This document shows, piece after piece, positions 1 to 42,038 of a stretch of DNA of 42,038 bases. The position numbers were made by a program, and so were the translations under genes. Below the pieces are notes generated by a model, which was not told the origin of the DNA, made no database searches, and saw only the letters and a list, made by a program, of their open reading frames with translations. Positions within the stretch are counted from its first letter, which is position 1; each line of letters begins with the position of its first letter. This stretch comes from an uncultured bacterium (lineage in GTDB: Bacteria > Planctomycetota > Phycisphaerae > Phycisphaerales > UBA1924): the NCBI GenBank assembly GCA_913062615.1, contig CAJXXI010000002.1, positions 1 to 42,038 on the forward strand. Reading direction: 5' to 3'.

Positions 1-1404
1 GCCCTTGATGAAAAACAGGAACTCCTCGGTCCCGCCTGCCAGCGCCCCAAACTCGCCGGCGCCGAAAAACGTATAGCCGAGTCCATCCACCGCATCGATC
101 AAACCGAGTCCACCATCCCGCCGATCAAACTCGATGCCGCCCTCAAATGGGCACAGGAAAAAGCAGACCTTCAGTTTGCCCCCCAACAAACCGCCGCCCT
201 CAGTCAGGCATTGCAATCGAAATTCAGCATCATAACCGGAGGCCCCGGCACCGGCAAAACCACCCTCGCCGAGGTCATCGCCAAAGCTACCTCCCGCAGA
301 TTCGTCCGCGAAAACGCCGCATCCGTCGGCGTGAAGCGCATCCGAGAAATCATCGACGACGCCTACCGCATCCTGGGCGACTCGGGCAAACGCACCATCC
401 TCTTCCTCGACGAGATCCACCGCTTTTCCAAATCCCAGCAAGATGTCCTGCTCGCCGATGTCGAACGCGGATTGATCACCCTCATCGGCGCGACCACCGA
501 AAACCCACTCTTCGCGGTCAACGCCGCTCTGATATCACGCTCAACCCTCTTCCGCCTCGAGTCACTCTCCGAAGACGAAACCGTCGAGCTCATCGATAAC
601 GCGATCAATAACCCGCTGGCATTCCCCAATATACACATCACCATCACCGACGACGCCAAACGCGTCTGGGCAATCAAATCCGAAGGCGACGCGAGAAGAG
701 CACTCACCGCGCTCGAAGTCGCGGTTCGCTCAACCCCTGGTTCGTCGATCCAAATCGACAAACAACTCGCCCAAGACTCCATCCAACAGAAGCTCGCCAA
801 CTACGGCTCAGACGGTCACTACGACGCCGCCAGCGCCATGATCAAATCAATCCGAGGCTCCGACCCCGACGCCGCGATCTACTGGATCGCAAGAATGCTC
901 GACGCCGGCGAAGATCCACGCTTTATCTGTAGACGCTTAGCAATCCTCGCAAGTGAAGACATCGGCAATGCTGATCCACGGGCCGTGGTGATTGCGCAGT
1001 CCTGCTGGGACCTCACCGAACGCATCGGCATGCCCGAAGCAAGAATCACCATCGCCCAGTGCGCGACCTATCTGGCGTGTTGTCCAAAATCCAACGCAGC
1101 CTACGCCGCGATCAACGAAGCCCTCGACGATGTCCGCAACAGCCGCGTCCTGCCCGTCCCGATGCACCTACGCGATTCAAACACCTCGCCCCAAGCACAT
1201 TCCGATGGCTCCGGAAAACGCGTACGCGATCTCGAAACCGAAAAATACGAATATTCCCACAACGCCGAATCCCAACTCACCGGCCAAGACTACCTCGGCG
1301 TCGACAAACACTACTACCACCCCAAAGACATCGGCGCCGAACGCATCCTCAAGCAGCACCTCGACGAGGCTCGTCGGCTCAAATCGAAACGAAATAACCC
1401 CTAA
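1..1404 (+). CDS. RecD2-like N-terminal segment fused in frame to RarA/MgsA-type AAA+ ATPase (5' end outside window)
   Basis: Frame 1 is open from base 1 to the stop at 1404. Residues from 1-237 (ALDEKQELLGPACQRPKLAGAEKRIAESIHRI...IPPIKLDAALKWAQEKADLQFAPQQTAALSQALQSKFSIIT) resemble the RecD2 region before motif I. After GGPGTGKTT (238-264) the protein reads as RarA: LAEVIAKATSRRFVRENAASVGVKRIREIIDDA, ILFLDEIHRFSKSQQDVLLADVE, LIGATTENP, EGDARRALTALE, RRLAILASEDIGNADP. The ORF track begins at the internal TTG at 211 only because no earlier start is visible. Confidence 0.8.
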   Translation, partial: ALDEKQELLGPACQRPKLAGAEKRIAESIHRIDQTESTIPPIKLDAALKWAQEKADLQFAPQQTAALSQALQSKFSIITGGPGTGKTTLAEVIAKATSRRFVRENAASVGVKRIREIIDDAYRILGDSGKRTILFLDEIHRFSKSQQDVLLADVERGLITLIGATTENPLFAVNAALISRSTLFRLESLSEDETVELIDNAINNPLAFPNIHITITDDAKRVWAIKSEGDARRALTALEVAVRSTPGSSIQIDKQLAQDSIQQKLANYGSDGHYDAASAMIKSIRGSDPDAAIYWIARMLDAGEDPRFICRRLAILASEDIGNADPRAVVIAQSCWDLTERIGMPEARITIAQCATYLACCPKSNAAYAAINEALDDVRNSRVLPVPMHLRDSNTSPQAHSDGSGKRVRDLETEKYEYSHNAESQLTGQDYLGVDKHYYHPKDIGAERILKQHLDEARRLKSKRNNP

Positions 1405-1708
1405 CCATCGAACTCGATCTCAGAAGCATTTCAGATGGGACTCGATCTCAAACTGGGCCCGCGAACCAGCGAGGACTTCGTTTTTTTCTGATGTAATCAA
1501 GTGCCGTATTGCCGTAGTCATCTTCAATCTTCTGATCACCCCCCCCGCTTCAAGCGCAAAATAACTGCCTGCACACTCTCCTGATTGCCATTACTGTGAT
1601 CCCGTACGGGAAATCAATTGTGAAGAAATATGTTTACAATTACAATAAAATTTATCACAAACCAATACATTGATGTACAATGACATATACAGAGAAAAGG
1701 AATCAAAT

Positions 1709-3709
1709 ATGAAAACCAGCCTCATCTGTTTACTCGCTATATTCTCGGCTTCCTCTTTGACCCTGGCTGACGGAGTTACCTGCCGATCCGGGGATGTACT
1801 TGGTTCATTTGAGACCCAAGGCATATCGCGGGCTGTTGAAGTTGTGGGCACGACAGCCTTTGTACTCGACTCATCCAACCTCCATGTGGTTGATATCTCA
1901 GACCCCCTTGCTCCATCAGTCATTGGCTCGACGGCAATGTCAGGCGTCAATATTGATATGAAGCGGATTGACTCAACCGTGTACATTGCAAATCGCAATA
2001 CGGGTTTGGTGATTGTCGATGTCAGCATCTTGAATAATCCAACAATAATCGGTTTGCTCGACAACCTTGGTCGAACAAAGTTTATTGATGTTGTCGGCAC
2101 GACTGCCTATTTGGCCAATGACACTTCGGAGTTACACATCATTGATGTGTCTACCCCATCGACGCCTGCACTGCTTGGGACCTATACCAGCACCGGAACA
2201 AACCGCGAGGTGGCTGTGGTTGGTTCGAGGGCGTATCTCGCGAGCACGGATATCCACATCATCGATGTCAGCGATCCTGCCCAGCCTGTGTTCTTGGGTT
2301 TGTATGACACCGTTGGGACTGCACTCGATATCTCTGTCATTGACACAACCGCATTCATTGCTGAAAGCTTTGAGGGGCTGTCCATTGTTGACATGAGCGA
2401 TGCGTCATCACCCTCGCTGATCAGCAGATACCCGACCGATGGTTATATCAGTGAACTTTCTGCGGACGGTTCGACTGTATACGCCATCGAGAGCACCAGT
2501 GGCTTGTCAGCTATTGATGTTTCGGATCTCACTTCACCGAGTTTCATCGGGAGTATAAGTCTGCCTACATCGTTTGATTTTTTATCTGTAGGCAATGGAC
2601 TAGCCGCACTGGCAGGTGACTTCAACGGCACAATGCAACTGGTTGATGTTTCCAATCTCGACATCCACGCTCCCGTCGCAAGTTTGATTCCAACCTTTGA
2701 TATGGCGATCAATGTCGCAACAGCAGGCAACTATGCCTATGTCACGGATCGCCAAACGGGACTGCTTGTGTACGATATCACTACACCACTTACACCGATC
2801 CTGATCAGTACGACAAAGATAGATGGATCCGCCTATGACATTGCTGTACAAGACTCTATCGCGTATGTCTGTGGCGGCACTTCAGGGATTCACATCTTTG
2901 ATATCAGCACACCAAGCGCACCATTTTTGATCGGACATAACGACAACTCTGATTTCTCAGAGATTGTTATTGAAGGCCAATATCTCTATGCATTAGGTTT
3001 GCCAAAGATCGGCGTGTTCGATGTCTCTGATCCGACCAATCCGCTGCTCCAAGACACCCATCAGGTAGATGGATACACATCCGAAATGATTGTTCGTGAC
3101 TCGATCATCTACCTCGCCAGCGGCTACACAACGCTGGATATCTTTGACGCCACTGATCCCAAATCCATACAAAGACTCCATAAGGTGAGCATCAACTCTT
3201 ATCCAGAGTTTACCTCAGGGATTGCACTGATGGACAACACCCTCTTTATCAGCACAGATAGCTCTCGCATGCGTGTGTTTGATGTCAGCACCCCGGCGTC
3301 GCCATCCCTTCTTGCGACCTACCCACTCAACTTCAATACTGGAGAAATGGCTGTGGACGGGACTGACCTGATCATGATTGCATCTGGCCTTCAAGTGTAC
3401 GACGCTTCAAACCCGCTGGATTTACAATGGAAGGGCTCGCAACCACTCTTTGGAAGCAAACTCACGCTCGGCGGCTCGCATGCATTTGTCGCATCTGGCA
3501 CCCGAGGGTTCTATGTTGTAGATATCAGCGACTGCGACGACTGCACCGCCGACTTCACCGGCGACGGGACACTAGACTTCTTCGATGTCTCTGCATTCCT
3601 CGGCGCATTCGCTGCACAAGATCCCATCGCCGATTTCAACGACGACGGGGCATGGAACTACTTTGATGTCTCCGCATTCCTCGCAGCTTTCAGTGCCGGG
3701 TGTCCGTAA
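1709..3709 (+). CDS. Secreted LVIVD-repeat (beta-propeller-like) protein with C-terminal GC-type dockerin-like domain
   Basis: ATG at 1709 after AGAGAAAAGG; signal peptide MKTSLICLLAIFSASSLTLA; many repeats of the type L.(I/V)VD(V/I)S(D/T)P..P.L(I/L)G; C-terminus CTADFTGDGTLDFFDVSAFLGAFAAQDPIADFNDDGAWNYFDVSAFLAAFSAGCP. Confidence 0.8.
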   Translation: MKTSLICLLAIFSASSLTLADGVTCRSGDVLGSFETQGISRAVEVVGTTAFVLDSSNLHVVDISDPLAPSVIGSTAMSGVNIDMKRIDSTVYIANRNTGLVIVDVSILNNPTIIGLLDNLGRTKFIDVVGTTAYLANDTSELHIIDVSTPSTPALLGTYTSTGTNREVAVVGSRAYLASTDIHIIDVSDPAQPVFLGLYDTVGTALDISVIDTTAFIAESFEGLSIVDMSDASSPSLISRYPTDGYISELSADGSTVYAIESTSGLSAIDVSDLTSPSFIGSISLPTSFDFLSVGNGLAALAGDFNGTMQLVDVSNLDIHAPVASLIPTFDMAINVATAGNYAYVTDRQTGLLVYDITTPLTPILISTTKIDGSAYDIAVQDSIAYVCGGTSGIHIFDISTPSAPFLIGHNDNSDFSEIVIEGQYLYALGLPKIGVFDVSDPTNPLLQDTHQVDGYTSEMIVRDSIIYLASGYTTLDIFDATDPKSIQRLHKVSINSYPEFTSGIALMDNTLFISTDSSRMRVFDVSTPASPSLLATYPLNFNTGEMAVDGTDLIMIASGLQVYDASNPLDLQWKGSQPLFGSKLTLGGSHAFVASGTRGFYVVDISDCDDCTADFTGDGTLDFFDVSAFLGAFAAQDPIADFNDDGAWNYFDVSAFLAAFSAGCP

Positions 3710-3714
3710 TCAAA

Positions 3715-4749
3715 TCAGTTCAGTTCGTCATAGACCGCACTGATCGCACGCCCACGGATGGACTCGAACCCAAGACCTTCCATGAAATCCCATGTTTTCT
3801 TAGTCGATTCTGACTTGGACACCCCCGTATCAATATCCGTCTGGACATGCTCGATCAGGTTGTTCATGTACTCGAGTTGATCTTGCACGGCTTGCTTGTT
3901 GCCGACCGGGCCGTGCCCGGGGACGACGATCGTGTCATCGTCGCAGAGATCGAGGATAGCCTTGAGCGACTTCGTCCACCCGATCGCGGTGACGCGTGCG
4001 GATGGATCAAAGAACGGGTGCAGCCCAGCGAATACGAGATCGCCGGTGTGGATGATGTTGTCGTTGGCGAAATGGACAACCAGATCGTTGTCGGTGTGCC
4101 CTCTGCCGAAATGGTACATATTGATTTCGGTAGAGCCGAGCGTGAGCGATGCGCCCTCGTCGGGGACACGGTTCTTGGGAGCGATGTCGGCGCGGGTCCA
4201 CGACTCGGCCGCGTCGGCGGCGGCGATGGCGAGCTTGAGCTGTTCGTCGGTACCTTTGTTTCGTTTGATCTGCGCGGGTCCAGCTTTGGCCGACTGCTGG
4301 AACTTTTCAAGCTGATCCTTAATCCGCTCCACCCCCTTCTTATGGGCATACGAATCCGCATGAGGCACAATCAACGCGTTGCCACCGGCATGATCGCCGT
4401 GATGGTGGGTGTTGATGAGCCTGAGATCGAGATGCGCGGGATTGCCCGCGAATGCTTGGGCGTCTTGGAGCAACCCGCCGCCGAGATGAGCAAACTTGGT
4501 GTCGATGAGAAGAACCTGCGTTCCTGAGACCACGACCAGCGAGTTGCCTCCGGTCTTGGCATCGACAAGCGCGTGGAACCCGGGCTTGATCTCATCCCAC
4601 GCGTAGATGAAACTCGGATCATCGTTGGCGAACCCGAATCGGGCGATAGCCGGGGCTGTGAGGGCAGCCGATGCACCTACAGCAGCAAGAATTGCGAGGA
4701 AGTTCCGACGATCAAAATTTCGGTAATCTACGGTTGGTACGGAAGTCAT
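3715..4749 (-). CDS. MBL-fold metallo-hydrolase with Tat signal peptide
   Basis: Tat motif DRRNFLAILAAVGASAAL; metal-binding motif NTHHHGDHAGGN; further metal-ligand contexts GRGHTDNDLVVHF and VVPGHGPVG. Confidence 0.85.
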   Translation of the reverse strand: MTSVPTVDYRNFDRRNFLAILAAVGASAALTAPAIARFGFANDDPSFIYAWDEIKPGFHALVDAKTGGNSLVVVSGTQVLLIDTKFAHLGGGLLQDAQAFAGNPAHLDLRLINTHHHGDHAGGNALIVPHADSYAHKKGVERIKDQLEKFQQSAKAGPAQIKRNKGTDEQLKLAIAAADAAESWTRADIAPKNRVPDEGASLTLGSTEINMYHFGRGHTDNDLVVHFANDNIIHTGDLVFAGLHPFFDPSARVTAIGWTKSLKAILDLCDDDTIVVPGHGPVGNKQAVQDQLEYMNNLIEHVQTDIDTGVSKSESTKKTWDFMEGLGFESIRGRAISAVYDELN

Positions 4750-4920
4750 TGCGTGGTTTCCTGTTTGAATCTGGGCGATTGGGGACTCCTTGAGAAGTGG
4801 AGCATACCAGATCGAGCCCGATTATGCCGACAAATGGGTGCTATGATGGATACCGCGAGTCAACGACTCGCAGCATACAATGAACCAATCACCTCCCCAC
4901 TTCATTCCCCGGATATCACC

Positions 4921-5487
4921 ATGAAAGCAAATGAAATTCGCCCCGGCACCGCTCTTGAACTCAGCGGCAAACTCTTTATCGTCGTCAAAATCGGGCATGT
5001 CAAACCCGGTAAAGGCCCGGCATATATCCAGGCAAAGATGCGAGCGGTCGATGGATCGGGCATGAAGGAACAACGCTTCTCAGGCGCAGAGGTCGTCGAA
5101 GGCACCAGCCTCGACAAACGCGAGATGGAGTTCCTCTACGACGATGGCGAAGGCGGCGGCACCTTCATGGACCTCAAGGACTATGACCAGGTCGAACTCA
5201 AAAAAACCCTCCTCGACGACACACTACTCTACATGGCACCAAACGCAACCTGCACCATTCTCTTTCACGGCGACAGCCCAGTAGCGGTTGAACTCCCCTC
5301 CGCTGTCATCCTGACCATCGCAGATACCGCACCGGGCATCAAGGGCGCTACCGCGACCAACCAGCTCAAAGAAGCCGTCTGTGACACAGGGCTCAAGACC
5401 CGCGTGCCTCCGTTTATTGCAATCGGTGAACTGGTAAAAATCTCGACCGAAGACGGATCCTACATGGCTCGCGTCAAAGAAGATTGA
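4921..5487 (+). CDS. efp: Elongation factor P
   Basis: MKANEIRPGTALELSGKLFIVVKIGHVKPGKGPAYIQAKMR... with C-terminal TGLKTRVPPFIAIGELVKISTEDGSYMARV, typical of EF-P. The track ORF starts at 4573, but the internal ATG at 4921 fits the family. Confidence 0.93.
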   Translation: MKANEIRPGTALELSGKLFIVVKIGHVKPGKGPAYIQAKMRAVDGSGMKEQRFSGAEVVEGTSLDKREMEFLYDDGEGGGTFMDLKDYDQVELKKTLLDDTLLYMAPNATCTILFHGDSPVAVELPSAVILTIADTAPGIKGATATNQLKEAVCDTGLKTRVPPFIAIGELVKISTEDGSYMARVKED

Positions 5488-5522
5488 TTTTCCCTTTCGC
5501 AATCAACTAGGAAGACAAACCA

Positions 5523-6059
5523 ATGACTGACTCGAAGCCCAATCTGATCTTGATTGGGCTTCGTGCGTCTGGGAAGTCAACGCTTGGTGCACTGCTCGCA
5601 GATTCACTCAGCGTTGGCTTTGTCGATTTGGATGATGTGACTTCGGCACTACTCAAAGCTGACGGCGCAGGGGCAGCGATCGCAACGCATGGGATCAACA
5701 CCTTCCGCGATGCAGAAGCCAAGGCACTTGAATCTGTGCTGGCACAATCCAATCAAGTCATCGCCCTCGGCGGCGGCACCCCCACCGCTCCAGGCTGCAC
5801 CGCAATGCTTAAAAACAGCACCAGCCGAGTGATCTATCTCCGCGCGCTACCAACGACCCTGCAAGATCGGCTCAAAGCAACCGACAACACCGATCGCCCG
5901 ACACTCGTGGGCAGCGGTGTGATCGATGAAGTCCAGACCCTGTTCGATCAGCGCGATAACTTGTACCGATCGCTTGCCGAATCGGTCATACATGCCGATG
6001 GGCTCTCGCAAGATTCAGCAATGGCTGCCTTAATCGCGGTTGCGAAGGCCGGGATCTAG
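5523..6059 (+). CDS. aroK: Shikimate kinase
   Basis: P-loop GLRASGKST; VDLDD; FRDAEAKAL; ALGGGTP; DRPTL. Confidence 0.88.
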   Translation: MTDSKPNLILIGLRASGKSTLGALLADSLSVGFVDLDDVTSALLKADGAGAAIATHGINTFRDAEAKALESVLAQSNQVIALGGGTPTAPGCTAMLKNSTSRVIYLRALPTTLQDRLKATDNTDRPTLVGSGVIDEVQTLFDQRDNLYRSLAESVIHADGLSQDSAMAALIAVAKAGI

Positions 6060-6697
6060 CTCGCATCGGCAGCACAAACAGCTGCACAGAACTCGGTTAT
6101 TTTCTGCGGATTCTTTACGCCCGGTTCATCCTCAACGCCGCTCGAAACATCAACCGCGAATGGCCGCAGGGTCTTGATGACCTCGCCGACATTGCTCGCA
6201 TCGAGCCCGCCGGCGATGATGATCTTCTTTGGGTAGTCTTTGATGTGCGGGGCGAGCTTCGACCAATCGAAGGTTTCGCCGGTGCCCCCGGCGGAGCCGT
6301 CGATGAGGATCGCGTCGAGCTCTTCGACCTTGGCCCATCGGGTCAGCTGCGAGTTGATGGTCGCGTCTTCGTATTTGAACGCCTTGATCACGCCGGGCCC
6401 GCAGGCGCTGACAACATCGACTGGCTCTTTGCCGTGGAGTTGCATGGTGTGGGTCGGGCATTCGTATTCGAGCGCACAGAACTCTTCAACATCGAGGTCT
6501 TGCACCACGCCGACCGCGCTGACGAAAGGCGGGAGCGAGAACATAATCCCCGCGGCTTCTTTGGGCTCGATAAAGCGAGGTGTGTCTTTGACGAATACGA
6601 ATCCGATCGCATCGGCCCCGGCGTCTATGGCGGCGTTGGCATCTGTAAGCGAGGTGATGCCGCAGACTTTGATTCGGGTGCGTGTGAGGGTGGTCAT
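6056..6697 (-). CDS. trpF: Phosphoribosylanthranilate isomerase
   Basis: IKVCGITSLTDANAAIDAGADAIGFVF; TMQLHG; LIDGSAGGTGETFDWSKL; IIIAGGLDASNV; VDVSSGVEDEPGVKNPQKI. Confidence 0.93.
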   Translation of the reverse strand: MTTLTRTRIKVCGITSLTDANAAIDAGADAIGFVFVKDTPRFIEPKEAAGIMFSLPPFVSAVGVVQDLDVEEFCALEYECPTHTMQLHGKEPVDVVSACGPGVIKAFKYEDATINSQLTRWAKVEELDAILIDGSAGGTGETFDWSKLAPHIKDYPKKIIIAGGLDASNVGEVIKTLRPFAVDVSSGVEDEPGVKNPQKITEFCAAVCAADAS

Positions 6698-6715
6698 GGG
6701 AGTGTTTCTTTCGTT

Positions 6716-7873
6716 TTAATCGCTCTTTAATGAGCGGATGGCTGCGAGTTCGTTCTCGATAAGTGCTTTGGTTTCTGAATCGGTGATCTTTGACGCAAGT
6801 TCTTCGAGCAGCTCGATCGCCCCGATCGGATCATCAAGATCATGCGCCTGTATACGGGCGAGGAGGATCGTAATGATATTGCGTTCGCTGTCGTTGGGGT
6901 ATGCATCGAGCAACCGAGCGAAGGCATCGGCTGCGTCTTGGCGTTGGTCTGATTGATACAAATGATTCGCGATTTGGTACTGGGCATCGCGGTGCATGGT
7001 CAGGGCTTTGGCGCGATCAGGGAACTTGGCGACCATATCGAGGTACTGACCCGCTGCGTTGTCGAGATCATTGTTCGACACCCGCACCCCGATCTTGGCG
7101 CGTCGCTCGGCGATCTCTGCCGACACAGGATCGAGCTTCTGGTCGGCCTGATACACACCCGCGAGCTTGTGCATCTCGTGGGCGACCCTGAAGTCGGCTC
7201 GGCGTTTTTTCTGCTTGGCGATCGAGAACATGTCGTATTGTTCTTTGGGCAGCAGCTTGGTGATCAAAAGCGTAAAGGACACCACAATACCGAACCCGTA
7301 CCCGCCCAGATGGGCGAGGTTGGCGATGCCGTTGCCTGGGGTGAAGAGCTGTGCACCCAGATCGAGGACGATGAATAGTCCGATGAGCCACCACGCCGGG
7401 ATCATGAATATCCCGATGAAAAAGAAGATCACAAAGCATTTAATCCGGGTGCTGGGGAAAAGGACAAGAAACGCACCCGAAACCGCTGCGATCGCACCAG
7501 AAGCCCCCACCGCGGGATGCATATCGAGCGCGATGTGCGCCAAGCCCGATGCAGCCCCCCCGGCGAGATAAAACAGTATGAACCCAAATCTACCGAATCG
7601 GTCTTCGACCGAAGGGCCAAAGGCAAGTAGGAAGAGCATATTGCCGAAGATGTGCATGTACCCATCGTGAATAAACGCGGATGTGATCGGTTGGTACAGA
7701 TGAAAGTTTGACCTCGAAATCGCTCCAAAGTACCAGATTCGGCTCTCAAGATCAGGATCCGTGTTCGCGAGGATCGCCATTAGAATAAAAACGCCCATAT
7801 TGATCCCAATGAGCACCGGGGTCACCATGGCTTTGCGTTTGGACGGTCGATCTGTTCCCAGCGGAATAAGCAC
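6716..7873 (-). CDS. Rhomboid family intramembrane serine protease with C-terminal TPR-like region
   Basis: Multiple TM segments; catalytic GASGAIAAVSG and NLAHLGGYGFG; HIFGNMLFLLAFG; helical repeat-like C-terminus. Confidence 0.85.
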   Translation of the reverse strand: MLIPLGTDRPSKRKAMVTPVLIGINMGVFILMAILANTDPDLESRIWYFGAISRSNFHLYQPITSAFIHDGYMHIFGNMLFLLAFGPSVEDRFGRFGFILFYLAGGAASGLAHIALDMHPAVGASGAIAAVSGAFLVLFPSTRIKCFVIFFFIGIFMIPAWWLIGLFIVLDLGAQLFTPGNGIANLAHLGGYGFGIVVSFTLLITKLLPKEQYDMFSIAKQKKRRADFRVAHEMHKLAGVYQADQKLDPVSAEIAERRAKIGVRVSNNDLDNAAGQYLDMVAKFPDRAKALTMHRDAQYQIANHLYQSDQRQDAADAFARLLDAYPNDSERNIITILLARIQAHDLDDPIGAIELLEELASKITDSETKALIENELAAIRSLKSD

Positions 7874-8025
7874 GGGCAGATCGTACGCTCAAGATCGCGT
7901 GGCATATCGCCTAAGTAAGTGATGATGCCTATAATCTCGTCCCGTTCTTTGAGCCGATTTTTCATTTTTGACGGGGCTCACTCTCCGCTTTTTCGCCGAA
8001 TATGGGCATATAAAAGGACTGAACC

Positions 8026-9168
8026 ATGAGTACTGCTGAAAAAACATTCTCCAAAGGCCTTGAAGGCGTCATCGCTGCACAGACCGAGATGTCCTTTATC
8101 AATGGTACCGAAGGAATTCTCGAGTATGTCGGCATCGCCATCGGCGATCTGGCTTCGAAGAGCTCATTCGAAGAAACAGTCTTCCTGCTCTGGAACAAGC
8201 GATTGCCAACACAGAGCGAACTCGAAGCATTCACCAAGGATCTTCGTTCGCATTACTCATTGTGCGATGCGATGAAAACCCGCATCACCTCCTGCCCGAT
8301 CGAAGCAGAGCCAATGCATGTGATCCGCACGATGATCAGCTCAATGGCGATGGATGATTCATCACCCAACGAGAACAGCGTCGAGGCTGCTCGTGAGAAA
8401 TCAATGAGGATCTTGGCCAAGACCCCGGCGATTGTTGCGGCGTTTGATCGTCACCGTCGTGGGCTTGAAGCGATTGATGGCGATCCATCACTGAGCTTCG
8501 CCGCCAACTTCTTGTACATGCTCAATGGTGAGAAGCCAACCGATGCGATGATCCGTGCGTTTGATATCTGCATGATCACCCACGCCGATCACGGCTTGAA
8601 CAACTCGACCTTCGCTGCTCGCGTAGTGATTTCGACCCTGTCTGATGTGTACTCCTCGATCACGGCTGCGGTCGGTTCGTTGCGTGGACCATTGCACGGC
8701 GGTGCAAACGAGGGCGTGATGAAGATGCTCAACCAGATCCCATCAGTCGATGCTGCTGAGGATCATGTGATGAACATGATCAAGAACAAAGAGCGGATCA
8801 TGGGCTTTGGGCACCGGGTGTACAAGTCAAAGGATCCTCGCGCCAGCGAGTTGATGACCCTGGCCAAGCAGCTCGCTGAGGACACGGGGAACATCGAGTT
8901 CTACGACAAGTCCAACGCGATCGAACAGGTCATGGAGCGTGAATACGCCGCCAAGGGCATCTATCCAAATGTCGATTTCTACTCGGCGACGACTTATCAC
9001 TGCATCGGGCTCAAGCTCGATCTCTTCACCCCAATGTTCGTGCTCGCACGCATCGCAGGGTGGGCCGGTCATGTCATCGAGCAGCTCGAAGACAACCGCT
9101 TGTTCCGTCCGACGACTGATTATGTTGGCCCGCACGATGCCCCATATGTTTCGATTGATGATCGTTGA
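8026..9168 (+). CDS. gltA: Citrate synthase family protein
   Basis: GLEGVIAAQTEMSFINGTEGILEYVGIAI; FAANFLYML; ITHADHGLNNSTFAARVV; GPLHGGANEGVM; MGFGHRVYKSKDPRA; RPTTDYVG. Confidence 0.9.
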   Translation: MSTAEKTFSKGLEGVIAAQTEMSFINGTEGILEYVGIAIGDLASKSSFEETVFLLWNKRLPTQSELEAFTKDLRSHYSLCDAMKTRITSCPIEAEPMHVIRTMISSMAMDDSSPNENSVEAAREKSMRILAKTPAIVAAFDRHRRGLEAIDGDPSLSFAANFLYMLNGEKPTDAMIRAFDICMITHADHGLNNSTFAARVVISTLSDVYSSITAAVGSLRGPLHGGANEGVMKMLNQIPSVDAAEDHVMNMIKNKERIMGFGHRVYKSKDPRASELMTLAKQLAEDTGNIEFYDKSNAIEQVMEREYAAKGIYPNVDFYSATTYHCIGLKLDLFTPMFVLARIAGWAGHVIEQLEDNRLFRPTTDYVGPHDAPYVSIDDR

Positions 9169-9186
9169 GATTGATTTTATAACTAC

Positions 9187-9218
9187 AAAGCCCCTTGCGA
9201 ATGCATGGGGCTTTTTTT
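9187..9218 (+). terminator. Rho-independent terminator downstream of citrate synthase
   Basis: aaagcccc-ttgcgaatgcat-ggggcttttttt. Confidence 0.85.
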
Positions 9219-9256
9219 ATGGATGGGTGTTGTTTGTTGGGGCGAATCGCGGAGAG

Positions 9257-10210
9257 TCAGCGGGCTGACTTGAGCTGAGTCGCGAGAATCCGCAGAGCGT
9301 GCTTTGGGCGTACAGATGAGGGCCGCAAGCGTATGGCATCTTTCGCGAGTATGATGACGCGTTTTTTGGAGAGCTCTGTGGGTGACCTGTAGTGATCTTT
9401 GATTGCTCTCCAAGCGTAACCCGCCATGACATGATTGCACTTTTTTTCGATTCGTTTTCGTTCACGGGGTTCTAGTTGAACGAAGAGATGATGGAAGTAT
9501 TCTTTCACTTCTTGAAGACCGATGAAATGAGTCTCGCGATGGGTTCGATGCATGCCCTTGGCGTGTTGGCGGTAGCCGTGATTGATTTCATTGACGACGG
9601 CACATTTCATAAAACTTGAGAGATGCATGTAGACAGCGAGGTCTTCGTAGAGTGTGAAACTTTGCGAGTGTTTGGTTGCTTCGACGAGTGATTCGGTATC
9701 GGTGAGGAGGAATCTGCAGTGGATTTGGCCGGGAAACTCGTGTGCGACGACTGATTCGAAGATATTTCCTGTGGGGAGTTCTTCTGGTTTTGTAGTCCAA
9801 GGGCGGATCACTTTGCTGTTTTCATCGATCATGTTCATGTTTGAATACACGAACCCTGCGTCTGGGTTATCGAGCAGACATTGCTCTTCGAGCCGGAGTT
9901 TTTCGGGGTAGTAGAGATCGTCGCCGTCGGCATAGGTGGTGAGGTCACACCGAGATTGTTGAATGGCGAAGTGTCGATTGGCGCTGATGCCCAGGTTGGT
10001 CTCGTTGAGCTTGATGGTGAAGAGCCCGGGGTGGTCGCGTTCGTATTGGCGGAGGACATCGGCCGAATCGTCCGGTGAAGCATCGTCTACGATGACGATT
10101 TGGTCTGGCATTCTGGTTTGGGCGAGGATGGAATCGATGAGCTCGATGAGGTAGTCGCGTTGGTTGTATGTGATCACACATACTGCGATGCTTTTCTTTG
10201 GCTGAGTCAT
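9257..10210 (-). CDS. Glycosyltransferase family 2
   Basis: MTQPKKSIAVCVITYNQRDYLIELIDSILAQTRMPDQIVIVDDASPDDS; YADGDDLYYPEKL. The start may extend upstream to 10321. Confidence 0.85.
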   Translation of the reverse strand: MTQPKKSIAVCVITYNQRDYLIELIDSILAQTRMPDQIVIVDDASPDDSADVLRQYERDHPGLFTIKLNETNLGISANRHFAIQQSRCDLTTYADGDDLYYPEKLRLEEQCLLDNPDAGFVYSNMNMIDENSKVIRPWTTKPEELPTGNIFESVVAHEFPGQIHCRFLLTDTESLVEATKHSQSFTLYEDLAVYMHLSSFMKCAVVNEINHGYRQHAKGMHRTHRETHFIGLQEVKEYFHHLFVQLEPRERKRIEKKCNHVMAGYAWRAIKDHYRSPTELSKKRVIILAKDAIRLRPSSVRPKHALRILATQLKSAR

Positions 10211-10353
10211 TGTGTCATCATCCGATGGTATGTGCGTGAGAAATCCTTGCCGGTCCTGAGAAACAGCGGAGGTGAAGACATTCTGTTTGACGAGACGCCC
10301 CTCATGAGCGATTTCAAACACAGCGCTCTCAGAATGTTAGTATAGCGAGTTTT

Positions 10354-10782
10354 TTAGATTCCGAGCCCATGTAAGATTGATTCGAGTACGACGCGCGATC
10401 GATTCTCTTCTGCCGGGTCGATGTTGATCGTCATAATGATTCCGGCGCCCTCGAATGAGGTCGTGATCTTGATTTTGTCGTAGGGGAGATTGCGAGATGC
10501 GAGCGCGACGAGTCGGCCGCCTTGAGGCGAAACCGACGCCTCCTCAATCGTGTGCCCCTGGCGATAAAGTACCGAACGAGCCACCGCCATCACCGATTCG
10601 ATCGAATGCCCCGGAGGCAGCTCGGTGTGCAAAAGCCCAAACCGATAGGTCGCATAAATCGGGGTCTGCCCATGCCACGCTCTGGATTCACGCAAAGAGG
10701 GTGATGATTGGCAACCGCTCAAGATAGTGGTGGCGATCAGGGTGAGCAGAACCAGGGCGATGATGTGATAGAAGCGTCTCAT
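10354..10782 (-). CDS. Hypothetical lipoprotein
   Basis: MRRFYHIIALVLLTLIATTILSGCQSS: signal with lipobox LSGC. Confidence 0.6.
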   Translation of the reverse strand: MRRFYHIIALVLLTLIATTILSGCQSSPSLRESRAWHGQTPIYATYRFGLLHTELPPGHSIESVMAVARSVLYRQGHTIEEASVSPQGGRLVALASRNLPYDKIKITTSFEGAGIIMTINIDPAEENRSRVVLESILHGLGI

Positions 10783-10962
10783 GGCGGTTTTTATCGGTCA
10801 ATTGGGGCTCTGAGCACGACAAGAGGCAGAGAATCGATATCTGTTGCACACAATTGCTTCTCCCGCTTGACCTTGCAGCGATTCGCGCCTTGGATACAGA
10901 CCCGACGCACCGGTGTTCGGTCTTACAACGATGTCCTTATTGAAACGAACTGAGGAGTTCAC

Positions 10963-11139
10963 ATGGCAATCCGTATCAAATCTCGTGGAAACGAAAGCGC
11001 AGAACAGATGATGCGCCGCTTTAAGAAGCTCTGCGAGAAGGAAGGGTTGACCAAGGACATCAAGCGTAAAGAATACTACGAGAAGCCTTCCGAACGCAAA
11101 AACCGTGCGGCTCGCAAAGCTGCTCCTCGTCGCGACTGA
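10963..11139 (+). CDS. rpsU: Small ribosomal subunit protein bS21 (58 aa, missing from the supplied ORF track)
   Basis: MAIRIKSRGNESAEQMMRRFKKLCEKEGLTKDIKRKEYYEKPSERKNRAARKAAPRRD; RBS-like tgaggag just upstream. Confidence 0.92.
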   Translation: MAIRIKSRGNESAEQMMRRFKKLCEKEGLTKDIKRKEYYEKPSERKNRAARKAAPRRD

Positions 11140-11184
11140 TACGCGCCGAGTGATCTTGCGATCACCTCATTGAAACTCATCACG

Positions 11185-11208
11185 CCTCCGTAATTTACGG
11201 AGGTTTTT
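11185..11208 (+). terminator. Rho-independent terminator downstream of rpsU
   Basis: cctccgtaa-tttacggagg-ttttt. Confidence 0.8.
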
Positions 11209-11377
11209 CATGCGCCAGTTCAGAACTGAATCGACCAAAGATGGATCCCCCTAGAAAGCTCTTTCCCTTATGTTTCAACGAATTCTACCCGATTAGTCGA
11301 TCTATACTTGGCACCCCTTATCGGGCTGTTTCGTCCACATGACCGGGTCAGCGTTTTCGTTGGCATCGGTATCCGTG

Positions 11378-11453
11378 TCGCTTCACATCGCACAGTGCAA
11401 AGTGTGCAAGCGACTGGTTTTATAGAGAATCCGATGCTGCGATGTACCGCAGC
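11378..11453 (+). other. Two consecutive hairpins in the hppA leader
   Basis: Hairpin 1 (11378-11413): TCGCT..GCACA-gtgcaaag-TGTGC.AGCGA. Hairpin 2 (11436-11453): GCTGCG-atgtac-CGCAGC. Both lie between a possible -10 (TATACT, 11303-11308) and the hppA start at 11502. Confidence 0.45.
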
Positions 11454-11501
11454 TGATCGAACCACTGCACACACAACTGTACAAACAGAAGGTTGAACAC
11501 A

Positions 11502-14210
11502 ATGAGTATGCAACTCATGCCAACACTGGCATCGATGTCCGATGTGACACCGGCGTATTACCTGGCTCCCGTCGGGGGCGTTCTTGCCCTCATCATGGCC
11601 AAGGTTTTCCAAAAATCAGTCATGAGTAAATCCGAAGGCTCAGAAGACATGATCGAGATCGCGCAAGCGGTTCGTGATGGCGCTATGGCGTACCTCACTC
11701 GTCAGTACAAAGTGGTTGCGGGCGTATTCGTCTTGCTCATCGCTTTCTTGGCGATCATGTACTTCCTCGGTCTTCAGTCACCATTCGCACTCATCGGCGT
11801 GCCGATCGCTGGTCTGTTCTCAGGCCTGTGTGGTTGGTTCGGTATGAAGATGGCGACCAACGCGTCGGCTCGTACGACGCACGCGGTTGCCAACTCACTC
11901 AATGATGGCTTGACCGTTGCATTCCGTTCGGGTGCAGTGATGGGCTTGAATGTTGTGGGCTTCGCACTCATCGATGTCTCGGCTTGGTTCTTTATCTTTA
12001 ACCAGTTCGACATCGTCGGCGGCGGCATCACTGAAATCACCACCATCATGCTCACCTTCGGGATGGGTGCTTCGACACAGGCGTTGTTCGCTCGTGTTGG
12101 TGGCGGGATCTACACCAAGGCAGCCGATGTTGGTGCTGACCTTGTGGGTAAGGTTGAAGCTGGTATTCCAGAAGATGACGCTCGTAACCCAGCGACCATC
12201 GCAGACAATGTCGGCGACAATGTCGGCGATGTTGCGGGTATGGGTGCTGACCTTTACGAATCATACTACGGCTCGATCCTCGCAACGATGGCACTTGGTG
12301 CCGCGGCTGCGATGACGCTTGCTAACGGCGATGCTGCTGCGGAACTCGGGCTCAAGCTCGCTGTTGCACCGATGGCACTCGCTGGCTTGGGCATCTTCTG
12401 CTCGATCATCGGTATCTTTGCCGTGAAGGCCAAAGAGAACGCGAGCTTCTCGCAGCTTCTCAAGGGCTTGCACAAGGGCGTGTATGTTGCTTCGGCGTTG
12501 ATCGTCGTTGGCGCATTCGCACTGCTCTGGTTCATCTTTAAGGACACCGGCGAGGTCGCTGGTCTTCCTGCATGGTGGCGTCTTGGCTTGTCGATCTGCT
12601 CGGGTTTGCTCTCGGGTCTTGTGATCGCACACGCTACCGAGTACTACACCTCGTACGAGCATCCACCAACCAAGCGTATCGCTGAGCAGGCACTTACTGG
12701 CCCTGCAACAGTCATCATCGCTGGTATCGCAGAAGGCATGAAGTCCACATGGGCATCATTGCTCGTCGTTGTTGTTGCAATCATCGCGGCGTTCTCATTC
12801 GCTGGCGGCGGCGACTCATTCCTCATGGGTCTCTACGGCGTAGGTATCGCAGCGGTTGGTATGCTCTCGACTTTGGGTATTACACTCGCAACCGACGCAT
12901 ATGGCCCGATCGCGGACAACGCGGGTGGCAATGCTGAGATGACTCAGCAGCCTCCGATCGTTCGTGAACGCACCGACATGCTCGATTCATTGGGCAACAC
13001 CACCGCAGCGACCGGTAAGGGCTTTGCGATTGGTTCGGCAGCATTGACTGCAATGGCACTCTTCGCGGCATACATCCAGATCGTTCAGGTCCAGATCGGT
13101 ACGCAGGCAGAAGCCTTCTATGGCGACGGCACCGCGTTCGTGGTTCCTGAAGGCATGGCTGGCGATTTCGCAGTCTACCAAGGCTACGGCAAGTACGCTG
13201 TGGTCAGTGGCGACGGCGAAACAACAGAAGTCGACGGCGGCATGATGATCGCTGACTCGATGAAAATCGGTAAGCCAAACCCTGCCAAGGGTACTGTCTT
13301 GCCAGTCACCACTTCAGATGACGGCACGGTCTTTACCGTTGCTGATACAGATGAAGATGGCGCGGCTTGGACTGCAACACTCGCATCGGCCAAGAAGGGC
13401 TCGATCAGCAATGTCCTCACATTCTATGATGTGACGCTTGCGAACCCGAAGCTTCTCGGTGGTATCTTTATTGGTGTGCTTCTCGCATTCCTCTTCTGTG
13501 CGTTGACCATGAACGCTGTAGGGCGTGCGGCATACGCGATGATGAACGAATGTCGCCGACAGTTTGGCTTCATTCGCCAAGCACTTCGTAACGGTGGCAT
13601 GTCCGAAGAAGATGTGGCCAACCCAGACAACTGGCCAATGAAGGGCGTTGATCTCGATGGCCATCATTACCCAGACTACGCTGAGTGTGTATCGATCTCG
13701 ACGACAAGTGCTCAGAAGGAAATGGTTGTCCCTTCGATCCTCGCGATCTTCATCCCGATCGCTGTTGGCTTGACCCTTTCGGTCGCTGGCGTGATGGGGA
13801 TGCTCGTTGGTGGTTTGACTTCGGGCTTCGCGCTCGCGGTCTTCATGTCCAACGCCGGTGGTGCTTGGGACAACGCCAAGAAGTTGCTCGAATCCTACGG
13901 TGCAACCACCGCTCAGGAAATGGTCGATGGCACTGGCAACTCAGTCAAGATTCCTGACACCGTCCGCAGCTCGATCATGGATCGTGCCAAGGAAGCCGTC
14001 GGGGCTGGCAACGGCGATCTGGTCATCTACGGCAAGGGCTCAGATGACCATAAGGCAACCGTTGTTGGCGATACAGTTGGTGATCCGTTCAAGGACACTT
14101 CCGGCCCGGCACTCAACATCCTGATCAAGCTGATCTCGATCGTTTCGGTTGTGTTCGCAGGACTCATCGTTGCGTACGGCGACATCCTCGGCGGCATCCT
14201 CGGAATTTGA
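11502..14210 (+). CDS. hppA: Membrane-bound ion-translocating pyrophosphatase, K+-dependent type, with an enlarged loop
   Basis: DVGADLVGKVEAGIPEDDARNPATIADNVGDNVGDVAGMGADLYESY; TDAYGPIADNAGGNAEM; GNTTAATGKGFAIGSAALT; KATVVGDTVGDPFKDTSGPALNILIKL. ATG at 11502 follows AGAAGG. Confidence 0.95.
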   Translation: MSMQLMPTLASMSDVTPAYYLAPVGGVLALIMAKVFQKSVMSKSEGSEDMIEIAQAVRDGAMAYLTRQYKVVAGVFVLLIAFLAIMYFLGLQSPFALIGVPIAGLFSGLCGWFGMKMATNASARTTHAVANSLNDGLTVAFRSGAVMGLNVVGFALIDVSAWFFIFNQFDIVGGGITEITTIMLTFGMGASTQALFARVGGGIYTKAADVGADLVGKVEAGIPEDDARNPATIADNVGDNVGDVAGMGADLYESYYGSILATMALGAAAAMTLANGDAAAELGLKLAVAPMALAGLGIFCSIIGIFAVKAKENASFSQLLKGLHKGVYVASALIVVGAFALLWFIFKDTGEVAGLPAWWRLGLSICSGLLSGLVIAHATEYYTSYEHPPTKRIAEQALTGPATVIIAGIAEGMKSTWASLLVVVVAIIAAFSFAGGGDSFLMGLYGVGIAAVGMLSTLGITLATDAYGPIADNAGGNAEMTQQPPIVRERTDMLDSLGNTTAATGKGFAIGSAALTAMALFAAYIQIVQVQIGTQAEAFYGDGTAFVVPEGMAGDFAVYQGYGKYAVVSGDGETTEVDGGMMIADSMKIGKPNPAKGTVLPVTTSDDGTVFTVADTDEDGAAWTATLASAKKGSISNVLTFYDVTLANPKLLGGIFIGVLLAFLFCALTMNAVGRAAYAMMNECRRQFGFIRQALRNGGMSEEDVANPDNWPMKGVDLDGHHYPDYAECVSISTTSAQKEMVVPSILAIFIPIAVGLTLSVAGVMGMLVGGLTSGFALAVFMSNAGGAWDNAKKLLESYGATTAQEMVDGTGNSVKIPDTVRSSIMDRAKEAVGAGNGDLVIYGKGSDDHKATVVGDTVGDPFKDTSGPALNILIKLISIVSVVFAGLIVAYGDILGGILGI

Positions 14211-14245
14211 TTCTGGTTGAGCCAGGCATTTAACTTTACAACATG

Positions 14246-14273
14246 AAAGCCCCGGGCAACCGGGGCTTTTTTT
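14246..14273 (+). terminator. Rho-independent terminator downstream of hppA
   Basis: aaagccccgg-gcaa-ccggggcttttttt. Confidence 0.87.
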
Positions 14274-14332
14274 AATGCGTGTATGGTATCATTATGACTC
14301 GTACCCAATGCCTTCCATTTTACGGAGTCTGC

Positions 14333-16201
14333 ATGCTGCATACATTTGATCGATTCTGCCGAGTGTTTATTTTTCTGAGCCTCGTCTGTGCAACTGCGAT
14401 GTTCACCAATACAGCGAATGCCAACTCGGCCCCGGACGCATTCACAAAGGATGTCGAGTCGCACATTATCGATATCTTTGATCGAGTAACCGATCAAGAC
14501 TCACTCGAACTCGCCAGCAGCGAGATCAACCAACTCGCAGACTATGTGTCTGCACATGCTGGCAATCGCCAGTTTGATGCGATTGTCCACGCCGAGGCCG
14601 CCCGAGAGATTACGAAACTACTCCTCGGAGCATCGAGTTCGAACAAGAGGTTCGATCTCTCTAATACGATCGATCAACTTTTTGAACATCAAGAGTTCAT
14701 GATCGAACTTGGCATTCAGATTTCTGATGAAGACCAAGCCGAGCATGTCGCTCGAATTATCAATGAACTGATGAAGAAACGATCGTCGCAGGTGAAGGCG
14801 TACCCGCGGGTCGCTGCGGCAATTGCACTTGTGCACGACCGTGCACAGAGCACGCCATATTCCGTTCGAATCAATGAAAACCATCCTGCTGCCGCCCGCC
14901 CCCTTGAGATCTTTGACTTCTATGTCAATCACGCGAGCACGATGGCCATCCCCCTCAATAAACTGCCCACGGCCTTGCTCGTTTATGTCGTGGATGTCTC
15001 TGAATCAATTGAAGACCTTGAATGGGCACATCGAACATATACACGAAATCAGAAAGTCGGCGAACGATTCTTTGAAATCGAATATGACTACGACCATTAC
15101 CGAAAGGGATCGCCCAAGAAAGTCACCGCGGCAGGAAACTACGGCCTCCAGAATATCAAGCAGCATGGTGGCGTGTGCGCCGACCAAGCGTACTTCGCGA
15201 TGAGTGTCGCCAAAGCAAACGGAATTCCATCTGGGTACATCGTTGCCAAGGGCGCGAATGTATCGCACGCTTGGGTTGGGTTCTTAGAGCTGAAGGGCCG
15301 GCAAGCGGCTTGGAACTTTGATGCCGGGCGATATCCTGAATATCAAAAACTCCGAGGCAATGTCACCAATCCCCAAACCGGCGAACGCATCAGCGACGGG
15401 CGGCTCGGCGTTCTTGGGATCGCCTCTGCATCATCCAACACCAGCGTGCTCCACAGCATGGCGATCGCTAAAGCGGTTATGCGGATGCTCAATCGAGACT
15501 GGAACCCAGATACTGATTTCGATATCGCCCGCCGAGGCAATCTGAAACGCCCACGAACAGACTCGGAAAAGGATTGCCTTGCATTACTCAGGTCTGCCTT
15601 GACCAAATGCGCAGGCTCGCCGACTGCTTGGGCGAATGTCATCCACATGTCATACATGCGTGATCTTACCGAAGCTCAGAAAAGTACTTGGTCAAAGGCG
15701 GTCATGCAAATGTGTGGCAAGCGGCACCAAGATTTCTCGTACGACTTCCTCGTGGATCTCATCAACACGGTCGAAGATCCCAAGGTGCAGCATGAGATGT
15801 GGGAATGGGCATTCAATCAGTTCCGAACTCGTCCTGATCTTGCCGCCGGTGTGCGACTGATGCAGGGTCGGCTCTGGCAAAGCAAAGACAATCCGGAGTA
15901 CGCATGGCTCGCGTACAACGATGTGATCACCAAGTTCATCAATGAAGGCCCAATGGTCAATCAAGCCCTGAGTTCTATGGGTAAACTCTTGGCACGATCA
16001 GGAAAACGAGATGAGTATCTGCCAGTTCTGCAAGAGGCCGCCCGCCAAGTTGATCAGCCCGACCGCATGGGAAGCCAGTTCGCTCGACAATCGAACTACT
16101 ACAAAATCAACTGGCGTCTTGTCAAAGAACTTGAGTATCACAATCGAATGAACGAAGCCAGCCATATCCGCAAAATGATCCGCATGCCCGCAAACGATTG
16201 A
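14333..16201 (+). CDS. Secreted transglutaminase-like domain protein
   Basis: N-terminal signal (FIFLSLVCATAMFTNTANA); cysteine motif GGVCADQAYFAMSVAKANGIPSGYI; histidine motif SHAWVGF; WNFDAGRYPEY. ATG at 14333 preceded by acggag. Confidence 0.7.
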   Translation: MLHTFDRFCRVFIFLSLVCATAMFTNTANANSAPDAFTKDVESHIIDIFDRVTDQDSLELASSEINQLADYVSAHAGNRQFDAIVHAEAAREITKLLLGASSSNKRFDLSNTIDQLFEHQEFMIELGIQISDEDQAEHVARIINELMKKRSSQVKAYPRVAAAIALVHDRAQSTPYSVRINENHPAAARPLEIFDFYVNHASTMAIPLNKLPTALLVYVVDVSESIEDLEWAHRTYTRNQKVGERFFEIEYDYDHYRKGSPKKVTAAGNYGLQNIKQHGGVCADQAYFAMSVAKANGIPSGYIVAKGANVSHAWVGFLELKGRQAAWNFDAGRYPEYQKLRGNVTNPQTGERISDGRLGVLGIASASSNTSVLHSMAIAKAVMRMLNRDWNPDTDFDIARRGNLKRPRTDSEKDCLALLRSALTKCAGSPTAWANVIHMSYMRDLTEAQKSTWSKAVMQMCGKRHQDFSYDFLVDLINTVEDPKVQHEMWEWAFNQFRTRPDLAAGVRLMQGRLWQSKDNPEYAWLAYNDVITKFINEGPMVNQALSSMGKLLARSGKRDEYLPVLQEAARQVDQPDRMGSQFARQSNYYKINWRLVKELEYHNRMNEASHIRKMIRMPAND

Positions 16202-16212
16202 ACACTCAATGC

Positions 16213-16398
16213 TTAATCCTCGAACTCTTTAAACGCGCCGCGGGAGGCTTGATCGTCAAGGTAGTCCTGAAAATCGCCCATCTTGTACGAAATAAAACAG
16301 AAGGCGTGATGCAGGGTCAGCCATTCGATATCGGATTTGTCCTCTTCGAGGTCTTTGCGGATAGTGTTGAACTCAGCAAGTATTCGTTCGGCTTTCAT
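16213..16398 (-). CDS. Small hypothetical protein (61 aa)
   Basis: MKAERILAEFNTIRKDLEEDKSDIEWLTLHHAFCFISYKMGDFQDYLDDQASRGAFKEFED; fills the gap between flanking genes; GAAAGGG upstream. Confidence 0.55.
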   Translation of the reverse strand: MKAERILAEFNTIRKDLEEDKSDIEWLTLHHAFCFISYKMGDFQDYLDDQASRGAFKEFED

Positions 16399-16437
16399 AG
16401 TGTGACCCTTTCAAAATAAACCATCAATGACAATCGG

Positions 16438-17310
16438 TCAAGATCGTAGACGAGCCGACACGGCTTTGGCGATTAGTGTGAGCAGATACGCGACGCTCTG
16501 GATAAGGACAATCGTCGGACCGATCGGCAACCCCGCTTCGAACCCAACAAGCATCCCGATCGCTGCCCCGCCCACCGCGATCAGAATCGAATACACAAAG
16601 ACCGCCCGGAGCTTGGCGCTCAGGTTCAACGCGCCCGCACCCGGGAGCACTAGCATCGCCGCAGCCAGCACCACGCCCGCAATCTGCATCGCCATCACAA
16701 CTGCAATCGCGAGGAGAATAAGAAAAATGTAGGTGATCCGCTTGGAATGAAGCCCGTACGCATCAACGACGGGTTCATCGAATGCCCAAAATATCAGCTG
16801 TCGACGGATAAACCAGACCACGACCAAAATCGCAATCGCCACCGCAATCGCGATCGAAGCCTTGGGCCAGGTGGTGTCGAGGATGTTGCCGAAGAGTATC
16901 TCTTCGATCAGGTGGTGTTGATCTTCATGCCCTTGTGCCGCGTGCCCGTGCTCGTCATGATCGTGCTTTGATTCGACAAAGGTAAAGAGCACGAACCCAA
17001 GCGCCATTGATGCCGAGAGCACCACGCCGATGGCGGTGTCCGTTCGTCCTTGATTCGTCCGCGAGAGGGCCGCGATCCCGAGGGCTGCGAAGATACTGAA
17101 TGCAACCACGATGGCGAGTTGTCCCATCGCCCCCGCGGTGGTTGCACCGTGCACACCCAGGAGGAGGGCGATGCCCACGCCTCCGAATGCCGCGTGCGAG
17201 ATGCCTTGCCCGATGAATGCGAGTCGCTTGAGCACAACAAAGATGCTCAACGCGCCGCCCATCAGCGCGATGACAAGGGCTGCGATGATGGCCGGGGCGA
17301 TTTCGTTCAT
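16438..17310 (-). CDS. Metal (Zn/Mn-type) ABC transporter permease
   Basis: ABC-3 family pattern with multiple TMs: RLAFIGQGISHAAFGGVGIALLLG; internal His/Asp/Glu-rich loop ESKHDHDEHGHAAQGHEDQHH; 4-bp overlap with the ATPase gene. Confidence 0.87.
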   Translation of the reverse strand: MNEIAPAIIAALVIALMGGALSIFVVLKRLAFIGQGISHAAFGGVGIALLLGVHGATTAGAMGQLAIVVAFSIFAALGIAALSRTNQGRTDTAIGVVLSASMALGFVLFTFVESKHDHDEHGHAAQGHEDQHHLIEEILFGNILDTTWPKASIAIAVAIAILVVVWFIRRQLIFWAFDEPVVDAYGLHSKRITYIFLILLAIAVVMAMQIAGVVLAAAMLVLPGAGALNLSAKLRAVFVYSILIAVGGAAIGMLVGFEAGLPIGPTIVLIQSVAYLLTLIAKAVSARLRS

Positions 17311-18176
17311 GCGTCACCCTCATTCTCACTACAACCACAATCATGCTGGTGCTGATGAGCATGCGATGGGTCATCGCAGGTCTCAGCGAGGTGTGCATCG
17401 ATATGGATATCACCAAAGACGCCCGCAACATCGTGTGCAAACACCTGTGCCAACACCGCTGGCGTGAGCCCATCTGGTGTATCATGAAAATGCAATGTCC
17501 GCGACAAACACGCCACGCGATCGGCCACCGCTGCGATCGCACGCATGTCGTGCGATACCAAGATTACAGTCAGATCGAGTTCGCGATGGAGCGTTTCGAT
17601 CAACTTCCCAAAGCGTTGTTGCCCTGCGATGTCGACGCCCACGGTTGGCTCATCAAGCACCAAGAGCTTGGGATTACCCGCGATCGCGCGGGCGATCATC
17701 ACACGCTGGAGCTGCCCGCCCGAGAGCGCACCGATCGGACGCGAGGCAAGGTCTTCAAGCCCGACGAGTTCGATCGCTTTCGCAATCGCAGCATGGTCAT
17801 CAGCGCCGAGTTTCTTCCAAGGCTTGATTCGACACGCACGCCCAAGCCCAACAACCTGCTCGACATTGATCGGCCAATCTCGATCAGCTTCGATGCGTTG
17901 AGGCAGATACCCGATCAACCCACGCTCGCGCGCTTCGATCGGCGAATATCCAAACACCCGAACGCTGCCAGCGGTTGGCTTGATAATGCCAAGGATCAGC
18001 TTGATGAGCGTTGACTTGCCCCCGCCGTTGGGACCAAGGATTCCCAGCTTGGTCTCCTCGTCGATGGTGAAGTTCACATCCTCAAGCGCAGGCGTAGTAG
18101 CGCCATCAACACCCCAAGCGGGATAGGTATAAGACACATGATTGATTTCGACAGCAAAGCCCGGTACGGTTGGCAT
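17307..18176 (-). CDS. Metal (Zn/Mn-type) ABC transporter ATP-binding protein
   Basis: Walker A GPNGGGKST, LSGGQLQR signature, LLVLDEPTVGVD, VSHD; His-rich C-terminus HAHQHQHDCGCSENEGD. Confidence 0.9.
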   Translation of the reverse strand: MPTVPGFAVEINHVSYTYPAWGVDGATTPALEDVNFTIDEETKLGILGPNGGGKSTLIKLILGIIKPTAGSVRVFGYSPIEARERGLIGYLPQRIEADRDWPINVEQVVGLGRACRIKPWKKLGADDHAAIAKAIELVGLEDLASRPIGALSGGQLQRVMIARAIAGNPKLLVLDEPTVGVDIAGQQRFGKLIETLHRELDLTVILVSHDMRAIAAVADRVACLSRTLHFHDTPDGLTPAVLAQVFAHDVAGVFGDIHIDAHLAETCDDPSHAHQHQHDCGCSENEGDA

Positions 18177-18278
18177 GGTTGATTATTGAGTTTGCACACA
18201 CGATAAACAAGCGTCGGGCGAATCCATCAGCATGATTCATTGATTCATTGCGTATAGAATCGGCGTGTCGAATACATC

Positions 18279-18351
18279 GGGGCGGTAGCTCAGCTGGTAG
18301 AGCATTCGGTTCGCAATCGAAAGGTCAGGAGTTCGATCCTCCTTCGCTCCA
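18279..18351 (+). tRNA. tRNA-Ala(CGC)
   Basis: Full cloverleaf by eye: acceptor GGGGCGG/TCGCTCC with the G3-U70 alanine identity pair, D arm GCTC/GAGC, anticodon loop TTCGCAA (anticodon CGC), T arm AGGAG TTCGATC CTCCT. 3' CCA is not encoded. Confidence 0.9.
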
Positions 18352-18361
18352 TTCCCGATCA

Positions 18362-18970
18362 TTAATCGCTCGCAGGCACCTCGACCCAGAACCAGCCTCG
18401 CAGCTCATCAATCGCAAAGCCCGTCGCCTGATCACTCGGATAATGTTCTTCGATCGATGCCCGTGTCTGCTCCGAAATCGTGTCGGCATGGCCATGACAA
18501 AGCAGACAAGGCGTCGCGATGTGGATCGGGTATGACACCGCGAGGGTGCCATCGTTCTTGAGAAAGTACGCCGACTCTTCTTGTTTTACCTCGACAACCC
18601 ACTCCATCCACGCCGGCGGAGCATTTGTTGGATTTCGCAGCTTGAATGATGTCCGCCCAATCGTCAAGCCGTGCTTGGCGTTGAGCTCCTTTGCAATCGC
18701 CGGCGCGATCATCGAACACACCCCCACCGCCCCCATCGGCCCATCCGCCTTGATCGAAGCAACAAGGTTCGACTTGAGCGTTGCTTCCATCTCGTTGCGG
18801 GCATCGAATGCGCGGGCAAGCTGCTCGGCCGCCGTCTCATCGAGCTGTTCGATCGTTGTAGATGTCCAAGAAACAGCTTGCGAATCCGATGGAACAGACG
18901 CCTTCTCACATCCGGAAAAGAAAGCTGCGAGTGTGAGAGAACAAATCGGAAGACAGAATAATTTATGCAT
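18362..18970 (-). CDS. DUF3365 / Tll0287-like c-type heme lipoprotein
   Basis: MHKLFCLPICSLTLAAFFSGCEKA (lipobox); FKLRNPTNAPPAWMEWVV; heme-binding CLLCHG; start overlaps the ccoS end. Confidence 0.75.
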   Translation of the reverse strand: MHKLFCLPICSLTLAAFFSGCEKASVPSDSQAVSWTSTTIEQLDETAAEQLARAFDARNEMEATLKSNLVASIKADGPMGAVGVCSMIAPAIAKELNAKHGLTIGRTSFKLRNPTNAPPAWMEWVVEVKQEESAYFLKNDGTLAVSYPIHIATPCLLCHGHADTISEQTRASIEEHYPSDQATGFAIDELRGWFWVEVPASD

Positions 18971-19235
18971 GATCTTTGGAATCCGTATCTGAATCGACAG
19001 TTGAATCGGCAGCTGAATCGCCAGTTGAATCAGTTGTTGAATCGGTTGTTGAATCGGTTGTTGAATCGGTTGTTGATGCCTGTGGTGCGATGGTGTCATC
19101 ATCATCGAACACCGCACGCAGCGCGGGCGTATCAAGATCGTCGAACTGCCCGCTTTTGACCGCGTAGATAAACCCAAAGATGCCAATACCGGCGAGAACA
19201 AGGGCCGCCGGGATCATGATATAGAGTACAGACAT
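18963..19235 (-). CDS. ccoS: cbb3-type cytochrome oxidase assembly protein CcoS with long repeat tail
   Basis: MSVLYIMIPAALVLAGIGIFGFIYAVKSGQFDDLDTPALRAVFDDD (CcoS pattern) followed by a TTDS-repeat tail; directly downstream of ccoI. Confidence 0.85.
   Translation of the reverse strand: MSVLYIMIPAALVLAGIGIFGFIYAVKSGQFDDLDTPALRAVFDDDDTIAPQASTTDSTTDSTTDSTTDSTGDSAADSTVDSDTDSKDHA
18989..19072. repeat. 12-bp tandem repeat, 7 copies, encoding the CcoS C-terminal tail
   Basis: Units ctgaatcgacag, ttgaatcggcag, ctgaatcgccag, ttgaatcagttg, then 3x ttgaatcggttg. Confidence 0.95.
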
Positions 19236-21664
19236 CAGCGAGGCTCTTTCCATTTTCGAGTGCTCATCGCGACCACGCTGAGCGAACTGATCGGCATGAT
19301 GATCGCCGCGATGAGGGCGTTGATGGTCCCGGTCATTGCTAAAATCGCCGCGACGGCATTGTAGCAGACCGAGAATAAAAGGCTCATATGAATCGTCCGC
19401 ATTGTATGAGCACTCAACGATGCAAGAGCCACCAACGGGCGGACGCCTTGTGTCGTCAAATAAATATCCGCCGCTTCGAGGGATGCCTCCGCCCCGCCGT
19501 GCACCGCGATCCCCACATCCGCTACCGCGAGCGCAGCCGCATCGTTCACCCCGTCGCCAACCATCACCACGCTTCGATCCGCGTTCGCCCGAACAGCACG
19601 CACGCGATCGGCTTTGGCTTCGGGCGATACCGAACCCGACGCATCCGTGATGCCGACCCCTTTGGCAACACTCGCGACGATCTGCGGATGATCTCCAGAG
19701 CACAACGAAAGATCCCAGTTGGATTCCTGAAGCGAACGGATCGAGTCGCCTGCATCTTCACGGATCGGATCACCAATCCCGACAACACCAAACCCATCTG
19801 CGGGCGAATGGATCACCACAGGCGTGAGCGAATGTTCGATCATCGAACAGATCGCTATTTGAGCCTTGGAATCAAGCGGGTAGAGCGTGTCAACATAATC
19901 TGGAGAGCCAATAGTGATCGTTTGCGCATTGACCGTCCCGATGATTCCTGAGCCGACGGTTTGGATGATGTCGCTCGCTTCGAGCGTGTTCTCTTCTTCT
20001 CCAGCATTGGCTATCGCACGCGCGATCGGATGATTCGAGCACGCTTCAACAGCCCCGGCCATCAGCAGCAGATGAGGATCGCACTCGGCTTTGACAACAC
20101 TCGTTTTTCCTTGCGTGATCGTTCCGGTCTTATCGAGGATCATCAACCCGGGCTTCGACATTGATTCGATCGCCGACGCGGACTTGACAAGGATCCCCGC
20201 CCTCGCTGCCCGCCCCATCGCGATCGACATCGCCATCGGGGTCGCGAGCCCCAAAGCACAAGGGCAGGTGACGATCAATAACGCCGTCGCGAACTCGATG
20301 CCGACAGCGAACCCTGACCGCATCGTCCAATACACCAAAGTGAGAACAGCGAGCCCAATCACAATGAGCACGAATCTCGCCGCCATCCGATCGGCGAACT
20401 GCACGATCGGTGCTTTGTCCGCAGACGCGCTCGCAACAAGGTGCATGAGCTTGCCCACACGCGTCGAATCACCAACCGCCGTCACACGAACCCGGATCGG
20501 CGAACGCAGGTTGGTTGCGCCCGCGACAACCTCATCGCCTTCGCGTGCAGCGATCGGGCGAGATTCGCCGGAGATAAACGACGTATCAAGATTGGTTTCG
20601 CCAACCTCAATCACACCGTCCGCCGGGATCGATCCGCCCGCCTCGATCTCGACAAGCATGCCCTCTTCAATCGCTTCGATCGGCACGCGAGCGGTCGATC
20701 CATCATCATTCACCCTGAGCGCACTCGTCGGCGTCAATGTCAACATCAACTCAACATGATCAGACGCGTTGCGCTGTTGGCGATGCTGAATCCAACGCCC
20801 GACCAACAAAAAGAACACAAGGATCGAAAGCGAGTCAAAGTAAATCTCGCCGGTGCCCATAATGGTATTGTACGAACCCCAAAGCCCCCCCACCGCCAAA
20901 GCCAACGCGATCGGGATATCAAGATGCGCAACGCGCGTGCGCAACGCAGCGATCGCACCAATAAAAAACACACGCCCCGGCCACACCAACGCCAGCACAC
21001 CCAAGCCCATCGAGTACCACCGAAATGTGGTCTTCCAGGTTTCCGCCATGCCTTCGAGTGCGCCCCCGTGCAACGCGATCGCCAGCAACATCACATTGCC
21101 CGCGATCGCTCCTGCGACGCCAACCCGGATCAAAAACTTGCGATCCTCCTTCACCCGTGCTTCGCGGGCAGCCGCGCCTCGCGCCGGGTGCGCTGCATAC
21201 CCAAGCCGATCGAGCGTACGAGCAACATCCGAGAGCTTCACTTTGTCTGGCTGATACCGCACAACCGTCGTCCGCCGACGGATATTCGCACGCGATTCGA
21301 TCACTCCATCGATCACTGTGGGCAGGCGCTCGATCAACCACACACACGCGGCGCAGTGCATGCCCTCAAGGAGCAACTCGGTCTGGGCATATCCGCCGGG
21401 CAGATTCTCTACACATGTGCTCTGGAACGCCGGATCATCAAGTTCTTCGTAGCTGCCGTCGGTCGAGGTGACCCGTTGGGCATCGGGATTCACCGCATCG
21501 CGCACCGTGTAGTACCCATCGAGCCCGGCGCCATGGAGAATATTCCACACCGACTTGCACCCGTTGCAGCAGAACTGGAACTCCGCGTCTGGCTCGATCA
21601 ACCCCGCCGGCACCGCCAGCTTGCAATGATCGCACTCAACGGGTTGTACAGATTCGCTTGGCAT
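19235..21664 (-). CDS. ccoI: Heavy-metal (Cu) P1B-type ATPase, CcoI-like
   Basis: N-terminal CDHC...FCCNGCKSVW; HMA-like GMHCAACVW; CPCALGLATP; DKTGTIT; GDGVNDAAAL; inside the cco operon. Confidence 0.92.
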   Translation of the reverse strand: MPSESVQPVECDHCKLAVPAGLIEPDAEFQFCCNGCKSVWNILHGAGLDGYYTVRDAVNPDAQRVTSTDGSYEELDDPAFQSTCVENLPGGYAQTELLLEGMHCAACVWLIERLPTVIDGVIESRANIRRRTTVVRYQPDKVKLSDVARTLDRLGYAAHPARGAAAREARVKEDRKFLIRVGVAGAIAGNVMLLAIALHGGALEGMAETWKTTFRWYSMGLGVLALVWPGRVFFIGAIAALRTRVAHLDIPIALALAVGGLWGSYNTIMGTGEIYFDSLSILVFFLLVGRWIQHRQQRNASDHVELMLTLTPTSALRVNDDGSTARVPIEAIEEGMLVEIEAGGSIPADGVIEVGETNLDTSFISGESRPIAAREGDEVVAGATNLRSPIRVRVTAVGDSTRVGKLMHLVASASADKAPIVQFADRMAARFVLIVIGLAVLTLVYWTMRSGFAVGIEFATALLIVTCPCALGLATPMAMSIAMGRAARAGILVKSASAIESMSKPGLMILDKTGTITQGKTSVVKAECDPHLLLMAGAVEACSNHPIARAIANAGEEENTLEASDIIQTVGSGIIGTVNAQTITIGSPDYVDTLYPLDSKAQIAICSMIEHSLTPVVIHSPADGFGVVGIGDPIREDAGDSIRSLQESNWDLSLCSGDHPQIVASVAKGVGITDASGSVSPEAKADRVRAVRANADRSVVMVGDGVNDAAALAVADVGIAVHGGAEASLEAADIYLTTQGVRPLVALASLSAHTMRTIHMSLLFSVCYNAVAAILAMTGTINALIAAIIMPISSLSVVAMSTRKWKEPR

Positions 21665-21676
21665 GTGAAGGACATT

Positions 21677-22525
21677 TTAGTCGTCAAGAGTAGGTTCTGC
21701 GAGGGATGTATCAGCAGGATCATCGAGTTGAGCAGTATTGCACAGCGGGCAATCGACCTCGCCGGGCATCGGCACAGCACTTGACGACTCATCGATCCCC
21801 AACGACGCACGCGTGATCTCCGAAACCCCAAGCCCTCCCATCGCGGTCATCACGCCCACCACCATCACCGCCGACGCAGTGATAATCGGCAACTTCGCAT
21901 TGAGCCGACCCGAGAGCAACTGGATCCCCGCGCCAAGCGAGACCATCACCGGCAGCGTGCCCATCCAGAACGCCGCCATCGTCAATCCGCCCCAGACCGG
22001 GTTCGCGGTTCCAGCAGCAAGGAATGCAAACGCGTACAGCCAACCACAAGGCAGCAACGTCGTGAGCAAACCGATCGTCAGTGCCCGCTTGAACGGCGTC
22101 AGTCCGAACGCTGCACGCTGAGCGTTCTCAATAAACTTGCGTAAAAAACTCGGTACACCAAGGTGTTTGATCTTGATTCCACTCATGCGAGCGAGCGCCA
22201 AAAGCCCGAACCCAACCATCATTACACCGGCGAACAACATCGCACCCTTCTGGATGCCGACGAATCCGCCACCAAAATCGATCGCCTGCCCGATCACCCC
22301 AGCGATCACGCCCAGCGTGGTATAGGTGACCAATCGCCCGCCATGATACGCGCTCTGCAATCGCACGCGGGCCTTCTTTGTGCGGTCTTGATCAGACCCG
22401 AGCGCGAAGAACATCAGCCCGCCGCACATGCCGGCGCAGTGCAAACTCCCGAGCACAGACATCAACAAAACGGTCGCAATCAACGGCCAAACACTTTCAA
22501 TCGTAGAAATATCCAATGCGTCCAT
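21677..22525 (-). CDS. Sulfite exporter TauE/SafE family protein in the cbb3 operon
   Basis: LGSLHCAGMCGGLMFF; LTTLLPCGWLYAFAFLAAGT; position between ccoH and ccoI, a common arrangement. Confidence 0.87.
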   Translation of the reverse strand: MDALDISTIESVWPLIATVLLMSVLGSLHCAGMCGGLMFFALGSDQDRTKKARVRLQSAYHGGRLVTYTTLGVIAGVIGQAIDFGGGFVGIQKGAMLFAGVMMVGFGLLALARMSGIKIKHLGVPSFLRKFIENAQRAAFGLTPFKRALTIGLLTTLLPCGWLYAFAFLAAGTANPVWGGLTMAAFWMGTLPVMVSLGAGIQLLSGRLNAKLPIITASAVMVVGVMTAMGGLGVSEITRASLGIDESSSAVPMPGEVDCPLCNTAQLDDPADTSLAEPTLDD

Positions 22526-22541
22526 AGCTGCCTATTTCCGT

Positions 22542-23072
22542 TTATCGAATTTCGATCTCTTGCATCACCATCGCCTGCACGCCCTGATGACGGATCGCAA
22601 GATGCACATTCCAATACCCCGGCGTGTTCATCGCCAGAGTCGTTTGATACACCCCGTCGCCCATGCCCAACAGCACCTCGCTCAACCGATTGCTCGCGTA
22701 GGCGGGGTGATAGCAATCGAGTTCGACGAGTGCCCGATCGATCGGATCGCCATTCGCATCCTTGATCGAGACACTCAACACGCGAGTTTGATCGGCATTC
22801 GTTGTTGTCTCGCCGGTCGCGATCTCGATCACCCATCCCATCTTGTCGGCTGCCTCAAACATCTCACGCTGATTGTCCCAGTCGATCGACTTGGCATAAT
22901 AATCAGGCTCGACATACAGATCATGGCGAGCAGAGATCACGGTGAGGGTGCCGAGGATGATTGTGGCATGGAGCACAAGCATCCCGACAATAATCGCAGG
23001 CCAGTATTTGCCCCGCTTGAGGAAACTCAGGTTCTTGATTTCAGAATTGTCCTTGCTCTGATTCTGGGTCAT
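22542..23072 (-). CDS. ccoH: FixH/CcoH family protein
   Basis: Single N-terminal TM, KYWPAIIVGMLVLHATIILGTLTVI; VEPDYYAKSIDWD; position between ccoG and safE. Confidence 0.83.
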   Translation of the reverse strand: MTQNQSKDNSEIKNLSFLKRGKYWPAIIVGMLVLHATIILGTLTVISARHDLYVEPDYYAKSIDWDNQREMFEAADKMGWVIEIATGETTTNADQTRVLSVSIKDANGDPIDRALVELDCYHPAYASNRLSEVLLGMGDGVYQTTLAMNTPGYWNVHLAIRHQGVQAMVMQEIEIR

Positions 23073-24511
23073 GGTGTCTTTTCCTTTGGCAGGCTCATCG
23101 GCCCGAGTATCTTGTAGGTCTCAACTGTTTCATAGTTACCCTGATCGTCAACAATCTTGATCGAAAGAATCACTTCGCCATCCTTGAACACCGAGTACGG
23201 CGCGATGATGAGCATCATCTCCGAGCTTGTTTCGACCGCATCAATAGTCATCGGCGTAAAGTCATCAATCCGAACCCCCTCGGGTTCGATCACAGACACC
23301 GTATAAGTCGCGGCCTCTTCCGTACGGTTCGAAATCCGTACGCGCACCTGATTCGTGATGTCAGTCGATTCAAGAATATTAAACGGCAATCCTTGCCCAC
23401 GGATAAACAACACATCCGCTGCCGGCTTGGTCGAGAGCAAGAAGACAAACGCCGTCAACGCACCGATCAGAATCAACGGATAAATAATCACGCGTGGACG
23501 GATGAGATGACTCTTCCCGCCGTTGATAATGCGCTCAGATGAATACCGGATCAATCCCAAAGGTCGCCCGATCTTCTCCATCACCACATTACACGCATCA
23601 ACACACTGGGCACACCCGATGCACTCGAGCTGAAGCCCATCGCGGATATCAATCCCGGTCGGACAGGTCTGTACACACATCGTGCAATCAATACAATCGC
23701 CAAGCTCTTCTTCGAGAATCGGCAAACTGATTATCTCGCCAATCTCGTTCTTCTTTGCTCTCTTCTTTTTACCTCGCGGATCCCCTCGCTTCTTGTCGTA
23801 GGTGACAATCATCGAATCCTGATCGAGCAGCGCGCTCTGCATGCGAGCATACGGGCACATCACACAGCACACCTGCTCGCGGAAGTACGCGAAGTCGAAC
23901 ATCATCAACCCCGTCGTGACGAACATCACCCCGAACGCTGCGGGGTGATCGGCTGGCGAACCCCAAATCCATTCTTTGAGATTCGCTGCGCCAACAAAGT
24001 ACGAGATAAAAGTCTGCGAGAGATGAATCGAAACAATCAGGTAGGCGACATACTGGAGTATCTTGCGAAGCCCAAGCAAATTCTTCGCTTTGGGCTTGCC
24101 CGAACCACCAACGAAGAACCGCTCGATCGGGCGATAGAGAAACTCCATATACACCGTCTGCGGGCACGCCCAACCACACCAGACACGCCCAAAGAGCGCG
24201 GTGATCAGGAACACACTCACAAAGCCGGTGATCAAAAGCAACGCCAACAACAGCGTATCCGTCGGCAAAAACGTCTTGCCAAAGAAGGTGAACTCTCGAT
24301 GAATAATATCAAGAAACACCATCGGATTGCCATTGAACGGGATCCAAGGGATCGCCGAGAACACGAAAATCAACACCCAAGCAACCACACGCCGAGCGCT
24401 GAGAAAAACACCCTTCGACAAACGCGGGTTGAGCCACCGCCGAGAACCATCATCATTGAGGGTTGACAGCACACGCTCTTCTGGCGCGAGATTCGTTACT
24501 TCATCAGACAT
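23069..24511 (-). CDS. ccoG: Cytochrome c oxidase accessory protein CcoG (FixG/RdxA)
   Basis: GRVWCGWACPQTVYMEFLYRPIE; ferredoxin motifs CIDCTMCVQTCPTGIDIR and CIGCAQCVDACN. Confidence 0.93.
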   Translation of the reverse strand: MSDEVTNLAPEERVLSTLNDDGSRRWLNPRLSKGVFLSARRVVAWVLIFVFSAIPWIPFNGNPMVFLDIIHREFTFFGKTFLPTDTLLLALLLITGFVSVFLITALFGRVWCGWACPQTVYMEFLYRPIERFFVGGSGKPKAKNLLGLRKILQYVAYLIVSIHLSQTFISYFVGAANLKEWIWGSPADHPAAFGVMFVTTGLMMFDFAYFREQVCCVMCPYARMQSALLDQDSMIVTYDKKRGDPRGKKKRAKKNEIGEIISLPILEEELGDCIDCTMCVQTCPTGIDIRDGLQLECIGCAQCVDACNVVMEKIGRPLGLIRYSSERIINGGKSHLIRPRVIIYPLILIGALTAFVFLLSTKPAADVLFIRGQGLPFNILESTDITNQVRVRISNRTEEAATYTVSVIEPEGVRIDDFTPMTIDAVETSSEMMLIIAPYSVFKDGEVILSIKIVDDQGNYETVETYKILGPMSLPKEKTP

Positions 24512-24583
24512 ACCGTCTCCTCGAACTGAATCACCCCGCCTGCATGCGTTTGAATCAGCGACGATCCCAAAGGGTATCGGATC

Positions 24584-25219
24584 TTATCCCCCGTCATCGC
24601 TCATGATCGGAGCCGGGAACGGCGCAATGGTCTCTCCCGCATCTGATCCTTCAGGACCTGGCACAAATGTGCCTCGCAATGACGCGGCATACGCAGCAAC
24701 CATCGCGATCTCGTTTGGATTAAGCAAGGTCTGGGCGGGCATCTTCTTGTTCTCGGTGCCGTTGGTCACCAAGCCCACGATGTCCATCATTTCCTTGACA
24801 TACAGGTAGTTGTCATCGGTCAGGTTGAGCCCAAGTCCGGTGATCCCCTGTGCCTCTTTGCCATGACAAACGGTACACGTGCCGTTGAAGATGCTCTTGC
24901 CCGTCGCCAGCCAAGCCTCGCTCCCCATGATGGTCTGAAGTTTCACTTCATCCATAGGCATCTCGCGGAGCTTGCCGAACTGAATCTCTTCCGCTGCTGC
25001 GATCTTGTTGGCCAAGCGAACCTCACGCGATGGAATCATCGGCGTGAAATGCACCACAACAACATAGAGCACCGCAAAGATACACGATCCAATAAAGATC
25101 ATGTGCCACCAACCCGGGATCGGATTGTCGTACTCTTGGATCCCGTCGTAGTTATGCGAGAGCAACTCTTCTTGGTGGGCTTCACCCTTGTATGAATCTG
25201 GCTTGTTGGTATCAGACAT
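24584..25219 (-). CDS. ccoP: cbb3 oxidase subunit III (CcoP-like), only one CXXCH motif
   Basis: N-terminal YDGIQEYDNPIPGWWHMIFIGSCIFAVLYVVVVHF (CcoP TM signature); a single heme motif CTVCHG with candidate ligand KKMPAQ. Confidence 0.9.
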   Translation of the reverse strand: MSDTNKPDSYKGEAHQEELLSHNYDGIQEYDNPIPGWWHMIFIGSCIFAVLYVVVVHFTPMIPSREVRLANKIAAAEEIQFGKLREMPMDEVKLQTIMGSEAWLATGKSIFNGTCTVCHGKEAQGITGLGLNLTDDNYLYVKEMMDIVGLVTNGTENKKMPAQTLLNPNEIAMVAAYAASLRGTFVPGPEGSDAGETIAPFPAPIMSDDGG

Positions 25220-25451
25220 GAGCTGCCTCCCCATTGCGAGTTGAGTCTGTATCTGAACTGGATTTGATCGAAACGCGAGGCGTAAAAATCACATCGTCAT
25301 CAAGCGGGATATTCGCCGCCGCTTCGATCTCTTGCTTCGACTTGCTCATCACATTCCACACCACCGCAATAAAAGCAGCAAGGAAAAAGATCAACGCAAT
25401 ACTCGGATAGATCGACAGATCAAGATAGGAAACGATTTCGGTCATTCTCAT
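25212..25451 (-). CDS. ccoQ: cbb3 oxidase small subunit CcoQ-like
   Basis: Single-TM small protein between ccoNO and ccoP, overlapping both by a few bases: SIALIFFLAAFIAVVWNVMSKSK. Confidence 0.75.
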   Translation of the reverse strand: MRMTEIVSYLDLSIYPSIALIFFLAAFIAVVWNVMSKSKQEIEAAANIPLDDDVIFTPRVSIKSSSDTDSTRNGEAAHV

Positions 25452-27769
25452 GGCGACACCTCCTCTTGAGTTTCCTCAACCAGAGGCGGAGTCTTCGAGA
25501 TATCAGTCCCCATCCGCTGGAGATACGCGATCAGAGCAACGACCTTCTTGTCATATGTCTCTTCATACGATGGTCCACCTTGTGCTTCGAGCTCCATCGC
25601 GATCTCAAGGGCTTGCCCCTGGGCGTGCTCGACGGTCTTGCCTTCGAGAAGCAACTCACCATACGGAACTCCCAACAGAGCCATCGAATCGACCCGACCA
25701 CGGATCTCATCGAAGTTTATCGTGTTCGACAACAGCCAAGGATAACGAGGCATGATCGAGTTCTCGGAGATATCCGCAGGGTTCTTGAAGTGACGGTAAT
25801 GCCACAGATGCGTACGCAATCCGCCCTCACGAGCAAGGTCTGGACCGATTCGGCGAGAACCCCACTGGAACGGATGATCATAAACAAACTCACCCGGCTT
25901 GGAGTATTCGCCGTACCGCATGGTCTCCCACAAGAACGGACGGATCATCTGCGAGTGACAGTTGTAGCAACCTTCAGCGACATAAATATCTCGACCCGCA
26001 AGCTCCAAAGGCGTGTACGGCGTCACAGTTGTAATCGTAGGAATATTCGACGAAACCATAAACATCGGGACCGCTTCGACAATGCCACCGATCGCTACCG
26101 CGACGAGCACCCAGAGGGTGAACTTCACAGGCTTGCGTTCGAGCGAACGATGCCAGTTGCCCTGGAGGAACTTATCGCCCGCGTGTCCCACGCCTGTGTT
26201 CGCACCCAGGCGAGACTTGGCCGAAGGATCTGCAGGATCGTTCTTGCTCAGTGCTGGTGCATAGTGCACGACATCTTCATACTTCTCAGGACGAGCCTTC
26301 CAAGTCATGAACATGTTGTAGAGACCGAGGATTGCACCGGTGAGGTACAACAACCCGCCGACAACGCGAATCCAGTACATCGGAATCAACACGGTCACTG
26401 TTTCGATAAAGTCGGGATAGGACAAACGCCCGTTGACATCAAACGCACGCCACATCAACCCTTGGGTGATGCCGGCAGCATAGATGGCGAGCACATAGAG
26501 CACCATACCGATCGTGCCGATCCAGAAGTGAGCAGCACAGAGTTTCTTGGAGTAGAGCTTCGTCTGGAAGAGCCGAGGCATCATCCAGTAGAGCATGCCA
26601 AAGGTCATAAACCCGTTCCAACCAAGCACACCCGCATGGACATGTGCGATCGTCCAGTCGGTGTAATGCGAGAGCGAGTTGACCGATTTGATCGACAACA
26701 ACGGCCCCTCAAAGGTCGACATCCCATAAAAGGTAATGCCCACAATGTAGAACTTGAGAATCGGATCAGAAGCCACGCGATGCCAAGCACCACGCAAAGT
26801 CATCAAACCATTAATCATCCCGCCCCACGATGGCATCCACAGCATGACCGAGAAGACCATACCAACCGTCGATGCCCATTCTGGCAACGCGGTGTAGTGC
26901 AAATGGTGAGGGCCGGCCCAGATGTAGATAAACACCAACGACCAGAAGTGAATAATCGAAAGCTTGTACGAGAACACAGGGCGCTCGGCAGCTTTAGGAA
27001 GGAAGTAGTACATCAAACCAAGGAATGGCGTCGTCAAGAAGAACGCCACCGCGTTATGACCATACCACCACTGCATCAGCGCGTCTTGCACACCCGCATA
27101 GATTGGATACGACTTGAGCGCGAGTTCAGCCGATGGCATCTCGCCATACTGAACAAGGTAGACCAAACCCGCGGGCACCCACAGGTTGTTAAAGACATGA
27201 AGCATCGTCACCGTGACGATCGTGGCGATATAGAACCACAACGCGACATAGATATGGCGTTCGCGACGATGAATCAGTGTCATCATGAAGTTGCCGCCAA
27301 AGAACACCAGCCAGACTACAGCGATCATGAGATCGATTGGCCATTCGAGTTCGGCGTACTCTTTACCCTGGGTGATTCCAAATGGTAAAGTAAGCACCGC
27401 AGAGAGAATGATCAGCTGCCAACCATAAAAATGGAGCTTAGAGAGCAGGTCGGAATACATTCTCGCTTTACATAGCCGTTGGGTCGAGTAGTAGATCGCA
27501 GCAAAGATGCCATTGCCCGCAAAGGCGAAGATCGCAGCGTTGGTATGCAACGGACGCAAACGCCCAAAGCTCAAGAACGAGATACCAAAGCTCGAATCCG
27601 GGTAGGCAAGCTCGATCGCGATGATCACACCCACGAGCATCGCAACGACGCCCCAGATGATGGTTGCCCACGCAAACATACGAACAATTTGATCGTCGTA
27701 GACAAATGCTTCAAGCCCATCCTTGTCAGGATGCTGATGCGCCTTCGTTTTTTTTGCTTTATCCGCCAC
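25448..27769 (-). CDS. ccoNO: Fused cbb3 oxidase subunits I and II (CcoNO)
   Basis: CcoN part: LRPLHTNAAIFAFAGNGIFAAIYY, WWYGHNAVAFFLTTPFLGLMYYFLPK, GPHHLHYTALPEW, HAGVLGWNGFMTFGMLYWMMPRLF. CcoO part: YVAEGCYNCHSQMIRPF, GPDLAREGG. One uninterrupted 773-aa frame. Confidence 0.95.
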   Translation of the reverse strand: MADKAKKTKAHQHPDKDGLEAFVYDDQIVRMFAWATIIWGVVAMLVGVIIAIELAYPDSSFGISFLSFGRLRPLHTNAAIFAFAGNGIFAAIYYSTQRLCKARMYSDLLSKLHFYGWQLIILSAVLTLPFGITQGKEYAELEWPIDLMIAVVWLVFFGGNFMMTLIHRRERHIYVALWFYIATIVTVTMLHVFNNLWVPAGLVYLVQYGEMPSAELALKSYPIYAGVQDALMQWWYGHNAVAFFLTTPFLGLMYYFLPKAAERPVFSYKLSIIHFWSLVFIYIWAGPHHLHYTALPEWASTVGMVFSVMLWMPSWGGMINGLMTLRGAWHRVASDPILKFYIVGITFYGMSTFEGPLLSIKSVNSLSHYTDWTIAHVHAGVLGWNGFMTFGMLYWMMPRLFQTKLYSKKLCAAHFWIGTIGMVLYVLAIYAAGITQGLMWRAFDVNGRLSYPDFIETVTVLIPMYWIRVVGGLLYLTGAILGLYNMFMTWKARPEKYEDVVHYAPALSKNDPADPSAKSRLGANTGVGHAGDKFLQGNWHRSLERKPVKFTLWVLVAVAIGGIVEAVPMFMVSSNIPTITTVTPYTPLELAGRDIYVAEGCYNCHSQMIRPFLWETMRYGEYSKPGEFVYDHPFQWGSRRIGPDLAREGGLRTHLWHYRHFKNPADISENSIMPRYPWLLSNTINFDEIRGRVDSMALLGVPYGELLLEGKTVEHAQGQALEIAMELEAQGGPSYEETYDKKVVALIAYLQRMGTDISKTPPLVEETQEEVSP

Positions 27770-28056
27770 GGTAGATACCCTTTATGCGTTGTGTGCCTCG
27801 TGTCGACTTGACACATATATGACACGATACCAGAACTTGGCATTCGTGTGCATTGCACCACAATTTTATCGTCTCATCGCAATTTACACGATCTGACAGC
27901 ATCAATCGTATCTGGCTCGTCACACTGGTCAACCGATATGGCACCTCATTGTCCTCTTTAATTCAAAAGAAAACACCACACCACAAATCCGTACCCACAC
28001 CCATCGCGAACACATCTCATCGATGCTGATGGGTACAGATATCTGCCCGATCGCAT

Positions 28057-29082
28057 TTAGCCCTGATTCGTGTAGTTTTGGTCCATGAACCGCCGGTATT
28101 CACCGGTGCGGACATGATCGGACCATTCGAGATTGTCCTTATACCACTGGACCGTCTCCTCGAGGGCTTGAGGCCAGGCTGACCGCGTCGGCTCCCACCC
28201 AAGCTCGTCGCGGATCTTGGTCGCATCAATCGCGTACCGCATATCGTGCCCGAGTCGATCGGGGACGTGCTCTATAAAGGTTTCGTCTCGTCCACAAAGA
28301 TCGATCAGCATCTTGGTCAGTTCCAAGTTCGATCGTTCGTTGTTGCCACCGATGTTGTACGCCTCACCGGGCTTGCCATCATCGAGCACCCGACAGATCG
28401 CCTCGCAGTGATCCAGTACATGGAGCCAATCACGGATATTCCGCCCATCACCATACAAAGGCACCTTCTTGCCCTCAATCAGGTTGTTCACAAACAACGG
28501 AATCACCTTCTCGGGGAACTGGTAAGGCCCAAAGTTATTCGAACATCGGGTGATCCCGATGTTCATGCCATAGGTGTGGTGATACGCCCGCGCGAGCATG
28601 TCGCCCCCCGTCTTGCTCACCGCATAGGGCGAGTTGGGCGCCAAAGGCGTCGATTCAGTGAACAACTGGCTCTTATCATCCAAAGGCAACTCGCCATACA
28701 CCTCATCGGTCGAGACATACACGAACCGCTTGATGTTGTGGCGCTTGGCCGAATCGAGCATGCACTGGGTGCCGATGATGTTCGTGTTGAGAAACAACGA
28801 CGGATCATGGATCGAACGATCAACATGCGACTCCGCTGCCAGGTGCAAGACGACATCAGCCTTGGGCATGATCTCGTCGAGCTTGGCCCCATCATTGATA
28901 TCACAGTGCACAAACTCATGGCGAGGCTCGTCGACAAACTCCGCCAACGACTCTAGATTCCCCGCATAAGTCAGCCCGTCAAGATTGATCACACGATCAT
29001 CGGGTCGGTGCTCAAGGATATACCTGACGAGGTTCGAGCCGATGAATCCGGCGCCGCCGGTGACGAGGATGGTCTGTCCCAT
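28057..29082 (-). CDS. rfbB: dTDP-glucose 4,6-dehydratase
   Basis: MGQTILVTGGAGFIGSNLVRYIL; HLAAESHVDRSI; VSTDEVYGEL; SPYAVSKTGGD; YGDGRNIRDWLHVLDHCEAI. Confidence 0.93.
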   Translation of the reverse strand: MGQTILVTGGAGFIGSNLVRYILEHRPDDRVINLDGLTYAGNLESLAEFVDEPRHEFVHCDINDGAKLDEIMPKADVVLHLAAESHVDRSIHDPSLFLNTNIIGTQCMLDSAKRHNIKRFVYVSTDEVYGELPLDDKSQLFTESTPLAPNSPYAVSKTGGDMLARAYHHTYGMNIGITRCSNNFGPYQFPEKVIPLFVNNLIEGKKVPLYGDGRNIRDWLHVLDHCEAICRVLDDGKPGEAYNIGGNNERSNLELTKMLIDLCGRDETFIEHVPDRLGHDMRYAIDATKIRDELGWEPTRSAWPQALEETVQWYKDNLEWSDHVRTGEYRRFMDQNYTNQG

Positions 29083-29099
29083 ATGAATCGTTCCGTTCG

Positions 29100-29834
29100 T
29101 TAAACTTTGTTTGCGCCGGTATCAGCGATCAGATTCGATGCACGGTGCAAGCTCTCGATCGTTCCCGCATCGGTCCACCACCCGTCGAGTGTCGCGCTCG
29201 TCAGATTGCCACGACGCAGATACTCTGTATTCACATCCGTGATCTCAAGCTCGTTTCTCTTTGATGGCTTGAGCGTTGCACAAATGTTGAAGACATCGGA
29301 GTCATACATGTACAGCCCCGTCACCGCCATATTGCTCGGTGGATTTGTTGGCTTCTCGATAATGTTCACGATCGTCTCGCCATCATCACCAAACTCAACG
29401 ACCCCGAACCGCTCAGGATCGTGCACCTCTTTGAGCAGCACCTTCGCGCCGTCCTTCTGGTTGCGGAAGTCCTCAACCGCATCATTGATATTGTTCTCGA
29501 TGATGTTGTCGCCCAAAATCACGCAGACCTTGTCATTGTCCACGAAGTGCTTGCCGAGCTTGAGCGCATCAGCGATCCCGCCCTCACCAACCTGAAAGGC
29601 GTACTCCAATCGGGTCAGACCGAGCTCTTTGCCATCACGCAAGAGCTTGATGAAGTCGCCAGCATTTTCTTCGCCCGTCACGATCATGATCTCGGTGATC
29701 CCCGCGTTGACGAGGCACTTGATCGGGTAGTACACCATCGGCTGGTCATAGACCGGCAGCAGATGCTTGTTGGTCACCAATGTCATTGGTCGCAAGCGTG
29801 TGCCCAAGCCGCCTGCCAAAATCATGCCCTTCAT
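29100..29834 (-). CDS. rfbA: Glucose-1-phosphate thymidylyltransferase (RmlA family)
   Basis: MKGMILAGGLGTRLRPMTLVTNKHLLPVYDQPMVYYPIKCLVNAGI; ILGDNI; FGVVEFGDDG; WTDAGTIESLHRAS. Confidence 0.9.
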   Translation of the reverse strand: MKGMILAGGLGTRLRPMTLVTNKHLLPVYDQPMVYYPIKCLVNAGITEIMIVTGEENAGDFIKLLRDGKELGLTRLEYAFQVGEGGIADALKLGKHFVDNDKVCVILGDNIIENNINDAVEDFRNQKDGAKVLLKEVHDPERFGVVEFGDDGETIVNIIEKPTNPPSNMAVTGLYMYDSDVFNICATLKPSKRNELEITDVNTEYLRRGNLTSATLDGWWTDAGTIESLHRASNLIADTGANKV

Positions 29835-30252
29835 ATGTCATTCCCTCCGTCATTGCCCAATACAAGGCTGTGTATGCGAGTGTATCCCCCATCGGCGGAA
29901 AAACCGGGTTCATCCAACAACACCACTTATAGAGGACCCGATGCCGACCATTGATGGTCTGATAGCTCCCATCATGAAAAACACCGATCGGATCGCCCCT
30001 TTTTGAGATTCCTCTCCATCAAAAACTCCCCCACGGCGGCTTGAAGCTCGATTTTATCATTAACACCAAACAATACCCGCTCATTTAATTTGGATAAATG
30101 CGTAAACTACGATTATCCAACCACTTGCAATTCATTCTTCACATACGAAAATCGGCAATAATTGCCGACTTTGGGTGGCACACGCTCCATGCGGTTGTAT
30201 GTTCCAGTAGCCACTCAGTTTGTGGCGCGAAAACACAAGAGGAGAAGAGCTT

Positions 30253-30924
30253 ATGAATATCACCCAAACAATCGTCGCATCAGTCGTTGTTGCGTGCGGA
30301 TCAGCCGCGTACGCAGGCGCTGTTGTCGATCTCGGGCCCAACCAGTTCGCTGGCGGACTCAGCGGCATCATGAATACCCAAATGTCAGAACTCATTGGTT
30401 CAATCGAGATGGATAACTTCCAAGATTTCTCGATCTACGCCAACACCGAAGGGCGTGGTCAAGATGCATTCTATGAAGGCACCTTCATGACCCGCATCGT
30501 TCGTTCACACGAAACCGGAAACCTGCACTTCAACTACCGCGTGTTGTCGCCAAACGACCAGCTCGCAGGCAGAATCTCACACATCGAAGTCAGCGGATTC
30601 GAAGGATTCCAGACTCGCGTTGAGTTCCGCAACGAGACAACCTCTCCTGGTACCGTAGGACCAGAAGGCGCGACACGCAGTGGCGACGGCAGCATACTTG
30701 ACTTCAACTTCGCGTTGGGTCTCGACACCGCAGACGAATCACGGTACTTCTTCGCGATGGTTGATACCGATTCCTACTACTTGGATTCGGCGATCGCCAC
30801 GATCTACCTCGAATCCGGCGAATCAGTCTCCATGAGCATCGCCAGTGCAAACCCAATCCCCGCCCCAGGTGCACTCGGACTCTTGGGTGCCGCGGGCCTG
30901 ATCTCGACTCGCCGTCGTCGATAA
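30253..30924 (+). CDS. Secreted protein with PEP-CTERM-like sorting tail (paralog A)
   Basis: Signal peptide MNITQTIVASVVVACGSAAYA; C-terminus NPIPAPGALGLLGAAGLISTRRRR; similar to 31141-31803 over most of its length. Confidence 0.78.
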   Translation: MNITQTIVASVVVACGSAAYAGAVVDLGPNQFAGGLSGIMNTQMSELIGSIEMDNFQDFSIYANTEGRGQDAFYEGTFMTRIVRSHETGNLHFNYRVLSPNDQLAGRISHIEVSGFEGFQTRVEFRNETTSPGTVGPEGATRSGDGSILDFNFALGLDTADESRYFFAMVDTDSYYLDSAIATIYLESGESVSMSIASANPIPAPGALGLLGAAGLISTRRRR

Positions 30925-30951
30925 GACCTCTATCCAATCTTGATTTTCAAG

Positions 30952-30981
30952 AAGCCGTCCTCGTCAGAGGGCGGCTTTTTT
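30952..30981 (+). terminator. Rho-independent terminator after paralog A
   Basis: aagccgtcctc-gtca-gagggcggctttttt. Confidence 0.82.
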
Positions 30982-31140
30982 CGTCGCAATGCCCATTCAT
31001 GCCTCAAATTCAAGGATTCGTTAGATAGTCCGCTAATTCTCTGATGTTTTGTGGCACATCGCATAAATGGATGTATTTTTTATCTGACCACACGATCCGC
31101 GGGGTGTTAACAAGAACACACGCTCAATGAGGAGATGAGT

Positions 31141-31803
31141 ATGAACTATACAAAAAATATCGGGGCCTTGATCGCCTTGGCTTGCGGCTCAATCGTATCG
31201 GCTGGCGATGTACAATGGCTCGCTGCTGGAGATTCCGTCACTGGACTCTCAGGCACCGACAACCAGTTGACCCCCGAGCTGATTGGCGTCGTGCTTGATG
31301 ACTCTCTTTATAACTTCTCGATCTTTGCCGACCCAGAAGGGATTGACGAGACAGTTTTGTATGAAGGCACATTCATGACCCGCGTCGTTCGCTCATTCGA
31401 AACGGGCAAGCTTACATTTAACTACCTGTTGACCGAATCAAACAGCCAACTCGCTGGATTAATCTCCCATATCGAAATCAGCGGCTACGCCGGTTGGGAA
31501 TCACGCGTTGAATATCGCAACGATGCGACCGCTCCGGGTGATGAAGGCCCAAGCGATGCGAGCCGAAGTTCCGATGGAAACATGATCGACTTCGACTTCG
31601 GAACACTGCTCGATTCCGGCGAAGATTCACGGTTCTTCTTCGTCATGACCGACGCCGAGACCTTCAACGAAAACATTTCCATCGCCACCGTCTACCTCCA
31701 AAGCGGTGAATCGGTCAGCTTTGATATTGGTGCCGTGCCAACACCGGGCGCTCTCGGACTCCTCTCCATCGCGGGTCTGATCACCGCGCGCCGTCGCCGA
31801 TAA
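31141..31803 (+). CDS. Secreted protein with PEP-CTERM-like sorting tail (paralog B)
   Basis: MNYTKNIGALIALACGSIVSAGDV signal; shared YEGTFMTR(I/V)VRS.ETG.L.FNY and QLAG.ISHIE(V/I)SG with paralog A; C-terminus VPTPGALGLLSIAGLITARRRR. Confidence 0.78.
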   Translation: MNYTKNIGALIALACGSIVSAGDVQWLAAGDSVTGLSGTDNQLTPELIGVVLDDSLYNFSIFADPEGIDETVLYEGTFMTRVVRSFETGKLTFNYLLTESNSQLAGLISHIEISGYAGWESRVEYRNDATAPGDEGPSDASRSSDGNMIDFDFGTLLDSGEDSRFFFVMTDAETFNENISIATVYLQSGESVSFDIGAVPTPGALGLLSIAGLITARRRR

Positions 31804-31828
31804 CCGATCGACAACAACGAAACTATCC

Positions 31829-31858
31829 AAGAGCCGTCCTTCATCGGGCGGCTCTTTT
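31829..31858 (+). terminator. Rho-independent terminator after paralog B
   Basis: aagagccgtcc-ttcat-cgggcggctctttt. Confidence 0.78.
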
Positions 31859-31976
31859 ACATGCTCGTTTACATATTCGGACGCCAAAACCCGATTACGA
31901 CACAGGGCATTCAACAGAATCTCACCTCTTGAGCAACACCCCACCGCTGACTGATCCAATCAGTCGAATTGTAGAT

Positions 31977-32648
31977 ATGAGTTCTCTTCCAATCGACCCA
32001 AACCCCGCGCACACCCCACTCCGATTGCAGAGCGAGCAACCCGCACCATCGAATCCGGGCTTGGCCAACCCGCTGAGCGATGCCCACCTCAATCGGATCA
32101 GGCTCGCATCCAAACGCGCCAAACCGGTCGAAAAAGCGATTCGCTACGCCAACTTCTCTGGCTGGACAACGCTCCTCGCCGGCGCCTTGTCATTGCCCTT
32201 CGCCCTGGGCAACTTGCCGATGATGATCTTCGCACTCGTGATCGCCGGGGTCGGCACGCGAGAACTCACCCTCCGCCGACAGCTCATTAAACTCGATATG
32301 CGCGTTCCAACAAAGCTCGCGATCAACCAACTCATGCTCGGGGGCGCACTGATCACGTACGCCGTCTATATGCTTGTCGCAACGCCATCAAAGACCATGA
32401 TCGAATCGGCGATGGAAGCCGACCCCGTGATGCAGAGCACACCCGAACTCGCGGGCATGATGGACGAGCTGATCCAGCTCGAACAGGTCGCCACCGCGAT
32501 GATGTATCTCGCCATGATCGCCTTGGCGATGCTCTTTCAGGGGGGGACCGCGTTGTACTACTTCCTCAAGGGCTCAAAGCTCAAAAGACTGCATAAAGAG
32601 ACGCCCGAGTGGGTAATTAATGTCTATAAAGCGGTCCACCACTCATAA
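31977..32648 (+). CDS. Hypothetical multi-TM membrane protein
   Basis: Four hydrophobic stretches (e.g. FSGWTTLLAGALSLPFALG, MMIFALVIAGVGT, ALITYAVYMLVA, AMIALAMLFQGGTALYYFL). Start uncertain (TTG at 31929 also possible). Confidence 0.6.
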   Translation: MSSLPIDPNPAHTPLRLQSEQPAPSNPGLANPLSDAHLNRIRLASKRAKPVEKAIRYANFSGWTTLLAGALSLPFALGNLPMMIFALVIAGVGTRELTLRRQLIKLDMRVPTKLAINQLMLGGALITYAVYMLVATPSKTMIESAMEADPVMQSTPELAGMMDELIQLEQVATAMMYLAMIALAMLFQGGTALYYFLKGSKLKRLHKETPEWVINVYKAVHHS

Positions 32649-32789
32649 CGCACTGAGTTGGCGAACCGATTTATCGCATTGGTTTTCATGATGTGAAACC
32701 CCACCGCGTAGATCCCATATATACTCCCGAGTGCCTTGCCAGAGTTGCATGGGCTCATGGTCTACTCATTCCTTTAGCTGGAGTCCTTC

Positions 32790-34265
32790 GTGGGATATCG
32801 AACAAGCAAGTGTATTTCTGTGTGTCTTCTGGTTCTCGCAACAAGCGGGGTTGCGATCGTCTCAGGATGCAATCAATCCAATGTCGTAACCGCCCAGCGG
32901 ACGATCAGCAGCGAGGCCGCCCTAGCAGACTTTGATCGGATGTGGGAGATCATCAACGAGACCCACTTCGATCCAAACTTAAACGGGGTAGATTGGGTCG
33001 CCGTGCGTGATGAGCTTCGCCCCCAAGCTGCCCAAGCAATGAATCGCCGCGAGATCCGCTCGGTGATGCGCGAAGCACTCAATCGATTAGGACAGTCTCA
33101 CTTTGGGATTATCCCTGATGCGAATGATACGAATGATGTAGCTGTTGTATCACATGATGAGACTGATGCGATGTCTTCTGAAAACTATACTGAGATTCAA
33201 GCCGATCATGGGAATCCCCAAGAAGACACGACGATCGCAGATGACTCAGCGACCGATGGAACCGGCAGCTGGGACACCGGGCTTGATCTCCGGATCATGA
33301 ATGGACAAGCGGTCATCACCTCGGTCCGCGATCAGAGCCCAGCCCAAGAGGCAGGCGTGCAGATCGGGTGGGTGCTCACCGAGGTCCGCTCCAATGAACT
33401 CGCCGATGGGCTCGCCAAGCTTGCTGAAGCGCTCGAGGGACCAGAGTTTGATATCAATGGCCGACGAATGATTCTCAATAATCATCTCCAAGGCCCATCG
33501 GGTACCACGATTGATCTGACATTCCTCAATAGAGACAACGATACCGTTGAACTCAACATCGCTCGGATTCCAATGCCGGGCGAGTTCGTCAAGTTTGGCA
33601 ACCTGCCTGCGATGAGCACGCACCTTGAGTGGAATCGATTCACCATGACCTCAGAGTCAGGTGTGTCCACCGAGATCGGTGTGATCTCATTCAATATCTG
33701 GATGATGCCGATCATGGCCCCATTCGAAAAAGCGATGTACGAGCTTCGTGATGTCGATGGATTGATCATCGATCTGCGCGGAAACCCCGGCGGGATCGGC
33801 GGGCTTTCCTCTGCCATCGGCCGATTCCTGATGGATGAAAAAGGATCCCTGGGCACGATGACCATGCGTACAGCAAAAATGCAGTTCAATATCGAGCCTG
33901 TGATTGTCACGACCTGGGGCGAGCCTCTGGATCCATTCGCCGGCCCGATCGCGATCCTGACCGACTCGGGGAGCGCGAGCACCTCGGAGGTCTTTGCGGG
34001 CGGATTGCAGTCACTTGGACGCGTCGAGGTCTTTGGCACCAACACGGCCGGGATGGCCCTGCCGGCATCAATGGAAAAACTTCCATCGGGCGATGTGCTG
34101 CTTCATGCGATCGCAGACTTTGTCACATCCACCGGATATCGGCTCGAGCATGACGGGGTTGTGCCCGATCATGTTGTGCCACTGACCCGTGAGGATCTGA
34201 TCAAAGGGATAGATTCCCCCAAACATGCCGCGGCACAATGGATCGAAAAGACAGTTGCAGAATAA
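32790..34265 (+). CDS. S41 family peptidase (PDZ-containing, predicted lipoprotein)
   Basis: GTG start; lipobox IVSGC; PDZ-like DQSPAQEAGVQIGWVLTEV; catalytic-domain DGLIIDLRGNPGG and ILTDSGSASTSEVFAGGLQ. Confidence 0.85.
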   Translation: MGYRTSKCISVCLLVLATSGVAIVSGCNQSNVVTAQRTISSEAALADFDRMWEIINETHFDPNLNGVDWVAVRDELRPQAAQAMNRREIRSVMREALNRLGQSHFGIIPDANDTNDVAVVSHDETDAMSSENYTEIQADHGNPQEDTTIADDSATDGTGSWDTGLDLRIMNGQAVITSVRDQSPAQEAGVQIGWVLTEVRSNELADGLAKLAEALEGPEFDINGRRMILNNHLQGPSGTTIDLTFLNRDNDTVELNIARIPMPGEFVKFGNLPAMSTHLEWNRFTMTSESGVSTEIGVISFNIWMMPIMAPFEKAMYELRDVDGLIIDLRGNPGGIGGLSSAIGRFLMDEKGSLGTMTMRTAKMQFNIEPVIVTTWGEPLDPFAGPIAILTDSGSASTSEVFAGGLQSLGRVEVFGTNTAGMALPASMEKLPSGDVLLHAIADFVTSTGYRLEHDGVVPDHVVPLTREDLIKGIDSPKHAAAQWIEKTVAE

Positions 34266-34304
34266 TCACACGAAACACTTCGAGAGATCACAAAGGAACA
34301 CACC

Positions 34305-35132
34305 ATGAAAACGAAATCAACTCTAAAAGCAGCTGCCATCGCGGTAGCCATCACCACCATCTCCGGGATCCCTGCGAGCCCGTTCACATCCTCCGCATCA
34401 GCAGCGATCACGCTTGATGACAAGAATCATGACGCCAAAGCAGTCAAGATCATCGATACCATGATCAAAGCACTCGGCGGGCGCGAAGCACTCGAATCGA
34501 TCAAGTTCATGCATCAGACAGGAACGATTTCGATCGCGGCGATGGGGCTCGAAGGCACCATCGAAACAAGAATTTCTTCGCCCGACAAGCTTCGGGTTGT
34601 TGTTGATATTCCGATGATGAGCAAAACAACTTCGGGGCTCAATGATGGGGTCGCGTGGTCTCTCGACGCGATGAATGGGCCTCGGATTCTTCCCGCCGAG
34701 GAAGCCAAGGACATCATCAATCAGACGAACCTGCTCTATCCACTGGGCTTCCTCGAGCACAACCAAACCATCGAGTATGTTGAAGAGACCGAGTTTGACG
34801 GACAAGCAGCGCACAAGATTCGGCTTGTCGATACCGATGGGGACGAATCAATCAACTACTACGCGGTAGAGAGCGGGTACCAGATTGGGTCACAAGCCGA
34901 GACCGATACATCGATGGGCAAACTCAATGTGATCACCGTGATCAAAGAGTACAAGGAAATCGGCGGGCAGATTCAGCCCACAAAGCTCGTCCAGAAGATT
35001 GGTCCTACAGAAGTTGTGATCAGCATACTGACCGCAGAATCAAGCCCGATCGACGATTCGGTCTTTGAGCTCCCCGCAGCGATCACCGCATTGATCAAGG
35101 CGACCGCCGACAAAGAAAAAGCAGCACCGTAA
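34305..35132 (+). CDS. Hypothetical secreted protein, possibly LolA-like fold
   Basis: Signal-like N-terminus MKTKSTLKAAAIAVAITTISGIPASPFTSSASA; IIDTMIKALGGREALESIKFMHQTGTI. Confidence 0.6.
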   Translation: MKTKSTLKAAAIAVAITTISGIPASPFTSSASAAITLDDKNHDAKAVKIIDTMIKALGGREALESIKFMHQTGTISIAAMGLEGTIETRISSPDKLRVVVDIPMMSKTTSGLNDGVAWSLDAMNGPRILPAEEAKDIINQTNLLYPLGFLEHNQTIEYVEETEFDGQAAHKIRLVDTDGDESINYYAVESGYQIGSQAETDTSMGKLNVITVIKEYKEIGGQIQPTKLVQKIGPTEVVISILTAESSPIDDSVFELPAAITALIKATADKEKAAP

Positions 35133-35172
35133 GGCACCGCTGTTTGAAACATTCAGGTTGATTTAAATCTGA

Positions 35173-36105
35173 TCAACCATCCGCCGGCTCGGTGTGTCGA
35201 CTCTGAACACGCACCGAGCCGTTGCTTGTTTTGATCGCGGACACCTCATCCGATCCTTCAAAGTGAAGCTCGAGAATCCCCTTGCCCGATTCGATCATGT
35301 CGGCGCCACCGATCCCGACAGCGTGCACCTTGCCGTTGCCTGTCTGGCATTTGAGGACTCCAACGAATCCATCACCAAGATCAAGATCAATCCGTCCATT
35401 GGAGCTGCGAACCCGAATCGGTCCTTCGTTTCCGTCCATCGTCGAGACATACACATGCCCGTTGGATGTCTCGGCCCGGATCGGTCCGAACGCATCGGTG
35501 ATAATAATCTTGCCGTTGGATGAATACATCTCGATCTCACCACTCACACGCTCCGCCATAAGCTTGCCGTTGCTTGTGTCAGCAAACACCGAACCATCGT
35601 GAAGATCAATCTTGACCGAACCATTCGATGTCTTGAGCTCTGCATGCCCAGAAAGCCCAACGATGGTGATGTGCCCGTTGGATGAATGCGCCTCGATACC
35701 ATCGGCATCAGGAAGCTCAAGTGCGATCGTCGCGCCCTCGCCGTTCTCGCGTTTGCCGCCGGGCCATTCGATCCAGACACGGAGCGTATCGTCGCCCATC
35801 CGGTCGGCGTGAACGGTTACAAAGCCGAGCCGTTCTTCATCGCGTCCGTACAGATCAACCTCGATCCCCACATCGCCGCGGTCGACCTGGATCGCTTCGA
35901 TCCACCCATTCGCACTCGTGACGCTCAGGGCAGATCCCGCAAGGTGAGGCACCTGCATCGATCGCATCTGATGAATCCTCGGCCCATACGAATCGCACCC
36001 GCTCATCGCAAGCGTGGTTCCGATGCCCGCGACGAGCATCGCCGAGATCGCAACTCGGCGAGTGATAAAACTGTTGACCAAAATGTTGCGTGCCTTGATG
36101 TTCAT
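35173..36105 (-). CDS. DUF4097-like lipoprotein with regularly spaced SNG repeats
   Basis: Lipobox AMSGC; about ten rungs, e.g. TSANGWIEA, SSNGHITI, TSNGSVKI, TSNGKLMA, SSNGKIII, TSNGHVYV, SSNGRIDL, TGNGKVHA, SGKGILEL, TSNGSVRV. Confidence 0.75.
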   Translation of the reverse strand: MNIKARNILVNSFITRRVAISAMLVAGIGTTLAMSGCDSYGPRIHQMRSMQVPHLAGSALSVTSANGWIEAIQVDRGDVGIEVDLYGRDEERLGFVTVHADRMGDDTLRVWIEWPGGKRENGEGATIALELPDADGIEAHSSNGHITIVGLSGHAELKTSNGSVKIDLHDGSVFADTSNGKLMAERVSGEIEMYSSNGKIIITDAFGPIRAETSNGHVYVSTMDGNEGPIRVRSSNGRIDLDLGDGFVGVLKCQTGNGKVHAVGIGGADMIESGKGILELHFEGSDEVSAIKTSNGSVRVQSRHTEPADG

Positions 36106-36218
36106 TTCCCATTTCTCCTGTCTGTGTGGAAACCGCACGCGCACTATACCAGAAAAAACACGCGTCCTGAAAATGATTCGGATGCGCGAACTCGCAATTT
36201 CAGTCAGCAAGCCTGATT

Positions 36219-36686
36219 TTAGATGATTTCGAGAATCTCGAAGCGTTTGACCCCTCGTGGGGCATTCACGCGGACAACTTCGCCCACGCGAGCCTTCATC
36301 AGGGCTTCGCCCATCGGGCTTGTCGCGGTCACTTCGATGATGTCCTCATCGCCACCATCGTCCGAGGATTCACCGACAAGCCGATAGGTCTCGATCTCGT
36401 CGTCGCCCTCTTCACAGAGTTTCACGGTCGAGCCAATAAACACCACGCCGTCAGCGGTTTTGGTGGTATCGACAACCTGCGCCTTGGACAAGCGCTCTTC
36501 AAGCCGACGGATCTCCGCTTCATCCATGCCCTGCTGCTCACGAGCAGCGTGATACTCGGCGTTCTCCTTGAGATCACCCAACGCACGAGCCTCGGCGATT
36601 CTGTCCGTAATCACCGGGCGATTCGCAATCAGCGTATCGAGCTTTCCCTGAATCTTTGCTTTTTCATCCGCTGTGATCACATCCAT
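36219..36686 (-). CDS. greA: Transcription elongation factor GreA
   Basis: [80 protein letters not shown]. Confidence 0.92.
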
Positions 36687-36741
36687 ACCGCACACTCCTT
36701 CAAAACCGAAGGTGCCCATTACTCTGGGCACCGGGGCTATC

Positions 36742-37620
36742 CTAAGCGCGGTATTTGCTCCGTGCAACCTCGCTCGCCCGAGCGAGCAACAGCAACGCAC
36801 TCCCGACGCACACAAGGGCGATGATCAGCCTCCACTGCTCAATAAACACCCGTGCGCTGGTCCCCAACTCACGCCGATCTCGCACAATTTCGAGCAATCC
36901 TGTCACCGGCGAGAGCAACCACCCCACCCTTGGACGGTCCACGCCCACCGAAGCGCCCATCCCATTAACGCTCCCGACCAACGGTGCTCCAAACACAATC
37001 AGCATCACCAAAACCATCCACACCACCCGGATAGATTCCTTGCCTTTGTTCCGTTCAATCGAAGCGCACCCCAGCGCGATCACCCCGCCAAGAATAACGA
37101 TCCACCCGAACAACAACGCCGAGATCGCACTGACCACCTCGATCGGCCACCCCGCAAGCACCCCCATCGCCTGAGGCCAAAGCACCGCCTGCATCGGGAT
37201 AAAGAGCACCAGACCATCACGAATTGCGCTCCCCACATGGCTCTGCCCGGTGAACTCGACATGCCCAACTTGTCGCTGCGAAAATCGAACCATCGGCCAC
37301 AACACACTCAACCCGATCACAATCACCATCAGCATCGACCGCGCCGCCGGACGCGTGATCTCTGGGCTAATCGAATACGCCGTCGCCATTGACGAAAACA
37401 TCAACACCGTCGCACCCATCAAATACACCATCCACAACAGCGTAAACACCCGAGGCTCGCCCCGACGATGCGACCAATCCGTATGTCGTTTGGGCACATT
37501 GCCAAAGACATCGCGATCGACCGCCGCCGGTGCTGATTCTGGATGCATAAATGCCGACCCCTGTTCAGAAGCATTCTCAGGAACGTTTTCATATTGGGAT
37601 TCAGGTGATTGATCCATCAC
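36742..37620 (-). CDS. Hypothetical multi-TM membrane protein (Yip1-like at best)
   Basis: Several hydrophobic segments, e.g. [33 protein letters not shown]; no confident family motif. Confidence 0.55.
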
Positions 37621-37647
37621 GGCAACACTAGCACGCTCGCGCGTGCA

Positions 37648-38517
37648 TCATCCCTCTCGGCGTTGGAGAAGAATATTGGCCCCGCGGATATCGACAAACT
37701 CTGAACCGCCATCAATCAGCCCAGAACGGTTAAATAACGCCTTGAGCCGATCAATCTTGATGCCCGTAGGCTGCTCGCCCGGGCGTTCTCGACCCGGACC
37801 CGCACCCCAGATGATCTTCGCATCGCGTTTGGTAAGAATCCGAAGCGTGCCAGACTCGGCCCCATCGCCAAGATCAAACCCCGCGACCTGCTCGAGCAAG
37901 CCTTCTGTTTCAAGCAAAAACAACAACGCGAGTCCGTCCTCGAGATCCGTCCCCTGCCACTGCTCGCCCACCTCGGGCAGCCGGGCATCAATCCCCAAGA
38001 AGAAATACTGGTTGCTCTCGCCAATCGCATAATCCAAAGGCAGCACATGGCGCTCACGATCAATAACGATCTCACGCGTCCCCAACCGAACCGCAGCCAC
38101 CGGCGCACGCCACTGTGCCTCGATCGCGATCACCCCATCGCTCGTCCACCGAACCGTGGGCACCGCGTCGAGCCACCCCGTCTGCATCATCGCAAGCCCA
38201 GCCTCTTCCAAAGCCGATCGCGAGAGCGCTTTGCCACCCTGCACCGCGCGGATGAGTTTCTTCTCAATCAGCTCGCGATCAGTGTGAGGCATCCAGACCT
38301 GCCCTTGCCCATCGGTCGGCCAGTTGATCGTCACGCTCGGATTCGTGGGCACAATAAACGCGCTCGCCTTGCGGTCAAGCTCGCCAACCCCCATCGCAGC
38401 CCCTGCAAACACCGCACCGCCACCAATCACCACCGCGCTGACCAGTGCGATCCGACGGTTGCGCTCCGCAGCTTCGGGGGTTTTCTTTGATTTCTTCTTC
38501 GTTGATTTGCGTGCCAT
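37648..38517 (-). CDS. FtsQ-like (POTRA-type) cell-division protein candidate
   Basis: Basic N-terminus MARKSTKKKSKK, one TM (IALVSAVVIGGGAVFAGAAMGVG), then a soluble domain with WLDAVPTVRWTSDGVIAIEAQWRAPVAAVRLGTREIVIDRERHVLPL, as in FtsQ/DivIB; located after murC-murB-ddl. Confidence 0.55.
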   Translation of the reverse strand: MARKSTKKKSKKTPEAAERNRRIALVSAVVIGGGAVFAGAAMGVGELDRKASAFIVPTNPSVTINWPTDGQGQVWMPHTDRELIEKKLIRAVQGGKALSRSALEEAGLAMMQTGWLDAVPTVRWTSDGVIAIEAQWRAPVAAVRLGTREIVIDRERHVLPLDYAIGESNQYFFLGIDARLPEVGEQWQGTDLEDGLALLFLLETEGLLEQVAGFDLGDGAESGTLRILTKRDAKIIWGAGPGRERPGEQPTGIKIDRLKALFNRSGLIDGGSEFVDIRGANILLQRREG

Positions 38518-38564
38518 ATATTTCTCGTCTCTCTCGAATCTCTATCCGGTATCAAACAACTCTA

Positions 38565-39536
38565 CTAAACTGTTGGTATCTCTGATTTGGTCTGGGCGTG
38601 ATCCTCGATCGCACATCGAACAAGATGCCCGCACAGATCACCCATCGACATCCCATCCGCTGCTGCAGCCATCGGCATCAACGAACTCTTCGTAAACCCG
38701 GGCATCGTGTTCACTTCAAGCACGCCACAATGGGTGTCCTCGCAGATCATAAAATCGACCCGCGCCAGATGCCGAACACCCAACGCCATGCACAACTCCA
38801 GTGCCTGCCCCTGAATCTGCCCTGCCAAACCATCGGCTAATTCCGGGTTGGGCGTGTACACCGTGTCGTTTCGGGCATATTTGGCCTCAAAGTCATAGAC
38901 ACCCGCTGCTGGCGATATTTCAATGATCGGTAACGCCCGGAACTCATCAGGACCCGACGACACCACCGACACCGTCATCTCGCGCCCATCCATCAGCCGC
39001 TCGACCATATACACCCGGTGCGGATTGATTCCCAGATCATCCCCCACCCTTGCAACCGCTTCGTGCCAATCAGCGAGCGTATGGCACATATGCAGCCCCA
39101 CACTCGACCCATCCGCAACCGGTTTGATCACCACTGGCAAATCGAACGGACAGATCGCCTGGGTCGGGCAATCACAGTCCGCCGGATCGAACACACACGC
39201 AGCCGGGGTTGCGATCGAGCACCTCGATGCGATCAGTTTCGTCCCCAACTTGTCCATCGCCAACCGAGCAGCAGGCGCCCTGCACCCAATATACGCAACG
39301 CCCGCCTCTTCAAGCAACACCTGCAATCCACCACCCTCGCCAAACCGACCATGCAACGCCGGGAAGACCACATCGGCATCCCATGACTCCACTTCGTCAA
39401 GATCGGGCCGATCAACGATCAAAAGCGTTGCATCAAATCCGGCATCAAGGCACCCTTGATAGATCGCGGCCGCGCTGTCGATCGAGATTTCGCGTTCGGC
39501 ATCTGGGCCCCCGCCAAGAATAAGCACGCTTGTCAT
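38565..39536 (-). CDS. ddl: D-alanine--D-alanine ligase
   Basis: LGGGPDAEREISIDSAAAIYQG; FPALHGRFGEGGGLQVLLEEAGVAYIGC; VVIKPVADGSSVGL; DFMICEDTHCGVLEVNTMPGFTKSSLMP. Confidence 0.93.
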   Translation of the reverse strand: MTSVLILGGGPDAEREISIDSAAAIYQGCLDAGFDATLLIVDRPDLDEVESWDADVVFPALHGRFGEGGGLQVLLEEAGVAYIGCRAPAARLAMDKLGTKLIASRCSIATPAACVFDPADCDCPTQAICPFDLPVVIKPVADGSSVGLHMCHTLADWHEAVARVGDDLGINPHRVYMVERLMDGREMTVSVVSSGPDEFRALPIIEISPAAGVYDFEAKYARNDTVYTPNPELADGLAGQIQGQALELCMALGVRHLARVDFMICEDTHCGVLEVNTMPGFTKSSLMPMAAAADGMSMGDLCGHLVRCAIEDHAQTKSEIPTV

Positions 39537-40498
39537 TGGTTCCCCTCCGAAGAGTTGGTTCTAGATTCGGCTGTAGAATCATTGCCCCAAATTATCAGCT
39601 CCCGTTCGAGCATCACGCCATAAGTCTCAAGCACCCGCGCCTGCACCTTGCCGATAAGCTCGATGACATCACGAGCTTTGGCATCGCGCTCGCTCGTGAT
39701 GAAGTTGGCGTGAATATCCGAGACCTGCGCCCCGCCACTGCGCATCCCCTTGCACCCGGCGCGATCAATCAGCATCCCAGCGCCAATCCGCTCGCCAACC
39801 TGTTCACCAGCTTCGCCGATCGAATCAATCGCTTCGTTGAGCACCGGGTTCTTAAACACACACCCCGCCGATTTTTCGCTCATAGGCTGCGACTTGGTCT
39901 TGTACGCCATGCACTCGCTCAGCGATTGCTTAATCTCACCCGGATCACCGGATTCGAGCTCGAACACAACCTCGATCACAATCAGATGATTCAAACGCGA
40001 TTGACGATACCCAAAGTCGATCTGTGATCGATCAAAGGCATGCACCCGCCCCGCACGGTCGATCGCGGTCACCCCAACAACCACATCGCTCATCGCGCCG
40101 AACGCGCCGCCCGCGTTCATGATCGCTGCGCCCCCCACTGTTGCCGGGATCCCTGCGAGCACCTCAAGCCCACCGAGCCCACGCTTGACGCATCGATTGA
40201 TCAAACTCGGCAACGCAACACCCGCACCGGCCCTCACAAGCCCGGCCGATTCGTCAATCAGCACCTTCCGAAACCCGTCGGTCTCCAAGGACACCACCAA
40301 CCCATCAACCCCACCATCGTCCACAAGCAAGTTGGCACCTTCGCCGAGCACCTTGAACTCGTCGTCGATCTCCAAGCACGCGATCAGGTCCTCTTCAGAT
40401 TCGGGCTTGGCGAGTTTGGCCGCCTTGCCTCCGATATGGAACCAGGTCGGGACCGGCGCGTTGTGCTCGATATGCAGTTGGGTCGCCTTGATGCTCAA
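39533..40498 (-). CDS. murB: UDP-N-acetylmuramate dehydrogenase
   Basis: TWFHIGGKAAKLAKPESEEDL; VLGEGANLLVDDGG; GLEVLAGIPATVGGAAIMNAGG; SEKSAGCVFKNP; MLIDRAGCKGMRSGGAQVSDIHANFI. Confidence 0.93.
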   Translation of the reverse strand: MSIKATQLHIEHNAPVPTWFHIGGKAAKLAKPESEEDLIACLEIDDEFKVLGEGANLLVDDGGVDGLVVSLETDGFRKVLIDESAGLVRAGAGVALPSLINRCVKRGLGGLEVLAGIPATVGGAAIMNAGGAFGAMSDVVVGVTAIDRAGRVHAFDRSQIDFGYRQSRLNHLIVIEVVFELESGDPGEIKQSLSECMAYKTKSQPMSEKSAGCVFKNPVLNEAIDSIGEAGEQVGERIGAGMLIDRAGCKGMRSGGAQVSDIHANFITSERDAKARDVIELIGKVQARVLETYGVMLERELIIWGNDSTAESRTNSSEGNQ

Positions 40499-42012
40499 CC
40501 ATGCCCCCCATCAAGAAACCCCTTGCCGATCTTCCAGACCGGGCCCGCCCCCATCACGACCAACAAATCACCAGGGCGACACAGGTTCTCGAGCTGTTCG
40601 ATAATCGCCTCGAACGGATACAGATGCATCGCCCGCACCTTGCGGGCGCGGAGCTTGTCGACCAAATCCGCCGAGCTCACCCGGTGCTTTTCGATCTCCG
40701 AATCGCGCACAAAGTAAATGTGAGGCACAATAACAATGTCCGCGTGCTCAAAGCTCGTTGCAAACTCATCAAGGAAAAACCGCGTCCGCGAATGCTGGTG
40801 AGGCTGGAACACACAGATCAACCGCCCGCCAACCTTCGCCGGGTTCTCGCTCTGGGCCAATGCCCGTAATGTCGCATCGATCTCGGTCGGGTGATGCCCA
40901 TAATCGTCATACACCCGCACCCCATCGCGCGTGCCCATCAGCTGCAATCTTCGATCCAACCCCGCAAACGATTCAAACGATTTAGCCAACAACGCCCCGT
41001 CGCTGCCAACAGATCGACCAAGGGCGTACGCCATCGCCGAGTTAAACGCATTGTGCTCGCCCGGCATCCCCAACCGCCATGATCGCTCAGTCCCATCGGG
41101 CTCACGGATACTCACTTGCCCGGTGCTCGGGTCATACCCAATCACCCAATCGGCAGCCGGGTTGAACCCAATCGTCTCCACCGCACATTCAAGACCCGCG
41201 CTCACCTCACGCCGATGCGCACCATCGTGCGAAATAATCAGCTTCCCGCCCTGCTTCTCTGGCGCGATCAATCGTGCGAACTCGGAGAATGCCTCAACGA
41301 CCGCATCGAGCGAACCATAGATATCGAGATGATCCGCTTCGATCTGCGAGATCGACGCGATCGTTGGCCGCAGATGATGGAACGAACGGTTGAACTCACA
41401 CGCTTCAGCGAGCAACACCCCCGACCGACCCGACCAATCGCCAACCGGAATCTTCTCATCACCAACACGAAACCCGACCGGGGTTTTATTCTCTGCCAAC
41501 GCGCCCTTGCCAAGCTGTTGACAAGTCGCGCCCACAATAACCGAAGGCTCAATCTTCGCATCGGTCAACGCGCACCCGAGCATCGCCGTCGTCGTGCTCT
41601 TGCCATGCGTCCCCGCAATCGCGATCCCGGTGCGTCCGCGCATGCACACGCCAAGCGCTTCTGGGTAGCTCATGATGTGCAACCCGCGCCGGGTCGCTTC
41701 GATCATCATCGGATGATCGGGCTTCACCGCAGCCGACGCGATCACCACATCCGCATCTTCGGGGAGTTGCTCCGCGCTTTCATCAAACCCAACCACAATG
41801 TTTGCATCGGTGAGTGCTTTAGTGACGGGTGATGGTGTCGAATCGCACCCACGAATCATCAAACCGGCTTCGCTAATCAATCTCGCGAGCGCAGACATGC
41901 CGCACCCACCAATTCCGATGAGAAATGGGCGTTGCCCACCGAGTTCGATCGTGAGTCGAGATCGGCTGGCGGCGTTGGTCGATATGTCTGCTTTTCCGGG
42001 CGTTTTCACCAT
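40495..42012 (-). CDS. murC: UDP-N-acetylmuramate--L-alanine ligase
   Basis: FLIGIGGCGMSALARLI; IAGTHGKSTTTAMLGCAL; EACEFNRSFHHLRPTIASISQIEADHLDIY; YDDYGHHPTEIDATLRAL; CVFQPHQHSRT. Start may be 42030 or upstream of the window. Confidence 0.93.
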   Translation of the reverse strand: MVKTPGKADISTNAASRSRLTIELGGQRPFLIGIGGCGMSALARLISEAGLMIRGCDSTPSPVTKALTDANIVVGFDESAEQLPEDADVVIASAAVKPDHPMMIEATRRGLHIMSYPEALGVCMRGRTGIAIAGTHGKSTTTAMLGCALTDAKIEPSVIVGATCQQLGKGALAENKTPVGFRVGDEKIPVGDWSGRSGVLLAEACEFNRSFHHLRPTIASISQIEADHLDIYGSLDAVVEAFSEFARLIAPEKQGGKLIISHDGAHRREVSAGLECAVETIGFNPAADWVIGYDPSTGQVSIREPDGTERSWRLGMPGEHNAFNSAMAYALGRSVGSDGALLAKSFESFAGLDRRLQLMGTRDGVRVYDDYGHHPTEIDATLRALAQSENPAKVGGRLICVFQPHQHSRTRFFLDEFATSFEHADIVIVPHIYFVRDSEIEKHRVSSADLVDKLRARKVRAMHLYPFEAIIEQLENLCRPGDLLVVMGAGPVWKIGKGFLDGGHG

Positions 42013-42038
42013 ATCAGTGTATCGTCGCAACCCGTCAA

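Follow-up and report, generated by a model that had tools for sequence, protein, structure and literature searches.

A RecD2-RarA reading frame at a contig start, very probably an assembly chimera joined at a common Walker A loop

The window analysed here (42,038 nucleotides from an uncultured member of the Phycisphaerales) opens with a reading frame in which a RecD2-like segment runs into RarA. Sequence comparisons suggest, with a probability of about 97%, that this RecD2-RarA fusion is an assembly chimera and not a real feature of the organism. They firmly indicate that the organism's rarA is split between two contigs, and that the lead-in in front of the RarA part has foreign affinities.

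A single frame on the plus strand is open from base 1 to base 1404, encodes 467 residues, and runs off the contig start. The first-pass annotation had described it as RecD2 followed by RarA with the join at the Walker A loop, and the profile searches bear out this description. The NCBIfam RecD2 model (TIGR01448) matches residues 10 to 98 with its positions 267 to 356 of 713 (E 4.2e-19), and RarA-type models take in everything from residue 76/77 onward. The Pfam domains AAA (PF00004), AAA_assoc_2 (PF16193), and MgsA_C (PF12002; E 3.5e-59, in the RarA part) all score above cut-off in the 467-residue product. Residues 1 to 80 have no meaningful match to normal same-genus RarA, which agrees with the RecD2 reading of the N-terminal residues. 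The switch from RecD2 to RarA at Walker A is far above chance expectation.

The part encoded by bases 244 to 1404 (plus strand) is assigned, by DNA and amino acid identity to a relative and by its Pfam matches, to native rarA (mgsA), the replication-associated recombination AAA+ ATPase. It comprises everything from Walker A up to the usual end of RarA, including the MgsA C-terminal domain, whereas the first approximately 61 residues of RarA are absent from the window contig (C2). The motifs of the full RecD2 helicase past Walker A and its C-terminal UvrD-like part are not found on C2. The draft genome comprises 207 contigs (84% complete, 0.35% contamination). The first base of the window is also the first base of C2, so the RecD2-like part amounts to some 243 bases at the edge of a contig and is not the known start of a gene.

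A search of the genome bin with the RarA N-terminus of a relative leads to bases 1 to 120 of another contig (C132), on the minus strand and at the very contig edge. The terminal peptide of C132, MTDLWQANRESAVDRIAPLAARIRPTRLDQIVGQTHLLGP, corresponds to RarA residues 1 to 40 and is 92.5% identical to the close relative L072, and residues 62 to 444 of the L072 RarA match C2 with 91% amino acid identity. Beyond the rarA start, C132 aligns with the DNA preceding rarA in L072, L073, L076, L078, and others. Both parts match the same relative and the upstream flank is syntenic, so a single ordinary rarA is divided between C132 and C2, lacking 21 codons (about 63 bases) at the break. The ordinary RarA N-terminus with its VGQxHLL lead-in is thus present in the same genome, on C132 and not on C2. 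The C2 copy is the only RarA body in the bin.

The segment at bases 1 to 243 (plus strand) carries the RecD2 residues just before motif I. A scan of a collection of genome contigs found it in Opitutia (Verrucomicrobiota), the best match being the Opitutia bacterium UBA7350 with 94% protein identity over residues 1 to 78, and two more metagenome-assembled genomes show 90% and 85% protein identity. At the DNA level, bases 1 to 237 are identical to UBA7350 recD2 at 216 of 237 positions; this recD2, at 91% identity the closest one compared, is not that of the actual donor strain. Past the P-loop the match to UBA7350 drops to background (22 of 60 positions). The UBA7350 recD2 frame, intact at 776 codons, goes on there to the expected PTGRAAQR motif. 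Everything past helicase motif I of this SF1B helicase is absent from the window, leaving what appears to be a 243-base fragment from another organism. The UBA7350 genome has its RarA pieces on contigs other than that of recD2. The window organism itself is not one of the Opitutia, because its RarA side and C132 match genus relatives at approximately 70 to 85% DNA identity, whereas the RarA pieces of UBA7350-type genomes show only 43 to 61% protein identity. Within the genome bin, no RecD2 pieces other than bases 1 to 243 were found. A phage or plasmid source for the RecD2 piece was rejected, with no match in either the phage or the plasmid collection. Base composition is uninformative as a test of foreign origin and does not tell the two parts apart, the GC content being 0.58 on each side of the joint.

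The comparison with relatives places the boundary at the same point. RarA was searched in 61 genomes (the window organism's own and 60 relatives), of which 58 gave a match. Alignments covering the N-terminal half start at residues 75 to 77 in nearly all cases and at 70 to 74 in a few, which places their starts at the P-loop or slightly ahead of it, and the RecD2 lead-in was found in none of the approximately 55 relatives with RarA. For a close genus relative, the DNA alignment begins at base 244 and shows 84.6% identity from there onward. In all 14 same-genus rarA loci, homology begins at window base 243/244 or later, never before. Those same-genus RarA N-termini that were read directly are ordinary (M-DLW...AARxRP...VGQxHLL...LLRRMIDADALTSVILHGPPGTGKTT). 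None of the 20 other genus genomes searched contains the 81-residue RecD2 segment, nor did a full-length RecD2 turn up in the genus. Relatives with the same architecture, which the first-pass annotation had proposed to look for, did not turn up: no RarA alignment extends upstream of residues 70 to 77. Two genus relatives carry additional, short copies of the RarA C-terminal part (G008:C69:3171-3383 (L072) and G002:C33:55522-55872; 68% identical) about 2 to 4 kb downstream of the full rarA, which are perhaps duplication remnants.

The longest exact string common to window bases 201 to 1404 and UBA7350 recD2 (L081) is CCCGGCACCGGCAAAACCAC, 20 bases at positions 244 to 263 (plus strand), within Walker A and at the putative point of misjoining. 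The rarA genes of the genus relatives L005 and L007 have 21 and 20 bases, respectively, in common with UBA7350 recD2. The suggestion that P-loop microhomology served as the splice site is therefore substantiated by 20 exact bases present in both parents, and each parent is separately identifiable, as a UBA7350-like recD2 and as the rarA on C132 and C2. The frame is kept across the joint because both P-loops encode PGTGKTT by the same codons in the same frame.

As an assembly error, the arrangement probably arose as follows. The ordinary rarA of the organism is broken in the assembly, with codons 1 to 40 ending C132, about 63 bases lost, and the sequence from the P-loop onward placed on C2. The assembler would then have extended the end of C2 into recD2 sequence from an Opitutia-like verrucomicrobium, a separate organism that presumably occurred in the same sample. 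The bridge would be the at least 20 bases common to both Walker A loops, and the extension would have stopped about 240 bases later. Short-read assemblers start from k-mers near 20 bases in length, and a k-mer bridge through the 20-base string at low coverage is plausible. Interspecies chimeric contig ends occur in metagenome assemblies. The present case resembles them in that the join lies at a contig end, in a short exact repeat common to conserved genes, and the true continuation ends another contig; its one notable trait is that the frame survives, because the string encodes the same P-loop.

A genuine fusion would require that a verrucomicrobial recD2 part, acquired by horizontal transfer, had recombined with rarA at the P-loop to give a RecD2-RarA protein. 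The frame open through the joint and the intact P-loop would fit such an event, but the P-loop codons common to both parents account for the kept frame, so that an uninterrupted frame does not count as evidence for a real fusion. The native RarA N-terminus lying exactly at the end of C132 beside its syntenic upstream neighbour, the single RarA body in the bin, the lack of the architecture in any relative, and the mere 240 or so bases of the fragment at a contig end all speak against this origin, which we regard as very improbable. We see just as little reason to expect a real recombinant at the strain level, in which an acquired recD2 fragment would be fused to rarA at the P-loop and the displaced rarA N-terminus would lie elsewhere in the genome.

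Still harder to credit is the origin that the first-pass annotation had offered for a genuine fusion, namely a deletion that joined recD2 to an adjacent rarA within this lineage. Nothing beyond the common P-loop favours it, and it was rejected since this RecD2 is missing from all 20 genus relatives searched; the nearest relatives of the fragment are Opitutia. Between the two options of that annotation, a genuine fusion is thus disfavoured, whereas an assembly chimera is the one strongly supported by the native N-terminus on C132 and by the affinity of the recD2 part to Opitutia. An assembly chimera implies no new biology and provides a clean case of a conserved P-loop bridging the genomes of two unrelated organisms in a metagenome assembly. 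A chimera with a kept frame mimics a credible fusion protein, and annotation would read it simply as RarA. For fusion claims at contig ends, the missing native part should be sought at another contig end.

Further genes of the window show features of their own. Just downstream of rarA, bases 1709 to 3706 (plus strand) encode a 666-residue protein with LVIVD/beta-propeller repeats; the 3' end of its gene (approximately 3540 to 3710) matches several sites near rarA in relatives, resembling a common C-terminal tag. An open reading frame of 640 residues at 14279 to 16201 (plus strand), located after an H+-pyrophosphatase gene, has no Pfam match at E 1e-4. On the minus strand, one open reading frame at 25448 to 27769 combines COX1 (CcoN-like) and FixO/CcoO domains, which makes it a fused cbb3-type oxidase subunit. 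Other bacteria are known to have CcoNO fusions as well.
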